Shown piece by piece: positions 1 to 64,000 of a DNA stretch of 64,000 nt. Made by a program: the position numbers and the translations under genes. The DNA is from Sphingorhabdus sp. YGSMI21 (GTDB taxonomy: Bacteria; Pseudomonadota; Alphaproteobacteria; Sphingomonadales; Sphingomonadaceae), in assembly GCF_002776575.1 (NCBI RefSeq), contig NZ_CP022548.1:1937001-2001000 (forward strand), given 5' to 3'. A model generated the notes under the pieces. That model ran no database searches. It was given only the letters and a program-made list of their open reading frames with translations, and was not told where the DNA came from. Numbering within the stretch: the stretch's first letter is position 1; each line of letters begins with the position of its first letter.

Positions 1-348
1 ACCGTCCGCAACTATGAGAAATTCGGCCTGTTACCGCCCCCAGCACGAACGACTTCAAACTACCGGGATTACGGAAGCGACCATCTCGCCAGGCTTCCGT
101 TCATCCGCCGTGCCCGAAATCTCGGCTTTACCCTGAAGGCACTGCGCGAATTGCTGGAATTATCGGACAATCAAGATCAATCCTGTGAAGCAGTTGATGA
201 TATTGCGAGCAGGCACCTTGCCGAGATTGATCAGAAAATTGACGACCTGACCACGCTACGTTCTGAGCTGGATCGCTTGATTGGTGCTTGTCAGCATGGA
301 ACAGTAGGGGAATGCAAAATCATTGAGACGCTGGCACCGAGAATTTAA
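1..348 (+). CDS. MerR-family transcriptional regulator, 5' end outside window
   Basis: The open frame enters from the left edge in frame 1, so the N-terminus and start are missing. The visible part begins in the winged-helix region (VRNYEKFGLLPPP, a typical MerR recognition-helix segment). A dimerisation coiled coil and a metal-type C-terminus follow. Three cysteines are placed as in divalent-metal MerR proteins: one at SCEAVDD, one 35 residues later at GACQHG, and one 8 residues after that at GECKIIE. MerR, ZntR and CadR have the same 35-residue spacing. This suggests a soft-metal sensor (Hg, Zn, Cd or Pb), but no metal transport or resistance gene is visible in the window. It may lie inside or just outside the mobile element to its right. 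Confidence 0.85.
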   Translation, partial: TVRNYEKFGLLPPPARTTSNYRDYGSDHLARLPFIRRARNLGFTLKALRELLELSDNQDQSCEAVDDIASRHLAEIDQKIDDLTTLRSELDRLIGACQHGTVGECKIIETLAPRI

Positions 349-687
349 AGATGGCAGAAAGGATCTGGCGCATCGCGAGTTCTGTCAACGAATTCCAGTA
401 TTTGCAAATATTCCCGTGACCGCTTTCGGCCCCGCCGGAGCTACATGTGAATGACCTAAACGAGGGCGCGAAGTAGCCATCCTATCGCACTACTGATCCC
501 CCAGGAGGCCACCCGCTTCCAATAAATATCGACCATAAATTGCGAAACATAGTCCTTTGTCCACGGTGCGGAATCTATCTTGCGACTAGCCAAGCAAAAT
601 TATCCGAAAAAATTATTCACCAGAACCTTTGGGTGTTTTTTTACCACGTCCTATAACCTTTAGATAACTATGTAATCGAGGTATATT
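349..687. other. Intergenic region, no gene seen
   Basis: No open frame with plausible codon use on either strand. The last part before 688 is AT-rich and presumably carries the promoter of the next gene. No clear tRNA, terminator or repeat was recognised. Confidence 0.5.
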
Positions 688-1695
688 ATGGACAAAAACT
701 ATCCGGATGAGAACGCCAAAGGCCAAGTCTCACCGCCCGCTACTAAGAGGAAACCCCTATCAAAAGCTGCAAAAGAACGTCGCCGTATTAAAAAGCTGCA
801 GCGCCAATATCCGACGGGTAAATTCTCTCAAATTGGTTCTGACCCTGAACCAGGTTTTCCAAATTTGCCACCGGAAGCCAATGCCTACATTCTCAACGAA
901 CTACGCAGGACACTCCGGTCCGGAAGAACGGCCTACGGAAAAAACATGGCAAAGTCCGTCATGAAAGTTTTCGGCCGCTTGCCCAGCGATGAACCTGCTG
1001 AACTTGAAAACTGGATCAATTGGCTTTGCCGGAACCGGGAAGAATTGATCAGCGGCAAATATTCTCCCAGTAAACTGAATGATGCATCGCAAGATCCTGA
1101 AGCGAGCAGAGCAGTCCTGGATGAAGGAAGCTCACTAAAGTCGGAATTTTCCGATATGCACAACCAACGTTCGGATCTCGGCAAAGCTCCAGAGAATTTG
1201 GCAATAACTGATGAGGCTCCACCCCCCAAGGGTCAAAATAGCTTGCCCGATCAGGACCATGATCAAATGAAAAACAATTTGACCGAGGGGGAAGAGGTCA
1301 AGCGTTTTGAAGACGTTCCAACGCCGACCGCAACTCAGGATCGCGGGGCAGCAACTTTGGACAAGGTGTCTAAAGAACCATCATACCAACCTGCGAATTA
1401 TGCGCCCAGCGATTCTGCCGTTCAACCGCATATCGAATATGTGGAGCATGCTACCAACGGGTCAGTCGCTAAAATGCCGGACAAATTCGACTTTTATTTC
1501 AAGAAGGATGGTGCTGGCAAAGCAAACAAATTCTTTGGAAGCATCCGGTTTAACGAGAGCCTAGAACAAGTCCTCGAGAACGCTGGTGCTCTTGCGTCAG
1601 ACAAAGCGGCCGTAGATGAGGTTTTAAACCGAGGCCCGACAGAGCGGGCTTATCTGATTAAAGCGATGCGCGAACTACAGGTCCCTTTACCATGA
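688..1695 (+). CDS. Hypothetical basic/disordered protein of the mobile element
   Basis: This is a 335-residue protein that I do not recognise. The first 50 residues are strongly basic (KRKPLSKAAKERRRIKKL), which suggests nucleic-acid binding. Residues of about 60-130 look like a small helical domain. Residues of about 130-260 are polar, Pro/Gly/Gln-rich and probably disordered. The last 60 residues again look folded. The ATG at 688 follows an AT-rich leader. It lies upstream of the mobC-like and relaxase genes on the same strand, separated from them by a 139-bp gap, so a role in DNA processing is possible but only by position. Codon use is less GC-rich than in the chromosomal genes further right. 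Confidence 0.6.
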   Translation: MDKNYPDENAKGQVSPPATKRKPLSKAAKERRRIKKLQRQYPTGKFSQIGSDPEPGFPNLPPEANAYILNELRRTLRSGRTAYGKNMAKSVMKVFGRLPSDEPAELENWINWLCRNREELISGKYSPSKLNDASQDPEASRAVLDEGSSLKSEFSDMHNQRSDLGKAPENLAITDEAPPPKGQNSLPDQDHDQMKNNLTEGEEVKRFEDVPTPTATQDRGAATLDKVSKEPSYQPANYAPSDSAVQPHIEYVEHATNGSVAKMPDKFDFYFKKDGAGKANKFFGSIRFNESLEQVLENAGALASDKAAVDEVLNRGPTERAYLIKAMRELQVPLP

Positions 1696-1734
1696 GAAAC
1701 CATGTCCAAAAGGGGCCTAAACTTAAGCAGGATG

Positions 1735-1790
1735 AATGTGGGATTCCCACATTTTATTGCCATCGTGTCGCTACGCTTCGTGACGGCATG
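1735..1790. other. Candidate oriT / relaxosome binding region
   Basis: The 139-bp gap upstream of the mobC-like gene holds a near-perfect palindrome at 1735-1753 (AATGTGGGA, one base, TCCCACATT). A second, weaker inverted repeat lies around 1767-1784 (GTCGCTACGC...CGTGAC). An inverted repeat directly upstream of mobC and relaxase genes is the usual position of a MOBP-type oriT. No known nic consensus was recognised, so this is inference from position and symmetry. Confidence 0.35.
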
Positions 1791-1834
1791 CAGGTTTTCA
1801 GTTCGTTACTAGATTTTAGCGGAGGAGAAATCTG

Positions 1835-2338
1835 ATGTCAGGCGGTTCCAAGCCGAAGCGGAAAGACCTTCGCACTTCGCGGCCCCGTATCGTTGTCCAT
1901 TTTGGAAGCAAAGAAGAGGTCGAGTTCGTTAAAAAGTCAGCGCAGGGTGCCTCAACCTCTGAATATTGCCGCGAGCGCATCTTATTGTCAAACGGCTTCC
2001 GAGATCCCGTATACGACATAACGTCGAGGTTGTTGGTTACAGTAAATCTCGTTCAGAATGATCTATTCACAATTTGCGACGTTATCCGGGCCCTTACTTC
2101 GTTGCGTAAAGCTATCCCGAAGCAATCCGATGGTAGGCCAATCCAAACCCCTGAGATGTCCCGTCTGATCCAGCAAGCGAGCGATGCAATCGCCACAATG
2201 ATTGAGAGAAACAGCGAGCGAATGGAGATAGATCACGATCTGGTCAAAATTTCTCGGGAGATCGTCAATTTACTGACCGACCGCGAGATCAACAATCGTT
2301 CTTCTGCGATCACTGACTGGCGTAAGCCGACGCCATGA
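1835..2338 (+). CDS. MobC-like relaxosome accessory protein
   Basis: A 167-residue protein. Its first 50 residues resemble the ribbon-helix-helix region of MobC-type mobilisation proteins: a basic N-terminus, then RPRIVVHFGSKEEVEFVKK and STSEYCRERIL, which matches the common 'SEYCRERLL'-like element. The rest is mostly helical. These small proteins bind oriT and load the relaxase. The start at 1835 has a strong Shine-Dalgarno sequence (GGAGGAG). The stop overlaps the relaxase start by four bases (ATGA), so the two genes are almost certainly translationally coupled. The context with the relaxase is the strongest support. Confidence 0.65.
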   Translation: MSGGSKPKRKDLRTSRPRIVVHFGSKEEVEFVKKSAQGASTSEYCRERILLSNGFRDPVYDITSRLLVTVNLVQNDLFTICDVIRALTSLRKAIPKQSDGRPIQTPEMSRLIQQASDAIATMIERNSERMEIDHDLVKISREIVNLLTDREINNRSSAITDWRKPTP

Positions 2339-4953
2339 TCATCAAAATCTGGCAATATCGCGATCAAATAAAAGATCTTGTAGGCGGAGCGGCAAAACAA
2401 GCGCGCAGCTTTGATATCGCGATAGGCTGCTCCTCATACATAATCGGGCTCGCTGCCTCGGGCGAGCACCATCATGCTTTTGTGACCGCAGAACGAGTTG
2501 GTGAATATGCAATAATGGACCCGGAAGGTGAGGGGTCGCATCGTATAGTAGAGCGATACGCCGACAATCTGTCTTCAAATAAGGTCCAAGATCATGTCAG
2601 AGATATGGCCGTATATGCAGCTGGCGCAGGTCTCGACCGCCTTTGGCACATGACATGGAGCCATCGCAAAGGCGAAGCGGTCGACAGCGCATCAATGAGG
2701 CGTCAGCGAGCAACGATCTGCCGTATAATGGGAATCGAAGAATGTCCGTCAGTAGGCGCATTTCACGGTGATACCCCAAACTCCCACGGTCATCATCTCT
2801 CTGTTTCTATCAATGCCGCAACTGGCGGCAATGTAAGTTTTGGATACGGCTGGTGGAAAGAAGCCGCACAAATCGCGATCGCTGTTTGTGAATATCAAGA
2901 GGGCCTCGGGCCCGAACCGAACAGGAGATATGTGGCAGACGAAACCGGCGTCTATCATACCTTCTCAGACATAAAAATTGCAGACGCGCGCGGTTCAATA
3001 ATCAAAAATGCTGATGGGAAGGTTGACCATCAGCTCATTCATAGCATCCAGAGCCAGCATGAAATTATCTTTGATAACAACAAAGCGGGACCAAAAGACC
3101 TCGCCGGTGAAGAATGGCCTATGTCAAGAGTTGCGCACATTCTTGCAGCACCCCGGATACAAAATGCGAAAGACTGGCCTGATCTCCACAGTAGGCTGGC
3201 GCGAGTAGGACTTCGCTATGTTAAAGTTGGTAACACAGCTGTTCTTGAAACCGTGCCGCAAAATGGAAAGCAGAAATCTTTAAAAATTGCAGCAGGAAAG
3301 GCTTACTCGAACGCAGCGTTAGGCAAGCTGCAGGCCAAGTTCGGCACACCCTATGTTCCGCCTTGTCCAAGCCTAAAAATCAGGCCGTTCGTAATGCCGC
3401 GCTTCGACAAGCCAACCACCGATGCGAAAAAGGAAAACTCGGCGGCAAGATGGGACCTTTCCCAGGAAGCAAAAAAACTCACCTCTCACATGCAAACCGA
3501 TAATCTTCATCGACAGGAAGATTATCGTGATGGCAAAAAGGGCGCAAATTACAATTATCTAGCAAGCAGGCAACGTCAAATGGCTGAAGAGGAGCTATCC
3601 GTTGCCAAGCAATTTGCTGTAGCCATCGGAGCGAGACGAGCCCGCCGCAAGCGATCGCCGGACACGGGCAAGCTGCTGCCAAAACCTACAATATCCACAC
3701 AATTTTTGGCAATTATATGGAGCAGGTTCAAGCCAGATAATGGAAAGGTCAAAGCTGATATCAAGGGCAAGTTGGCAAAGCGATACCAGATTAAGAAGCG
3801 GCTTGGCCGGATTGAATATTACGAAGGTATGCGGCTGATGTTCGTAGAGACTCAAAACATGATCGCCATCAGATCAACTGCGCGGCGAGCGCAGATTGAT
3901 GCGCTTCGTCTTGCCGCAGCGAAACTTTCATCGGTTCGAATTTTTGGCAAACCTGCTGCAATTGCCAACACTGTATTTTTGGCCGCTGAACTTGGGCTGC
4001 AGCTCGAAGACCAGCAAAAGTCTTCCGGTGAAAAACACTGCGACAAGATTGAAAGGGAACGTCATCGCGGGATTCTAGAACGACACCGAATTTGGCTCGA
4101 TTTGGTTCCAAAACTCAGGATTTATCGGGATAAAGAGCGAGCAGCCAAACAAAAGCGGCGCAAGCAAGCTGAGTTGTTCACAGATTCCAAAATTGAGACT
4201 TTAGGAATGCGCAATCAGATCGCGCGGGAGGCGGCACGAAACAAACAATTGAACGATCCATTGCCAGGAAGGGCCAGCCGAATATTAGACAATATGGATC
4301 GAAACACCTTGCTTCTGGCCTCTTCGCGGGGAACACGCGGCGGCTATCGCTATCTCGATGATCCTGCACTGTTTAATGCTTTTTCAAAAACTCCTGAGGC
4401 GTTGCTTTTATCGGAAACACAAATGCGGCTCGAAGCAATCGAGCATATACAAATGGAGCAACGAAAATGGTTTTGCGCCGCTATGCATTCAGATCGGATC
4501 ATTGTTAAGGAGGGCAAGGTTGAAATTTCCAAACCAGAGGATCACTGGGTTATGGCGTTTTACGAGCAACAAAAAGATGATCCGACGTTCAACCGCTTAA
4601 TAGCAGTATCTTACCTGCGGCCAGACCGCTTTAAGTTTGATACTGATATACCGCCGGAAATTGTTACATGGCGCTCCGCGCGCGCTACCAATAAACAACA
4701 AATGGCCGATTATATTGCCGATGAACTGCATCTGCGGGCAAGAACCGATAAGCGCGATCCTAAGAGCGGAGCCGAAGAATGCAGGCGGATATTTAATCTC
4801 ATACCGTATGAAGCGCAGGCCTTGCGCGATACGCCGGGACATTTTCTCAGCCAGTATAAAAACTGGTCCTTTCGTAAACCTGACGAGAGTGAAGCTCAGT
4901 GGGAGCGTAGACGTAAACTAATTATCCGTAACAATAATTCTTGGGGCCGCTGA
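2335..4953 (+). CDS. MOBP-like relaxase / mobilisation nuclease
   Basis: This 872-residue protein would nick oriT and carry the transferred strand. The three-histidine metal motif is visible at residues 144-154 (FHGDTPNSHGHHLSV), matching the HxDxxNxHxH pattern of MOBP/VirD2-type relaxases. A preceding segment, HMTWSHRKGE (residues 105-114), resembles the conserved stretch ahead of that motif. Candidate catalytic tyrosines lie in the first 100 residues (for example Y75), but I cannot fix which one acts. The long C-terminal part (from about residue 350) is basic and helical, without recognisable Walker or primase motifs. It overlaps the mobC-like gene by four bases. Its larger size than small MobA proteins suggests an additional, unidentified C-terminal domain. 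Confidence 0.7.
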   Translation: MIIKIWQYRDQIKDLVGGAAKQARSFDIAIGCSSYIIGLAASGEHHHAFVTAERVGEYAIMDPEGEGSHRIVERYADNLSSNKVQDHVRDMAVYAAGAGLDRLWHMTWSHRKGEAVDSASMRRQRATICRIMGIEECPSVGAFHGDTPNSHGHHLSVSINAATGGNVSFGYGWWKEAAQIAIAVCEYQEGLGPEPNRRYVADETGVYHTFSDIKIADARGSIIKNADGKVDHQLIHSIQSQHEIIFDNNKAGPKDLAGEEWPMSRVAHILAAPRIQNAKDWPDLHSRLARVGLRYVKVGNTAVLETVPQNGKQKSLKIAAGKAYSNAALGKLQAKFGTPYVPPCPSLKIRPFVMPRFDKPTTDAKKENSAARWDLSQEAKKLTSHMQTDNLHRQEDYRDGKKGANYNYLASRQRQMAEEELSVAKQFAVAIGARRARRKRSPDTGKLLPKPTISTQFLAIIWSRFKPDNGKVKADIKGKLAKRYQIKKRLGRIEYYEGMRLMFVETQNMIAIRSTARRAQIDALRLAAAKLSSVRIFGKPAAIANTVFLAAELGLQLEDQQKSSGEKHCDKIERERHRGILERHRIWLDLVPKLRIYRDKERAAKQKRRKQAELFTDSKIETLGMRNQIAREAARNKQLNDPLPGRASRILDNMDRNTLLLASSRGTRGGYRYLDDPALFNAFSKTPEALLLSETQMRLEAIEHIQMEQRKWFCAAMHSDRIIVKEGKVEISKPEDHWVMAFYEQQKDDPTFNRLIAVSYLRPDRFKFDTDIPPEIVTWRSARATNKQQMADYIADELHLRARTDKRDPKSGAEECRRIFNLIPYEAQALRDTPGHFLSQYKNWSFRKPDESEAQWERRRKLIIRNNNSWGR

Positions 4954-5088
4954 CGCTTCAGCGGACATCTGTGTTGTAGAAGAAAAAATACATTGAAAGT
5001 GCTTTGCCGGTGAAGCCGGCAGGTGAGAGGAAAAAAGAGCAGTAGCGCTCGGCAAAGCCTCGCCGGTTTCCCAACAGGAGAAACCAAA

Positions 5089-5979
5089 ATGAACATGTTA
5101 CAAAACCAATCAGAGCTGGAGGAAATTTCCAGACGGCTTGACCGTGAAGAAGGCTACCGCGTGCTGCGCGCCGTCCCGAAACGCTTTTCTCATATGCCGG
5201 AAGACGGCGTGCCGCCCGATGGCAGATGCATTGCAATTTTAGACACTGAAACTTCGGGACTAAACGTTCATGAAGACAAGCTGATCGAACTCGCGATTAT
5301 GCTGGTGTGGGTGGATGATGACGGAGAGGTCAGCGGGCACATGGGGCCGGTAAGTTGGCTGCAAGATCCCGGAATAGAACTGGAACCGGAGATCACGTTG
5401 ATCACCGGCCTTGCCAATCATCATTTGGCCCACAAGCAGATTGATGATGCAGCAGCATTGGGCTTCCTCGATCGAGCGGATCTGCTGGTCGCCCAGAACG
5501 CAAAATTTGATTTGGCTTGGATCGAGCAGCGCTATCCAAAACTGAAAGGCAAGGCCTGGGCTTGTTCCTGCAGCGAGATCGACTGGTTGAAGCTTGGCTA
5601 CGAAGGACGCTCGCAACAACATCTGCTGGCTCAGCATGGCTGGTTTACCAATGCCCATAGGGCTGAGGCAGACGTCTGGTCATTGTTCTGGTTGCTGCAG
5701 CAGCGTCAGCGGGGGCCAGGCGACAGTCCGGTCCAGAGCCATCTGCAGCGTCTGCTGCAAGCTGCCGAGACGCCGACCGTGCTCGTTGAAGCGTTGCGCG
5801 CGCCATATTCTGCAAAGGATAAGCTCAAGGCTCGAGGTTATCGGTGGGATGCTGGGCGCCGCATCTGGTGCAAAGAAATGGCAGAGGAAAAGCTGGCTGT
5901 TGAACGCAGCTGGTTCCGAACCGAGGGACTTCCACTGTTCGGAGCTAAAACGATGACCGCAACTGAGCGTCACCGGTAA
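5089..5979 (+). CDS. DEDDh 3'-5' exonuclease (DnaQ-like)
   Basis: A 296-residue DnaQ-fold exonuclease. Exo I is LDTETSG (D52, E54), Exo II is QNAKFDLAW (D141), and Exo III is NAHRAEADV (H190, D195), the DEDDh type of the DNA polymerase III epsilon family. A C-terminal segment of about 45 residues (KARGYRWDAGRRIWCKE) is an added small domain often seen at the end of phage or plasmid-borne exonucleases of this family. The ATG at 5089 is chosen over an upstream in-frame start at 5023 because CAGGAG lies at the right distance. The upstream gap (4954-5088) contains a small hairpin at 5005-5021. It sits within the mobile element and may process DNA ends or act against competing DNA; that role is inference. 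Confidence 0.85.
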   Translation: MNMLQNQSELEEISRRLDREEGYRVLRAVPKRFSHMPEDGVPPDGRCIAILDTETSGLNVHEDKLIELAIMLVWVDDDGEVSGHMGPVSWLQDPGIELEPEITLITGLANHHLAHKQIDDAAALGFLDRADLLVAQNAKFDLAWIEQRYPKLKGKAWACSCSEIDWLKLGYEGRSQQHLLAQHGWFTNAHRAEADVWSLFWLLQQRQRGPGDSPVQSHLQRLLQAAETPTVLVEALRAPYSAKDKLKARGYRWDAGRRIWCKEMAEEKLAVERSWFRTEGLPLFGAKTMTATERHR

Positions 5980-6007
5980 AAATTAATCACAAGCCTCAAC
6001 AACCACG

Positions 6008-6032
6008 GCCTGCCTTTCGGCGGGCTTTTTTT
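6008..6032 (+). terminator. Rho-independent terminator after the DEDDh exonuclease
   Basis: A 7-bp stem (GCCTGCC / GGCGGGC with one G-T pair), loop TTTC, followed by seven T. It lies only 17 bases before the next start codon at 6050, so the next gene either has a promoter inside this short gap or is expressed by read-through. Confidence 0.75.
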
Positions 6033-6049
6033 ATGAAAGAAATATACTC

Positions 6050-6892
6050 ATGACCAACCCAACAGAAATTGAACGACAGCTGTCACGCGAAGCCAATCTA
6101 TTTGCAGCGCGCGGCAGTGCAGCCCATCACGACAGAACCCGCACCTATATCGTTGCTGACTTTGAATATGGCTATGACCGGGACCGCCATAACGGATATG
6201 GCGTAGCTGAAGGCAAAGACGCCGAGGAAAAGATACGTTGGCCGTTTCACCGCGTGGCGGCGGCATCTTGGTGCGTGATGCGCTTCAAGCGGGGTTCGGA
6301 TATTCCCGAGATCCAAGGTCCGATTGTTCTCTCTGCCAATGACCACAGCGAAAAGGAAATGGTCTCTGTTTTCTTTGATGCCTTGGACCAGGAACCAGGC
6401 GCTGTGCTGGTGACATGGGGCGGGGAGCATAAGGATCTGGCCGTTCTGCGCCGAACCGCTGGTGAGCTTGATCTGATCATGCCCGGGCAGCTGCGCGAAC
6501 TCTCGCCAGTCTCTGACCGTAGGATCGATCTATGCGGCGCCGTCTCGATCCGCGCGGAATCGGTTCATCTTCCGGAATATGCAGCAGCTTGCTCGATACC
6601 GGCAAAGCCGTCGCCATCCAAAACCATCGGCGAGCTGGTCGAGAAGGGGATGTGGGGGGATGTCGAGGAGCAGGTGCTGGCTGACGTCATGACGACAGCG
6701 ATCATCATGTTGCGCCATCTCAAATCCCACGGGCTGATCCGCTGCGCCATTCCAGCATGCAGTTTGGCGCTGGCAAATGCAGCGACGAGCGCGAACCCGG
6801 AGAGCGAGTTTCTGAGGCGAACGTTCAAGCCCTGGGCTCAGCTCAAAGATAGCACAGCCAATTATACCTGTCCGATCTACCGGGCAGCGTAG
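6050..6892 (+). CDS. Predicted PolB-like 3'-5' exonuclease (DEDD superfamily)
   Basis: A 280-residue protein with a second, distinct exonuclease pattern. Exo I is IVADFEYGY (D37, E39). An Exo II-like element is LVTWGGEHKDLAVLRR, which matches the 'TWNGxxFDLPVL' segment of the PolB-associated exonuclease family. An Exo III-like element is VLADVMTTAIIMLRHL, which matches the 'xxDVxNTYLxxLR' segment of that family. The predicted role is hydrolysis of DNA from the 3' end. It follows the DEDDh exonuclease gene directly, separated by a terminator. The Shine-Dalgarno sequence is weak. Assignment to this family is from motif resemblance only. Confidence 0.65.
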   Translation: MTNPTEIERQLSREANLFAARGSAAHHDRTRTYIVADFEYGYDRDRHNGYGVAEGKDAEEKIRWPFHRVAAASWCVMRFKRGSDIPEIQGPIVLSANDHSEKEMVSVFFDALDQEPGAVLVTWGGEHKDLAVLRRTAGELDLIMPGQLRELSPVSDRRIDLCGAVSIRAESVHLPEYAAACSIPAKPSPSKTIGELVEKGMWGDVEEQVLADVMTTAIIMLRHLKSHGLIRCAIPACSLALANAATSANPESEFLRRTFKPWAQLKDSTANYTCPIYRAA

Positions 6893-7003
6893 CTTCTATT
6901 CTACGCTCCATCACGAGCGTGGACATTTTTAAAGTCGAGCCGGCGTGATCACGGGCAGCGCTCTATTGACGACTGGCTCTACCAATATCTTCTAACCAAT
7001 CCT

Positions 7004-7038
7004 CAAGCGGGCGGCATCTCAGGATGACCGCCCGCTTG
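7004..7038 (+). terminator. Hairpin between the PolB-like exonuclease and the next gene
   Basis: A perfect 11-bp inverted repeat (CAAGCGGGCGG / CCGCCCGCTTG) with a 13-base loop. It is followed by a weak T run (TTTTT at 7052-7056) that almost touches the ATG at 7058. It could be a terminator or a translational control element. The rest of the 165-bp gap shows no gene. Confidence 0.55.
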
Positions 7039-7057
7039 GCATTTCAGGATAATTTTT

Positions 7058-7636
7058 ATGAAACTTCCCATATATTCGGAGCGGATCGTCACCTTCTCCG
7101 TCGTCTATCATCCCTATCGCCGCAACACCGAACGGTTCATACGCGCCTTTGGTGCCTTCGAAGTCAATTTCCAGCCTGGTGATGACATATTGTTCACGCG
7201 CCATCATCATACATATCCGGATAAGGATCGAACCGCTCCTTTACTGGAAATGACGAAGCTGCTCGATCAACAGACCGACTGCGTTTGCGCGGTTCTGGAA
7301 GCTCCGGGCGGGTCTCACCGGCCAAAAACCAAAGCCGACTTTGCGAAAAATGTCCTTGATGCACTGCCGATCTTCAATCTGGGTCTCCACCGCAAGATCC
7401 ATGTTCACCGGACAGAAGACCAATATGTCAGGGTCAGCGCCGAACTGTTTGGCATAACTTTGGCGTCCAAGATGGCCGGGCCGTCAGAAAAATCCCGGCG
7501 AGCAGCAGACCACGCTCAAGCGCTGTGGCTGTCCTGGGTGTTCAATTGCCTTGCTGAGGATCCGGATCAGGCGAACCTGGTTGCGGCCTTTCAGGCTTGG
7601 CGCTGCGTCGACGACCTGCGTCCCGTGATATTTTAA
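7058..7636 (+). CDS. Hypothetical protein of the mobile element, possible RNase H-like fold
   Basis: A 192-residue protein not recognised as a known family. It has hydrophobic strands near residues 10-15 and 75-85 (CVCAVLEAP). The C-terminal segment SRRAADHAQALWLSWVF recalls the helix carrying the last acidic residues in RuvC/RNase H-type nucleases, in the pattern 'xxxDAAxALALA'. This is weak and is only a suggestion. The start at 7058 follows the hairpin at 7004-7038. It shares the small-module layout of its neighbours, and codon use is like theirs. Confidence 0.55.
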   Translation: MKLPIYSERIVTFSVVYHPYRRNTERFIRAFGAFEVNFQPGDDILFTRHHHTYPDKDRTAPLLEMTKLLDQQTDCVCAVLEAPGGSHRPKTKADFAKNVLDALPIFNLGLHRKIHVHRTEDQYVRVSAELFGITLASKMAGPSEKSRRAADHAQALWLSWVFNCLAEDPDQANLVAAFQAWRCVDDLRPVIF

Positions 7637-7710
7637 AGAACAGGCATTCGCGTAGCGGCCACTGACCTTCGGGGCAGCGTCTGCCGCGCGGCATCATCAA
7701 TCAATAACAG

Positions 7711-7816
7711 CAGGAGCAGAAATCATGTAGTAAACTCACCAAGACCCTGCAGCGGGCAAAACGCTGCACACATCATCAACCAAGTCGCTCGACATTTCGT
7801 CGTTGCGGCTTTTTTT
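7711..7816 (+). promoter_or_regulatory. Leader with start-stop mini-ORF and tandem hairpins
   Basis: A good Shine-Dalgarno sequence (AGGAG, 7712-7716) is followed at the right distance by ATG-TAG (7725-7730), a one-codon reading frame. Two hairpins come next: TGCAGCG/CGCTGCA at about 7748-7768, and a longer bulged stem at 7782-7811 ending in a run of T to 7816. This arrangement resembles an attenuator placed 20 bases before the start at 7837. The function is inferred; a decayed gene start is an alternative. Confidence 0.45.
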
Positions 7817-7836
7817 ATATCTAAAGGAAATATATC

Positions 7837-8517
7837 ATGGCGAAGAAGCCAACCAATAATCGCGCGCCGACAAAGGCCGAGCCCAACAAGCCTTATAAAA
7901 TCGCGGGCACTTCCATCGTCCCGGCCCAGCTATTCCATGTTCCCTCGCTTCAGCCAAGAAAGGAGGGGCCGTGGCGCGATGAACCCGATAAGCTTTCATG
8001 GACTGATAAAGCCACCGGTATGCCCTGCATAATGCTCCGCGCCCGGCTTGGCACTTTATCAGGCTATGTCGCGGTAAACACCGAGCATCCTCTGTTCGGC
8101 TTCGACTACCGCGCTGTTCCAGCAGACCTTGGCATTCAGCCTCACGGCGGCCTGAACTACAGCGCGCCCTGCGATGAAGAAGCGGACGAACGCGTTTCTG
8201 TCTGCCATATTTCACAGCAGCCCCGGGAACGGGTCCGCCATCCGCGCGGCAAGCAGGAGCATCCTCCATTCAGTGAAGAACTATGGTGGTTCGGGTTCGC
8301 CTGCGACAAATCCTACGATTTGGTTCCTGGCTGCTACCAAATCCATATGTCGGCTGAAAACGGGCAGACTTATCGCGGCGAGGATTACGTATTCACCCAG
8401 TGCACAAATCTCGCGCATCAGTTGGCTGCGGCTGGTGGCGAGATGGGTTCGGGCGTTCCCATCGATACGAGCAGCTTTACCGTGCCGCCTGTCGGTCTTG
8501 ATGCAGGGGAGAAGTAA
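7837..8517 (+). CDS. Conserved phage/plasmid-type hypothetical protein
   Basis: A 226-residue protein. It contains a set of elements I recognise from a widespread but uncharacterised phage and plasmid protein family: GYVAVNTEHPLFG (residues about 73-85), then HGGLNYSAP, then LWWFGFACDKSYDLVPG, then YRGEDYVFTQCTNLAHQL near the C-terminus. No catalytic motif is evident, and the function of the family is unknown to me. The C-terminal 25 residues look disordered. The next gene starts one base after its stop, so the two are probably translated together. Confidence 0.65.
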   Translation: MAKKPTNNRAPTKAEPNKPYKIAGTSIVPAQLFHVPSLQPRKEGPWRDEPDKLSWTDKATGMPCIMLRARLGTLSGYVAVNTEHPLFGFDYRAVPADLGIQPHGGLNYSAPCDEEADERVSVCHISQQPRERVRHPRGKQEHPPFSEELWWFGFACDKSYDLVPGCYQIHMSAENGQTYRGEDYVFTQCTNLAHQLAAAGGEMGSGVPIDTSSFTVPPVGLDAGEK

Positions 8518-8518
8518 G

Positions 8519-9337
8519 ATGGACGAGAACATTCCATACGAAAAACGCCGCAATCCCAATCTGCCTTGGGGATACTGGATGGCAGCTCCAGGTGAAACCA
8601 CAGGCGATCAGGTTCTGATCGATGAAGATGGCAGCCGGTGGGCGTCTGTTCGTGAATGTCTGTGGGTCAAGCGCTTTAACATGGCGATGCCCGAGCATCT
8701 TCCGTATATTGACCTCGAACTGGAGTTCCTGCTCACCTTTCTGGTCATCACGGAACGCCGGATCATTCGGGTTGAGGAGAAGGCCATTGACATATTTGGT
8801 GACCATGACAGGGCCCGGTTCTACCAAAGCTGGCTGATCGACAAGAAGCTCATGACGTATGATCGGGGCGGTTGCCTATTTCCCGAACTCACCCCGGAAG
8901 CCTTTGCTATCTTGCTGATGCTGGCCAATACACGCAGCCTGAGGAACCAACCGCTGCCGGTCGGCCTGCCGACGCTGGAGCGATGGCATGGGCTCGACCC
9001 GGAAGCCATGACGCCCGAATGGGAAGCAGCGCTGCAGAAACTGGAGCGCTATGCCGACCGGCTGCCATATCGGTTTGAGCGGGTGATGATCGGCAAGCTT
9101 AATGCCATTAGGCTGGTCGGTGATGGACTGGGGCCGAACATCCCGCTCCGCCGGACCTTGTGGTCGCTCACCTTCCGGGATCAATATGCGCGGGACCGGT
9201 TCTACTACTGGCTTTGCCACCGCGTCGATCGGTGGAGCGATTGGGGGACGCGCGCTTGGGAAAATGGCCCCCGAGCGCTCAGCGAATATTTGCTGCAGCT
9301 GAAATTTGCAGATGAACCGGCCGTGATGCCAGACTGA
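8519..9337 (+). CDS. Hypothetical protein, coupled to the preceding gene
   Basis: A 272-residue protein, not recognised. The reading frame is open from 8174, but the ATG at 8519 is preferred: GGGGAGAAG lies just upstream and this start sits one base after the preceding stop. The protein is rich in Trp, Arg and Leu and predicted mostly helical. It has no signal peptide, membrane segment or obvious enzyme motif. It forms a two-gene unit with the conserved hypothetical before it, ending in the hairpin at 9359-9392. Confidence 0.6.
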   Translation: MDENIPYEKRRNPNLPWGYWMAAPGETTGDQVLIDEDGSRWASVRECLWVKRFNMAMPEHLPYIDLELEFLLTFLVITERRIIRVEEKAIDIFGDHDRARFYQSWLIDKKLMTYDRGGCLFPELTPEAFAILLMLANTRSLRNQPLPVGLPTLERWHGLDPEAMTPEWEAALQKLERYADRLPYRFERVMIGKLNAIRLVGDGLGPNIPLRRTLWSLTFRDQYARDRFYYWLCHRVDRWSDWGTRAWENGPRALSEYLLQLKFADEPAVMPD

Positions 9338-9358
9338 CCAAGCAGCATGATGCCAAGA

Positions 9359-9392
9359 ACAACGGGCGGGCTCTTCGGAGGCCGTCCGTTGT
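9359..9392 (+). terminator. Hairpin closing the cargo gene run
   Basis: An 11-bp stem (ACAACGGGCGG / CCGTCCGTTGT, one G-T pair) with a loop of about 12 bases, 21 bases after the stop at 9337. The T run is weak (CATTTACC), so termination is likely but not certain. Confidence 0.55.
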
Positions 9393-10003
9393 CATTTACC
9401 TAGGCGTAAATTTACCAAAAACCCGCTTCCCTCTAGTTCATCCGGAGCACCTCGCCATCTAGTCTCCCATGCTTCGTTAGCCTACAAGGTCAGGTGACCA
9501 ATCGATTTACTCGGTCGCTGCGTTGAAAGTTACCTCTGAATCCGGAGCAGACATGCCCTGAGTTCGACTCCGGCATTTCCGACGTCGGTCCAGACAAAGC
9601 CGCAGGCCATGGTCCTCTTTTCAGATTAGCTTATTGAAAGCCGGCAGTCGCGAATCCACCTAGTAATTGCAGTTCTGGCGCGAGCAAATTCTGAGCGCTG
9701 GACGGCAGCTTTCAGAATCGAGAATGGGTCGAGGAGACGGCAACAATTGCGCGTAATTTCGGACCGACTGTAGTTGGGCCGGAAGCGACCATAGAACATG
9801 ATCGCCGTAGATGCACTTATGGAAAGCCGGGCGAAATCTGACAATCGACTTATACTTTCCGTCAATACTGGCTGCGTTGATTGCAGGCTATCTCCGCCAG
9901 AGGTCAAATGCGGGTGTCGCGCCGATTTTTGCGTAACGAACAGAGGAACCTGCTCGCCAGCATCTCGTCACGGTTCGCCGAGGCAGCATAATATAGTTGA
10001 ACG

Positions 10004-10035
10004 GGGCGGTCTGGAAACATTTTTCCAGACCGCCC
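10004..10035. repeat. Perfect 14-bp inverted repeat
   Basis: Two 14-base arms (GGGCGGTCTGGAAA and its exact complement) separated by CATT. It is about 140 bases beyond the 3' end of the convergent integrase gene. There is no T run on either side, so it may be a protein-binding or recombination site rather than a simple terminator. Confidence 0.7.
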
Positions 10036-10176
10036 AGTCAAAACGAATGTTCAAACCTACTGCCGGTAAAAACGAACGATCCCGCGCAACGAGGTGCGCA
10101 GCGGCGCCTAAATTGTCTTCAAGCTCTCCATAAGCCTAGTCGCCAAAGGCATATTATGCAGTTCTGGCGGCAAATA

Positions 10177-12162
10177 TTATTTTACTCGCGCTTTTCTTGG
10201 CTCACGAAGTTTTGCAGGAAGCAAAGAAACAGGGAAGGGGTCCAGATGCTTCGTTACTTCCGGTATCGTTGCTACGGCATTACGCAACAGTGCCATATGC
10301 GCCTTCGAGTAACGTCCTTCAGTTTCCCCTTTGAGAGCATGGCCAGCAAAATCTGCTCTGATTTCAGATGGGATTCCAGCACCCTTCATTGAATCTATCG
10401 CGGTGTGACGAAATGCGTGCATTGCTTGGCCGCCTTTAAGAAATGCTAGTTCCTTGGCTATCTTGGTCCAAATACGTTTATAATAGGCATCGCCCATCTG
10501 GCCCAAGCCGCTCTCAGCTACTAGCTCCGGAAATAGGGTCTTCTCTCCCGCTTCGCGTAGCGCCGTCACATAATCAATCAAGCCCAATCGCTGCAATTCC
10601 TTCGCCACCGGCACTTTGCGTGCCGAACTAATGGTCTTCACCCGGCGCACGTCATTGGCGCGAACGTTGAAGAACCAAAAACCATCTTCCGTTTCCACAT
10701 CATTGACGTCCAGGCCGCAAATTTCATCGCGGCGCATCCCTGAATACCACGCGATCAGGGGCACGAAATACCACGCATCGTGAACGAGCAAATCGCCTGG
10801 CTGCATACGCCGCGCATGTGATTTTGAACCTGTCCATGGCGGGAGATTGAAAATCTCCCTGCCTTGCTCCACGGTATAGACCGATTGTAGTTCACGTTGG
10901 TTACGAGTGTCGTTCATAATGAATGCTCCATAGTCAAGTCGTCCCAATGGGTGGTGTTTGTTAAACCAGCCAGTGAGCTGGCGCAGGAAGCCCCAATGCC
11001 GGTTGGTCGTAACAACGCCCAACCCAAGTTCTTTTCGAGAAAGGTGCTCGGCCGGCTTAATTTTTGTATCTGTAACTCGCCCTTTCCGCTTCGCTTCTTT
11101 TTTCATCGCTTCTTCACCAGCAACGACTTTGGCTTCGGTTTCGTCGATGATTTGCCAGATCGTCATATCGCGATGCTTGGGGGATTTACGAAAGGAGGGG
11201 CCGTGCAGCTTTTCGAAACACTGGTCTAGTTTGACGAGATCGTCATGCGTGACGGTCGCCAGCGCTCGCCCGTCCATGACCTGCTCGAGAAGCATTGCAG
11301 GAAGTTCGAACTGGTTGCGCGTTTTCAAGGTCCAAGGTTCGCCTTTTTTTCGCGAATTGCCGTCCTTGCCGCCTGTGCGCGGATTATGCTCAAAAAATCT
11401 GAGCACTGCTTCGCTTGGTGTCATGGTGACCCACTCGTTAGCTACAGGCTGGTGAGAAGTTACGGTAGGTGAAGAATTTTGAGGGTTTATTGGTTCATAA
11501 CCCGCCACTTGGACCGGAGCATAAGCCGTGCTTGGATCGGCGAGAACGCGGCGGAATTCCCGGACTGCCTCAATGCGCGCCTGATTGACCACTTTGCGCG
11601 CCATGGCTTCACGCAATACAGTTTCTTCCACGCCGATTTCGGCCAGTCTTGTGACGGCTGCCTCCTCAGCGCCATCCTGCTGAATTGATTCGGCAAGGTC
11701 CGACCAAGCCATGATGACAATGGGTTCATCGTCGTCGTCGGGATCTATCCGGGCGATCAGGAAATCATCGATTTTGCCTTTTACGACGCCGTCACTTGCT
11801 GCTGATTCGCTAGCGCCCAGACGCAGCGAGAGCGCTTTGTCTATATCGTCGTGATCTTCTGGAGGAATAATGTGGAGGTTTGCGTGCATGACTTCGAGTC
11901 GATCGCGCTCAATCAGCATTTGGCGGCGATAGATTTCCGCCCGCTGAGCGCTGGTCAGTCCGTCGCTCCTAATATTCGTCATCATGTTCATCGCGACCCT
12001 CTCGCAAATCAAAGTCAGCGCTGGAGCGAGTAACGCTGCATGCCTTCGATTCGTAGTCTTGAGGGACATCCTTAACCGAAAAGGCTTATCAAGCCCTAAA
12101 CGTATGAGGCGGCGATAATAATAGGTGCCGTGCTTGCGAGTGACGTTTTGTATTCCGCACAT
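10177..12162 (-). CDS. Tyrosine recombinase / integrase
   Basis: A 661-residue site-specific recombinase, long for the family (usually 300-450). The catalytic core is in the C-terminal third: SGMRRDEICGL with the first Arg, SARKVPVAKEL with the Lys, MHAFRHTAID with the HxxR box, and GRYSKAH with the nucleophilic Tyr. The first 250 residues hold an arm-binding-like start (KHGTYYYRRLIR) and an acidic helical insertion. It would integrate and excise the mobile element. It is transcribed toward the cargo genes and points away from the chromosome, as expected for an integrase near an element end. The ATG at 12162 is the first in frame; an alternative internal start cannot be excluded. Confidence 0.9.
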   Translation of the reverse strand: MCGIQNVTRKHGTYYYRRLIRLGLDKPFRLRMSLKTTNRRHAALLAPALTLICERVAMNMMTNIRSDGLTSAQRAEIYRRQMLIERDRLEVMHANLHIIPPEDHDDIDKALSLRLGASESAASDGVVKGKIDDFLIARIDPDDDDEPIVIMAWSDLAESIQQDGAEEAAVTRLAEIGVEETVLREAMARKVVNQARIEAVREFRRVLADPSTAYAPVQVAGYEPINPQNSSPTVTSHQPVANEWVTMTPSEAVLRFFEHNPRTGGKDGNSRKKGEPWTLKTRNQFELPAMLLEQVMDGRALATVTHDDLVKLDQCFEKLHGPSFRKSPKHRDMTIWQIIDETEAKVVAGEEAMKKEAKRKGRVTDTKIKPAEHLSRKELGLGVVTTNRHWGFLRQLTGWFNKHHPLGRLDYGAFIMNDTRNQRELQSVYTVEQGREIFNLPPWTGSKSHARRMQPGDLLVHDAWYFVPLIAWYSGMRRDEICGLDVNDVETEDGFWFFNVRANDVRRVKTISSARKVPVAKELQRLGLIDYVTALREAGEKTLFPELVAESGLGQMGDAYYKRIWTKIAKELAFLKGGQAMHAFRHTAIDSMKGAGIPSEIRADFAGHALKGETEGRYSKAHMALLRNAVATIPEVTKHLDPFPVSLLPAKLREPRKARVK

Positions 12163-12404
12163 GGGTGGTGGTATCCTTCCGTGGCACCCTGTCGTGGCGA
12201 ACCACGACGGGGTAAGAGAAAGAAACCAAATATTTCAAGAGCTTATGTCATTGTTGGCTGGGGCTCCTGCCACCCCAACCAACTTTCCTTCACCGAGCGT
12301 TCGCAGGCACGTGTTTCCGTAGCCTTGCTGGCCGACTTCCCGCGCAATCTCCCGAAATGGAATCTCTTCAGGGCTTAATTTCCCGCTCCTGTTCCGTAAA
12401 TTAA
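12163..12404. other. Likely right junction of the element; imperfect palindrome
   Basis: This 242-bp gap lies between the integrase start and the first chromosomal-type gene. It contains an 11-bp inverted repeat with one mismatch at 12253-12283 (GTTGGCTGGGG / CCCCAACCAAC, 9-base loop). By position it should hold the integrase promoter and an attachment site. No tRNA or other known integration target was recognised, and no second copy of the palindrome was found at the left. Confidence 0.4.
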
Positions 12405-14051
12405 ATGTCCGGGCATGATGCGCCGCGGTATCGGGAGCTGTCTTTGGATTTTCGCAGAATATTTTCCGACAAGGAATATGCACCGCGGCGTGATCTGGCG
12501 ATCATCCTGTTGCTCTATCTGGTGATTCTGGCTGCTTCTCTGGCTTTTGATTCATTTGACCATGTTATCGACTTTGTCGAGCAGCATGAGGACTGGGAAA
12601 TTGACGAAGCCCTGACCGGTTTGCTGTTGCTGCCGATTGCGCTGGGAATATTCGCCGCGCGCCGTCTTTCGGAAGCCAAAAAGGAACTCAAGCTCAGGCT
12701 TCTGGCAGAAAAGCAGGCGCACGAGATGGCGTTGCACGATCCGCTGACCGGACTGCCCAACCGCCGCAAGGCCAATATGGTGATAGAAGCCGCGCTCAAA
12801 CAGGCTGACAGCGCCCCTGTCACCTTGCTCGCGATTGATCTCAACCGGTTCAAGCCGGTCAACGATCTCTATGGCCACCAGGCCGGTGACCAATTGTTGC
12901 TGGCCGTCGGCGAGCGATTGAAGGCCGCTGTGGCAGACGACGGCTTGATCAGCCGGATAGGCGGCGATGAATTTTGCGCGATGCTCAGTGGCATTCCCGC
13001 TGGCGACCAGTTGATCCGCAAGGTCGAAACCCTGTCGGAGGTTTTCGAAACGCCTTTTCTGCTGGGCGATCTGTCGGTTGTGGTGAGCGCGAGCATAGGC
13101 GTGGTTACAACCGATGTCCCCGCTACCCCGCTCGATAGTCTTTTCTCCCAGGCGGACGCAGCCATGTACCGCTGCAAGGGCACCGGCCGCAATGAAATTG
13201 CCTTTTTCGAAGCCGGTATGGAGCAAGCGGCGATCCAGCGGGCGAAGATCGAAACCGATTTGCGCACAGCCATTGTCGAAGGTGAAATCCGGCCTTTCTT
13301 CCAGCCATTGGTCAATCTCTATGACGGCGAAATTCTCGGCTTCGAGGCATTGGCCCGCTGGCATATGGCGGATGGCACGATGCGCATGCCAGACGATTTC
13401 ATCACCATCGCAGAGGAAACCGGACTGATATCGGATCTGTTCTTCGTGATATTAAAAGCGGCCGCGATTGAAGCGAAAAACTGGCCGGTCGGATTGCATT
13501 TTGCGGTCAATCTTTCTCCCGTCCAGTTTGGCGACGAGTGGCTTGTCGAACGCATATTGCAGACTCTGGTCGACGTTGGCGTGGCGCCGGGTCGCCTTGA
13601 AATAGAAATTACCGAAAGCGCATTGGTCAGCGATCTAGACGTCGCGCGCAATGTTATCGTGTCGCTCAAAAACCAGGGTATCAACATATCACTGGATGAT
13701 TTCGGCACCGGCTATTCCTCGCTGCGTCACCTGTCGGAACTGCCTTTCGACAAGTTGAAAATCGATCGGTCTTTTGTCCATGGCATCGAAACAAATTCCG
13801 CTTCGCAATCGATTGTCCGCGCCGTGACCGCGCTGGCGCATAATCTTGGGCTGCAGGTGACCGCCGAAGGCATTGAAACCTACGACAATGCGAAGAGCGT
13901 GATGGATTCCGGCTGTGATATCGGCCAGGGCTTTCTGTACGGTCGGCCCAGCCGGGGTGGGCAACTGGCGCTGCCTGACGGTAGCCGTTTGGAAACCGGC
14001 GGCGAGTCGCAGGATGATTCGGTCAAGCCGCACGACGAAAAAGCGGCTTGA
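12405..14051 (+). CDS. GGDEF-EAL protein (cyclic-di-GMP synthesis/hydrolysis), membrane-bound
   Basis: A 548-residue protein. Two hydrophobic segments at about residues 31-48 and 71-84 anchor it in the inner membrane. A GGDEF domain follows (HDPLTGLPNRR at 111-121, intact RIGGDEF with GGDEF at 186-190), then an EAL domain (FEALARW with EAL at 314-316, ITESALV, LDDFGTGYSSL, KIDRSF). Both active-site signatures are complete, so it could make or degrade cyclic di-GMP. No RxxD inhibitory site is visible before GGDEF. It is the first chromosomal-type gene right of the mobile element, with the next gene starting four bases downstream. Confidence 0.93.
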   Translation: MSGHDAPRYRELSLDFRRIFSDKEYAPRRDLAIILLLYLVILAASLAFDSFDHVIDFVEQHEDWEIDEALTGLLLLPIALGIFAARRLSEAKKELKLRLLAEKQAHEMALHDPLTGLPNRRKANMVIEAALKQADSAPVTLLAIDLNRFKPVNDLYGHQAGDQLLLAVGERLKAAVADDGLISRIGGDEFCAMLSGIPAGDQLIRKVETLSEVFETPFLLGDLSVVVSASIGVVTTDVPATPLDSLFSQADAAMYRCKGTGRNEIAFFEAGMEQAAIQRAKIETDLRTAIVEGEIRPFFQPLVNLYDGEILGFEALARWHMADGTMRMPDDFITIAEETGLISDLFFVILKAAAIEAKNWPVGLHFAVNLSPVQFGDEWLVERILQTLVDVGVAPGRLEIEITESALVSDLDVARNVIVSLKNQGINISLDDFGTGYSSLRHLSELPFDKLKIDRSFVHGIETNSASQSIVRAVTALAHNLGLQVTAEGIETYDNAKSVMDSGCDIGQGFLYGRPSRGGQLALPDGSRLETGGESQDDSVKPHDEKAA

Positions 14052-14055
14052 AAAT

Positions 14056-14775
14056 ATGACCCGGAGATCGAACCTTTCCGCCGCGATGGCGTCGGTGCTT
14101 CTGCTCTGCGCCAGCCCGGCCCTGGCCGGTGAAGGCCGGGTCGATCAGGCCGAAGGGCTGGAGATTGAAGCAGACGCGTTGGAGATCGAGTTCCAGACAA
14201 TATTTGTTCCCGCTGGCAATGGCGCGAAGGGCGAATGGAAATTCGCTCCGACAATAGAATATGGGTTGAGCGATGCGCTCTCGGTCGGGCTGGAATTCGA
14301 GTTCGAGAAAGAATCCGGCGAACCGGCTCTTTTGACCGAAATTGGTGTACAGGCGAAACTGGCGCTGATCAGTCCCGAAGATGCTCCGGTCGGCCTTGGT
14401 TTTCAGTCTTCGCTGATTTTCGATCGATCGGCCGATGTTGGATTTGAAACCTATATCATCGCCGAACATGACGGCGAGAAGATCGACGTCATCGGCAATC
14501 TGGTTATTTCCGCGGAACCGGGCGACTGGTCCGAACTGTCCGCCAGCTATGTCGGCCGGCTGGATCATGCGATAGACGACAGATATGCACTGGGCCTGGA
14601 AAGTGGCGGCGAACTATCCGGCGAGACAAAGGGCAGGCATTGGCTGGGGCCCGTGTTCAGCATGTCCCCGAAAGAAGGCGGCCTGGTCCCGGCTGTAGAA
14701 TTTTCGATATTCGCTCCCCTGACCGGCAAGACGCCCGATGTACAGATGAAACTGGAGCTCGATTGGGAATTCTAG
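14056..14775 (+). CDS. Outer-membrane beta-barrel protein (secreted, unknown ligand)
   Basis: A 239-residue protein. A clear signal peptide covers residues 1-24 (SVLLLCASPALAGEG). The mature part consists of alternating amphipathic strands with many aromatic and acidic residues and ends in DWEF, a C-terminal Phe of the kind recognised by the BAM complex. It looks like a small transporter-like or channel barrel. The ATG at 14056 is four bases after the stop of the GGDEF-EAL gene, so the two form an operon; a functional link to cyclic di-GMP signalling is possible but unproven. An upstream in-frame start at 13915 lies within the previous gene and is not preferred. Confidence 0.7.
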   Translation: MTRRSNLSAAMASVLLLCASPALAGEGRVDQAEGLEIEADALEIEFQTIFVPAGNGAKGEWKFAPTIEYGLSDALSVGLEFEFEKESGEPALLTEIGVQAKLALISPEDAPVGLGFQSSLIFDRSADVGFETYIIAEHDGEKIDVIGNLVISAEPGDWSELSASYVGRLDHAIDDRYALGLESGGELSGETKGRHWLGPVFSMSPKEGGLVPAVEFSIFAPLTGKTPDVQMKLELDWEF

Positions 14776-15095
14776 CCGCCAGATATACTGTCCGCGGGTG
14801 CTGCACGGTCGATCCTGTCTGTCTTGTAAACGGGGACATGCATTTGTTGGCTTCGTCCGTCGATTGTATCGGGAGCAGGCCGGAGGCGCTGGCCGTGATC
14901 GGTTGTAATCGGGGCAATCCGGTGCCTGACGTTCGAAGCCGATAATGAAAATCGTGGAACTTGTAAATTTGAAGCCGGAACATGTCCGTTCGGTTTCCGG
15001 AGCGGACTGAATGCGATTTATGGTGAATGTCGCCAAAATCCCAGCTTTGTCGCGTTGCGGGGGTGCGGATCAGGCGCTGATCAAGAAGCGAATAT

Positions 15096-15154
15096 GTAAA
15101 CGGTTGTAAATAGGCATCCAAACTTCTGGTAAATCTTCTGTAAATGATAGTAAA
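15096..15154 (+). promoter_or_regulatory. Five phased GTAAA repeats upstream of the response regulator
   Basis: GTAAA occurs at 15096, 15106, 15129, 15140 and 15150, with spacings 10, 23, 11 and 10, so all copies face nearly the same side of the helix. This is the layout of direct-repeat operators for OmpR/PhoB-type regulators, and the next gene at 15227 encodes one. Autoregulation is the natural inference. The remainder of the 451-bp gap (14776-15226) shows no gene. Confidence 0.55.
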
Positions 15155-15226
15155 ACCCAAATCATAAAGCGATGATTAAAAGCAATGTTACCGTATCAAG
15201 GCTAGTTGGCCGCTGGGAGAATTAAA

Positions 15227-15922
15227 ATGCGAATTGCGATAGCGGACGATGATTCGGAAATTATCGAGTTTCTGGGAAAAATCGTGGAAGCACAGGGATA
15301 TGTCTATGTCGGCTATCCCGATGGCACGGCGCTGTCCAATGCTCTGTTGCGCGATACGTTCGACCTCGTGATCCTCGACTGGAACATGCCGGGCAAAAAT
15401 GGCCTGGAAATATTGCAGTGGATGGAAGGCGCGGTTGAGGATCGCCCGCCGGTAATCATGATGACCAGCCGTTCGGCAAAGCAGGATATCAGCGATGCGC
15501 TGAATGCCGGTGCCGATGACTATATCACCAAGCCGGAGGACAAGAATGTCATCGCCGCCCGGATCAACGCCCTGTTGCGGCGGAACAGCGGCGCGTCGGC
15601 CATGGAGACCACGGCTGAATATGGCGATTATCTGCTCAATCGTATCGAGCAGACGGTCAGGCATGGCGACGAGGAGATCGCCCTCACGGCGAAAGAGTTC
15701 GAACTCACCGATCTGATGTTCCGCAACCGTGACCGGACATTGTCGCGCCGCTATATCATGGAGACCGTCTGGCGTACCAACGCGCATCTTGCGACCCGGA
15801 CGCTCGACATGCATGTATCGCGGATTCGGTCCAAGCTTTCGCTGAAACCGGAAAACGGGTTTCGGATTTTCACGGTTTTCGGCTATGGCTACAGATTGGA
15901 GACGTTCAGTAACGGAGGGTAA
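15227..15922 (+). CDS. OmpR/PhoB-type response regulator
   Basis: A 231-residue two-domain regulator. The receiver has an acidic pocket DDD near residue 8, phospho-acceptor D51 in LDWNMPG, T80 and K102 (TKPED). The C-terminal winged helix (LTAKEFELTDLMF through GYGYRLE) is the OmpR/PhoB DNA-binding type. The ATG at 15227 follows GGGAGA. The gene starts a three-gene set with a LysM-FecR protein and a CHASE2 histidine kinase, which is presumably its phosphodonor. Five phased GTAAA repeats lie just upstream. Confidence 0.92.
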   Translation: MRIAIADDDSEIIEFLGKIVEAQGYVYVGYPDGTALSNALLRDTFDLVILDWNMPGKNGLEILQWMEGAVEDRPPVIMMTSRSAKQDISDALNAGADDYITKPEDKNVIAARINALLRRNSGASAMETTAEYGDYLLNRIEQTVRHGDEEIALTAKEFELTDLMFRNRDRTLSRRYIMETVWRTNAHLATRTLDMHVSRIRSKLSLKPENGFRIFTVFGYGYRLETFSNGG

Positions 15923-15924
15923 TA

Positions 15925-17292
15925 GTGTTTGAAGAATTCCGGAATTGGATTCCTTCATCGGGCCTTCGCCTTTTGGTTGCGCTGTGCATCTGCGCCCTGG
16001 CCTTCGCACCCGGCGAAACCGCTGCCCAGAAGAAATCCGATGCGGAGCAAATCACCTATGTTTTCAAGCGCGGTGATACCCTGTTCAGCCTGGCGAACAA
16101 ATATTTGCGCAAATGGTCCGACTATGTCGCCGTCCAGCGACTCAACCGGATCGCCGATCCGCATAATATGCCGGTCGGAACATCCCTGCGGATTCCGGTC
16201 TCCCTGCTGAAATATCGCCCCAGCGAAGCACGGTTGAGCGCGTTTCGCGGGAATGTCTCGATCGCTTCGGGGGGGCAGAACCGCGCGCCGGTCGCCGGCA
16301 TGAACATCGGCGAGGGCAGCGATATCAGGACCGCTGCGCGCAGTTTCATGACACTGCAACTGGAAGACGGGTCGCAGGTTTCCCTGCCGTCCAACAGTCA
16401 GGTCCGGATCACCCGTCTGCGTCATATCCTGCTGACCGACAGCATCGACTATGAACTCGCGGTCGACAAGGGGCGGATCAGATCGAAAGTGGCACCGCTG
16501 GACAAAAAGGCGGACCGCTATCGTGTCCGCACCCCGGTGGCGGTCTCTGCCGTCCGCGGCACCGACTATCGGACCCGGGTCGATGACGTTTCCGGCACGG
16601 CCTTTTCCGAAACGGTTGAAGGCGAAGTGGTTGTGGCTGCGGGCGAAAGCCTGAACGGCGCGACACTGGTGGCGATACCGGCCGGTACCGGCGCGGCCGC
16701 GACCGCGAGCGGAGCGCTGGCGAAGGCCGAACTGCTGCCACCGCCGGAACTGCTGGACCCGGCAAAAGTGCAGTCGGAGGCGGAACTGCTGTTCGCCGTC
16801 GAACCCGGCCCATCGGCCGTCGGCTACCGGATCATCATCGCCTCCGATGCCGGATTTGTGGATATCGTCGCCGAAGCACAGGTGTCGGGCACGCAGCTGG
16901 CGCTGCCGACGCTTCCAAACGGACGCTATTTTGCCAAGCTGACGGCCCTTGCTCCGGACGGCTTCGAGGGCATGCCCGCGACCTACAGCTTCAAGCGCCA
17001 GCTCAGCACGCTGGGCGGCAGCGCCGATGCCGGCGATTTCGGCTATCGCTTCAAATGGTTTGGCGAGGGCGAGGGAGAAAGATTCTACCGGCTCCAGATC
17101 CTGAAAGACAGTAAGACATCCGTCCCGATCATTGATGAAGCGGGGCTGTCGACCGATACCGTCACCCTGTCGGATCTGGCGGACGGCGAATATTACTGGC
17201 GCGTCGGTGTGATCCAGTTTTCCAGTGATCCCGAAGATCCGGAAGCGATCGAGAAATGGACCGAATTCGAAAAACTGACCGTGGCCAACTAG
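15925..17292 (+). CDS. Secreted LysM-FecR domain protein
   Basis: A 455-residue periplasmic protein. The signal peptide spans about residues 1-34 (LRLLVALCICALAFA). A LysM domain follows at about 43-92 (YVFKRGDTLFSLANKYL, then DPHNMPVGTSLRIP). A FecR domain lies at about 110-215 (LEDGSQVSLPSNSQV, RTPVAVSAVRGTDYR). The C-terminal half has repeated strand-rich, fibronectin-like segments. LysM implies peptidoglycan binding, while the FecR domain usually passes a signal to a membrane partner. It begins with GTG two bases after the response regulator stop, with GGAGGG in front, so it is coupled. The partner is likely the CHASE2 kinase encoded next. Confidence 0.85.
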   Translation: MFEEFRNWIPSSGLRLLVALCICALAFAPGETAAQKKSDAEQITYVFKRGDTLFSLANKYLRKWSDYVAVQRLNRIADPHNMPVGTSLRIPVSLLKYRPSEARLSAFRGNVSIASGGQNRAPVAGMNIGEGSDIRTAARSFMTLQLEDGSQVSLPSNSQVRITRLRHILLTDSIDYELAVDKGRIRSKVAPLDKKADRYRVRTPVAVSAVRGTDYRTRVDDVSGTAFSETVEGEVVVAAGESLNGATLVAIPAGTGAAATASGALAKAELLPPPELLDPAKVQSEAELLFAVEPGPSAVGYRIIIASDAGFVDIVAEAQVSGTQLALPTLPNGRYFAKLTALAPDGFEGMPATYSFKRQLSTLGGSADAGDFGYRFKWFGEGEGERFYRLQILKDSKTSVPIIDEAGLSTDTVTLSDLADGEYYWRVGVIQFSSDPEDPEAIEKWTEFEKLTVAN

Positions 17293-17326
17293 CGGTCCGG
17301 GCCCGGCTTTTGACCGTTTCCCCGAC

Positions 17327-19615
17327 ATGGCGCTTGCGCCGATGAGATTGCGCCAGCGCCTGGTTGTGGAATGGCTGGCCGTGGCCCTGCTGGCGTCCTG
17401 CATGGTAGTGGCTCTGGGCTATTGGGACAGCCTGTCGCGCTTCGACAATCTGGTCTATGACCAGCTGTCCGGCATTGATCGCCCGGACCCTTCGCCCGAC
17501 GTCCTGATCGTCGAGATCGATGAAGACAGTCTCGCCGCCTTTGGCCAGTGGCCGTGGCCGCGGCAAAGGCATGCGCAGCTGTTCGAGCAGCTGGCGACTG
17601 GCAACCCGAAGGCCATTGGTTTCGATATTTTGCTCAGCGAACCCGGCGAATCCGGAGCGGATCAGGAACTGGCGCAGGCGATGGCGGGACTCACCAACCT
17701 GTTCCTGCCGCTGCATTTCGTGTTCCCCGGCAGCAATGGTGCGGCCTATGATGTAAGACAGCCGATTGCGCCTTTCACCGAGGCTGCGACCGGACTGGGG
17801 CATGTGAATCTCGTGTTCGACACCGACGGGGTCGTTCGCCGCGCCAATCTGTGCTTCGGCGACAAGCCGTCGGGGACCGACTGGCCCCATTTGATGGAGA
17901 AGATCTATCAGGCGGTCGAGGGCAATGCCTCTCCGGCCTTTGCGCGGCTGGTCAGTTGCGACCAAAGACTGCTGATGCCCTTTGCAGAGCGGGGTGCCTA
18001 TCAGTCAATACCCTACGCCGCGCTGGCAAACGGGCAGGTCCCGTCCGCCTTCGTGCAGGACAAGATCATATTGATCGGTGCAACGGCGAACGGCATGGGC
18101 GACCAATATCCCGTCCCGCTGGGTGATGGCGGCACTCTGGCCGGGGTTGAAATCATGGCCAATCTGTACAGCACGCTTGTGCGCGATGATTTCATCCGGC
18201 CGATCTCCTTTATCCAGCAACTGCTGCTCTCGCTGTTGCCGGTCTGGATATTGCTGCTCGGTTTCTGGCGATGGCGTCCGCGGACCACGATCATTGTCTC
18301 CTTTTCCCTGATATTGACGATATTGCTGGCCAGTGCCCTGCTCATGCATTTCTCCCTCTGGTTCGCGCCGGGAACCGCCCTGCTGGGCGTTTTGATCGTA
18401 TATCCCGTCTGGGGCTGGCGTCGTTTGCAGGCGACAAGCGATTTTATGGATGGCGAACTGAAGCATTTCGGCCGCTCGAAGGTCGACATACCGATCATGC
18501 GAACGGAACTCGGGCCTGTCGATGTGATCACCGGTCAGGCGGAACAGCTGACCCATGCGATATCCCATGTCCGTGATTTGCGGCGCTTCATTAGCGATGC
18601 GCTCAGAAATCTGCCCGATCCGATGTTCATCACCGATCTTCGGGGCAAGGTGACCTTCGTCAATCGGCTGGCACAGACCGGGATGGAAGACGGGGCTCAG
18701 GATCTGGCTCTGGACGACATGCTCGACCGCTTTGTCTCGGCTGACGACTTGCAGGAGGTGAAGGATTATCTCGACCAGAAGAGCAGGCCGACAAAGCAGG
18801 ATTATGTCGAATTTACCTCAAGTGACGGCCGGATTTTCGCCATGCGGCGCGCGCCGGTCGCGTCGGACGAGGGGTTGTTGAGAGGATATATCCATTATCT
18901 GGCCGATATCACGGAAGTGGCCAATGCCGCTCAGCAGCGGGAAGAGGTGCTGCAACTGCTCTCCCATGACATGCGGGCACCACAGGCAGCGATTCTGGCG
19001 CTTCTGGACGGCAGGGAGGCCGATGAGACGACCGGCCGGATCGAGGGGCATGCGCGTCGTACCCTGGCGCTGGCGGACAATTTCGTCGGGTTGGCACGAA
19101 TCGATGCGAGCGAGTTTTCCGGCGAGGATATATTGCTCGCGGAACTGGTCGAGGAGGCCAACGACAGTCTCTGGCCCCTCGGACATGCGCGGGGCATCCG
19201 CTGCGAAGTCGATGACCAGTCGGATGGCGCCTTTGTCCATGTCGAGCCTTCAAGCCTCTACCGCTCCTTCGTCAACCTGATCGACAATGCGATCAAATAT
19301 AGCCCGGATGACGGCCTTGTAACGATAGCGATCCGGGTCACCGAACTGGACGGGGAGCCATTTGTCTCGGTTGCCATATCAGACCAGGGCGAGGGCATAT
19401 CCGAAGGGATACTCGGCCAGCTCTTCGAACGGTTCGCGAGCGATGACAGAATGGCGAATTCCTCCATAAAGGGCGCCGGCCTGGGGTTGAATTTTGTTGC
19501 CAAGGTGATCGCCAGACACGGCGGTCATATCAGGGGAGAGAACCGCCGTGATGGTGGTGCCTGCTTCACCGTGCTGTTGCCGCTGGCCCCCGATCTCGAG
19601 GATCAGGACGAGTGA
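17327..19615 (+). CDS. CHASE2-domain sensor histidine kinase
   Basis: A 762-residue membrane kinase. TM1 is near residues 12-32. A periplasmic CHASE2 domain spans about 40-280 (SPDVLIVEIDEDSLAAFGQWPWPR). Three closely packed TM helices lie at about 286-355. A PAS-like domain follows at about 425-530. The HisKA segment has the phospho-acceptor H547 (LLSHDMRAPQ), and the ATPase domain has N, G1 and G2 boxes (NLIDNAIKYS, SDQGEGIS, GAGLGLNF). It should phosphorylate the response regulator two genes upstream. A second in-frame ATG at 17342 is possible. The gap of 34 bp to the FecR gene supports one transcript. Confidence 0.9.
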   Translation: MALAPMRLRQRLVVEWLAVALLASCMVVALGYWDSLSRFDNLVYDQLSGIDRPDPSPDVLIVEIDEDSLAAFGQWPWPRQRHAQLFEQLATGNPKAIGFDILLSEPGESGADQELAQAMAGLTNLFLPLHFVFPGSNGAAYDVRQPIAPFTEAATGLGHVNLVFDTDGVVRRANLCFGDKPSGTDWPHLMEKIYQAVEGNASPAFARLVSCDQRLLMPFAERGAYQSIPYAALANGQVPSAFVQDKIILIGATANGMGDQYPVPLGDGGTLAGVEIMANLYSTLVRDDFIRPISFIQQLLLSLLPVWILLLGFWRWRPRTTIIVSFSLILTILLASALLMHFSLWFAPGTALLGVLIVYPVWGWRRLQATSDFMDGELKHFGRSKVDIPIMRTELGPVDVITGQAEQLTHAISHVRDLRRFISDALRNLPDPMFITDLRGKVTFVNRLAQTGMEDGAQDLALDDMLDRFVSADDLQEVKDYLDQKSRPTKQDYVEFTSSDGRIFAMRRAPVASDEGLLRGYIHYLADITEVANAAQQREEVLQLLSHDMRAPQAAILALLDGREADETTGRIEGHARRTLALADNFVGLARIDASEFSGEDILLAELVEEANDSLWPLGHARGIRCEVDDQSDGAFVHVEPSSLYRSFVNLIDNAIKYSPDDGLVTIAIRVTELDGEPFVSVAISDQGEGISEGILGQLFERFASDDRMANSSIKGAGLGLNFVAKVIARHGGHIRGENRRDGGACFTVLLPLAPDLEDQDE

Positions 19616-19616
19616 A

Positions 19617-20168
19617 TCACTCGACGCCCTGACGCGTGCGGACCGTGCTGCGCGGGTTACCGGTCACTTCCCTGTCGAGACCCGAGAGGGCGGACTCGAT
19701 CAGGAACGGCAGAGACTGGGCTATCGTGCCCTTGCAATGATATTCTGCAGCGCTGCCGGAATAGAGTTTTTTGCCGCGAACTTGGTCAAAAAGGCTGACC
19801 GTCAGCCGATGTTCGCGGTCCTTGCAGGACTGAAAAGTCTTCTGCTTTTTCGCTGCAGAAATTGACTGCTCGGCATTCTCGGCACCGGCATCGACCGCGA
19901 TATCGGCAGGCCGGTTGGAAAGCGCGACATGGAGCAGGATTGATGCGTCCGGAGAGGATTCATAGCCTCTTTGACTGAGCGATTTGGCGACCATATCCCG
20001 GGCCAGCGCCAGATCACGATTGGCGACAGCATCGTCGGGAGAGGTGGTGAATTTTTTCTGGGCAGGTGCAGCTATCACCTGATGCGTCTGGACACGGGTT
20101 TCTATCGGACCGGCACAGCCGGAAACCGCCACTGCGCTCGCCAATATCCATGAGAGTGATCGGATCAT
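19617..20168 (-). CDS. Putative lipoprotein, DUF4136-like
   Basis: A 183-residue lipoprotein. Basic residues and a hydrophobic stretch end in a lipobox at AVSGCAG. The mature part has the size and pattern of small outer-membrane lipoproteins of the DUF4136 type (conserved DLALARDMVAKSLSQRGYE region), but this match is loose. The start at 20168 is preferred over an in-frame ATG seven codons upstream because GGAG lies six bases before it. It is convergent with the CHASE2 kinase; the stops are adjacent. Confidence 0.6.
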   Translation of the reverse strand: MIRSLSWILASAVAVSGCAGPIETRVQTHQVIAAPAQKKFTTSPDDAVANRDLALARDMVAKSLSQRGYESSPDASILLHVALSNRPADIAVDAGAENAEQSISAAKKQKTFQSCKDREHRLTVSLFDQVRGKKLYSGSAAEYHCKGTIAQSLPFLIESALSGLDREVTGNPRSTVRTRQGVE

Positions 20169-20253
20169 CACATTCTCCGCTGATTTCATTCAATGTGAAT
20201 GGATAGTCCGCCAAGCCGGAAAAGTCACGCACATTGGCTCGCGCTTTTCGGGT

Positions 20254-20487
20254 CTATCGGGTGAGCGCGTAGTAGATCACATAGAACCAGGAGAAAAATC
20301 CGTGGATGATCGCCCAGAGGATCGACTTGTGCGTGGTGAAGCTGATGGCGATCGCCAGCGCGCTGCCGAAGCCGACACCCTTGCTGACGATCTCCTTGCG
20401 GACGTAGGTGGCTCCTCTACGCATCGGCGATTCTCCTGGCGCATAATCTTCAGGGCGCATCCGTTCCGGCTTGATCTTGTCTGCCAT
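20254..20487 (-). CDS. Small membrane protein, coupled to DAHP synthase
   Basis: A 77-residue protein with one or two hydrophobic helices in the C-terminal half (GSALAIAISFTTHKSILWAI and FFSWFYVIYYAL). The polar N-terminus contains Pro and Arg. The start codon lies two bases after the stop of the DAHP synthase gene, so it is probably translated by re-initiation. The function is unknown. Confidence 0.7.
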   Translation of the reverse strand: MADKIKPERMRPEDYAPGESPMRRGATYVRKEIVSKGVGFGSALAIAISFTTHKSILWAIIHGFFSWFYVIYYALTR

Positions 20488-20489
20488 GA

Positions 20490-21863
20490 TCAGGCGGCTT
20501 CCCGCGCCCGGTCGGACAGTTCCTGATTGAGCATTTCAGCAAGCAGGAAGGCGAGCTCCAGCGATTGTGCGGCGTTGAGACGCGGATCGCAATGCGTATG
20601 ATAGCGATCGCCGAGCGATGCATCAGTGATGGCCACGCCGCCGCCGGTGCATTCGGTCACATTCTGGCCGGTCATTTCGCAATGGATGCCGCCTGCAAAT
20701 GTACCCTCGGCCCGATGCACGGCAAAAAAGCCGCGCACTTCGCTGAGGATGCGATCGAACGGCCGCGTTTTGTAGCCGCTTTCCGCCTTGATGACATTGC
20801 CGTGCATCGGATCGCAGGACCAGATGACCGGATGGCCCGACTTTTTGACGGCCCGCACCAGAGGAGGCAGACCGCTTTCGATCTTGTCGTGACCAAAGCG
20901 CGTGATCAGCGTGATCCGGCCGGGTTCGCGCGCCGGATTGAGTGTGTCGAGCATTTTCAGCAGCGCGTCCGGTGTCAGCGACGGACCGCATTTCAGCCCG
21001 ATCGGGTTGCCGATACCACGCAGGAACTCGACATGGGCAGAACCCTCGAAACGCGTCCGGTCGCCGATCCACAGGAAATGCGCGCTGGTATCATACCAGT
21101 CGCCGGTCAGACTGTCCTGACGGGTCAGGCACTGCTCATAGGGCAGCAACAGCGCTTCGTGACTGGTGTAGAAAGAGGTCGCCTTCAGCTGCGGCACGGT
21201 GTCCGGATTGATGCCGCAGGCTTCCATGAAGGACAGGGCTTCGCCGATCCGGTCCGCCATTTCCTCGAATTTCTTCGCCCACGGGCTGCGCGCCATGAAA
21301 TCATGGGTCCAGCCGTGGACCTGCTTGAGATTGGCATAGCCGCCGGTCGAGAAAGCCCGGAGCAGGTTGAGCGTCGCCGCGGCCTGGTTATAGGCCCGGA
21401 TCATCCGCTCGGGATCCGGATCGCGGCGGTTGGCGTCAAATTCGATGCCGTTAATGATATCGCCGCGATAGCTGGGCAGCTCGACGCCATCCTGCACTTC
21501 GACATTGGAAGAACGCGGCTTGGCAAACTGGCCCGCCATCCGGCCGACCTTCACGATGGGCAGCTTTGACGCATAGGTCAGGACTACCGCCATCTGGAGG
21601 ATGACGCGGAATGTGTCGCGAATATTGTTCGGATGAAACTCTGCGAAGCTTTCCGCGCAGTCTCCGCCTTGCAGCAGAAATGCCTTGCCGGCTGCTACTT
21701 CAGCGAGGTCCTGTTTCAGACTGCGCGCTTCACCGGCAAAGACCAGCGGCGGATAGCTGCCGAGCAGCTCTTCCGTTTCCGCGAGTTTTGTGGCGTCCGG
21801 ATATTCGGGCATGTGCAGCCCTTTAAAATCCCGCCAGCTATTTGCCGTCCAATTTGTCGCCAT
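20490..21863 (-). CDS. aroG: Class II 3-deoxy-7-phosphoheptulonate synthase
   Basis: A 457-residue enzyme that condenses phosphoenolpyruvate with erythrose-4-phosphate, the first step of the shikimate pathway. The class II fold is recognisable throughout: [70 protein letters not shown] and the [15 protein letters not shown] metal and substrate region. The length fits the family. The ATG at 21863 ([10 protein letters not shown]) has GGAGCG upstream; an in-frame ATG eight codons earlier is less likely. It is co-transcribed with a small membrane protein. The symbol follows mycobacterial usage for class II enzymes. Confidence 0.93.
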
Positions 21864-21982
21864 TAGAGCGCTCCGCTTCATTTCCAATAAAATCGAGAGC
21901 CTTTAGGCGGGAGTCAAGGGCGATGGCAAGGGAAACCCATTGTTGGTTGCCGGCGAAACTATCGGAGAACTGCCGGTTCGGA

Positions 21983-23311
21983 CTAGCTGCCGGGTTTTTT
22001 CTTCCAGCTACCGCTGTCGCGGAACTCTGGTTTGATCTGGCTGGCATCGGGCAAGCGCTGTCCGGCATAGGCCTGATCGCCGCCTTTCGCTCTTGCCTGG
22101 GCGCTATAATCGGGTGCCTTGTAGGAGCGGGGTGCGTGTATATCGAGCGCCGGCGCAGACCGGTCATTGCGACGAGCACTGTCGGCAGCGAGCGCAGCCG
22201 CTCGCTCGGACTGGACGGCTTCCGCCTCTGCCTTGCGCCGCGCTGCCTCATAGGCTCTTTCCAGTGCAATCGGGTCGAGCGAGGGCACAGCGCCATAGTC
22301 ACGGGCGGCATCCTGGCGGCGGGTGTTCGGTACCGGTAGCGGTTCTCCGCCCCGGTATTTCTGGCTGAACGCACTGGCCTGTCCGGCATTGCCTTTCCAG
22401 CTGTAGAAGCGGTGGGCGCCGACCGTACCGAGAAAGCGCAGGCTTGGTGCCCAATAGGGGTAGACATAGCTGGCGTGATAATGGGTGGCAGTGCCGACCG
22501 TCGTGTAGCTCTTGCCGGCCAATGCTTCCGCGGCGACCTTTTTCGCGCGGTTCCAGTGGAAGCTTGCTGCCTTGCGCCGCAGCGAGCCATCGCAAGTATA
22601 GGTAAACTGGCAGCCGGTCGTCCGCTCGCTGCCCTGATAGATCACGCCGCATACTGTGCCCGGATAGCTGGGGTGGCGGACCCGGTTCAATATCACCTGT
22701 GCAACGGCGCGCTGGCCCGCATCGGGTTCCATCCCCGCTTCATAGTATATGGCCTGTGCGAGACAGTATAGCGCCCGGCTGTCATCCGTCGCCGAGCCAC
22801 GGAAAGATGTTTGCCGGATGTGATGGACTGCAGATGCCTGATCCGCTCCATTGCCGGCCACATCCGTCAGACCGTCGATGGTCCCGCTTCCCGGCGCGGC
22901 GAGCGGGTCGATGCCCAGCGCGTCATAATTTTGCGGGATCGCATAATCGGGGTCGATAAAATAGAAGGCGGAGCCGGCAAAATTCTCTTCCGCCCGCTCG
23001 ACCGGCTGCAATCGCGAATCGCTGGGTCTGTACTGCTGCGCGTCGACGCTCGATTGGGGCATGGTGGCCGGAATCAGGATCAGGCTTACAAGAAACAGCG
23101 CCGTCAAAATCCGTTCGCGGATCGATAGCCTCGCGAAGGATCTGGCCGGTTTGGCGGCTTGCGGCGACGTGCTATCCACGGCCTCCGGACGGGGTTGCGC
23201 GTCTTCCGCACCCGGATCTTTTCCAACCAGCGGTTCCGGGTGCCGGACAGCATTCCCGTAGTCGGGAATATTGCTGCTCAGAGGCGGGACATAGGGTGGA
23301 GGTACGCGCAC
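21983..23311 (-). CDS. SleB-like cell wall hydrolase
   Basis: A 442-residue protein. A proline-rich cytoplasmic N-terminus of about 70 residues precedes one TM helix at about 70-90 (ILTALFLVSLILIPA), then a disordered linker. A cell-wall hydrolase domain of the SleB/CwlJ type sits at about 185-310 (LAQAIYYEAGMEPDAGQRAV, VILNRVRHPSYPGTVCGV, TATHYHASYVYPYW). The Glu in YYEA is the expected catalytic acid. The C-terminal 130 residues are charged and probably disordered. It would cleave peptidoglycan in the periplasm. The start is a GTG at 23311 without a strong Shine-Dalgarno sequence, so the exact N-terminus is uncertain. Confidence 0.85.
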   Translation of the reverse strand: MRVPPPYVPPLSSNIPDYGNAVRHPEPLVGKDPGAEDAQPRPEAVDSTSPQAAKPARSFARLSIRERILTALFLVSLILIPATMPQSSVDAQQYRPSDSRLQPVERAEENFAGSAFYFIDPDYAIPQNYDALGIDPLAAPGSGTIDGLTDVAGNGADQASAVHHIRQTSFRGSATDDSRALYCLAQAIYYEAGMEPDAGQRAVAQVILNRVRHPSYPGTVCGVIYQGSERTTGCQFTYTCDGSLRRKAASFHWNRAKKVAAEALAGKSYTTVGTATHYHASYVYPYWAPSLRFLGTVGAHRFYSWKGNAGQASAFSQKYRGGEPLPVPNTRRQDAARDYGAVPSLDPIALERAYEAARRKAEAEAVQSERAAALAADSARRNDRSAPALDIHAPRSYKAPDYSAQARAKGGDQAYAGQRLPDASQIKPEFRDSGSWKKKPGS

Positions 23312-23430
23312 GTGCTTTTAATGCCTATTTGGCCCAAGCGGGCAGGTGTGGCGGGATATAGCCGTTTATTGCGGCTCCTGCGCGAGGCTTTAACATGCTG
23401 TTCCAACATGGGACGCGCCGGGCGTGAATA

Positions 23431-24864
23431 TTAACCGGTTAACGCCGTGTCCCGGGCCTGCCGGCGCACCAGAGATTGTGCGATCATATAGCCCGCTATG
23501 CCGAATATTATCCCGCCAATCGCCGGAGCAAGGATGATCCCGTCCAGCCCGTAATATTCGCGACCCAGCCAGAGAAAGGGGAGGAGGCCCAGCGTGTTGC
23601 GCAGCCAGTTCATCAGCGTGGACCAGCCGGGATGGCCGAGATTGTTGCAGGCGGCGTTGCTGATGAACAACATGCCGTTGAAGAAAAACAGGGGGGTCAG
23701 CAGCAGGGCGAACAGCGTGAAGACGTGTCGCCCTTGCCCGACCAGGTTGAATATGTCGCTGATCGGTCCGCTGAGCAAGTATAGGATCGGCCAGATCAGC
23801 AATGTATAGGCGAAAGCGAACAGCGTCGCCTGGCGGATCGTCGTGCGGACCCGGTCAAATTTCAGCGCGCCGAAATTCTGGCCGATAATCGGTCCGACGG
23901 CACCGGACAGCGAGAACATCAGGCAGAATGCGACCGGCACGACCCGGCCGACGACCGCAAAGCCGGCGATTACGTCATCGGGATAATCGGCAATGAAACG
24001 ATAGGAAATGAAGCCACCGATCGGCGTCGCGATATTGGTCAGGACCGCCGGCAGCAGGATCGCCATGATCGGCCGGATATCGGCGCGAAAATGGGGCATG
24101 GAGAAGCGGTCGAAGCCGCCATAATGTCTGATTATCGTGCCGACTGCGTAGAGGGCCGAGACGATTGCTGCGCAGACGCTGGCGACCGCTGCGCCATGGA
24201 TGCCCCAGTCTAGGCCGAATATGAAAATCGGGTCGAGAATCGCGTTGGTGATGCCCATGCTGAGCGTGACGTGCATCGCGCGTCGGGCAGCGCCATGGGC
24301 GCGCAAGAAACCCGAGCAGACCATGGCCGCGACGCTGAACGGCATGAACGGCGCGACGATCCGGATATAGCCGGTTGCCGCCTGGTTGGCCGCACCGTCA
24401 GCCCCGGCAAGTTCCAGGATCGCGGGGGCAAAGATGAACAGCAGGACCGCCAGAGGTACCATCATCACCATGCTGAGAACCAGGATATTGGTCAGATAGC
24501 GCCGCGCCCGGTCCGGATCGCCCTGGCCGATATGGCGGGCGGCCAGGGCGCTGGTGGCAATCATCAGGCCGATGTGGAAGGCGGTGCCGAAAAACAGGAT
24601 GGTGGCGGCAAAGCCCATTGCCGCGGTCAGCGCGCTGTTGGCAAGCTGCGCGATGTAGAACAGATCGGCGAAATCCACCAGAAATATGGTCAATATGCCA
24701 ATGCTGGCGGTCAGCGACATGGTCGTGATATGCTTCAGCGGGCTGCCGGTCAGGAATATCGCAGGTTGGGTCGTGATAATATCTGTTCCACTGCAATTCG
24801 CCCTGCCGGAACTGGCAATGGCGGAAAAGATATTTTGCCCTATAGTCTTTTGCCAAGGGGTCAA
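23431..24864 (-). CDS. MATE-family efflux transporter
   Basis: About twelve hydrophobic helices in two homologous halves, with the typical entry LTGSPLKHITTMSL and the GPIIGQNFGA segment of MATE transporters in the second half. It would export drugs or metabolites using an ion gradient. The start is unclear. An ATG at 24945 would overlap the divergent lipoprotein gene by 43 bases, while TTG at 24864 with GAGAGGAA upstream gives a more usual N-terminus. Either way the transporter core is complete. Confidence 0.9.
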   Translation of the reverse strand: MTPWQKTIGQNIFSAIASSGRANCSGTDIITTQPAIFLTGSPLKHITTMSLTASIGILTIFLVDFADLFYIAQLANSALTAAMGFAATILFFGTAFHIGLMIATSALAARHIGQGDPDRARRYLTNILVLSMVMMVPLAVLLFIFAPAILELAGADGAANQAATGYIRIVAPFMPFSVAAMVCSGFLRAHGAARRAMHVTLSMGITNAILDPIFIFGLDWGIHGAAVASVCAAIVSALYAVGTIIRHYGGFDRFSMPHFRADIRPIMAILLPAVLTNIATPIGGFISYRFIADYPDDVIAGFAVVGRVVPVAFCLMFSLSGAVGPIIGQNFGALKFDRVRTTIRQATLFAFAYTLLIWPILYLLSGPISDIFNLVGQGRHVFTLFALLLTPLFFFNGMLFISNAACNNLGHPGWSTLMNWLRNTLGLLPFLWLGREYYGLDGIILAPAIGGIIFGIAGYMIAQSLVRRQARDTALTG

Positions 24865-24902
24865 TTCCTCTCTATTGGAAAATAATCTTTGGAGAGCGTC
24901 GG

Positions 24903-26108
24903 ATGGTCTATCGAAAAGCACTGGTCGGACTGATGATCGCGACATTGGCCGGTTGTTCCGCAGCGGAGGAAGAAAGTGCGTCCTCGTCGGAAGACCGCGG
25001 CGTGTTCGAACGCCGCAATACCGCCCCCGACCCGGCCGACAATGCCCTGAGTCCGCGCAGCGCCGAGCAGGCTTATGCCCGGATCGCGCTCAATTGCATC
25101 AACAAGCAATATCCCAACAAGATCAGTCATGTCCTCAACAGCGCTGCCGACGTTGCCGAACCGGCAAAGCTGACGCCGGTGTTCTACGGCTGTTTCGACT
25201 GGCACAGCGCAGTACACGGGCACTGGTTGCTGGCCCGCCTCTGGGGACAGGATCTGGTCCCCGAAATGGACGAGGAGATTGCCGCGGCGCTGGCAGCGAA
25301 TTTCACCGCCGAAAAAATTGCCGGCGAACTGGCCTATTTCCAGGCCGCCGACCGCAAGACGTTCGAGCGGCCCTATGGCATCGCATGGTTCCTGCAACTG
25401 ACCGCCGAATTGCGCGATATCGCGAATGGCGAGGGCGGCAAGGCCGAGCAGGCAAGGCTATGGCTGGCCCGGCTGCAACCGCTGGAAGCCGTGATCGTCG
25501 GCAATATCAAGGACTGGTTGCCGAAGTTGGCCTATCCAATCCGGTTGGGGACCCACAACCAGTCCGCCTTCGCCTTTGGTCTGTTCCTAGATTGGGCCGC
25601 GCGCAGCGGTGATCGCGAACTGGCCGGTCTGGTGCGCGAGAAGGCCCTGGGTTTCCACCGGCAGGATCGCAATTGCCCGATGGCCTACGAGCCTTCGGGA
25701 GAGGATTTTCTGTCTTCCTGCCTGATGGTGGCCGATCTTATGCGACGGGTGATGACTAGCGAGGATTATGCCGACTGGCTGTCGACCTTCCTGCCGGATA
25801 TCCCCGATAACGGCAGCGATGACTGGCTGGCTGTCGGCATCGTCAACGATCCGACAGACGGCAAGCTGGTGCATCTCGATGGTCTCAACCTGTCGCGGGC
25901 GTGGGCTCTGGAAGGCATGGCTTCCGCGCTTCCAGCCAGTGATCCCCGCCGTGCGTCGCTTCTCGCTTCGGCCAGCCTGCACGGCAATTCCGGAGAGCAA
26001 GCCGTGCGGACGCCGCATTATTCCGGCAGTCACTGGCTTGCCAGTTTCGCCACCTATTGGCGCACCCGGCGGGGAATTGATGAAAACAGCAGCAATCCGG
26101 ATTCGTGA
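24903..26108 (+). CDS. DUF2891-family lipoprotein
   Basis: A 401-residue protein with a lipobox at TLAGCSA (Cys18). It has the DUF2891 hallmark PVFYGCFDWHSAVHGHW at about residue 95-111 and an alpha/alpha-toroid-like helical pattern. The His and Asp residues in that hallmark and the later GTHNQSAFAFG and HLDGLNLSRAWAL segments look like a sugar-binding or hydrolase pocket, but the function of the family is not established. It overlaps the downstream kinase gene by four bases (GTGA), and the three genes 24903-28044 form one operon. Confidence 0.85.
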   Translation: MVYRKALVGLMIATLAGCSAAEEESASSSEDRGVFERRNTAPDPADNALSPRSAEQAYARIALNCINKQYPNKISHVLNSAADVAEPAKLTPVFYGCFDWHSAVHGHWLLARLWGQDLVPEMDEEIAAALAANFTAEKIAGELAYFQAADRKTFERPYGIAWFLQLTAELRDIANGEGGKAEQARLWLARLQPLEAVIVGNIKDWLPKLAYPIRLGTHNQSAFAFGLFLDWAARSGDRELAGLVREKALGFHRQDRNCPMAYEPSGEDFLSSCLMVADLMRRVMTSEDYADWLSTFLPDIPDNGSDDWLAVGIVNDPTDGKLVHLDGLNLSRAWALEGMASALPASDPRRASLLASASLHGNSGEQAVRTPHYSGSHWLASFATYWRTRRGIDENSSNPDS

Positions 26109-27280
26109 AGCCGAATCCCTCCTTTCGACCGGCGAAAGATGCCGGGGCGCAGACACCGTCCCTGTTTAACCGGCTGTTTCCCGTCAATCGCGATCTCGCG
26201 ATCAAGTCGATATTCGGCGTCTGGTGTGCCTATTTCATCTTTGCGACCAGCCGCGTGCTATATGTAACCCAGGCCAACGCAGATGCACTCTTCGTCCAGC
26301 GTATCCTGATGACCAGCATCTGCATCACCTTCACCTGGCTGCTCTACCGGCTGCTGATTTCGGTGCGCCGCAACGGGATGGGCGCTGCCATATTCATGCT
26401 CACCGTACCGACCATGATCCTCGCCAATTATATCGCGGTCCTCGACCAGATTGTCTTTGACCATGAAGCCGCATTGTTCGACTTTGCCTATCTGCTCAAG
26501 CCGGTCGATTTCGAGTCGTTCGACTGGGCCTATGTACTGGACGAGGCGTTTACCCGATATTTCATTCTGGCCAGCTGGGGCGCGCTCTATCTGGCTCTGT
26601 CGCACAGCAAGGACGTGCAGCGAATGATGGTCCACAGCCGGCAACTGGAACGGGTGAACCGGGCGAGCGAATTGCGGGCGCTGCGCTACCAGCTCAACCC
26701 CCATTTCGTCTTCAATGCGCTCAACTCTGTCAGCAGCCTGATCATAGACCGGCAGAACGAGCAGGCGGAAAAGCTTGTCGATGATCTGGCCGACTATATG
26801 CGGGCCGTGCTGACCGGCGGCGCCCAGGACATGATCACGGTGGAGCAGGAAATTGCCCAGCAGGTTCGCTATCTGGAAATAGAACGCATGCGTTTCCCCC
26901 AGCGTCTCCATTATTTTGTCGATATCGAGCCCGCCGCGAATGACTGGAGCATTCCGGCGTTGATCATCCAGCCACTGATCGAAAATGCCGTGAAATTCGG
27001 TGTTTCCGGAGCAGACCAGCCACTCAATATCATCATCTCCGTGCGGATCGAGGGGGATCGGCTCCGGATCAGCGTGGCCAATGACGGGAGGGTGGAAATA
27101 CCGCCCGCAGAGCCATCTGAGCGAACGGCCGGGACCGGAACCGGCCTGACCAATATCCAGAGCCGCTTGCGCGCCTTGTACGGTCAGAATGCGTCGTTGC
27201 TTCTGGCCAACAGCAAGGATGGAATGGCCATTGCGACTATCGTCTTGCCCGATCCCTCCCTGATATTCGAGGATATATGA
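26105..27280 (+). CDS. LytS/YehU-type sensor histidine kinase
   Basis: A 391-residue kinase of the His_kinase (PF06580) class. There are four predicted TM helices in residues about 30-180. The H-box is RYQLNPHFVFNALNSVSSLI, and the ATPase domain has IIQPLIENAVKFG and GTGLTNIQSRL. These kinases lack a classic HisKA domain and pair with LytTR regulators, as here. The start is GTG, overlapping the previous stop. The gene also overlaps the regulator gene by four bases. Confidence 0.92.
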   Translation: MKPNPSFRPAKDAGAQTPSLFNRLFPVNRDLAIKSIFGVWCAYFIFATSRVLYVTQANADALFVQRILMTSICITFTWLLYRLLISVRRNGMGAAIFMLTVPTMILANYIAVLDQIVFDHEAALFDFAYLLKPVDFESFDWAYVLDEAFTRYFILASWGALYLALSHSKDVQRMMVHSRQLERVNRASELRALRYQLNPHFVFNALNSVSSLIIDRQNEQAEKLVDDLADYMRAVLTGGAQDMITVEQEIAQQVRYLEIERMRFPQRLHYFVDIEPAANDWSIPALIIQPLIENAVKFGVSGADQPLNIIISVRIEGDRLRISVANDGRVEIPPAEPSERTAGTGTGLTNIQSRLRALYGQNASLLLANSKDGMAIATIVLPDPSLIFEDI

Positions 27281-28044
27281 GAATGGCCAATGCGCCGCCA
27301 TCAGTCCTGATTGTCGATGACGAGCCGCTTGCCCGCACCCGGCTCAAGGCGTTGTGCGAACGGACCCGGCTCTTTGGCGAAATAAGGCTGGCCAATGGCG
27401 GACGTCAGGCGGTCGAGAAAATCCGGCGACTGCAACCGGATATTCTGCTGCTCGATGTCGATATGCCGGATTTCTCCGGCCTCAAGGTGGCGGAATTCTG
27501 CCTGGATCTGGCCCAGATGCCGGAGATCATCTTCACCACAGCGCACAGCACCTATGCGGTTCAGGCCTTTCGGCTGGAAGCCACCGACTATCTGCTGAAG
27601 CCGGTGAAGGAATCCCTGCTGCGCGAGGCAGTGGAACGCGCCATCGCCAATCGGGCACGCGACGAGAATAACCGGGAGCCGGATGTCGTTCAGCGCCTGT
27701 GGGTACAGGACGGCAACGGGGCGCTGCAGCTGAACGTTCCGGATATCCAGTGGGTCGAGGCGGAACGCGACTATATGCGACTATATCTGCCCGGCCGAAG
27801 CTTTCTGGTGCACCAGTCGATGCGCTCGCTGGAACGACTGTTGCCGGACGAACTGTTTGTCCGTGTCCACCGGTCTACCATCGTGCGCCGCGACTGTATT
27901 GCCGAGATCCGCCGCAAGGGCCGAAAGCGCTATGTTATCTTGCAGGACGGCAACCAATTGCCGATTGGCCCCCGATATGCCGAGCGGATTGCCGGTACGG
28001 CTCAGGCCGGACGTCTGGGCGAGTCCGACACCGTTACCGAGTAG
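27277..28044 (+). CDS. LytTR-type response regulator
   Basis: A 255-residue regulator. The receiver has IVDDEPLAR, the phospho-acceptor Asp in LLLDVDMPDFSG and a Lys in DYLLKPV. The C-terminal LytTR DNA-binding domain contains IQWVEAERDYMRLYL, FVRVHRSTIVRRD and LPIGPRYAERI. It overlaps the kinase gene by four bases and is its evident partner. The 3' end overlaps the convergent CoA-transferase gene by 43 bases. Confidence 0.93.
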   Translation: MRMANAPPSVLIVDDEPLARTRLKALCERTRLFGEIRLANGGRQAVEKIRRLQPDILLLDVDMPDFSGLKVAEFCLDLAQMPEIIFTTAHSTYAVQAFRLEATDYLLKPVKESLLREAVERAIANRARDENNREPDVVQRLWVQDGNGALQLNVPDIQWVEAERDYMRLYLPGRSFLVHQSMRSLERLLPDELFVRVHRSTIVRRDCIAEIRRKGRKRYVILQDGNQLPIGPRYAERIAGTAQAGRLGESDTVTE

Positions 28045-29042
28045 CGCGGCACCGGCGCTGGCTGTTGCAGCCCGCCGACATCGACAAAGGCCTGCCTCTC
28101 GACATTGTGCGGATGTTCCTTGGCCTCGGTCAGCGACAGAACCGGCGCAAAGCAAATATCGGTTCCCTCCATCAGCTCGCACCACTGGTCGCGGGTCTTG
28201 GAGCTGAACAGAGCCGTCAGTTTTTCCTTCAATTTCGGCCATTGTTTCGGGTTCATCTGGGCGTCGAATTCGGCATCGTCCGTGAGGCCCGCCACTTGCC
28301 GGAGTGCGGCGTAAAATTGCGGTTCAATCGATCCGATCGAGATATATTTTCCATCCGACGTTTCATAGGTGTCATAGAAATGCGCTCCGGTATCGAGCAG
28401 GTTGACTCCGCGCTCGTCCTGCCACTGGCCGATATTGTGAAAGTCGAAAATCATCGCCATCAATGCCGCAGAACCATCGCTCATTGCGCAGTCGACAACC
28501 TGGCCCGTGCCGCCTGTTTTTGCATGGAGAAGCGCAGAGACCATGCCAAAGGCCAGCATCATGCCGCCGCCGCCAAAATCGCCTACCATGTTGATTGGCG
28601 GAGTCGGTTTTTCGCCGGCCCGGCCAAATGCATGAAGAGCACCGGAAATCGAGATATAGTTGATATCGTGCCCCGCCGCGGAGGCGAGCGGTCCATATTG
28701 GCCCCAGCCGGTCATCCGGCCATAGACAAGCTGGGGATTGTCGGCGAGCAATATGTCCGGTCCGAGGCCGAGGCGCTCCATGACGCCGGGGCGAAAGCCT
28801 TCGATCAGGCCATCGGCATTTCTGACCAGATCGCGGGCCGTCTTGATGCCCTCTTCCGACTTGAGGTCGATTTCGACCAGATTACGGGAACGGGAAAGCG
28901 CAAGGCGTGGATCGGGAGCCGCACCCGGACGGTGAAGTACGGTCACGGTCGCGCCCTGGTCGGCCAGCATCATGCCGCAAAAGGGTCCGGGACCGATTCC
29001 GGCAAACTCGATGATATTGATGCCTGTAAGTGGTCCTGCCAT
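28002..29042 (-). CDS. CaiB/BaiF CoA-transferase, alpha-methylacyl-CoA racemase type
   Basis: A 346-residue class III CoA-transferase-fold protein. The N-terminal GPLTGINIIEFAGIGPGPF, then the LKSEEG segment, GLIEGFRPGVMERLGLG, and GHDINYISISGAL with the acid-rich ETSDGKYISIGSIE are those of alpha-methylacyl-CoA racemase-like members. It probably acts on branched acyl-CoA or bile/sterol-type acids; the substrate is unknown. The start at 29042 has GGGAGCAGG before it. It stands alone, convergent with the LytTR gene. Confidence 0.9.
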   Translation of the reverse strand: MAGPLTGINIIEFAGIGPGPFCGMMLADQGATVTVLHRPGAAPDPRLALSRSRNLVEIDLKSEEGIKTARDLVRNADGLIEGFRPGVMERLGLGPDILLADNPQLVYGRMTGWGQYGPLASAAGHDINYISISGALHAFGRAGEKPTPPINMVGDFGGGGMMLAFGMVSALLHAKTGGTGQVVDCAMSDGSAALMAMIFDFHNIGQWQDERGVNLLDTGAHFYDTYETSDGKYISIGSIEPQFYAALRQVAGLTDDAEFDAQMNPKQWPKLKEKLTALFSSKTRDQWCELMEGTDICFAPVLSLTEAKEHPHNVERQAFVDVGGLQQPAPVPRYSVTVSDSPRRPA

Positions 29043-29130
29043 GTCCTGCTCCCGTTTAATCGATTGATTAAAACGTCCTATGCAGGGATGTTTCCCTAAT
29101 CAAGCTTAATATTGAATAGCGTTTTGCAGG

Positions 29131-29541
29131 CTAGCGGGGGCGCTGGCCGTTGCGCAAAGGGACGGCCTTCTTATTATGCTGGCGCAGATAGCGCGGCAAT
29201 TCAGATTTCTTCTGTCCGACCGGTTGCCGGGCGAGTTTGGGGTCGATCGGGTGATCAAAGGCCACGCCGAACCTGCCCTGGGCTACCCAGGCAACATGAC
29301 CGGTCACCTGGCCGATGTTGCGCAACTCCAGCTGTACCTTGTCGCCCCGCTTGGCGAGTACCGGCGCTTCGGCCATCAGGCCGCCGGCCGACAGGTTGCG
29401 AATCCGTACTTCGCCGCAGTCATCACCATCCACGAAGCTCAATGCAGCCTTCAGAAACAGGCTGTCGCGCTCGAGCTCCCGTTTCGAATGGCCGAGGGCC
29501 TGGCTGTTCATTTTCAGACTATCGTCAAATGGCTCGTTCAT
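29131..29541 (-). CDS. PilZ-domain protein
   Basis: A 136-residue protein consisting of one PilZ domain. VRIRNLSAGGLMAEAP resembles the (D/N)xSxxG cyclic-di-GMP motif, with an Arg-containing arm upstream. The start at 29541 (MNEPFDDSLK) with GGGAAG before it is preferred over an in-frame ATG at 29610. The basic C-terminus is probably disordered. A second PilZ gene lies at 51650, and two GGDEF-EAL proteins are encoded in the window. Confidence 0.8.
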   Translation of the reverse strand: MNEPFDDSLKMNSQALGHSKRELERDSLFLKAALSFVDGDDCGEVRIRNLSAGGLMAEAPVLAKRGDKVQLELRNIGQVTGHVAWVAQGRFGVAFDHPIDPKLARQPVGQKKSELPRYLRQHNKKAVPLRNGQRPR

Positions 29542-29733
29542 GGGCTTCCCGTGATCGGTAAATGTAAATGCATGTCTCGCATAGGAAGTAGTAAGGCGAA
29601 ATTGGTGCAAATTTCGTTAATAGTGGTGATGGTTTCTCGCAAAAATTCCGGTCCGGCGGGACTGGCCGGTTGCCGCGATGCAGATGCAGGGCGATCCGGA
29701 AAGCTGGTTTTTGCGCCGTAGCGGCAGTTTATC

Positions 29734-30210
29734 TCACTGATCGCGCGAGATTTTCTCGTTCCGTTCGTGCGCTTCCTGCGCTTCGACGGTCATGGTCGCG
29801 ATCGGTCTGGCTTTCAGCCGGTCGAGCGAAATCGGTTCGCCGGTTACCTGACAGTAACCATATTCGCCTTCGTCGATCCGCCGTAGCGCCGAATCGATTT
29901 TGGACGTGAGCTTGCGTTGGCGGTCGCGGGTCCGCAGTTCCAGGCCCCAGTCGGTTTCGCTCGAGGCCCGGTCATTGAGATCGGCTTCCTGAATCGGACC
30001 GTCCTGCAAATGCGCAAGAGTTTCCTTTGATTCTTCGATGATTTCCTGTTTCCATTTTTTCAGGGCCTGCCTGAAATACGCGAGCTGACGCTCGTTCATG
30101 AACTCTTCGTCTTCGCTAGGTTCGTACCCGTTCGGGAGGACCATATCTGCGCCATTTTCGCTATTTTTTGCGGATGCTTTTTTTACCGAGGATGCCAACA
30201 TACTCTCCAA
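29734..30210 (-). CDS. dksA: DksA-type RNA polymerase-binding regulator
   Basis: A 158-residue protein. A variable N-terminus is followed by a coiled coil with the acidic tip NDRASSETD (the functionally important Asp and Ala of the tip are kept), then a C-terminal globular part GYCQVTGEPI...RLKARPIATM. Only one of the four zinc-coordinating cysteines of enterobacterial DksA is present (pattern C-T-T-A), as in known alphaproteobacterial forms. It would act with ppGpp at the RNA polymerase secondary channel. Confidence 0.9.
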   Translation of the reverse strand: MESMLASSVKKASAKNSENGADMVLPNGYEPSEDEEFMNERQLAYFRQALKKWKQEIIEESKETLAHLQDGPIQEADLNDRASSETDWGLELRTRDRQRKLTSKIDSALRRIDEGEYGYCQVTGEPISLDRLKARPIATMTVEAQEAHERNEKISRDQ

Positions 30211-30654
30211 ACATCATGCCTTGCCCGAACTTCGGAAGGCTGGACCATATATAGGGCGGGCCTATACCCAGCGTAGTTATTGGAAACAAGGCGCAAAATC
30301 GCTGTTCAGACAATAATCCGGAATTTGTAAAATTTTGCACCGGATTACGATTATTTGGCGCATATTTTTGCACAGCGGAATAGGATAGGAGCGGTGGTGA
30401 TTCTCGCGGAAAATCCGCTTTCTTGCCGTGATATTGCAAGAAACCCGTCTCGATGAGTTCCAATTCGGGGCATTAACCGTGAACGGACACAATCTGTTAA
30501 CCTATTTTTGTGTTTCGGACCCCAAATCAGCGTTAATGCAATTGTTATTTACCATTTCTTCTGTCTTTCTGATGCAAGTCAAGACTGCGAACAAAAGCAC
30601 GGGCTTCGAGAAGCGGGCTGTTTGAACGAGTCTACAGCGGAAGAGAGATGGATT
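30211..30654. other. Divergent intergenic region, no gene seen
   Basis: About 440 AT-richer bases between the dksA start and the serine-rich protein start. It should hold both promoters. An interrupted inverted repeat (AATCCGG...CCGGATT, about 30307-30345) is visible. Short open frames here lack support. Confidence 0.5.
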
Positions 30655-31560
30655 ATGTCGGTACGTATGGCTTTGGCAAAATTATGCGCCTGCACCTGCG
30701 GGGGAGCGATGATCGGTGGCGGCGCGGTGCATGTTTCGGAAGCGCCAGCGGCCCCTTACGTCAAGAAGATGTCGAAAAAGAAGCCAGTACGGGCCCGCGC
30801 GATCAAGCGGGGCGAACCGGCTCGCAAGATCAAGCGGACCAGGCGCACGGTCAGCACGACGACAACGGCCTGCCAGCCATCGGTTGTCACGATTGCCCAG
30901 ACCCCGGCGCCACAGGCCATCCCACTGCCTCCTTATATTCCGCCCGCTCCGCCTATCAGCAGCACCGGCGGTTCGGTCCCGGTTGTGATCGGTGGCAGTA
31001 GCGGTGGTAGCGGCGGATTTTTTGGCGGGTTCTTCGGTGGCGGCAGCACCGGTGGCGGCACAGTCGTGATTTCCTCGACCAGCAGCGGCGGTTCGACCAG
31101 CACTTCGTCGGGCAGCAGTTCGTCGTCGTCCAGTTCCTCTTCTTCGTCCAGCTCGTCCAGCAGCTCTTCGAGCAGTTCATCCGGATCGAGTGGCGGGAAG
31201 CCCGGCAAGCCTGGACACGGTTCCAGCGGAGGGTCTGGCAGCTCTGGCTCTTCGGGAAGTTCCAGTTCATCCGGCAGTTCAAGTTCGTCCTCGTCGAGTT
31301 CGGGCAGCAGCTCTACCAGCAGCTCTTCTGGTGCAACGGGCGGGTCTTCCAGCTTCGGCGGCACATCGAGCGGTTCTTCGAGCAGCTCTTCCAGTTCCAG
31401 CTCGTCGAGCAGCAGCTCCAGTTCGTCTTCGGGCGGAAGCACCGGCGGATCAACCGGTGGTACGGATGTCCCGGCACCGCCAGTCGTGCTGCTCTTTGGC
31501 GCAGCTGCCGCGGCCCTGTTCGCCCGCCGGCGCAAAGCGAAAAAAGCAGTGGCTGCCTGA
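30655..31560 (+). CDS. Serine-rich exported protein with PEP-CTERM-like sorting signal
   Basis: A 301-residue low-complexity protein. The N-terminus has a short hydrophobic stretch with two Cys (LAKLCACTCGGAMIGGG) that may act as a signal sequence, then a basic region, a proline-rich segment and about 170 residues made largely of Ser, Gly and Thr. The C-terminus has VPAPPVVLLFGAAAAALF followed by ARRRKAKK: a Pro-rich motif, a TM helix and an Arg cluster, the layout of PEP-CTERM sorting signals. It is probably a surface or matrix protein and perhaps glycosylated. The start is preferred at 30655 with GGAAGAGAG upstream, rather than the longer frame from 30508. Confidence 0.7.
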   Translation: MSVRMALAKLCACTCGGAMIGGGAVHVSEAPAAPYVKKMSKKKPVRARAIKRGEPARKIKRTRRTVSTTTTACQPSVVTIAQTPAPQAIPLPPYIPPAPPISSTGGSVPVVIGGSSGGSGGFFGGFFGGGSTGGGTVVISSTSSGGSTSTSSGSSSSSSSSSSSSSSSSSSSSSSSGSSGGKPGKPGHGSSGGSGSSGSSGSSSSSGSSSSSSSSSGSSSTSSSSGATGGSSSFGGTSSGSSSSSSSSSSSSSSSSSSSGGSTGGSTGGTDVPAPPVVLLFGAAAAALFARRRKAKKAVAA

Positions 31561-31664
31561 GCAGTCCAGCACCAGATATTACAGAAAAAGCGGCTGGAGC
31601 AATCTGGCCGCTTTTTTCTTTGCAGTCTTGCAAGTGAAACAGACGCTGGGCATAGGCATTTCCC

Positions 31665-32945
31665 ATGCATGATATAAAATATATTCGCGAAAATCCGGAA
31701 GATTTTGACGCTGCGCTGGCGAAGCGCGGAGTCGAGGCTGTGGCGCAGAATATCCTGAGGCTGGACGAACAGAGCCGCGCGCTGAAAACCGAAATCCAGG
31801 AGGGGCAGGCGCGCCGCAATGAGGCGTCCAAGGCGATCGGCAAGGCGAAGGGGCAGGGCGACGAGGATACGGCCCAGGCCCTGATGGCGGAAGTTGCCGA
31901 TCTGAAAAGCAAATTGCCCGGAATCGAGGAGCAGGAGCGGGAAGTTTCCGCGCAATTGCAGGACCTGCTGGCCGCGTTGCCGAACCTGCCGGCGGAGGGA
32001 GTCCCGCCCGGCGAAGACGAAGATGATAATGTTGAAGTCGCACGCTGGGGCGAACCACGCAACTTTGATTTCGATCCGAAGGAACATAGCGACATCGGTC
32101 TGGCACTCGGGCTCGATTTTGAAACGGCTGCAACAATGTCCGGTTCGCGCTTCGCCTTCCTGCGCGGCCAGATGGCGCGCCTGCAACGGGCGATCGGGCA
32201 GTTCATGCTCGACAAGCAGACCACGGAAAACGGCTTCCAGGAATGCGCCCCGCCCGTACTGGTCCGCGATCAGGCCATGTACGGTACGGGGCAACTTCCC
32301 AAATTTTCCGAGGATTCCTTCCAGACCACCAATGGCCACTGGCTGATCCCGACCGCCGAGGTCAGCCTGACCAATAGCGTGAGCGGCCAGATACTCGATG
32401 AAACGCAATTGCCGATACGGCTGACTGCGCTCACTCTCTGTTTCCGGAGCGAAGCCGGGTCTGCCGGCAAGGATACCAAGGGCCTGATCCGCCAGCACCA
32501 GTTCGAGAAAGTCGAAATGGTGGCCATCACCCACCCTGACGCCAGCGATGACGAGCACGGGCGGATGACCGAAGCGGCGGAATCGGTGCTGAAGGCGCTG
32601 GAACTGCCCTATCGGAAAATGCTCCTCTGCGCCGGGGACATGGGTGCGACGGCACGCAAGACCTATGATCTGGAAGTCTGGTTGCCCGGGCAGGACACCT
32701 ATCGCGAAATCTCGAGTGTCTCGACCTGCGGCGAATATCAGGCGCGGCGGATGAACGCCCGCTTCCGGCCGGAGGGGGAAGAGAAGGGTACAAGATTTGT
32801 CCACACGCTCAACGGCTCGGGACTTGCTGTCGGGCGAACGTTGGTCGCGATCCTCGAAAATTATCAGCAGGCGGATGGTTCCGTGACAATCCCATCGGCC
32901 CTGCTCCCCTATATGGGCGGGATCGACAAGCTGGAGCCGGTTTGA
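31665..32945 (+). CDS. serS: Seryl-tRNA synthetase
   Basis: A 426-residue class II synthetase charging tRNA-Ser. An N-terminal coiled-coil arm spans about residues 1-105 ([15 protein letters not shown]). The catalytic core includes ALYR-like motif 2 ([19 protein letters not shown]), QFEKVEMV, and motif 3 near the C-terminus ([19 protein letters not shown]). The length is normal. It is followed directly by surE, whose start overlaps its stop. Confidence 0.97.
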
Positions 32946-33709
32946 TGCGAATATTGCTGACCAATGATGACGGTTTCGATGCGCCCGGGATGAAAATCCT
33001 GCTCGATATCGCTTCGCATTTTTCCAATGATATCTGGATTGTTGCGCCGTCTGACGAAAATTCGGGCGCCGGCCATTCGCTAACGATCACCCGGCCGTTG
33101 CGCATTCGCAAGCGCGGTGACCAGCAATATTCGGTTGATGGAACGCCAACCGACAGCGTGATGATGGCGGTCGCCAAGATCATGAAAGACGGGCCGCCCG
33201 ATCTTATCCTGTCCGGGGTCAATCGCGGCGCCAATCTCGGTGAGGATGTCACCTATTCGGGCACGGTGTCGGCCGCGATGGAAGGTGCGCTGGCGGGGAT
33301 TCCGTCGATTGCCCTCAGCCAGGCCTATGCCCGGGGAGATATGGGCGCTGATGTGCCTTTTGATGCTGCCGTGAAATGGGGTGAGCGTGTGCTGCGCCCC
33401 CTGATCAAGCAACGTATGGATCATCGAACTCTGGTTAACATTAATTTCCCGGCCCTTCCGGCGAGCGACGTCAAAGGCGTACAGGTGGTGTCACAAGGCA
33501 TTCGCGATTATGGCCGGTTGCAAATCGTTAGCAACCGAGACCCGCGCGGCTTTGAATATCACTGGTTCGGCCTCGGGCCGATGGTGGAGACGCCGGCACA
33601 TAGCACCGATCTCGAAGCGATCGCCGATGGATATATCTCGGTTACACCTCTGCACCTGGATCTCACCCATTATGATTCTATGGATGGTCTGAAAAAACTA
33701 TATCCCTGA
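32945..33709 (+). CDS. surE: 5'/3'-nucleotidase SurE
   Basis: A 254-residue nucleoside monophosphate phosphatase. The metal site is LLTNDDGFDAPG, with VAPSDENSGAGHSLT, VDGTPTDSV and LILSGVNRGANLG further along. The start is the ATG at 32945, overlapping the serS stop by one base (TGATG); a TTG one codon earlier is also open. The usual neighbour pcm is absent; the LytM protein gene follows after 100 bp. Confidence 0.96.
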   Translation: MRILLTNDDGFDAPGMKILLDIASHFSNDIWIVAPSDENSGAGHSLTITRPLRIRKRGDQQYSVDGTPTDSVMMAVAKIMKDGPPDLILSGVNRGANLGEDVTYSGTVSAAMEGALAGIPSIALSQAYARGDMGADVPFDAAVKWGERVLRPLIKQRMDHRTLVNINFPALPASDVKGVQVVSQGIRDYGRLQIVSNRDPRGFEYHWFGLGPMVETPAHSTDLEAIADGYISVTPLHLDLTHYDSMDGLKKLYP

Positions 33710-33809
33710 TCGGACTCCGTGTTCCCGAGAATTTACTAGGCTTTGGCCAGCGGGGCTGGCAAGCTGCGCTTTTGCTGCTAATAGCGTTTCCGTAGGGAGG
33801 GGTTGGTTA

Positions 33810-34871
33810 ATGGGAGCCTATATGCGTCATATTGCGATCCTGATATTGCTCCTGGCAGTGAGCGCCTGCATTCCTCCTGGCCGTGCCGATTACACCCCGC
33901 CTCCGCCTCCCCCCGAATTGCCTACTGACCCTGTGGTTTACGGCACGGCGCCCGAGCAAGCTCCGCTATCCACCTGGCAGGCGAGCCCCGTCACCGCCAA
34001 TGCGCAACGGGTTGAGTCAGGCACTTACATTGTTCAGCCCGGAGATACTTTGCGCGGGATTGCCAACAAGACTGGTGCCGGATCGCAGATCATTGCATCG
34101 GCCAACGGGCTGGTTGAACCCTATGTCATTCATCCCGGTCAAAGACTGAAAATCACCGGAGGGCGTTATCATGCGGTCAAGTCCGGCGAAACCGGCATCG
34201 CTATTGCCCGTGCCTACGGAGCACCATGGCGGGAAGTTGTGACGCTCAATGAACTGGAAGAACCCTATATTCTGCGCGTGGGGCAGAAACTGCTGCTGCC
34301 TTCCAGCGCCCCGAGCGATCCGACCCGTCTGAGTATCGAACAGCGCGCAGCTGCCTTTGACCTGGAGATTGACGATATCGTCACCGGTAGCCAGCCAGCG
34401 CTCGCCGATGGCGCAGCGGCCGGAGAGGCCTCCGATTGGCGGAAAGCGATAACGCCAAACACGACGATTGCTACGCCGGCGGGCTTTTCCGGGCGGTTCC
34501 AGTGGCCGGTAAACGGTCGGATCATTTCCAGCTTCGGGAGCAAGGGCGGCGGCAAGGTAAATGATGGTCTCAACATCGGTGTGCCGAGGGGCACTCCAAT
34601 CCGCGCATCGGCGGACGGGGTGATTGCCTATAGCGGAGACGAAATTGGTGTATTTGGTGGACTGATCCTGATCAACCACGGCTCCGGCTGGGTCACCGCC
34701 TACGGTCATGCCGACAAACTCAACGTGACGCGCGGCCAGAATGTCAAGGCGGGCGACATAATCGGCCTCGCGGGTGAAAGCGGCTATGTTCAGGAACCGC
34801 AGCTGCATTTCGAAATCCGCAAGGACCGAAAGCCAGTAGATCCGAACATCCATTTGCCGAAACGCGGCTGA
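33810..34871 (+). CDS. LysM-LytM lipoprotein, NlpD-like amidase activator
   Basis: A 353-residue lipoprotein with a lipobox at AVSACIP. A proline-rich linker leads to two LysM domains (YIVQPGDTLRGIANKTGAG and YHAVKSGETGIAIARAYGA), then a C-terminal M23/LytM domain at about 225-350. The metal ligands are degenerate: NDGLNIG replaces HxGxD and QLHFEIR replaces HxH, as in NlpD and EnvC. It therefore probably activates amidases at the division site rather than cutting peptidoglycan itself. AGGGAGGGG precedes the ATG at 33810. Position after serS-surE matches the usual alphaproteobacterial order. Confidence 0.85.
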   Translation: MGAYMRHIAILILLLAVSACIPPGRADYTPPPPPPELPTDPVVYGTAPEQAPLSTWQASPVTANAQRVESGTYIVQPGDTLRGIANKTGAGSQIIASANGLVEPYVIHPGQRLKITGGRYHAVKSGETGIAIARAYGAPWREVVTLNELEEPYILRVGQKLLLPSSAPSDPTRLSIEQRAAAFDLEIDDIVTGSQPALADGAAAGEASDWRKAITPNTTIATPAGFSGRFQWPVNGRIISSFGSKGGGKVNDGLNIGVPRGTPIRASADGVIAYSGDEIGVFGGLILINHGSGWVTAYGHADKLNVTRGQNVKAGDIIGLAGESGYVQEPQLHFEIRKDRKPVDPNIHLPKRG

Positions 34872-34878
34872 ACCGATC

Positions 34879-35940
34879 ATGGCAGGCGGCAAAAATCGGA
34901 AAATTTCCGACTATTTCACTCTCCAGCGCCGATCGAGTCTACCGGTCTGGGCCGATATTGCGTGGCGTGTCACCTTCGTTCTTGCCCTGATCGGCATGGC
35001 GGTGGCGGTGCATTATTTTGACCGCAACGGGCTGCAGGACAGTTATGACGGCGATGTAAGTTTTCTCGACGTTATCTATTTCACAATGATCTCGATCACC
35101 ACCACCGGCTATGGGGATATCGCTCCGGTAACCGAGCGGGCACGGATGTTCGACGCACTGGTTGTGACTCCTATCCGCATCTTCGTCGTGCTAATCTTTG
35201 TCGGCACGGCCTATAATTTTGTTTTCAAACGAACCTGGGACAATTGGCGCATGAAACTGATTCAAAGCAATTTGCACGACCATATCGTGATCGCCGGCTT
35301 TGGGACGAGCGGCAGTGAAGCCGTGCAGGAACTGCTTGCGCGCGGTACCAATCCGGAAGAAATCGTCGTCATAGATTCTTCCGATGACGCCTTGTCGCAA
35401 GCCGAGAAGCTTGGCTGTGCGGTAATAAATGGTGATGCCACGCGCGACAATGCACTGATGAACGTGAAAATCTCGCGGGCGCGCTCGATGATCGTTTCGG
35501 CGGGGCGTGACGATACAAGTATATTGATCGTACTCACGGCCCGGCATCTTGCCTATCACCTGCCGATCAGCGTTTCGATCAAGGCGGCGGACAATGAACT
35601 GCTGGCGCGGCAAGCGGGAGCCACTACCGTGATCAATCCGGTCAGTTTCGCCGGGCTGCTGCTCGCCGGGAGTTGCGAAGGGGCAAAGATCTCCGACTAT
35701 CTCAGCGATCTCGCTTCCGCCACCGGGCGGGTCAAGCTGGTCCAGCGGTCTGTCTCCGAGGATGAAGTCGGCATGGCGATGAGCGAGGTTGTCGGAACCG
35801 GTCTCGGCGTGCGTATCTATCGTGGCGACGCTGTCTTCGGTTTCTGGGAGCCCGAGGCAAGCCAGTTGGAAGCCGGCGATATAATCGTCGAAATCATTCC
35901 CGGAAACGGTGCCGAGTCGCGGGACAAGGGGCCCGCCTGA
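34879..35940 (+). CDS. Potassium channel protein with TrkA-N (RCK) domain
   Basis: A 353-residue protein. A first TM helix lies at about residues 28-46, a pore helix with selectivity filter TTTGYGD at about 75-81, and a second TM at about 97-113. A TrkA-N nucleotide-binding domain follows (HIVIAGFGTSGSEAV, VVIDSSDDAL, VINGDATRDNAL) and a TrkA-C domain ends the protein. It is a two-TM K+ channel gated by a cytoplasmic RCK ring. It starts seven bases after the LytM gene stop. Confidence 0.9.
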   Translation: MAGGKNRKISDYFTLQRRSSLPVWADIAWRVTFVLALIGMAVAVHYFDRNGLQDSYDGDVSFLDVIYFTMISITTTGYGDIAPVTERARMFDALVVTPIRIFVVLIFVGTAYNFVFKRTWDNWRMKLIQSNLHDHIVIAGFGTSGSEAVQELLARGTNPEEIVVIDSSDDALSQAEKLGCAVINGDATRDNALMNVKISRARSMIVSAGRDDTSILIVLTARHLAYHLPISVSIKAADNELLARQAGATTVINPVSFAGLLLAGSCEGAKISDYLSDLASATGRVKLVQRSVSEDEVGMAMSEVVGTGLGVRIYRGDAVFGFWEPEASQLEAGDIIVEIIPGNGAESRDKGPA

Positions 35941-36016
35941 ACCCGCCTGTCCGTTGGTTCATGTTGCACCTGCGAGATAAACCACTATCTTGGCAGCTCA
36001 ATCACGGAGCTTGCCG

Positions 36017-36736
36017 ATGACCGACACGATACCCATGCCAACCGGGCTTCGCCCGCCGCACCGACTGGCGCAGCTGGGTGAGCTGACATTGCCGCTCGAC
36101 CTGATGCGCTTTGGCCTGCAGTGGCCGCGGCTTGTGACAGCGCCGCGCGGCGATGGCCGGCCGGTCTATCTGATCCCCGGCTATGGCGGCAGCGAATTGT
36201 CGATGCGCCCGCTGGAAGGCTTTCTCCGGCGGATCAACTATGACGTCGCCGACTGGTCGCTCGGCCGCAACAAGGGCTCGGTGGACCGCGATGTTGCGCG
36301 CTTTACCGCAGTCGCGGAAGAGCGGTTCGCCGCCAATGGCGAGCAGGCTTTCACCCTGATCGGCTGGTCGCTCGGCGGCATTATCGCCCGTGAGACGGCT
36401 CGCCTGTCGCCGCATCTGGTGCGCGAGGTGATCACCATGGGCACCCCGATCATCGGCGGCCCCAAATATACCACGCCGGGACAGCGCTACGCCAAATCCT
36501 CCAACATCCGGCTCGACCAGTTCGAGCGCGAGGTGCATCAGCGCAACAGCATCGGCTTCGACCAGCCGCTGACCGTGCTCTATTCGAACCGCGACGGTAT
36601 TGTCGGACCCGATATCGCCAGGGATATCTACAATCCGCAGGCCCGTAATATCCGCGTCGATGGCGGGCATATGGGGCTGGGCTTTAACCCCAGGGTCTGG
36701 CGGATCATCGCCGACACGCTCGCCGGGCGGAGCTGA
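36017..36736 (+). CDS. Alpha/beta hydrolase
   Basis: A 239-residue hydrolase with the oxyanion segment YLIPGYGGS, nucleophile Ser in LIGWSLGGI, acid in YSNRDGIVG and a late His in VDGGHMGLG. It resembles lipase/esterase-type or PGAP1-like alpha/beta hydrolases. The substrate is unknown. The ATG at 36017 has GGAG eight bases before it and is preferred over a TTG at 35990. Confidence 0.8.
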   Translation: MTDTIPMPTGLRPPHRLAQLGELTLPLDLMRFGLQWPRLVTAPRGDGRPVYLIPGYGGSELSMRPLEGFLRRINYDVADWSLGRNKGSVDRDVARFTAVAEERFAANGEQAFTLIGWSLGGIIARETARLSPHLVREVITMGTPIIGGPKYTTPGQRYAKSSNIRLDQFEREVHQRNSIGFDQPLTVLYSNRDGIVGPDIARDIYNPQARNIRVDGGHMGLGFNPRVWRIIADTLAGRS

Positions 36737-36749
36737 TCCTCGCTCCGGT

Positions 36750-37010
36750 TCAATCCGCCGCCTTCTCTTTCGGCTTGCGCCACAGATAGCGGTAGACGCC
36801 GAATATATTGATCCCGAACAGCACGACATTCTGGATGGCCAGCGGGTTGTTGCCGTCGAGCAGCGAGGCGGCGATCCAGACGATGGAAGAGCCGCAGAAC
36901 AGCACGAACCCGTATCCGCTGACCTTGGCGCCCGCGTTGAGCGAGACCATGGCGGCGGCGATCATGCCGCTGATGCTCGCGGTCCACCGCAATATGTCGA
37001 CCAGTTCCAT
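36750..37010 (-). CDS. Small three-helix membrane protein, PQ-loop/SemiSWEET-like in layout
   Basis: An 86-residue protein with three hydrophobic helices (about 5-25, 31-51 and 55-75) and a basic C-terminus. The length, helix spacing and a conserved-looking Asn at the start of helix 3 (LAIQNVVLFGINIFG) resemble SemiSWEET or PQ-loop half-transporters, but the PQ motif itself is not seen. The start at 37010 (MELVDILRW) has GGAG upstream; a longer frame to 37058 is less likely. Confidence 0.55.
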   Translation of the reverse strand: MELVDILRWTASISGMIAAAMVSLNAGAKVSGYGFVLFCGSSIVWIAASLLDGNNPLAIQNVVLFGINIFGVYRYLWRKPKEKAAD

Positions 37011-37230
37011 AATGTTGCTCCAGCTGTTGCATCGGATGTTGATGCAATGCCTACGCATGGAATGGGTCGCTGGTTCAATTACCGGCTGTTTTTTTGGTTT
37101 GCTCGGGAACTTTCCTCCTGTTCATCCATTATTGTAGCAAGCCGGGCGTTGCCTCTCCCTCCCACTTGTTGGCGACCCCGGCGTCTTCATGCCCGTTCGA
37201 TAGTCGAGACCCCCTGCCAAGCTTCTATAA

Positions 37231-37644
37231 TCATTGACCAAACCAGGCGTGCACAACGCCCATGGCGATGTAGAACAGCAGCCAGTAGCCGGCATCGATG
37301 AAGAACAATGACTTGCTCTTTTGCGAGAAGAGATAGTTGGTCCCGATCGCCGGCACGATAAAGCCCAGCGCCACGCCAAAGGCGGTCAGCACCTTCACGC
37401 CAAAATCGAGATCAGCGGCATAGGTCGCGAATGTATGCGCCAGCGTCCACGAAGCGACCAGGCTGAAGGCGAACGCCCCGCCGTAAATCTTTCCCATGCT
37501 CCCTTCTTTGATCTGCTCCTCGGTCAGCCCGACCGCGCCCATCCATTTCTTGCCCATCACCGGCCCGTACCAGATGCCGCCGACCAGAAAGCCCGCCAGC
37601 GCGGCGACGATGACCGCGATCCAGTTTACGTCGAATATGTTCAT
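37231..37644 (-). CDS. DUF1761-family membrane protein
   Basis: A 137-residue integral membrane protein with four predicted TM helices. The N-terminal VNWIAVIVAALAGFLVGGIW and WYGPVMGKKWM are characteristic of the DUF1761 family. The function is unknown. The start at 37644 has GGGAGGATG upstream. The frame stays open to 37860, but that extension reads through a repeat and is not coding. Confidence 0.85.
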   Translation of the reverse strand: MNIFDVNWIAVIVAALAGFLVGGIWYGPVMGKKWMGAVGLTEEQIKEGSMGKIYGGAFAFSLVASWTLAHTFATYAADLDFGVKVLTAFGVALGFIVPAIGTNYLFSQKSKSLFFIDAGYWLLFYIAMGVVHAWFGQ

Positions 37645-37771
37645 ATCATCCTCCCCAGATTTGGTCCCCGGCGCAGGCCGGGTTGCCGTTGTTATAGCGA
37701 AATTTGCGTATTTCGACAATTGGGGCGCGACCCGACGTCGCAGGGCTTCTCCCTTCAGCCATGGCGAAAGG

Positions 37772-37815
37772 CTGGAATTCCCGAGATGGGCGCCGGCCTT
37801 CGCCGGGGCACGACG
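37772..37815. repeat. Intergenic palindromic repeat element
   Basis: GC-rich sequence with a short hairpin (CCGGC / GCCGG) inside GGGCGCCGGCCTTCGCCGGG, of the kind scattered between genes of many alphaproteobacteria. It lies in the 238-bp divergent gap between the DUF1761 gene and rimO. No second copy of this type is in the window. Confidence 0.45.
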
Positions 37816-37882
37816 CCGGACCACGGCGCTGCCGCACATTGATCGTGACTCGCCGGGCAATTGCGCCTAAAGGCCGCGCCAT

Positions 37883-39265
37883 ATGGCTACCCAAATCCCT
37901 TCTCCGCCCAAAGTGGGCATGGTCTCGCTCGGCTGTCCCAAGGCCCTGGTCGACAGCGAACGCATTCTGACGCAGCTGCGCTCGGACGGCTATGATATGT
38001 CGGCAGACTATGCCGGTGCCGATGTAGTGCTGGTCAACACCTGCGGCTTCCTCGACAGCGCCAAGGAGGAGAGCCTCGAGGCGATCGGCGAGGCGATGGC
38101 CGAGAATGGCCGGGTGATCGTCACCGGCTGCATGGGCAATGAAGCCGATGTGATCATGAAGCGCTTCCCCGATGTGCTCGCCGTCACCGGCGCGCATCAG
38201 TACGAGGATGTCGTGACCGCGGTCCACGCTGCGGCGCCGGCGGCGCGCGGCGCGTTTGTCGATCTGGTGCCCGAAGCGGGCCTCAAGCTGACCCCGCGCC
38301 ACTACAGCTATCTCAAGATCTCCGAGGGCTGCAACCATCGCTGTTCCTTCTGCATCATCCCGAGCCTGCGCGGCGACCTTGTCTCCCGCCGCCCCGACGC
38401 GATCCTGCGCGAAGCGGAGAAGCTGGTCGAGGCCGGCACCAAGGAGCTGCTGGTGATCAGCCAGGACACCTCGGCTTATGGCGTCGACATCCGCCACCAG
38501 TCCCGCCAGTGGAACGGCCCGACCGGTCAGGGCCGCGAAGTCCGCGCCCATATGACCGATCTCGCCGCCGCGCTTGGCGAGCTGCGGACACCCGAAGGGC
38601 AGGGCGTGTGGACCCGGCTCCACTATGTCTATCCCTATCCGCATGTCGACAAGGTCATCCCGCTGATGGCCGAGCGCAAGATCACGCCCTATCTCGACAT
38701 CCCGTTCCAGCACGCCGCGCCCAACGTCCTCAAGCGCATGAAGCGCCCGGCCAACGAGGCCAAGGTGCTGCATCGGGTCAAGTCCTGGCGCGATATCTGC
38801 CCCGATCTCACCATCCGCTCGACCTTCGTCGTCGGCTTCCCCGGCGAGACCGAAGACGACTTCAAATATCTCCTCGACTGGCTCGAGGAAGCCCAGCTCG
38901 ACCGCGTCGGTGCGTTCCGCTTTGAACCCGTTGAAGGCGCTGCGGCCAACCTGCTCGACGGCGCTGTGCCCGAAGCGGTCAAGGAAGAGCGATACCAGCG
39001 GATCATGGACGTCACCGCCCGGATCAGCGCCGCCAAGCTGCAGGCCAAGGTCGGCCGCACTTTGCCCGTGATCATCGACGACATCGGCGAGCCCGACGAG
39101 GATGGCGATGTTGGTGCGACGGCACGGAGTGAGGCCGATGCGCCGGAGATCGACGGCAATGTCTTCCTCCGCAATGTCCCCGCCAGCCTGTCGGTCGGCG
39201 ATATCGTCGACGCGGTGATCGAGGATGCCGACGAGCATGACCTGTTCGGGGTTGCTGCGGGTTAG
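37883..39265 (+). CDS. rimO: Ribosomal protein S12 methylthiotransferase RimO
   Basis: A 460-residue radical-SAM methylthiotransferase that modifies an Asp of ribosomal protein S12. The N-terminal UPF0004 domain has Cys in [27 protein letters not shown] and VTGCMGN. The radical SAM cluster is [23 protein letters not shown] domain ends the protein. The length is normal. Its stop overlaps the convergent gene by four bases. Confidence 0.96.
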
Positions 39266-40836
39266 TCAGCCTGCCTTTCTGCCAATAATTTTTGTTTTCT
39301 GACACCGAGAAGCGGGATGTAATCCTTCGGGATATCACGCGCGAGCTTGGTAAAAACGGGCGCTACTTCTGGATGGTTTCTTAGTTCCGTGTGGATATGA
39401 GGCAATTCTGAATGTTCGTAGAACAGGTCGAATTCAGGCCCCTGCAGGGCTTCAATCATGGCACCGCGCTTGGCGTCGTTTCGCAAATTATCGATCACCA
39501 GCGAAGCAGCGTGATCGCGCGCTCCTACGCACAACAGCGTCTGGACCGCGACCACCGGCGCATCGCCTTCATGTTGTACGATTTGTGACAGCTTAGCCCG
39601 TGCTTCTTCGGTTCGGCCAAGGCCATGTAGCGCGCATGTCTCGCTTTGCCAGACCAGCATTCTTGCATAAGGTGATCCCGATTTCTGTGCAATTTCAGCG
39701 GCGACATTTGCGGCGACCAACCCTTCCTGCCAGCGCTTTTGGCCGACCAGACGCAAAGCCCGATTGATGACGAAGTTGACCAGCCAGCCATTTTTTTCCG
39801 GCTGATAATCGACCTGAGTGAACTGATCGAAAATTCGGTCTGCTGCATCGGTGTCTCCCAAAGCATCAAGCGCATAGGCTTCCAGATTCACAAGCCAGCT
39901 GTCGTTTTCGTCCCAGTTAGCCGGGTTGATATGATCAATTGGCCCTGCCAGCGCGATGACATCTTCAAAGCGACCGGAGAAAAACAAGGCGTAGACATAG
40001 GACCGCATTGTTTCCTTGTCGTCCGGTCTAGTCTCCACCTCGGATTTTTTTTGCAGCAGGTATCTGTGGAGAACGTCGGTCATGTTCAGGCCGGCAAAGC
40101 GCTCGATTCGTGGCCAGATTGGTTCATAGGATCGGTCCGCCAACATTATTGTGAAGTGATGAGGTGAGGCAATGTGAGGCAGCATTTTGCCGACATCGCC
40201 GACATAGCCATTCTTGACATGTTCCTCGAGCATCCGCGCGGCTGTTAACGAGCGCAGGTCGGTCGATAACAGCGCAAAATGCGGGGATTCAAACAGCATC
40301 TGAAACTGCCTCGCCACGAGATCAAGGCGACCATCTTCGTTGAATCTCCGCGTCAGGGAGAACATCGCTTCATCCGGCAACAGGGTCAGCTGTTCCGGAT
40401 CATCGAGCTTGGTTATGGTTTCGAGACGGTCCAGTGCCTCGTCATTCTCTCCAGCGAGAAACGCCAGCCGGAAGATCCATTCTGGCGCGGGCTTTTTCTC
40501 GCCGTCGTGCGCCTCCCATACCTTGATATTCTGATAGGCGTTGGCCCAATCCTTTCGGTCGATCGAACATTGCAGCCGATATTCTATCCGGAACGTCTCG
40601 ATTCCCTGAGTCAGGTTGCGCCGGATCAATTCAGAAAGAATCGCAGCTAATTTGCACGCGTCCGCGCGTTTTTCGGCCATACTTTTATTGTACAGACCCA
40701 AAAGGTTCTGATCATTGAGTTTTGTAAGGTCGATCTCGGCCGCATGGGGAGGAGGCTCCGCCGAAGCCGATACGGGCGCCAGCATCAATATCATCGGAGC
40801 CAATATGCGCACAAGGTCAGGATTTATAACGGTCAC
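39262..40836 (-). CDS. Secreted helical-repeat (TPR-like) protein of unknown function
   Basis: A 524-residue protein. It has a signal peptide at about 1-26 ([18 protein letters not shown]), then a long run of helices resembling degenerate tetratricopeptide repeats (for example [37 protein letters not shown]). No enzyme motif was seen. It probably acts as a periplasmic scaffold. Codon use is less GC-rich than in rimO. Confidence 0.65.
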
Positions 40837-40948
40837 GACGCTGTTCCCTTCGATCCTTTATGTGTTTTTATGTCATCTGTGCTTATGCCGAAGCGGCGAT
40901 AGATTGCCAGTGCGCTTTCACCCGACCCTAACTTCAAACTTTGCAATG

Positions 40949-41052
40949 CTATAGATTCATCTCCTTCTCCCCGCCGTCCAGCCCGAATTCGACCAGCGCT
41001 TCCGCATGGTGAGCGATGAAGTTATTCGCCACGTTGTCGACGGTTCCGGTTG
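40949..41052 (-). pseudogene. C-terminal fragment of a paralogue of the gene at 43984-45048
   Basis: The minus-strand frame ending at 40949 encodes 33 residues that align without gaps to the last 33 residues of the protein at 43984-45048. There are 16 identities, including TGT at the start, AEA, EF, GEK and the final NL. The similarity continues past the stop (CAAACTTTGCAATGCTATAGATTC against ACAAACTTTACACTGTTATAGATTC, differing at a few bases). No further upstream coding similarity is visible, so this is a remnant. Confidence 0.7.
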
Positions 41053-41150
41053 TTTTCGAATAAATAGCCGGTTTTTCTGTTTCTACTGTTGTAACGCAAC
41101 CCACTATTGTTAAGCTCTTGTCCAAAGGGAATTTCCTGAGGGGGCTTGGA

Positions 41151-43139
41151 ATGATCGGTTTTTGGGTAGCGGCGCTGCTGGCGTCGGCAAACGGGCAGGC
41201 GCGGGACGTGCCTGTCGCGGCGGATAGCGCGGCCGTCGAGACAGGCGCCAGCACGCCGGTCCGGGACACCGCTTCCGCACCCCGGCAACTGCCGGCCGAG
41301 GCTTTCGCCCGTTTGCCCTTCATCGAACTGGCCACGCTGTCGCCCGATGGCCAGCATTTTGCCGGTCTCTTCGCCGTCAGTGGCGAGCAGCGCATCTTGA
41401 TTTCCTCGATCGATTTCGACGCGAGCAAGACCAAGATATTCGCGGTCCCGGACGAAACCGAGATCAGCCGTATCCGCTGGATCAACGATGACAATATTCT
41501 CGTCAACATCTACGGCCTGCAGCGGGTCCAGACCGACAGCTGGTATATTTCGCGCATGTTCGCGGTCAATCGCCGCTCCGGCGAAGTGACCAAGCTGCTG
41601 TGGAACGACCGCGGCCAGAATGCGGGCAACGTGATCTGGACGCCGTCCGACGGATCGACCGAGATCCTCGCCGCAGCGCAGGGCTCCATCTATTCGAACG
41701 AGAACGCCTTCTGGCCGACGGTCTACCGCGTCAACGTCGAAACCGGCAAGGCCCGCCGGGTCGTCAAGGGCAAGACCTACGTCCTCGACTGGGGCGCCGA
41801 CCGCACCGGCAATGTCCGCATCGGCATTGGCTACAGCGACCACAACCAGACCTCGCGCCTGCTCTACGCCCAGGAGGGCAGCAGGAGTTTCAAGACCGTC
41901 GACCGGGCTGACCTCGGCGAAGAGGAAGCGCTCGATGTGCCCTTCATGTTCGTGCCCGGCACCGACAACGGCTTGCTGATCAAGGACGATGCGCAGGGCA
42001 AGTCGGTGATCATGGAGCGCAATTTCCTGACCAACGAGGATATCCGCACCGTCTACGCGTCGGAAAAGAGCGACATCGCCGACGTCAAGCTGTCCTACGA
42101 CGGCGCCAAGATCCTCGGCGTGGTGCTGGCCGACAAAAATGACACGGTCGAGTGGCTCGACCCCGCCATGCTGGCAGCGCAGAAGCTGCTCGACGAGGCC
42201 GCGGTCAACGCCGAAGCCCGGATCATCAGCGTCAGCCGCGACCAGAACAGCATGCTGGTCCGCATCGGCACCCCGGACAATCCGGGCCTGCTCTATTTCC
42301 TCGACGCCCGCACCGGCAGCCTTTCGAAATTCGCCGACATCAACGAATCGATCGGCAACCGCCGGCTCGCGCGCGCCAAATATATCCAGTACAAGGCGCG
42401 CGATGGCCTGGACATCGAGGGCGTGCTGACGCTGCCCAAGGGGCGCGAAGCCAAAGACCTGCCGCTGATCGTCATGCCGCACGGCGGGCCGTGGGGGCAC
42501 GACAGCCTGGTCTATGACTATTGGGCCCAGTTTATCGCCGACCGCGGCTATGCCGTGATCCAGCCCAATTTCCGCGGCTCCACCGGCTATGGCAATGCCT
42601 TCATGAAAAAGGGCCAGGGCCAGATGGGCTTCGCCATGCAGGACGATATTTCCGACGCCGTACAATGGGCGGTCGACGAGAAAATCGCCGACCCCGCCAG
42701 GGTCTGCATCGTCGGCGCGTCCTACGGCGGCTATGCGGCGATGTGGGGGGTCATCAAGGACCCCGACCAATATCGCTGCGCCATCTCCATCTCCGGCGTG
42801 TCCGCGCTCCGCCGCGAGGTCAACGATTTCGGCGGCTCGGTCCGCGCCAAGCTCTACCGCAGCCAGTGGGAGAAAATGACGCCCGATTTCAAGGCCGTCT
42901 CGCCGCTCTACGCCATCGACCGGATCAAGGCCCCGCTGCTGCTGATCCACGGCAAGAAGGACGTCACCGTCGACCATGTCCAGTCGGAGAAAATGTACAA
43001 GGCCATGACCAGGGCGGACAAGCAGGTCGACTTCGTCTCGCTGCCGCTGGCCGACCATTATTTCACCCGCGGCGCCGACCGGCTGCTGTTGCTGCAGTCA
43101 ATCGAAAATTTCCTCGCCACCCATAATCCGGCTTACTGA
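41151..43139 (+). CDS. S9-family prolyl oligopeptidase-like peptidase, secreted
   Basis: A 662-residue serine peptidase. It has a signal peptide (IGFWVAALLASANGQA), an N-terminal beta-propeller of about 370 residues, and a C-terminal alpha/beta hydrolase domain with the nucleophile in VGASYGGYAAMWG, Asp in GKKDVTVDH and His in LADHYFTRG. It cleaves peptides in the periplasm or outside. The ATG at 41151 with GAGGGGG upstream is preferred to a TTG at 41118. The gene lies between a paralogue fragment (40949-41052) and a repeat island. Confidence 0.9.
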   Translation: MIGFWVAALLASANGQARDVPVAADSAAVETGASTPVRDTASAPRQLPAEAFARLPFIELATLSPDGQHFAGLFAVSGEQRILISSIDFDASKTKIFAVPDETEISRIRWINDDNILVNIYGLQRVQTDSWYISRMFAVNRRSGEVTKLLWNDRGQNAGNVIWTPSDGSTEILAAAQGSIYSNENAFWPTVYRVNVETGKARRVVKGKTYVLDWGADRTGNVRIGIGYSDHNQTSRLLYAQEGSRSFKTVDRADLGEEEALDVPFMFVPGTDNGLLIKDDAQGKSVIMERNFLTNEDIRTVYASEKSDIADVKLSYDGAKILGVVLADKNDTVEWLDPAMLAAQKLLDEAAVNAEARIISVSRDQNSMLVRIGTPDNPGLLYFLDARTGSLSKFADINESIGNRRLARAKYIQYKARDGLDIEGVLTLPKGREAKDLPLIVMPHGGPWGHDSLVYDYWAQFIADRGYAVIQPNFRGSTGYGNAFMKKGQGQMGFAMQDDISDAVQWAVDEKIADPARVCIVGASYGGYAAMWGVIKDPDQYRCAISISGVSALRREVNDFGGSVRAKLYRSQWEKMTPDFKAVSPLYAIDRIKAPLLLIHGKKDVTVDHVQSEKMYKAMTRADKQVDFVSLPLADHYFTRGADRLLLLQSIENFLATHNPAY

Positions 43140-43211
43140 CCGGCTATAGCATCACCGTCCTTTCCGCCCGCAAAGCGCGCCAGCCGCCGCCATCGCCTGT
43201 GCTCGGGACCG

Positions 43212-43244
43212 CCGGTCTCTCGACTGCGCTCGAGACGAACGGGG
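43212..43244. repeat. 33-bp repeat, copy 1
   Basis: Identical over 33 bases to 43630-43662. Contains the palindrome TCTCGACTGCGCTCGAGA. Confidence 0.9.
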
Positions 43245-43256
43245 ATTGTGGTGACA

Positions 43257-43334
43257 TTCGTCATTGCGAGCGTAGCGACGCAATCCAGAGCGGCGAGTGA
43301 CGCTCTGGTTTGCCGCGTCGCTCGCAATGACGAA
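43257..43334. repeat. Palindromic repeat with TTCGTCATTGCGAG ends, copy 1
   Basis: Its arms begin TTCGTCATTGCGAG and end CTCGCAATGACGAA; the interior also pairs in part (CCAGAGCG with CGCTCTGG). A second copy is at 43851-43951. Confidence 0.9.
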
Positions 43335-43362
43335 GGCATTCTCCACCGCGAAGGATATTCTT

Positions 43363-43398
43363 AAGCCCCTCCTTTTCAAAGGAGGGGTTGGGGTGGTT
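43363..43398. repeat. 36-bp repeat with CCCCTCCTTTT palindrome, copy 1
   Basis: Identical over 36 bases to 44905-44940. The core hairpin is CCCCTCCTTT / AAAGGAGGGG. The second copy lies inside a reading frame. Confidence 0.9.
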
Positions 43399-43500
43399 TC
43401 TTTCCTCTGGGCGCTGTGTTTGCGTTTCCATTCCGTCATCTCCGCTCCATCGCTTTTCGCTGACGCGAGCGATGCTTGCGCATCGCCACCACCCCAACCC

Positions 43501-43564
43501 AGTTCCGGGTGAAACGGCCCCCGGCCGTTTCAGTTCAGTCCGGGGGACTGATCGACCCGAAACT
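43501..43564. repeat. 64-base structured repeat, copy A
   Basis: Outer stem 43501-43510 with 43555-43564 (one mismatch). Hairpin 1 is GAAACGGC-CCCCG-GCCGTTTC (43511-43531). Hairpin 2 is CAGTC-CGGGG-GACTG (43536-43550). The loops CCCCG and CGGGG are complementary. Copy B is at 44794-44857. Confidence 0.85.
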
Positions 43565-43629
43565 TCTAAAGATGAGGGGCTTAGATTGGGCTCAGGACAG
43601 GCAAAGGTCGAGACACTTGTCCCTTTCCG

Positions 43630-43662
43630 CCGGTCTCTCGACTGCGCTCGAGACGAACGGGG
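43630..43662. repeat. 33-bp repeat, copy 2
   Basis: Exact second copy of 43212-43244, in the same orientation. Confidence 0.9.
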
Positions 43663-43698
43663 GGCGGGGCCATCATCGCGCTGCTGCGGCAAATAATC

Positions 43699-43776
43699 GT
43701 CATCCTGAACTTGTTTCAGGACCTCCGCCGGCAGCGCGCAGTCTCACGAGGTCCTGAAACAAGTTCAGGATGACGA
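43699..43776. repeat. Perfect 28-bp inverted repeat
   Basis: Arms 43699-43726 and 43749-43776 are exact complements, separated by 22 bases. Each arm contains CCTGAACTTGTTTCAGG, itself nearly palindromic. It could form a long cruciform or RNA hairpin. Confidence 0.95.
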
Positions 43777-43850
43777 AGCTGCTGCTTTCGATGACGAAGT
43801 TGTTAATCCGCATTGTCCCCATTCGCCTGAGAGGCCCTTCTCTATCAACA

Positions 43851-43951
43851 TTCGTCATTGCGAGCGTAGCGACGCAATCCAGAGCGTCTTGTCACGATCG
43901 TCAGCATTTGCCGCTCTGCTTTGCCGCGTCGCTCCGCTCCTCGCAATGACG
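43851..43951. repeat. Palindromic repeat with TTCGTCATTGCGAG ends, copy 2
   Basis: The left half matches 43257-43292. The right arm is CGCTCTGCTTTGCCGCGTCG followed by a duplicated CGCTCC stretch and the closing CTCGCAATGACGA. The middle differs from copy 1. Confidence 0.85.
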
Positions 43952-43983
43952 AGCGCCACCCGAAGTTTACAAACTTTACACTG

Positions 43984-45048
43984 TTATAGATTCTTTCCCT
44001 TCTCCCCCTCGTCACGTCGAAATTCGCGCATGGCTTCGGCGTTACAGGGCAGGGCGTTGATCACCGCTTCGTCGCGCGTGCCGGTGGGTGTCGCGGTCAG
44101 GCCGGGGACCTCGCGTTCCATTTCGGCGGCTTCTTCGGGAGTCATGCGATAATAGTCGGGCGGGCCGTCCTGATAGGGGAAGGCGATCGCGTAAAATTCC
44201 TCGCCCGTGTCTTCCACCGGCACCGGCCGCCCCTGCGCTTCGGCCCTGGCGGCCGCGATCGCCAGTTCCTCCTCGGTCGGCGTGGCGATCAGCGGCGCGG
44301 TGTCCTCGCCCACACGAATCGCGTCGAGCATATCGCCAAAGCGCGCCGCCCCGCGTTGCGCCGGGATCTGCTCGGCAATCTTGTCGAGCCGCGCCAGATG
44401 GGCGAGCAGCAGCCGGCTGTCATAGCGCCGCCGCGTCGCCACCACCTCGCCGTGGTAGAAGACCTCTTCCTCGACGCCTTCAATGGCCCGCTCCTGCAAC
44501 TTGTCCTGCGCCTCCTCCCGCGCCAGCACCAGGGCCGCCAGCCACGCCCGCGCAAAATCCGGATCGCGCCGTTTCAGGTCATAGGCCGACTGGCGGCTGC
44601 GCTGGACAAAATAGGCCGACGCCTGGACATTGCCGGTCTGCGCGAGCGCTTCGAGGAATTTGACGCGGAGTTCGCGGTGCCAGCCGTCATGGCGGGTGCA
44701 GTCCCCCTCCCGCTCGCGGGAGGGGCTAGGGGTGGGGGTGTCTGTTATATTAGCACCAGCACTCTCGGTTTCACACTGGCCCACCCCCGGCCCAGTATCA
44801 GGTGGAACTGCCCCCGGCAGTTCCAGATCAGTCCGGGGGACGGATCGACCTGATACTCGCAAGCGGGAGGGGGGTATCACTTCTCCGCCATCACCTTCAC
44901 TCTCAAGCCCCTCCTTTTCAAAGGAGGGGTTGGGGTGGTTACTCTCGTCCGAGCGGCCTTCTCGAGGCTCCGATCCACCTGCACCGTCCCCCGTTGCCTC
45001 ACCCCGCACCACCCGCAGGCGGTGAATAAATTCGTCCTGAAATGTCAT
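43984..45048 (-). CDS. Phage-type DNA-binding (terminase small subunit-like) protein with in-frame repeat insertion
   Basis: A 354-residue protein. Residues 1-20 (MTFQDEFIHRLRVVRGEA) and from about 118 on look like the real protein. The part RVKFLEALAQTGNVQASAYF, SRQSAYDLKRRDPDFARAW recalls helix-turn-helix segments near terminase small subunits. Residues of about 21-117 are encoded by three palindromic repeat types read in frame: NHPNPSFEKEGLE, SGRSVPRTDLELPGA and TPTPSPSREREGD. The start at 45048 has AAGGAG upstream. The acidic C-terminal half is unknown. Expression is plausible, but the insertion may have inactivated it. A paralogue fragment lies at 40949-41052. Confidence 0.65.
   Translation of the reverse strand: MTFQDEFIHRLRVVRGEATGDGAGGSEPREGRSDESNHPNPSFEKEGLESEGDGGEVIPPSRLRVSGRSVPRTDLELPGAVPPDTGPGVGQCETESAGANITDTPTPSPSREREGDCTRHDGWHRELRVKFLEALAQTGNVQASAYFVQRSRQSAYDLKRRDPDFARAWLAALVLAREEAQDKLQERAIEGVEEEVFYHGEVVATRRRYDSRLLLAHLARLDKIAEQIPAQRGAARFGDMLDAIRVGEDTAPLIATPTEEELAIAAARAEAQGRPVPVEDTGEEFYAIAFPYQDGPPDYYRMTPEEAAEMEREVPGLTATPTGTRDEAVINALPCNAEAMREFRRDEGEKGKNL
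44701..44740. repeat. CCCCTCCCGC palindromic repeat inside the reading frame
   Basis: The hairpin CCCCTCCCGC-T-CGCGGGAGGGG is followed by CTAGGGGTGGGGGTG. On the minus strand it is translated as TPTPSPSREREGD within the 43984-45048 protein. Confidence 0.75.
44794..44857. repeat. 64-base structured repeat, copy B, inside the reading frame
   Basis: Perfect outer stem AGTATCAGGT / ACCTGATACT. Hairpin 1 is GGAACTGC-CCCCG-GCAGTTCC, and hairpin 2 is CAGTC-CGGGG-GACGG with one mismatch. Element lengths and spacers are identical to copy A at 43501-43564. Confidence 0.85.
44905..44940. repeat. 36-bp repeat with CCCCTCCTTTT palindrome, copy 2, inside the reading frame
   Basis: Exact copy of 43363-43398. 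On the minus strand it is translated as NHPNPSFEKEGL. Confidence 0.9.
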
Positions 45049-45233
45049 AGGTTTTACTCCTTGTATGGGACCATGCCGGCCGCCGCACAGCGGTGCGGGG
45101 GCTTGGGGATGGTTTGTTAAAGGGAGAAATAATAACCTATTTGGTTGAGTGTAGGAAAGGGGAAAATTGATTATCCTACGCATACCCAATAATAGTGTTT
45201 GACGTTTCTAGCTGTATAACTAATTATATTCCC

Positions 45234-46880
45234 ATGAAAAAGATCAGTACAAATCCTTCACAACTTCGGCAAGGAATGAGTATCGGTACCGGCAATGCTG
45301 AGACCGATGATGAGTTTCTTTTTGATTGTTTTGTTAATCATGGTTCGAAGTTTGAGTTTGAAAAATGTAGTTCACCAAGGATGATCATCGCGGGTCGAAC
45401 GGGGTCAGGGAAAACGGCAATTCTTCGTCAGATATATCATGAAGCTGAACATGCTGTGGAACTCGATCTCACAGAAATGTCTATGAACTATGTTTCAAAT
45501 TCAGACGCCTTGAGGTTTCTCAATTCGATTGGCGCTGATTTGGATTTGTTATTCCAAATATTATGGAAACACGTTCTTTGTATCGAATTCATCCGACTTA
45601 GGTGGTCTGTAGATTCAGTTGAAAAATCAAATAGCATTTTCCAGAAAATAGTCGATCGTTTTGGCAATAATCCTCGGAAAGCGAAGGCGATCAAATACCT
45701 GAAAGACTGGGAGGGGCGTTTTTGGATAACGATGGATGAAAACATCAAAGAGATAACGGAGAGTTTTGAGAACAAGTTTGGGGCAGAATTTGGCCTTGAT
45801 ATTGAGAAGTTTTCCGCAGGCGGTCAATATGACAAAAGGATGAGTGTCGACAAAAAGAAAGAAATCGTTGCGAGAACAAAGCAAATCATTGATTCCAATC
45901 AACTCCAGGAATTAGCTCAGATTATTGATGTTTTAGCTGAATTGTCTGACTTGGAGGGGATGAAGAGTTATTATTTGCTTATCGATAAATTGGACGAACA
46001 TTGGGTGGACGCAGAGGTTAGGTTCAAGATGATCCGCGCACTGCTATCCAGCTTACGCCAGTTTAGAAAAATATCTAATCTCAAGATATTGGCAGCATTG
46101 CGAACAGACGTTCGAGAACGAGTTATGTTGGAGACCACCGATCCGACTTTTCAGAGAGAGAAGTTTGATGATTATGCTCTCAATGTAACTTGGAAAAAAC
46201 AACAACTTTTAGAGTTGGTTGATTTGCGAATAGGACAGCTATTTAAAAGGCAGTACACAAACGATACCGTAAAATATTCTACAATATTTCCGGCCAAAAT
46301 GGCTAGTAACAAAGATACATTTTCTTGGATGCTTGAAAGAACACTAATGCGACCGCGGGATATTATACACTTTATAAATGAGTGTATTGATATGTCTGAA
46401 GGGGATTATGACATATCTGTGCGCAATATTAAAAAAGCAGAGTATGAATATTCGCGGAAACGTCGAGATGCTTTATTGCAGGAATGGTATAGTGCTCAAC
46501 CTCATTTGGATGAGATGATACGGCTATTTGTCGATAAGGAGCGCCGAGTTTATAAGCTAGGCGCGATTCCAACTGACAAAATCCAAGAGACTGCAATGAA
46601 TATCGCTGCACGACCAAACCCTCAGAAGGATCTTTTTTGGGATATGTGCAAAAACGTGTTCGATGGAGAGGGTGTTTCGGAAGTTGAGATGGTAAGCGTC
46701 GCCGCTTCAATATGTTATCGTGTAGGTGCTATAGGTTTGAAATTGAGCACCGAAGAACCGTTCGTCTATTCTCATTTAAACGAGCCGCTCATCCCATTCG
46801 ATGTTCTTTCCACCGATACGAAAGTCAAAGTGCATCCTATGTTGCACGGCGCTTATAGAATATCAGTTGTTGGTGAATAA
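45234..46880 (+). CDS. P-loop ATPase, resembling the Sll1717 family
   Basis: A 548-residue ATPase. Walker A is IIAGRTGSGKT (motif at residues 54-61) and Walker B is YYLLIDKLDEH at about 249-259. An Arg-containing sensor-like segment is AALRTDVRERV. The C-terminal half is helical with a winged-helix-like end. This pattern fits the standalone Sll1717-type P-loop ATPases; the biological role is unknown to me. Codon use is AT-rich and very unlike the neighbours, so it was probably acquired by transfer. ATG at 45234 was chosen; a GTG at 45195 is also open and neither has a clear Shine-Dalgarno sequence. Confidence 0.75.
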   Translation: MKKISTNPSQLRQGMSIGTGNAETDDEFLFDCFVNHGSKFEFEKCSSPRMIIAGRTGSGKTAILRQIYHEAEHAVELDLTEMSMNYVSNSDALRFLNSIGADLDLLFQILWKHVLCIEFIRLRWSVDSVEKSNSIFQKIVDRFGNNPRKAKAIKYLKDWEGRFWITMDENIKEITESFENKFGAEFGLDIEKFSAGGQYDKRMSVDKKKEIVARTKQIIDSNQLQELAQIIDVLAELSDLEGMKSYYLLIDKLDEHWVDAEVRFKMIRALLSSLRQFRKISNLKILAALRTDVRERVMLETTDPTFQREKFDDYALNVTWKKQQLLELVDLRIGQLFKRQYTNDTVKYSTIFPAKMASNKDTFSWMLERTLMRPRDIIHFINECIDMSEGDYDISVRNIKKAEYEYSRKRRDALLQEWYSAQPHLDEMIRLFVDKERRVYKLGAIPTDKIQETAMNIAARPNPQKDLFWDMCKNVFDGEGVSEVEMVSVAASICYRVGAIGLKLSTEEPFVYSHLNEPLIPFDVLSTDTKVKVHPMLHGAYRISVVGE

Positions 46881-46931
46881 TTTTAATTGGGTTGAGTTAA
46901 ATCTGATTTATCAAGAAAATCGATATAACCC

Positions 46932-47261
46932 TCACCCCAACCCCGTAACCCCCAACAAACAAATCACAAACCCATAACCCAGCACGCCATACACCCCCGC
47001 CCGGAACCACGGATAGGGGATGCGCGCCTTGCCGGGGTGGCCGGTCGGGTGGACGACGGTCAGGCGCTCGCCGATTACCGGGGTCGGGAAGGGCGTGGTC
47101 AGGGGATCGCGGACCTCGATAAAGCCGCCGCGCTCGTCGGGCACCAGCAGCACCGCGCTGTACAGCGTCGCGCCGCCGCGCTTCTTGAGCTGGTGGCGGA
47201 TGATCTGGGCGGGCACGCGGCGGGTGCCGCCGCGGATATACAGCAGATCGCTGCGCAGCAT
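46932..47261 (-). CDS. DUF3592-like membrane protein
   Basis: A 109-residue frame with the DUF3592 pattern RVPAQIIRHQ, LYSAVLLVPDERGGFIEV and GERLTVVHPTG, and a C-terminal TM helix (GVLGYGFVICLLGV). A hydrophobic N-terminal helix is encoded just upstream in the same frame (to about 47325), but no ATG, GTG or TTG precedes it. The true start may be a rare codon, or the N-terminus is damaged. Confidence 0.6.
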   Translation of the reverse strand: MLRSDLLYIRGGTRRVPAQIIRHQLKKRGGATLYSAVLLVPDERGGFIEVRDPLTTPFPTPVIGERLTVVHPTGHPGKARIPYPWFRAGVYGVLGYGFVICLLGVTGLG

Positions 47262-47515
47262 CAGCGCCAGTCCCGTGGCCGCCAGGGCCAGGCCGATCAG
47301 GAGGAAGAGCGTGTCGATGGTCGCGCGCTATCACGCTTTTGCCGGGCTGTTAAGTACCCTCTCCCGCACGGACGAAGGGGCGGGGCGGAGCGGGAAATCC
47401 GCAGCCGCCCCCTTAAATCCGGTTGGTCGCGACCGTTAGTAGCGGGGTTCGCATCGTGAAAATTGCGGTTGGTGGACGGCAATCCGGGCGGGTTTCCGGG
47501 AAACGAGGTGAATTC

Positions 47516-49903
47516 ATGGTCGCAAAGGTGATGCTGCAGCGTCTGTTCGACATCCACAGGGAATTCTGGACGTTCAATTCCGAGCGCGATCCCGGCACGC
47601 GCGAATTGATCGCCCGGCAGCAGCTCAAGCTGATCGCCGATGTGTCGCGGATCATCGCCATCGCCATGATCCCGGTCGCGATCTACATGATGGTCAATCT
47701 GTTCATTCACGCCAGCGCACCGTTCATTGCCGCGGGTCTGTTCGGGATGGCGGTCATCATTTTCCTGTCGATCAGAAATTTCCGCCGGGACCTGATGCCG
47801 GATTTCGACTTCAGCACCTTCTATGCGTTGCGGCGGAAACTCTGCTACGAAAGCATCATCGTCGCCCTGGCGCTGAACCTGAGCCTCGCCTTTCCGCTGG
47901 CTTTCGGACAGATCCCGCTGAACGAGAACAGCGTGATCCTGATCCTCGGCAGCATCGTGATCGGCGGCTTTACCTATGGCAGCATCCCGCGCGCGCAGAC
48001 CTTCGCGATCGCGATCTCGACCGGTCTGACGGCGATGGCCTTCTTCGTCGTCAATGGCATGACGGCGGTGCAGTCGGCGCTGCTGCTGGTCTTTTTCGCC
48101 CTCTGTATCGACTCCATCTACCGCCTCTTCTTCTTCAATTTCGCCAAGCGGCATATCTATGCGGCCAAGCAGAAGGACGCGGCGGAAACCGTCAAGCTGC
48201 TGCTCAACGACTATGCCGAGCAGAGTTCGGACTGGTTGTGGGAAACCGACGAGTCGCAGCGGATCGTCCGGGCGTCGGCCCGGTTCGCGGCGGCCGCCGG
48301 CCGGCCGGTTGGCGAGCTGAACGGCCTGCACATCGCCGACCTGTTCGAGGAGGGCGGGAAACGCCATATGCTGCTGCAGCGGATCGGGCAGGGAGAGCCG
48401 GTGCGCGAACTGGTGCTGCCGATCAAGGTTGACGGCGAAGACCGCTGGTGGCGGATATCCTGCCGGCCGATGGACAGGGCGGAAGGGCGGTCGAAGGCAC
48501 TGCGCGGCGCGGCGACGGATGTCACCAACGAGAAACAGGCGAAGGACGAAGTCGCGCGCCTGGCCCATTATGACAGCCTGACCAATTTGCCCAACCGGGA
48601 CCTGTTCAACCAGTCGCTGGAAAGCGCGCTGGCGCGGCTGCAGGGCGACCGCAATATCGCCGTGCTCTATGTCGATATCGACCGGTTCAAGGCGATCAAC
48701 GACACAATGGGCCACAATGCCGGCGACCGGGTGCTGCAGGTGGTCGGCAACCGGCTGGCCACGGCGACCGGCGAAGAGGATATCGTGGCCCGGCTGAGCG
48801 GCGACGAATTTGCCATCTGCCTGACCGACGCCGGCGATAGCGGCGAAGTGGCCGAAATCGCGTCCGACATCGTCCACGCCGTGTCCCAGCCCTTCATGAT
48901 CGACGGCCACAAGATCACTCCGGGCATCAGTCTCGGCATCGTCGTTTCCAACGACAAGTCGGAAACCGCCGAGGGCCTGCTGCACAACGCCGACATCGCG
49001 CTGTACAAGTCAAAGGACAACGGGCGGGGCCGGGTCACGCTGTTCGAGCCGCAGATGTTGCAGGCGAAACTCGACCGGCGCGAGATGGAGCTGGATCTGC
49101 AGGCGGCGCTGAAGGGTGACGAGCTGGAACTCTATTATCAGCCGGTCTTCGATATCGAGACCGAAAAACCGCTGGGCTATGAAGCGCTGATCCGCTGGAA
49201 CCATCCGGCCAAGGGCATGGTCATGCCGAACGAGTTCATCCCGATTGCCGAGGCGACGGGGCTGATCATCCAGCTGGGTGAATGGGTGCTCCGCACGGCG
49301 CTGCTCGAACTGAAGAACTGGCCGGACCATCTCGGCGTCTCGGTGAACCTGTCGCCGGCGCAAATGCGCAGTCCCAATCTGCTGCCGACCATCATCAACG
49401 GCCTGGCGTCGGCGGGAGTCGCCCCGCACCGCCTGGAGCTGGAAATCACCGAAACGGTTATCATGAGCCACAACCAGGCCAATTTCGACCTGCTGAACAA
49501 GATCCACTCGCTCGGCGTCAAGATCGCGCTGGATGATTTCGGCACCGGCTACAGTTCGCTCAACTATCTGCGCAGCTTCCCGTTCAACAAGATCAAGATC
49601 GACCGCTGCTTTGTCGAGGATGTCGACGACCGGGAGGACTGCCAGGCGATCATCCGTGCGGTGACCGGCCTGGCGTCCAGCCTGGGCATGGTGACGACGG
49701 CGGAGGGCATCGAACGCGACGGACAGTTGCTGCAGGTGAAGCGGGCCGGCTGCAAGCAGGTGCAGGGCTATCTGTTCAGCAAGGCAGTCCCCGCCAGCGC
49801 GATCGCCGGCCGTGTGGTGCAGCAGCAACCCGAACCTGTCGCTCCGGACGCTATCGAGAAACCGGAGGCCGGTTTCGATCTGGCAGACCGCAGGCACGGT
49901 TAG
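47516..49903 (+). CDS. PAS-GGDEF-EAL protein with N-terminal membrane domain
   Basis: A 795-residue protein. There are four or five TM helices in residues about 45-190, a PAS-like domain at about 205-330 (SSDWLWETDESQRIV), a GGDEF domain with the variant RLSGDEF, and an EAL domain (GYEALIRWN, LEITETV, LDDFGTGYSSL). The catalytic residues of both enzymes are kept; SGDEF variants are often active. The start at 47516 has AACGAGGTG before it; the frame from 47423 is less likely. It stands alone. Confidence 0.92.
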   Translation: MVAKVMLQRLFDIHREFWTFNSERDPGTRELIARQQLKLIADVSRIIAIAMIPVAIYMMVNLFIHASAPFIAAGLFGMAVIIFLSIRNFRRDLMPDFDFSTFYALRRKLCYESIIVALALNLSLAFPLAFGQIPLNENSVILILGSIVIGGFTYGSIPRAQTFAIAISTGLTAMAFFVVNGMTAVQSALLLVFFALCIDSIYRLFFFNFAKRHIYAAKQKDAAETVKLLLNDYAEQSSDWLWETDESQRIVRASARFAAAAGRPVGELNGLHIADLFEEGGKRHMLLQRIGQGEPVRELVLPIKVDGEDRWWRISCRPMDRAEGRSKALRGAATDVTNEKQAKDEVARLAHYDSLTNLPNRDLFNQSLESALARLQGDRNIAVLYVDIDRFKAINDTMGHNAGDRVLQVVGNRLATATGEEDIVARLSGDEFAICLTDAGDSGEVAEIASDIVHAVSQPFMIDGHKITPGISLGIVVSNDKSETAEGLLHNADIALYKSKDNGRGRVTLFEPQMLQAKLDRREMELDLQAALKGDELELYYQPVFDIETEKPLGYEALIRWNHPAKGMVMPNEFIPIAEATGLIIQLGEWVLRTALLELKNWPDHLGVSVNLSPAQMRSPNLLPTIINGLASAGVAPHRLELEITETVIMSHNQANFDLLNKIHSLGVKIALDDFGTGYSSLNYLRSFPFNKIKIDRCFVEDVDDREDCQAIIRAVTGLASSLGMVTTAEGIERDGQLLQVKRAGCKQVQGYLFSKAVPASAIAGRVVQQQPEPVAPDAIEKPEAGFDLADRRHG

Positions 49904-50025
49904 GCCGGCCCGGCCGGCGCTGCGGCCAACCCGCTTCCGCCCCGCCCTTAACCGGCCAGTTAAATCTTCAATTGCAACTCGTCCCCGCCAATGGCATAAC
50001 ATGGAAAAAGCTGGGAGAGACGGCA

Positions 50026-51555
50026 ATGGCGACTCAGATCGTGAATGAAGGCAGTGCAGCAATAGAATCGGTCGACGTGCTGATCGTCGGCGCGGGGATT
50101 TCCGGCATCGGCATGGCGGTGCATCTGCGCGACAAATGTCCGGGCAAGAGCTTTGCCATTGTCGAGCGCCGCGACGATATCGGCGGGACCTGGAACCTGT
50201 TCCAATATCCCGGCATCCGCAGCGACAGCGACATGCACACGCTCGGCTTCAATTTCGAACCGTGGACCGAGCAGAAGGCGATTGCCGACGGGCCCTCGAT
50301 CATCAACTATCTCCACCGGATCAAGGCCAAGCATGATCTGGAGAAACATATCCATTTCGGCCACAAAGTGCTCTCGGCCAGCTGGTCGAGCGAGGATGCG
50401 CGCTGGACCGTGACGGCGGAGAAATCCGACGGCAGCCAGGTCGTGATGCACGCCAATTTCGTCTATATGGGCGCCGGCTATTATGATTATGACAATCCCT
50501 ATGATGCCCAGATAGAGGGCTTGCAGAATTTCAAGGGCGAGGTCGTCCACCCGCAATTCTGGCCCAAGGATCTGGACTATGCGGGCAAGAAGGTCGTGAT
50601 CATCGGCAGCGGCGCGACCGCGGTGACGATTGTCCCGGTGGTGGCGGAAAAGGCGAGCCATGTGACGATGCTGCAGCGCACGCCGACCTGGTATGCGGCG
50701 CGCCCGGCGAAGGACGGGCTGGCCAATTTCCTGCGCAAGATCATGCCGGAAAAATGGGCCTATGCGATCATCCGCAAGAAGAATGTGTGGATGCAGGACA
50801 TCACCTTCCGCACCTCGCGCGACAATCCGGAAAAGGTCATTCGCAAGCTGGAAAAGCCGCTCAAGAAAGAGCTTGGCGACAAATATGTGAAGGAAGATTA
50901 CACGCCGCCTTACGGCCCGTGGGAGCAGCGCCTCTGCCTGGTGCCCGACGGCGACATGTTCAAGGCGATTGCCGCGGGCAGGGCCGATCTGAAAACCGGC
51001 CATATCGATACGGTGACCGAAAATGGCATCAAGCTGAAGTCCGGCGAGACGCTGGACGCGGATATCATCGTCACCGCGACGGGGCTGAAGCTGGCGGTGG
51101 CCGGCAAGGTTGCCTTCGAGGTCGATGGCAAGCCGGTGCACTGGCCTGATCATTATTATTACAAGGGCTGCATGTTCTCCGACATTCCCAATCTGGCGAT
51201 CGTGTTCGGCTATCTCAACGCGAGCTGGACGCTGAAGGCGGATATTGTCTCGGAATATACCTGCCGCGTGCTCAACCATATGGACGCGACCTCGACGCGG
51301 ATCGCCAATCCGGTGCTGGACAGGGAGCTGGAGCAGGAGCAATTGTTCGATTTCTCGTCCGGTTATATCCAGCGGTCGATCGACGAACTGCCGCGCAACA
51401 GCACCGCCATGCCGTGGAAGCTCAACCAGGATTATCTGTTCGACCGGAAGATATTGCGCCACGATCCCGTCGACGACGGGGTGCTCAAATTTTACGGCCC
51501 CAATTCGCAGCAGGGTGCGGGGCAGGGCGAGCCGGCGCTGGAGGCCGCCGAGTAG
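50026..51555 (+). CDS. Baeyer-Villiger-type flavin monooxygenase, copy 1
   Basis: A 509-residue NADPH- and FAD-dependent monooxygenase. The FAD site is LIVGAGISGIGMA, the Baeyer-Villiger fingerprint is FKGEVVHPQFWP (FxGxxxHxxxWP), and the second Rossmann motif is IIGSGATAVT. It would insert oxygen next to a ketone or oxidise a hetero-atom; the substrate is unknown. ATG at 50026 follows GGGAGAGA. A paralogue lies at 52048-53562. Confidence 0.9.
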   Translation: MATQIVNEGSAAIESVDVLIVGAGISGIGMAVHLRDKCPGKSFAIVERRDDIGGTWNLFQYPGIRSDSDMHTLGFNFEPWTEQKAIADGPSIINYLHRIKAKHDLEKHIHFGHKVLSASWSSEDARWTVTAEKSDGSQVVMHANFVYMGAGYYDYDNPYDAQIEGLQNFKGEVVHPQFWPKDLDYAGKKVVIIGSGATAVTIVPVVAEKASHVTMLQRTPTWYAARPAKDGLANFLRKIMPEKWAYAIIRKKNVWMQDITFRTSRDNPEKVIRKLEKPLKKELGDKYVKEDYTPPYGPWEQRLCLVPDGDMFKAIAAGRADLKTGHIDTVTENGIKLKSGETLDADIIVTATGLKLAVAGKVAFEVDGKPVHWPDHYYYKGCMFSDIPNLAIVFGYLNASWTLKADIVSEYTCRVLNHMDATSTRIANPVLDRELEQEQLFDFSSGYIQRSIDELPRNSTAMPWKLNQDYLFDRKILRHDPVDDGVLKFYGPNSQQGAGQGEPALEAAE

Positions 51556-51649
51556 GCGCAGCGGTCGCGCGTCGGCGCTCGAGAGCGCCTCTGGATGCTT
51601 AACCTTTTGTTGAGCAAGATCGCCTAGTCATTCCGGCAGGGGGCTAGGG

Positions 51650-51982
51650 ATGGGCTACATGAATTCGCAATTTCGCACGGTGGAACCGGCGCTGATCGAG
51701 CAGCGCAAGGCGTTCCGCCATCCGGTGCAAATCCAGCGGACCGCGATCCGCCAACATGGCAAGACCGCCAAAAAGGGCGAGCTGGTGGATGTCTCCATCT
51801 ATGGCTGCCGGGTTGCCAGCGATAGTATGATCGCCGAGGGCAGCCGGGTCTGGCTGCGTTTCGAAGACAGCAGCCCGATTACGGCAACGGCAATCTGGTG
51901 CAAGGATGGACATGTCGGCTGCCGCTTTGACGAAACCCTCGATCAGAAGCTGTTTCGACGCCTCACCCTGATCAGCGAGTAG
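51650..51982 (+). CDS. PilZ-domain protein
   Basis: A 110-residue single-domain protein. It has RKAFRHPVQIQR with the Arg arm and VDVSIYGCRV, a variant of the (D/N)xSxxG motif. It lies between the two monooxygenase genes, on the same strand but with its own gaps of about 95 and 65 bp. Confidence 0.8.
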   Translation: MGYMNSQFRTVEPALIEQRKAFRHPVQIQRTAIRQHGKTAKKGELVDVSIYGCRVASDSMIAEGSRVWLRFEDSSPITATAIWCKDGHVGCRFDETLDQKLFRRLTLISE

Positions 51983-52047
51983 CCGGGCCCCGGCCCTGAC
52001 AAAACCGATTGCTTGCCAACTGACAATCATGTCAGTAAGGTAGCGAT

Positions 52048-53562
52048 ATGGAAAACAAGATTCTTGATGTGTTGATTGTCGGTGCCGGTTTGTCCGGTAT
52101 TGGCGCGGCGGTTCACCTGACCAAAAGATGCCCGGGTAAAAGCTTCGCGATCGTCGAGGCGCGGGAGCGGCTTGGCGGGACCTGGGATCTGTTCAAATAT
52201 CCGGGCATCCGCAGCGACAGCGACATGTATACATTGGGCTATAATTTCAAACCCTGGACCGCGCGCCGGGCGATTGCCGATGCGCCGTCCATCCTCGACT
52301 ATCTCAATGAAACCGTGGAGGAATACGGCCTGCAGGACAGGATTCTGTTCAACAACAAGGTCGTCGACGCAAACTGGTCGAGCGAGGAGGCCTTGTGGAC
52401 GGTCAGTCTGCAGCGTGGTGATGGGTCGATCGACACGGTCAAATGCAATTTCCTGCACATGTGCTCGGGCTATTACAGCTATGAGGAAGGCCATAATCCC
52501 GATTTTCCCGGCAAAGCGGATTTTGCCGGACCGATTGTCCATCCGCAATTCTGGCCCGAAGATCTGGATTATTCGGACAAGAAAGTCGTGGTGATCGGCA
52601 GCGGTGCGACCGCCGTAACGCTGGTTCCCTCGATGGCCGAAACGGCAGCGCATGTCACCATGTTGCAGCGTTCCCCGACCTATATCGTTTCGCGACCGGG
52701 CGAGGACAAATGGGCCTTGCGGTTGCGCAAATTCCTGCCTTCCAAGCTCGCCTATCTGCTGACGCGCTGGAAAAATGTGTTGATGGGCCTGTTCATGTTC
52801 AACCTCGCACGCAAGAAGCCCGCGGCGTTCAAAGGCCGGTTACTGGAAATGGTGAAAGAGGAAATGGGCCCCGATGTAGATATGGCCGATTTCACACCCA
52901 GCTATAATCCATGGGACCAGCGCCTGTGCCTGGTGCCCGACAGTGACCTGTTCAATGCGCTGAAATCCGGCAAGGCGTCGATCGTCACCGATCATGTCGA
53001 AACATTCACCAAGGACGGCATCCGGCTGAAATCCGGCAAGACGCTCCAGGCGGATATCATCGTCACGGCGACCGGCCTGAAAATGCTGACCGGCGGCACC
53101 GCGACCATTTCGGTGGACGGCAAGCTGGTCAAATTCGGTGACAAGATCAATTACAAGGGCGTCATGTTCTCCGGCATTCCCAATTTCGGGATGACCATGG
53201 GCTATACCAACGCCAGCTGGACGCTCAAAGCCGACCTGACCAGCGAATATGTCTGCCGGTTGATCAACTATATGGACAAGAACGGGACACCGATCGCCAC
53301 CCCGACATTGCCGGCGGACGGACTGATCGGCACCGAACCGATGCTGGACTTCAGCTCCGGCTACGTCCAGCGCGCGATCAAGAGTTTGCCGAAACAGGGT
53401 GATCGCAAACCGTGGCGGCTCAACCAGAATTTTCCCAAGGACATCATCAACCTGCGCCACAAACCGGTCGACGACGGTGTGATGGTCTTTTCCAAGCCGG
53501 GCGCCGCGATCCTTCGCATGCCGACGAAGCGGGTCGAATCGGACACAATTGCCGCCGAATAG
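52048..53562 (+). CDS. Baeyer-Villiger-type flavin monooxygenase, copy 2
   Basis: A 504-residue paralogue of the protein at 50026-51555, sharing LIVGAGLSGIGAA, FAGPIVHPQFWP and VIGSGATAVT, and nearly the same length. Sequence divergence between the two is considerable, so they probably have different substrates. The leucyl aminopeptidase-family gene follows after 39 bases. Confidence 0.9.
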   Translation: MENKILDVLIVGAGLSGIGAAVHLTKRCPGKSFAIVEARERLGGTWDLFKYPGIRSDSDMYTLGYNFKPWTARRAIADAPSILDYLNETVEEYGLQDRILFNNKVVDANWSSEEALWTVSLQRGDGSIDTVKCNFLHMCSGYYSYEEGHNPDFPGKADFAGPIVHPQFWPEDLDYSDKKVVVIGSGATAVTLVPSMAETAAHVTMLQRSPTYIVSRPGEDKWALRLRKFLPSKLAYLLTRWKNVLMGLFMFNLARKKPAAFKGRLLEMVKEEMGPDVDMADFTPSYNPWDQRLCLVPDSDLFNALKSGKASIVTDHVETFTKDGIRLKSGKTLQADIIVTATGLKMLTGGTATISVDGKLVKFGDKINYKGVMFSGIPNFGMTMGYTNASWTLKADLTSEYVCRLINYMDKNGTPIATPTLPADGLIGTEPMLDFSSGYVQRAIKSLPKQGDRKPWRLNQNFPKDIINLRHKPVDDGVMVFSKPGAAILRMPTKRVESDTIAAE

Positions 53563-53601
53563 ACACTCGCGCTTGGCCTTGTCTGAGGCTATAGCGGGCA
53601 A

Positions 53602-55020
53602 ATGACTGATTTTAAGGCATTGATCGAGGCCGACACCGGCCAGAGCGCGCGCAATATCCAGCTACTGGATGTCGGCAATTTCGAAACATGGCTGAAAGGG
53701 CAGCCGGAGAATATCCGGGCGCTGGTCACGGCCAACCAGTTTTCCGGCAAGGCCGACAGCTTTCTGCTGCTGCCGCCGGTCGGCGGTAAAAGCGAGGACA
53801 AGTCGGTGGCGACCGATTTCTCGGTGGTGGCGGGTGTGCCGGACCAGGCGAAGCTCGATGCTTGGTCGCTGGCCAGACTGGGCAGTGGCCTGCCCGAGGG
53901 CAATTACCGGCTGCAGGATGTCAGCGCCAAGGGTGCGCTGTTCGGCTGGCTGATCTCGCAGCATGAATTTGACCGTTACAAGGAACTGCCCGACCGGCAG
54001 GGGCCGAGCGTGCTGCTGGTCAACGATGCCATTGGCCAGCGCGATGAAGCGGTGCGTCAGGCCGAGGCAACCGCGATGGTCCGTGATCTGGTCAATACGC
54101 CGGCGGCCGACATGGGCCCGGACAGGCTTGAGGACATCGTCGACAAGCTGGCGGGCGAGCATGGCGCAGAACTGAAAGTGACGCGCGGCGACACGCTGGA
54201 AGAGCATTTCCCGATGATCCACGGCGTCGGCAAGGCGGCGATGCGCGCCCACGCGCCACGCCTGCTCGAGCTGAAATGGGGCAGGGCCGACCATCCGAAA
54301 ATCGCAATCGTCGGCAAAGGCGTGACCTTTGACAGCGGCGGGCTTTCGATGAAGTCGCCCGCAGGCATGATGCTGATGAAAAAGGATATGGGCGGCGCTG
54401 CCCATGCCATCGCGCTGGCGCGGATGGTGATGGAAGCGAGGCTGCCGGTGCAGCTGCACCTGCTGGTTCCGGCGGTGGAAAATGCGATCGACGGCAATGC
54501 CCTGCGGCCGGGCGACATATTGCACAGCCGCAAGGGACTGACCGTCGAGATTACCAATACCGATGCCGAGGGTCGGCTGGTGCTGGGCGATGCGCTGACT
54601 CTGGCCGGCGAGCAGGAGCCGGAATTGATCATCGACTTTGCGACGCTGACCGGCGCGGCGCGGGTTGCGCTGGGGCCGGATCTGCCGGCGATGTTCTGTG
54701 ACGACCGGGCGATGGCGGACGGGCTGCTGCAGGCCGGAGAGGAAGAAAGCGATCCGCTCTGGCAGATGCCGCTCTGGTCCGGCTATGACGCGATGCTGAG
54801 CAGCAATATCGCCGATTGCGTGAACAGCGCGTCGGGTGGCTTTGCCGGCTGCATCACTGCGGCATTGTTCCTGAAGAAATTTGCGCCGGAATCGGTGCCC
54901 TGGGCACATTTCGACACATTCGCCTGGCGACCGGCGGCCAAGCCGGGCCGGCCGCAAGGTGGTGAAGCGCTCGGCCTGCGCGCGAGCTGGCGCTATCTAC
55001 AGGGACGCTACGGGCAGTAA
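53602..55020 (+). CDS. M17-family leucyl aminopeptidase
   Basis: A 472-residue metallo-aminopeptidase. It has the N-terminal domain, the catalytic signature NTDAEGRLVLGDAL, GVTFDSGGLSMKSP with metal ligands, KKDMGGAAHA, and the typical C-terminal AWRPAAKPGRPQGGEALG. It releases N-terminal residues from peptides in the cytoplasm. The length fits the family. Confidence 0.93.
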   Translation: MTDFKALIEADTGQSARNIQLLDVGNFETWLKGQPENIRALVTANQFSGKADSFLLLPPVGGKSEDKSVATDFSVVAGVPDQAKLDAWSLARLGSGLPEGNYRLQDVSAKGALFGWLISQHEFDRYKELPDRQGPSVLLVNDAIGQRDEAVRQAEATAMVRDLVNTPAADMGPDRLEDIVDKLAGEHGAELKVTRGDTLEEHFPMIHGVGKAAMRAHAPRLLELKWGRADHPKIAIVGKGVTFDSGGLSMKSPAGMMLMKKDMGGAAHAIALARMVMEARLPVQLHLLVPAVENAIDGNALRPGDILHSRKGLTVEITNTDAEGRLVLGDALTLAGEQEPELIIDFATLTGAARVALGPDLPAMFCDDRAMADGLLQAGEEESDPLWQMPLWSGYDAMLSSNIADCVNSASGGFAGCITAALFLKKFAPESVPWAHFDTFAWRPAAKPGRPQGGEALGLRASWRYLQGRYGQ

Positions 55021-55063
55021 GGTTAGCAAGCAGCCTGTCTGAAAACTGCTGACGACAGGACCG

Positions 55064-56344
55064 TCAGGCCGATTGTCTTCGCTTTCGGGACAGGCGACGC
55101 ATTTGCCGCCACCCGACGAGCAGCCCGACAATCAGGATCGCGATGCAGCCGAACAGGATCCAGGTGAACATCCCGTCCATCCTGGCGGCGAAGGCGAGAT
55201 TGTCGACATTGCCGGTTTTCCAGAAGACCCACTCGCTGGCGATCGTGGTGGCGAGTATGGCACTGCCGGTCTCGAGGATGACAATGCCATCACCGCTCGC
55301 GGGGTCGACCCGCACCGCACTGTTGATGGCAGGCTCGTTCTTTCCGTCATGGCCGATGATGAAACCGCCCTTGTTGTCCGGCGCGAGCAACATCGGCCCC
55401 AATCCCCAGATATCGGCGCCCAGCGATGACGCGTGAGGTGTGGCCATGGTGGCGAGAATATTTTGAGACAGAACCTTCTGCTGGCTTCCCGGCAGCTGGG
55501 CGAGAGCGAATGTGGTCATGTCGGCAGGCGTGGTAAACAGGGATGTCGCCGCCAGCGCCGTATACCAGCGGAACGGCTCGCTATCGCCATCCAGCGTGAA
55601 ATTCTCGGCGAGGCCCATCGCCTGCGCCTTGTGGTGATCGAAGGTCGTCCGCGTCATGCCCAGCGGTGTGAATATCCGTTGCTCCATATATTCGGGGAAG
55701 GAGAGACCCGAGACTTCCTCGACCATCAATTGCAGCAGGGTATAGCCGCCGCCCGAATAGTTCCACGCCGCCCCCGGCGTTTCTCCGACCCTGACCACGC
55801 CCGACTTTCCGGGCGAGGCATCGGCGGCGCGGGTCAGCGAATCTTCCAGCGTCTGGACGGCGTCCGGCGTGGCAAAGCCATTATAGCCGAGCCTGTCATC
55901 CAGGCCCGCCGTGTGGCTGAGCAAGCGGCGGACGGTCACCTGTTCGTGATCGAATTTGCTTTCCGGCAATGTCCAGCGTTCCAGATAATTTTCCACCGGA
56001 GCGTCGAGGTCGACCAGACCATCCTCGACAAGCGCCATTACGCCCCAGGCGGTAATCCATTTGCCGAGCGAGGCTACCTGATAGACGGAATTCTCATCAA
56101 CCGGAGATCCCGTTGACCAGGAAAATTTCTCGACAGGCTTGCCATTTTCAATCAGCGCGAAACCGAGATTTCCGCGATGCCCGGTTTCGATCTTTGTGCG
56201 GGCGGCCTGAACGAAATCTGCCGGCGCTGCGGAACTCGTCATGGGACGGTGCCACCATCCTTCGCTGGTACCGATGAAAAGCGCGGCGGCCCAGAGCGCC
56301 ATCGCTGCCAATGTGGCGATGCCGGTGATGACAAGTCTGATCAT
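55064..56344 (-). CDS. Beta-lactamase-fold serine hydrolase, membrane-anchored
   Basis: A 426-residue protein. An N-terminal TM or signal anchor (IRLVITGIATLAAMALWAA) leads to a class C-like hydrolase domain with VASLGKWIT (SxxK) and NYSGGGYTLL (YxG), followed by a C-terminal TM helix (MFTWILFGCIAILIVGLL) and a basic tail. It resembles esterases or D-Ala peptidases of the beta-lactamase superfamily. The start is 56344, with AGAAGGAATGG before it. Confidence 0.85.
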   Translation of the reverse strand: MIRLVITGIATLAAMALWAAALFIGTSEGWWHRPMTSSAAPADFVQAARTKIETGHRGNLGFALIENGKPVEKFSWSTGSPVDENSVYQVASLGKWITAWGVMALVEDGLVDLDAPVENYLERWTLPESKFDHEQVTVRRLLSHTAGLDDRLGYNGFATPDAVQTLEDSLTRAADASPGKSGVVRVGETPGAAWNYSGGGYTLLQLMVEEVSGLSFPEYMEQRIFTPLGMTRTTFDHHKAQAMGLAENFTLDGDSEPFRWYTALAATSLFTTPADMTTFALAQLPGSQQKVLSQNILATMATPHASSLGADIWGLGPMLLAPDNKGGFIIGHDGKNEPAINSAVRVDPASGDGIVILETGSAILATTIASEWVFWKTGNVDNLAFAARMDGMFTWILFGCIAILIVGLLVGWRQMRRLSRKRRQSA

Positions 56345-56516
56345 ATTCCATTCCTTCTTCGCTTGGCGTCGCAAGACAATCAACCATTCTGACCGGCGGG
56401 CCAATCAGGCTGCTGGTGCTGGCTCACCGCAACCTAGGGGAATTGACGGTCCGATTGCTTGACAGGTCATGCCAAGCTTTTGACCCAGCGCGCCACCCCC
56501 GGCTTGTGTTGCCTGG

Positions 56517-57515
56517 CTAGTCGTTCTGCCGGTAGGCTTGCGGCGTTAGGCCATTCCAGCGCTTGAAGGCCCGGGTGAACGCGCTTTGCTCGGAAAAGCC
56601 TGTGAGAAAGGCGATTTCGGCCAGACTATAGTGGGACTGTTCCAGCAGGCCGCTGGCCAACGCGGACCGGGATTTCTCCAGCAAACCCTGGAAGGACATC
56701 CCTTCATCGGCCAGTCGCCGGTTAAGGGTGCGGTCGCTAAGCCCCAGTTTGCGAGCGATTTCCGCCTTTTTCGGCACCCCGGTCGGCAGGGCTGCGGAAA
56801 TCTGCGACTGGACGCGCTGCTCGAAGCTGATGTCCCGCTGCAGCGTCGCAAGCTTGTGGTCGAGCTGCGCTTCGAAAAAGCGGGACATGGCCGTGTCGCC
56901 CAGCCGATTGGGTTCAAGGGTAACGGTTTTTGGGACGGCCAGAGCGTTGAATTGCGACGAAAAATGGACGGGACAGCCGAAATGTTGCTGATAATGGCTC
57001 GTGGATCCAGGCGGCGGGTCATGGCGATAATGAACCGCCAGAGGAGCAAAAGCGCGGCCCACCGAATCTTGCGCCAGGGCGAGGAACGAGGCCATCGCGG
57101 CTTCGTTGGACAGGCGCACGCCGGGCGAACGGGCTTCGCGATCCATCGCGATCAGGACGGTCTCCTCCTGTTCATGGACGGAATATAGTCTGGTGCCGTT
57201 GATCAATTCGGCATAGCGGGCTGCGCGCCGAAAGGATTCGAGCAGTGTCGGCGCGGATTTCCAAGCCAATCCGAGCACGCCATATTCGTCGCAGCGCATC
57301 GATGCGCCAGCTCTCAGGTGAAATTCTACCGGCCCGGCTTCGGTCTCGGCAAGCCGTTGCAACAGATCATAATAGCCCTCCTCGGACACCAGCAGGTCAA
57401 AATCCAGCGGCGTATCCGGATCGACACCCATTTCGCGCAACAGCAATGGCTTGTTCAGGGAATCGCTGGCCGCCGCAATGACCTTGCGGACGAACAAGGA
57501 TGAAATTTGAGCCAA
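56517..57515 (-). CDS. AraC-family transcriptional regulator
   Basis: A 332-residue regulator. An N-terminal arabinose-binding-type domain (PF12625-like: VLGLAWKSAPTLLESFRRAA) precedes a C-terminal double helix-turn-helix (IARKLGLSDRTLNRRL, IAFLTGFSEQSAFTRAFKRW). The start appears to be TTG at 57515. The adjacent targets may be the amidohydrolase gene at 57634 or the hydrolase at 55064. Confidence 0.9.
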   Translation of the reverse strand: MAQISSLFVRKVIAAASDSLNKPLLLREMGVDPDTPLDFDLLVSEEGYYDLLQRLAETEAGPVEFHLRAGASMRCDEYGVLGLAWKSAPTLLESFRRAARYAELINGTRLYSVHEQEETVLIAMDREARSPGVRLSNEAAMASFLALAQDSVGRAFAPLAVHYRHDPPPGSTSHYQQHFGCPVHFSSQFNALAVPKTVTLEPNRLGDTAMSRFFEAQLDHKLATLQRDISFEQRVQSQISAALPTGVPKKAEIARKLGLSDRTLNRRLADEGMSFQGLLEKSRSALASGLLEQSHYSLAEIAFLTGFSEQSAFTRAFKRWNGLTPQAYRQND

Positions 57516-57633
57516 TGCCTGCGGGCCCTCCGTTTGAACCTAGTGTCAATTTCTAGGCAAGCAGAGGCGCTCTGTGAAGCCGCTTTTTCAGGGCGGCGAG
57601 TGGTGGAAGAACAACGGGCCAGTCAACCGCCGA

Positions 57634-59082
57634 TCACGAGGCGGGTTGTCCGCCCAATATGGACGGGTCCACGCCTTGTGCCCGCAGACCCTCGATCAAA
57701 TTCTTCCGGGTTCGCGCCAGATCGGGCTGGCTGGCGGCCCCGTGCAGCTGATCCAGCGCAGTCCGGTCATAGAGACGCCCGCCGGCGATCACCATGGCCG
57801 GACGCCCCGCAGCATCGAGATCGTCCAGCGGATTGTCGTCGAGCAGAATGAGGTCGGCGCGGTGGCCGGGCGCGATACGGCCCGCTTCATCCGCTTCGCC
57901 GAGCGCCATTGCGGCATTTTGCGTTGCCGCGCGCAGGACTTCGCCATGTGACAGGCCGGCTTCGGACAGCAGATGCAGCTCCTGGATCAGGGACCGGCCG
58001 GGAATATTGGTGAAAATACCCGCGTCGCTTCCGGTAACGATCAGCACGCCGGCATCGGCGAAAATCTTTGTCGCCCGCTTGTAAAAATCAAAGGCGGCGC
58101 GCGCCGGGGCGATCGCTTCGCCGGACCAGCGATCGTAATTTTCCTGTTCCTGGGCCACGACCAGCGGGTTCAATATGTCCACGTCGGGCCGATCGAGATA
58201 TTCTCCGCGCGTCTCGGCAACCCGCATCAGATTGTAAAAGGCGAGAAGGGTCGGATCGACCGGCACGCCGGCGGCTGCAACCCGGGCGGCGAGATTTTTT
58301 GCGGCGGCCTCGTCATGGGCATCGCGCAAGCCATGCCAGACAATCGATTCAATATGTTCGACGGTAATGAACCCGTCGTCCAGCAATTCCTCAAAGGCGA
58401 TATTGAACGGGCGAGTCCGCGGCATGCCCGGTTCCCGGACGCCCTCGGGCGTGTGGCCCATGACCGTCATGCCGAGCGCTCTGGCTTCGTCGCGCGCCGC
58501 TTCATAAGCCTCGCGGGACAGGTTCGAATAGACTTTGATATGACGGTATCCGGCCTCATGCTGGGCGCGAACCGCGGCACGCGCCTCGGTGCCGTTCGCG
58601 ACGATCTGGTGGTTTACCTGGGCATTGGGGCCGTAGCTGTTGAGAATGGGACCGGTGGTTATGAGGCGCGGGCCGGCGATTCGTCCGGCCGTGATTTCTT
58701 GCGCGAGGCGCAGATGAAAGGGCATGCCGGAAGCATTGCGGATCGTCGTCACGCCACGCGCCAGATAGGCGCCGAGCGCGGCTTCGTCCCAGACGTGCAC
58801 GTGCATATCGACAAGGCCTGGCATCGCGATCCGGCCGCCGCCGTCGACCACGCGGGCAGCAGAGGGTATGGTTACAGCGGTCGTTGGTCCGACAGCCGTG
58901 ATCGTTCCTCCGTCAATCAGAACCGACTGATCCGGTTTCAGCACCGGGTCTGATCCGCTGAGATCGAGAATGCGAATATTGCGGAGAAGCAGCGGAGGAT
59001 CGGCTTGCGCAGCCAGCGGGGTGGGCATAAGCGCGAAAAAAAGCGCGACGGCAGGGAAGAATCTGAAGATAAATGCCTCCAT
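57634..59082 (-). CDS. Secreted imidazolonepropionase-like amidohydrolase
   Basis: A 482-residue metal-dependent hydrolase. It has a signal peptide (FFPAVALFFALMPTPLAAQ). The metal ligands are visible: MPGLVDMHVHVW (HxH), HIKVYSNL (Lys), TVMGHTPEG (His), VEHIES (His) and VTGSDAG (Asp). The C-terminal GRIAPGHRADLILLDDNPL is typical. It is probably a periplasmic peptidase- or prolidase-type hydrolase. The start at 59082 is preferred over an ATG eight codons upstream. Confidence 0.9.
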   Translation of the reverse strand: MEAFIFRFFPAVALFFALMPTPLAAQADPPLLLRNIRILDLSGSDPVLKPDQSVLIDGGTITAVGPTTAVTIPSAARVVDGGGRIAMPGLVDMHVHVWDEAALGAYLARGVTTIRNASGMPFHLRLAQEITAGRIAGPRLITTGPILNSYGPNAQVNHQIVANGTEARAAVRAQHEAGYRHIKVYSNLSREAYEAARDEARALGMTVMGHTPEGVREPGMPRTRPFNIAFEELLDDGFITVEHIESIVWHGLRDAHDEAAAKNLAARVAAAGVPVDPTLLAFYNLMRVAETRGEYLDRPDVDILNPLVVAQEQENYDRWSGEAIAPARAAFDFYKRATKIFADAGVLIVTGSDAGIFTNIPGRSLIQELHLLSEAGLSHGEVLRAATQNAAMALGEADEAGRIAPGHRADLILLDDNPLDDLDAAGRPAMVIAGGRLYDRTALDQLHGAASQPDLARTRKNLIEGLRAQGVDPSILGGQPAS

Positions 59083-59221
59083 ATGCAGTTTTGTGCAAAT
59101 TAGCATGACGACAAATGACGGTCAAAATCTTGTTGGCGGTCGCTGCCTGTTTTTGCGGTCTTCGGCAGACAGGGGGGATATGCTATTACGCTGGCTTGGG
59201 CTGCTCTGCCGCTACGGATTA

Positions 59222-59249
59222 TTGACATCGATTGGGGTGAGGCTAGAAT
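59222..59249 (+). promoter_or_regulatory. Sigma-70-type promoter of the 42-codon peptide gene
   Basis: TTGACA (59222-59227), a 16-base spacer and TAGAAT (59244-59249). The predicted start of transcription is near 59256, about 70 bases before the ATG at 59325. The rest of the 59083-59324 gap shows nothing else. Confidence 0.6.
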
Positions 59250-59324
59250 TTCCCCGATCTGGCGTGCGAATCGCGCAAGGCGTAGCGGATCACGTCAGGC
59301 CGGTAGATGTTGAAAGGGGCAAAA

Positions 59325-59453
59325 ATGAATATCGATGAACAGCGCAAGGCGGACACCGAGAAGAAAGTATATGAAAAGCCGGAACTGATCCATCTCTCCG
59401 AGATTCACGAAAAGACCGACGCGCTGCTGACCAGCCTCTTCCGCGCATCCTGA
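59325..59453 (+). CDS. Orphan RiPP-like precursor peptide, lasso-type leader motif
   Basis: A 42-residue peptide. Residues 16-31 (YEKPELIHLSEIHEKT) match the leader pattern YxxPxLxxL...T recognised by lasso-peptide maturation proteins. The remaining C-terminus (DALLTSLFRAS) is short and lacks the Gly1 and acidic ring residue of a true lasso core. The Shine-Dalgarno sequence GAAAGGGG lies six bases before the ATG, and a good promoter lies upstream. No biosynthetic B, C or transporter gene is near. It could be a relic, a core for an unknown enzyme, or a small protein with chance similarity. Confidence 0.55.
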   Translation: MNIDEQRKADTEKKVYEKPELIHLSEIHEKTDALLTSLFRAS

Positions 59454-59766
59454 TTTCACAGCTTCCTTTTTTCGAGGCCCGACGCTGTAGTCCAGCATCC
59501 GTTTGACCAGTTCTGTTCCCGCGTTCCATAAGAGGGCGGCATGGCAGGGATGGGCGGTATAGATGCCCGGCAAACCTGCCGCCGCCAGACCGGCGCGGGG
59601 CTCCGCCGACAGCAGCGATGCCAGTCCGGAATATCACCAAAAGCGACACCGCTTGATTAAACGCCCTGAGGTCGTTTAAAGGCGGTCGATTGTCATCGCT
59701 TTGTCACATGGCGCTTAAGCCGCAGAGTCACGGACATTTTTTATCGCTATTGGGATTTCTAAACGC
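59454..59766. other. Gap, possible minus-strand gene remnant
   Basis: On the minus strand, about 59458-59640, one frame reads like genuine protein (LASLLSAEPRAGLAAAGLPG, then HPCHAALLWNAGTELVKRML), with no start and no recognised family. It may be a decayed gene. The rest, 59650-59766, is AT-richer and presumably holds the promoter of the NlpC/P60 gene. Confidence 0.35.
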
Positions 59767-60693
59767 ATGGACATGGAAACTGCAGATAAAGGCGCGCACG
59801 CGAAATTCGTTCTGACCGGCCCCGAAGGAAAATTCGACCCCCGGACCACGGCACATCGCGGCGATCTGGCCGATATCGCGCTGGCCGGCAAAATGTTTGC
59901 GCCACATTATGCCGAGTCGATGCCGATGCGCTGTTCCGCGCCAAAGGCGATGCTGCGCAAACAGCCCGGCAAGGATCACGAGGCGATTTCCGAATTGCTG
60001 CACGGCGAGGATTTCCACGTGCTGGACATCGCCGGTGACTGGGCCTGGGGCTATTGCGGCCATGACAATTATGTCGGCTATGTACCGGTTCATGCTCTGC
60101 AACATGAGAAAAAAACGCCCGAGCCGACCCATCTGGTCTTTGCCCGTGCGGCGCTGATCTTCATCGAGCCGGATTACAAGTCGGGCGTGATGAAGCGGCT
60201 GCCGATGGGCGCGCGGATCGCCTGCGGCGAAGCCAGCGAATGCGGCAATTATCTGAAGACCGGCAAGGGCTATGTCCATGTCCGCCATGTCCAGCCGATT
60301 GGCACGAAGGTGGTGTTTGACGGCAGCAACGGCACCGCGGCGCTCGCCGAACAGCTGATCGGCGCGCCCTATCTCTGGGGCGGCCGCAGCGGCGACGGTC
60401 TTGACTGTTCCGGCCTGATCCAGACGATATTGACGCTCACCGGCGTGGCCGCTCCGCGCGACACCGATCAACAGCTTGAGGCACTGGGCGAAGACATCGC
60501 CGCAGACGAGGAACTGCGCCGCGGCGATCTGATATTTTTTCCCGACCATGTCGGCCTGATGGTCGACAAGGAGCGGATCATCCATTCGACCTCCCATGCG
60601 ATGCAGGTGATCATCGAGCCGCTGGCCGACACTATTGCCCGCTTTGCCAAAACCGCCGAGCAGCCGATATTGGCGCGCAAACGGCTTTCCTGA
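59767..60693 (+). CDS. NlpC/P60-family cell-wall peptidase with SH3-like domains
   Basis: A 308-residue protein. Two SH3-like regions lie in residues about 50-185, and an NlpC/P60 domain at about 195-290 has the catalytic Cys in GLDCSGLIQ and His in FFPDHVGLMVD. It hydrolyses peptidoglycan stem peptides (D-Glu to diamino acid bonds in the family). No signal peptide is evident. argC follows after eight bases. Confidence 0.88.
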   Translation: MDMETADKGAHAKFVLTGPEGKFDPRTTAHRGDLADIALAGKMFAPHYAESMPMRCSAPKAMLRKQPGKDHEAISELLHGEDFHVLDIAGDWAWGYCGHDNYVGYVPVHALQHEKKTPEPTHLVFARAALIFIEPDYKSGVMKRLPMGARIACGEASECGNYLKTGKGYVHVRHVQPIGTKVVFDGSNGTAALAEQLIGAPYLWGGRSGDGLDCSGLIQTILTLTGVAAPRDTDQQLEALGEDIAADEELRRGDLIFFPDHVGLMVDKERIIHSTSHAMQVIIEPLADTIARFAKTAEQPILARKRLS

Positions 60694-60701
60694 GACTGAA
60701 T

Positions 60702-61631
60702 ATGACGAAAACTGTTTTCATTGACGGCGCGGTGGGGACCACCGGCCTCGAGATCGCCGACCGGCTGGCCGGGCGGGAAGAATTTGCGATGGTCCGGCTG
60801 CCGGATGAAAAGCGCAAGGATCTTGCGGCACGGCGCGAAGCGATCAACGACAGCGATTTTGTCATATTGTGCCTGCCCGATGACGCGGCGCGGGAAGCGG
60901 TGGCGCTGGTCGACAATGACCGCACGCGGATCATCGATGCTTCGACCGCGCACCGGACGGCCGATGGCTGGGCTTACGGCTTTGCCGAATTTCGGGAAGG
61001 TCAGCGCGATGCTATCGCGGGGGCCCGCTTTGTCTCCAACCCCGGCTGCTATCCGACCGGCTTTCTGGCGCTGATCGCGCCGCTGATCGCCAAGGGGCTG
61101 CTGCCGGCGGACTGGCCCTTTGTGATGAACGCGGTGTCCGGCTATTCCGGCGGCGGCAAGGCGCTGATCGAACGGTTTGCGGATGAGCCCGACCTTGGTT
61201 TCCGCGCCTATGGCCTGAATTTTGACCACAAGCATCTGCCGGAAATGAAGACTTATGCCGGTCTGGCCCACGACGTTATTTTTTCGCCGTCGGTGATCCG
61301 CGCCTTCCGCGGGATGCTGGTTGATGTGCCGCTGCATCTCGGCGCCATCGGACCGGTGCGCGCAGAACAGTTGCTCGAAGAGCTGACCGATTTTTATGCC
61401 GGATCGACAATCGTTTCGGTGCAGGGCAGGGGCGACCTGTCAGAGCTGTTGATCAGCGAGAATGACGCGCCAACCGACCGGCTCGAGCTGTTTGTGTGCG
61501 GCAACGCCGAAGGCTATCACGCGCGCCTGATTGCAAGGCTCGACAATCTCGGCAAGGGCGCCTCGGGCGCCGCCGTGCAGAATCTCAATATCATGGCCGG
61601 TCTCGACGAGACCGCTGGTCTGCAGCTCTAG
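60702..61631 (+). CDS. argC: N-acetyl-gamma-glutamyl-phosphate reductase (type 2)
   Basis: A 309-residue enzyme of arginine synthesis. It has the NADP-binding start VFIDGAVGTTGLEIADRL, the active-site Cys in SNPGCYPTG and NFDHKHLPEM. The short form (about 310 residues) is the type 2 ArgC of proteobacteria. It starts eight bases after the NlpC/P60 gene and is probably co-transcribed. Confidence 0.95.
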   Translation: MTKTVFIDGAVGTTGLEIADRLAGREEFAMVRLPDEKRKDLAARREAINDSDFVILCLPDDAAREAVALVDNDRTRIIDASTAHRTADGWAYGFAEFREGQRDAIAGARFVSNPGCYPTGFLALIAPLIAKGLLPADWPFVMNAVSGYSGGGKALIERFADEPDLGFRAYGLNFDHKHLPEMKTYAGLAHDVIFSPSVIRAFRGMLVDVPLHLGAIGPVRAEQLLEELTDFYAGSTIVSVQGRGDLSELLISENDAPTDRLELFVCGNAEGYHARLIARLDNLGKGASGAAVQNLNIMAGLDETAGLQL

Positions 61632-61651
61632 ATTTCTGCGAATTCTGGCGC

Positions 61652-62512
61652 TTATTCGGAGGCTGTCACCGCTTCGTCAGGGCGCAGGCTGGTACCGGCC
61701 CGCCCGCTGCGGAAGGCGCCCCACCAGGTCAGCGGGTTGAGCGTCGTGGTGCCATCCAGCGAGAAAGTGATGAATTCGGCCCGTCCGCCGATATTCTCCC
61801 ACGGGATCGGGCCGCCAAGACCAAGCGGACTGGCCACGCGGCTGTCGGCGCTCAGATCGCGATTGTCGCCAAGCAGATAGACTTGCCCTTCGGGAATTTC
61901 GAGCGGCGCCACATCGTCGGTATAGCGTGGACCAAGATCGATAATATCATAGCTCACGCCGTTGGGCAGGGTTTCGCGGAGAATGGGCAGGTTGCAGACC
62001 GGATTGCCGGCAGCATCGGTACCGCGCGCACCGGGGAATTCATGCTCGCCGCAGGGAGAATTGGCATCGATCGGGACTTGCAGGTCGGGCTGGACATCCT
62101 GTCTGACGGCAATGCCGTTGAGGAAAATCTGGCCGCCGCGCAATTCGATCGTGTCGCCCGGGAGACCGATGACCCGCTTGATATAATCGCTGCTCTGGTC
62201 CCTCGGCGTCAGGATGACGACATCGCCGCGTTCCGGCAGGCTGCCGAACAAGCGGCCCGATACGCGCGGAACGATATGGAAAGTCGGCGATACCCAGGAC
62301 CAGCCATAGGCATATTTGCTGACGATCAGCCGGTCTCCGACGAGCAGGCCCGGCATCATCGATACCGAAGGAATGTAAAAGGGCTTGGCAACCAGACTGT
62401 GAAACGCCAGCACCGCCAGCAACAACAGAGCAATGCTCTTGATTTCGCCCAACCAGTCGGTCTTGTCCGGGTTATCGGTGGAGCCGCTGTCAGCGGTATT
62501 TTCTATCGACAT
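61652..62512 (-). CDS. lepB: Signal peptidase I
   Basis: A 286-residue membrane peptidase. One TM helix lies at about 25-43 (SIALLLLAVLAFHSLVA), the catalytic Ser in IPSVSMMPGLLVGD, and the Lys in DYIKRVIGLPGD. It removes signal peptides of exported proteins. The start is set at 62512 (MSIENTADS); the frame is open to 62572, overlapping acpS, which is less likely. Confidence 0.95.
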   Translation of the reverse strand: MSIENTADSGSTDNPDKTDWLGEIKSIALLLLAVLAFHSLVAKPFYIPSVSMMPGLLVGDRLIVSKYAYGWSWVSPTFHIVPRVSGRLFGSLPERGDVVILTPRDQSSDYIKRVIGLPGDTIELRGGQIFLNGIAVRQDVQPDLQVPIDANSPCGEHEFPGARGTDAAGNPVCNLPILRETLPNGVSYDIIDLGPRYTDDVAPLEIPEGQVYLLGDNRDLSADSRVASPLGLGGPIPWENIGGRAEFITFSLDGTTTLNPLTWWGAFRSGRAGTSLRPDEAVTASE

Positions 62513-62552
62513 ATTCTGGTCTCTGGTTTCTGGTTCACGCCATCTTTTGTTG

Positions 62553-62954
62553 CTAGAGCGGGTGGGCTTCAATGATCACGAATGCCTGCGCCCATGGATG
62601 ATCGTCGGTGAGTGTGAGATGAACGGTGACCCCATATCCTGCCGGAGTCAGCGCGTCGAGGCGTTTTTTGGCGCCGCCGGTCAGGGCCAGGGTTGGTGCA
62701 CCGCTCTTGGCATTGATGACGCCGATATCCTTCATGAAAACGCCGGCGCGAAAGCCGGTGCCGACGGCTTTGGAATAAGCTTCCTTGGCGGCGAAGCGTT
62801 TGGCGTAGGTGCCGGCCTTGGTAAATGGCCGGCGGGCTGCCTTGCTACGCTCCAGTTCAGTGAACACGCGATTTTCAAAGCGCTCGCCGAAGCGGTCGAG
62901 TGAATTCTGGATGCGCTCGATATTGCAGAGGTCTGAGCCGAGACCGATGATCAT
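62553..62954 (-). CDS. acpS: Holo-[acyl-carrier-protein] synthase
   Basis: A 133-residue phosphopantetheinyl transferase activating the acyl carrier protein. [12 protein letters not shown] and [14 protein letters not shown] with the catalytic and Mg-binding residues are present. It lies between pdxJ and lepB on one strand. The gap of 157 bp to pdxJ holds a repeat. Confidence 0.95.
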
Positions 62955-62962
62955 GGATTTTT

Positions 62963-63111
62963 CTCCCTGCAGCGAAGCTGTGGGGAGGTGGCGCCGAAGG
63001 CGACCGAGGGGTCAACGGCAGCATTGGTGCATGGGGGCAGGGGCCCCTCCACCACCCTTCGGGCGGTCCCCCTCCCCATCTGCGATGGGGAGGAAAAATT
63101 GGCAGCTATTG
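62963..63111. repeat. Palindromic intercistronic repeat in the pdxJ-acpS gap
   Basis: A perfect 10-bp stem with a 3-base loop at 63071-63093 (CCTCCCCATC-TGC-GATGGGGAGG). Related C- and G-rich sequence, with CCACCCTTCGGGCGG, fills the gap. It is of the same class as the CCCCTCC repeats at 43-45 kb, but no identical copy is in the window. Confidence 0.65.
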
Positions 63112-63846
63112 TCATCGGGCTTCGTCCATCAGCGCGCGCATCTGTCTGATACTGCCGTCAAGACCGCTGAAAATCGCTTCGCCGATCAGGAAATGGCCGA
63201 TGTTCAGTTCTTTGAGCTGCGGGATGGCAGCGATCGGGATGACATTGTCAAAGGTCAGGCCGTGGCCGGCATGCGGTTCAATACCGTTTTTGGCGGCCAG
63301 TGCGGCGGCATCGGAAATCCGGCGGAGTTCGGCTTCGCGTCCGGCACCGGTGACTTCGGCATAATGGCCGGTGTGAAATTCGACCACCGGCGCGCCGAGG
63401 CGGATGGCGGCCTCGATCTGGCGCGGATCGGGTTCGATGAACAGGCTGACGCGGATATTCGCTTCTTTCAGCTGTCCGACAAAATCGGCCAGCTTGTTGT
63501 GCAGACCGGCAGCATCCAGCCCGCCCTCGGTGGTCCGCTCCTCGCGGTTTTCCGGAACGATGCAGGCCGCGTGTGGCTTGTGACGCAGCGCGATGGCCAG
63601 CATCTCGTCGGTCGCCGCCATTTCCAGATTGAGCGGAATGGTCAGCTTGTCCATCAAGACGGTCAGATCATCATCGCGGATATGGCGCCGGTCTTCGCGG
63701 AGATGGGCGGTTATGCCGTCGGCGCCGGCTTCTGCGGCAAGCAGGGCAGCGCGCACCGGTTCGGGGTGGTCGCCGCCGCGGGCGTTGCGGATCGTGGCAA
63801 CATGGTCGATATTGACGCCGAGACGAAGGTGGTTGGCGCTGCTCAC
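63112..63846 (-). CDS. pdxJ: Pyridoxine 5'-phosphate synthase
   Basis: A 244-residue enzyme for the last step of de novo vitamin B6 synthesis. It has [30 protein letters not shown] and EFHTGHYAE. The start is GTG at 63846, overlapping the pyrE stop by four bases, so the two are coupled. Confidence 0.95.
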
Positions 63847-64000
63847 GCCGATGCTGGTGCCGCGCGGCTGCCCGGCTTGGTCGCCGGAATGGCGGCGAGG
63901 TCAGCGGGGACTTCGTCGGCAGCATAAGATGGCACGTCCAGCGTCACCAGCGGGAAGAAGGGGACATCGAATTGCGCGGCGCCATTGGAACGGTCGACCA
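63843..64000 (-). CDS. pyrE: Orotate phosphoribosyltransferase, C-terminal part
   Basis: The last 51 codons only; the rest lies beyond the right edge. [19 protein letters not shown] and the ending [11 protein letters not shown] are typical of alphaproteobacterial PyrE C-termini. The stop overlaps the pdxJ start. It transfers phosphoribose to orotate in pyrimidine synthesis. Confidence 0.8.

Follow-up and report, generated by a model that had tools for sequence, protein, structure and literature searches.

Insertion sequences and MITEs usually duplicate their target site, and compensatory changes in a stem are commonly regarded as proving that an RNA fold is under selection. The double-hairpin elements of Allomyces mitochondria are tiny hairpin elements with presumed mobility. 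In bacteria, REP elements and their dimers, which comprise GTAG and CGTC super-families and are mobilised by RAYT transposases, are described as short palindromes, some of the dimers lying inside other palindromes or genes (PMC3733652), with a copy number given in one account as usually above 100 per genome (PMC2817692), and the Rickettsia palindromic elements (RPEs) are reported as palindromic repeats that lie in frame within protein genes (PMC10969869). For the GC clusters of yeast mitochondria, AG target bases and a putative target-site duplication have been described (PMC4478555), and the palindromes of Volvox organelles are reported to be often nested in one another (PMC2670323).

Here we analyse two copies of a 64-bp repeat in a stretch of 64,000 nucleotides (the window; positions 1,937,001 to 2,001,000 of contig NZ_CP022548.1) of Sphingorhabdus sp. 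YGSMI21. They belong to a real, widespread and structured mobile DNA element, whose insertion footprint is recurrent and unusual and for which we infer a mover and a rewriting step. No published description of this element was found in the open-licence PMC literature searched.

Results

Two copies of a three-armed element

The first-pass annotation had described two 64-bp repeats of identical layout, each with an outer stem and two hairpins, and both its coordinates and its architecture were correct. The features below rest on the sequence, on folding and on the comparison with the family.

43501-43564, + strand: element copy 1, 64 bp, three-armed
43501-43510/43555-43564, + strand: outer stem of copy 1
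43511-43531, + strand: hairpin 1 of copy 1, with CCC triloop
43532, + strand: linker A of copy 1
43533-43553, + strand: hairpin 2 of copy 1, with GGG triloop
43554, + strand: linker G of copy 1
44794-44857, + strand: element copy 2, 64 bp, same layout as copy 1
44794-44803/44848-44857, + strand: outer stem of copy 2
44804-44824, + strand: hairpin 1 of copy 2
44825, + strand: linker A of copy 2
44826-44846, + strand: hairpin 2 of copy 2
44847, + strand: linker G of copy 2

Reading the sequences confirmed the four reported pairs that differ on both sides between the copies and are still paired. The outer stem has two of them (T-A/A-T and G-C/A-T), as does hairpin 1 (A-T/G-C and G-C/T-A). Three more pairs, omitted from that account, show one-sided differences, each with a mismatch in a single copy: copy 1 has C43505·A43560 and T43534·T43552, and copy 2 has A44830·G44842. 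The complementarity noted between loop 1 and loop 2 is present in both copies; the part of it common to nearly all relatives is that of the triloops, CCC and GGG. A 22-base core pattern derived from the copies had two matches, which are these two, compared with none in 100 shuffles. RNA folding z-scores of the + strands were -3.65 and -6.67; the single-sequence RNA minimum of the copy 2 + strand is a rival fold in which its two hairpins pair with each other, and the RNA fold of its - strand is the three-armed form. A third copy lies outside the window in the same genome (G000:C1:2809099-2809162).

Range and copy number of the family

Genomes were searched with a covariance model built from 12 copies. 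At E 0.01 the model matched 15 of the 32 genus genomes, and at E 0.001 it matched 73 genomes, from 21 of 96 genera, in a family sample of 397. A class sample of 385 genomes contained two genomes with matches, the window's own and G160, both Sphingomonadaceae; at most 13 candidates per genome were scored in the family and class samples. Deeper scoring, with 150 candidates per genome, gave matches in 18 of 20 chosen genomes with a maximum of 33 in one (both strands counted), and copy number extends up to a few tens of matches per Sphingomonadaceae genome. An exact scan of species genomes for the hairpin-2 pattern identified at least 120 stretches, and the 80 among them that were listed were all from Sphingomonadales (named as Sphingomonas, Sphingobium, Sphingopyxis, Sphingomonadaceae or Sphingomonadales), at least six coming from genomes also present in the other samples. 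Within the genomes searched, the element is restricted to Sphingomonadaceae. Copy 1, as a single 64-bp query, had no match in plasmids, and copy 2, likewise as a single 64-bp query, had none in phages.

Layout and covariation of the stems

Copies found by structure-model or core-pattern search were passed through a scanner that required linker A, the CCC and GGG triloops and 8 of 10 outer pairs, and that allowed each hairpin no more than one unpaired position, G·T being taken as paired. The scanner was applied for the pair counts, the comparison of double with single changes (7 vs 6), the gap search with 104 copies, the 60-copy alignment and the covariation analysis, and because it selects on these features the pairing rate, the triloops and the linker of the copies kept are partly given by construction. 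In an alignment of 60 copies, chosen for diversity from 95 distinct 64-mers, 98.3% of 1680 cells were paired, and the outer stem, which constitutes the terminal inverted repeats, was paired in 96.5% of its cells. RNAalifold recovered the identical three stems. The stem covariation that the first-pass annotation had proposed to look for in a wide alignment was found: double changes occurred at 26 of 28 pairs, and in this set, selected partly by structure, 527 cells carried them compared with a shuffled mean of 160.7, none of 500 shuffles being as high. Such coordinated pair changes across a wide family argue for more than plain sequence copying.

A fairer set comprised 79 copies for which hairpin 2 and its right foot were the sole anchor, the hairpin-2 sequence being fixed by the pattern. 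Hairpin 1 was found upstream in 78 of them, five of which were also in the first set, and these 78 showed the CCC triloop in 75 cases, linker A in all and an outer stem with 9 or 10 Watson-Crick pairs in 69, compared with 24 of 1580 trials that passed in a shuffled upstream control. The layout of the family is an outer stem, hairpin 1 with CCC, one A, hairpin 2 with GGG and one G, and GGT..ACC occupies outer-stem columns 8-10/55-57 of the 60-copy alignment. The outer stem usually has 10 bp and in a minority about 20 bp; stems of about 20 bp with AGTT..AACT-like ends were seen at loci L029, L032, L203 and L205 (also L206).

The element replaces about four target bases

That the element is mobile, nested in another repeat and standing in place of four bases had been missed in the first-pass annotation. 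At a locus between a SnoaL-like gene and a helix-turn-helix gene (as read from the ORFs), it is present in the window's genome and in G010 and G029, and the host repeat is empty in G024, G012 and G004 (CCACCCCAACCC CTCC TTTnAAAAGGAGGGGCTT), orthology of the last two being judged from the downstream gene and the intergenic match only. Comparison of the empty form, CCACCCCAACCC-[CTCC]-TTTnAAAAGGAGGGG, with the filled form, CCACCCCAACCC-[64 bp]-TTT.., revealed that the 64-mer replaces CTCC. Five other genomes examined at this locus are without that host repeat there.

Empty analogues of each copy, defined as its 14-bp flanks separated by a short gap, were searched for among the collected loci. 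In the first set they were found for 56 of 104 copies, and 45 of these 56 showed a gap of exactly four. In a second set of 100 copies (loci L215-L334) they were found for 82, and 72 of these showed a gap of four; after removal of the 4 copies common to the first set, the latter figures are 71 of 80 (of 96 copies). Eleven of the 56 and 10 of the 82 copies were without a four-base analogue. Counted by copy and gap sequence, gap lengths in the first set were 3 (20), 4 (58), 5 (19), 6 (4), 7 (2) and 8 (1), and in the second, in which one copy can show several lengths, gaps of 3, 5, 6, 12 and 19 were seen in 32, 31, 18, 11 and 7 of the 82 copies, respectively; gaps other than four occur partly because the sites lie in C/G runs. 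CTCC/GGAG was the most frequent four-base sequence, and ACCG, CCGC, CTCT, CTGG, AGGG, CCAA, CAGG, GTGG and others were also observed. The element can occupy one host position in either orientation (L056, L086-L088 and L126 are opposite to the majority), and its target bases are replaced instead of duplicated.

Locus L073 (G271:C1:2131500-2134400) contains a second rpoA that is partial and decayed, with the intact gene about 5 kb away. Four different elements lie in it within about 750 bp:

1080-1143 of L073: element in decayed rpoA
1253-1318 of L073: element in decayed rpoA
1560-1623 of L073: element in decayed rpoA
1763-1826 of L073: element in decayed rpoA

With the sites read from the alignment to the intact gene, the replaced bases are CGCT, CGAT, CATC and GACAT, that is, four bases at three sites and five at one, an 11-bp outer stem being taken at two sites. 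Reading frames are broken in the decayed copy; the four insertions had suggested that the elements are removed from the RNA or bypassed in translation, an idea rejected because G271 carries the intact rpoA nearby. Any two of the three 64-bp elements of this gene differ at 14 or more positions, and a comparison of 8 G271 copies revealed no close source; plain copy-and-paste does not account for this. The element is mobile DNA: filled and empty relatives show insertion without showing the moving form, and the evidence here is of past insertions, none of it of ongoing movement.

Host repeats and protein genes

The element often lies inside another palindromic repeat with a G-rich tail and sometimes in genes. 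The host repeats of the two window copies and their uninterrupted counterparts are as follows.

43486-43500, + strand: left remnant of the host repeat of copy 1 (CCACCACCCCAACCC), from empty analogues with CTCC between the remnants
43565-43582, + strand: right remnant of the host repeat of copy 1 (TCTAAAGATGAGGGGCTT), from empty analogues
44778-44793, + strand: left remnant of the host repeat of copy 2 (GGCCCACCCCCGGCCC), from empty analogues
44858-44872, + strand: right remnant of the host repeat of copy 2 (CGCAAGCGGGAGGGG), from empty analogues
43363-43396, + strand: uninterrupted ('empty') host repeat of the copy-1 type (AAGCCCCTCCTTTTCAAAGGAGGGGTTGGGGTGG), repeat family D6
44905-44938, + strand: second uninterrupted host repeat of the copy-1 type, repeat family D6
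44703-44738, + strand: uninterrupted host repeat of the copy-2 type (CCCTCCCGC..GCGGGAGGG plus G-rich tail), from sequence reading
43987-45048, - strand: ORF of 354 aa whose N-terminal linker includes copy 2 in frame, translated as VSGRSVPRTDLELPGAVPPDT

Positions 43200-45000 of the window are dense with different palindromic repeat families (CGTCATTGCGAG.., CGTCATCCTGAAC.., CCGGTCTCTCGACTGCGCTCGAGAC.., CCCCTCC..GGAGGGG). A common target (..GGGGAGGGGTTGGGGTGGGG.., for example at L087 and L050) has four G-runs, for which a G-quadruplex or a hairpin is possible. Directly 3' of the repeat region, 45195-46877 (+) encodes a P-loop ATPase-like protein with weak matches to AAA_16 and NACHT, below the cut-offs.

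The 354-aa ORF had no Pfam family at E 0.001, and the protein records of its close relatives name Parasphingorhabdus and Sphingorhabdus. One relative reads PPSRLR-EGPGVG without the element (P0004) and another PPSRLR-VSGRSVPRTDLELPGAVPPDT-GPGVG with it (P0007). In this protein family the N-terminal linker serves as a landing pad, with several other palindromic repeat families also read in frame there (NHPNPSFEKEGL, RHPEFISG, DKSVRLERSRETG, RPELVEG). In a second protein family (L065, G374:C116, element at 1501-1564), the corresponding segment has 19 residues in 85 and 39 residues in 23 of the 108 homologs that were measurable among 120 listed; the insertion adds exactly 20 residues, and 20 codons equal 64-4 bp. 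A net gain of 60 bp allows an insertion to add 20 residues in frame, and the element in this gene is apparently a long-retained coding insertion (23 of the 108 measurable homologs).

How the arms are kept paired

Among copies that differ in one pair, double and single changes numbered 7 vs 6 in the first set and 12 vs 10 in the second, two comparisons that share copies and are not independent; the orthologous copy L038, which has two mismatches, failed the scanner and is absent from the 7-vs-6 comparison as well as from those of loop apices and orthologues. In the second set, both sides carry a transversion in 8 of the 12 double changes. If the two mutations were independent and the intermediate tolerated, more one-sided changes would be expected, so copying of one arm onto the other in one step fits better, and arm-templated rewriting is favoured over stepwise selection. 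Of the earlier proposal that the repeats reflect selection on folding beyond copying, the coordinated pairing changes hold family-wide, whereas selection does not follow, double changes being as common as single ones. A relative of window copy 2 in G010 (L026, 308-348) has lost exactly hairpin 2 and the linkers and retains one hairpin on the outer stem; together with the variation in outer-stem length, this exact loss suggests that DNA hairpins may be intermediates. At four orthologous loci the element is identical at 60-63 of 64 positions compared with about 78-89% for the 200-bp flanks, which indicates that some copies may be under selection in place and counts against a purely mutational view.

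Taking these data together, we consider it probable (roughly 70%) that both repeats represent a miniature mobile DNA element, non-autonomous and restricted to one lineage, that replaces about four target bases and keeps a three-armed layout while the letters of its stems covary. More tentatively, and with clearly less confidence, this DNA could be inherited as a shape rather than as a sequence, its stems being rewritten in concert on or between moves, its loops and junction bases staying fixed, and a dedicated reaction swapping four target base pairs for the folded 64-mer. In the main reading, the element would move as single-stranded DNA folded into the three-armed form, and a putative protein would recognise the triloops, the GGT/ACC stem base and the unpaired A and G. 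Hairpin-templated synthesis or heteroduplex repair would copy one arm onto the other and so keep complementarity, and badly mismatched copies would be lost.

The concerted double changes between nearest copies and the exact loss of hairpin 2 in one relative would also be expected if replication template switching and single-strand annealing at hairpins created, copied and repaired the element without a dedicated enzyme, template switching having been proposed as a process that creates and mends hairpins (PMC8794818). We regard this as unlikely, since the recurrent four-base replacement at unrelated sites and the constant layout suggest a defined reaction; the end bases, determined by extended stem, are often, not always, AG..CT (108 of 212), which likewise speaks against it.

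Folding as DNA or as RNA

If one RNA strand were selected, G·U would be expected to be tolerated above A·C. Among the 2806 pairs of 100 distinct cores, 2722 were Watson-Crick, 31 G·T, 34 A·C and 19 other, and hairpin 1 and the outer stem of 66 distinct anchored copies had 1195 Watson-Crick, 13 G·T, 24 A·C and 22 other pairs. G·U was not favoured over A·C, so it seems to be as DNA that the fold matters and on DNA that the constraint or process acts. The 7-nt loop apices were mutually complementary in 39 of 100 copies compared with 37.1 expected if they were independent, so that the kissing interaction suggested in the first-pass annotation is unsupported beyond the shared CCC/GGG, and kissing loops of that wider kind were discarded.

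These counts bear on the view that the element is a structured RNA, cis-regulatory or small, with a three-way junction and kissing loops, whose fold is selected and which has spread in repeats and acts when transcribed. The strong covariation, the conserved triloops and junction bases, and the slower evolution of the element than of its flanks at the four orthologous loci would all agree with it, as would the lean towards A·C in the anchored set (24 vs 13, p 0.10), which, if real, would weakly point at the opposite strand. Folded-RNA action was nevertheless not preferred, and we judge it rather improbable: G·T and A·C are balanced in the larger set (31 vs 34), the 8 transversions among the 12 minimal double changes have no path through G·U, the loop apices do not covary, Rfam had no match in the window at gathering scores, and the element lies in repeats, unrelated genes and a decayed gene, in either orientation.

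Search for a mover

The window's genome has four IS200-type Y1 genes; the scanner detected no element at their loci, and these genes were dropped as candidates for the mover. RAYT-like genes, taken as near full-length genes by our own cut, were found in 30 genomes, only 5 of 397 genomes passing the curated family cut-off. The element was present in 14 of these 30 genomes and in 59 of the 367 others (Fisher p 2e-4, ignoring kinship). This enrichment, the two inverted hairpins with complementary loops and the description of REP dimers inside palindromes in one report (PMC3733652) would suit a REP dimer (REPIN-like) moved by a RAYT tyrosine transposase, with hairpin 2 an inverted relative of hairpin 1 and the loops complementary for that reason. 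We hold such an origin to be improbable, because the element was found at none of the 30 RAYT-like loci (about 1.5 kb on each side where the contig allows), 59 of the 73 element genomes have no such gene and so few genomes exceed the curated cut-off, and because copies per genome are few, an unpaired GTAG or CGTC tag is lacking and GGT lies within the outer stem. Despite the enriched co-occurrence, RAYT/REPIN was set aside for want of linkage, although a RAYT may act on the element from a distance. In the two classes examined (IS200-type and RAYT-like loci), no autonomous parent with the same ends was found.

Discussion

The recurrent four-base replacement differs from the usual duplications and provides a signature with which the responsible enzyme can be sought; such a four-base exchange seems to be without description in the literature consulted on related elements. 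The concerted changes of the arms constitute a natural test of the proposal, put forward in one study, that DNA-level templated events yield 'compensatory' changes (PMC8794818). They also call for caution in surveys of RNA motifs, as strong covariation alone can mark a mobile DNA palindrome. Through the net gain of 60 bp a protein can acquire 20 residues without a frame shift, and one such insertion has been kept in relatives.

Comparison with known systems

Like REP dimers and REPINs, the element has two inverted hairpins, but in the 60-copy alignment it has no unpaired GTAG/CGTC tag at the hairpin foot, its hairpins are joined by a third (outer) stem with arms that vary in concert, it replaces about four bases, it lies beside none of the 30 RAYT-like genes, and its copy number is low, with at most 33 matches, on both strands, among 20 genomes. 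It resembles RPEs, which were compared by description only, in lying in frame in the window ORF and in a second protein family, but with 64 bp compared with about 150 bp it is shorter, three-armed and often inside other repeats. The layout and covariation are those of three-way-junction RNAs, from which the element differs in having no G·U preference and no covarying loop contact. It is short and non-autonomous with inverted ends, as MITEs are, but no target-site duplication was seen. With the fungal GC clusters and double-hairpin elements and the Volvox palindromes it shares the character of a tiny hairpin element thought to move; whereas GC clusters have a putative duplication, this element loses its target bases, resides in bacterial chromosomes and is built of three stems.
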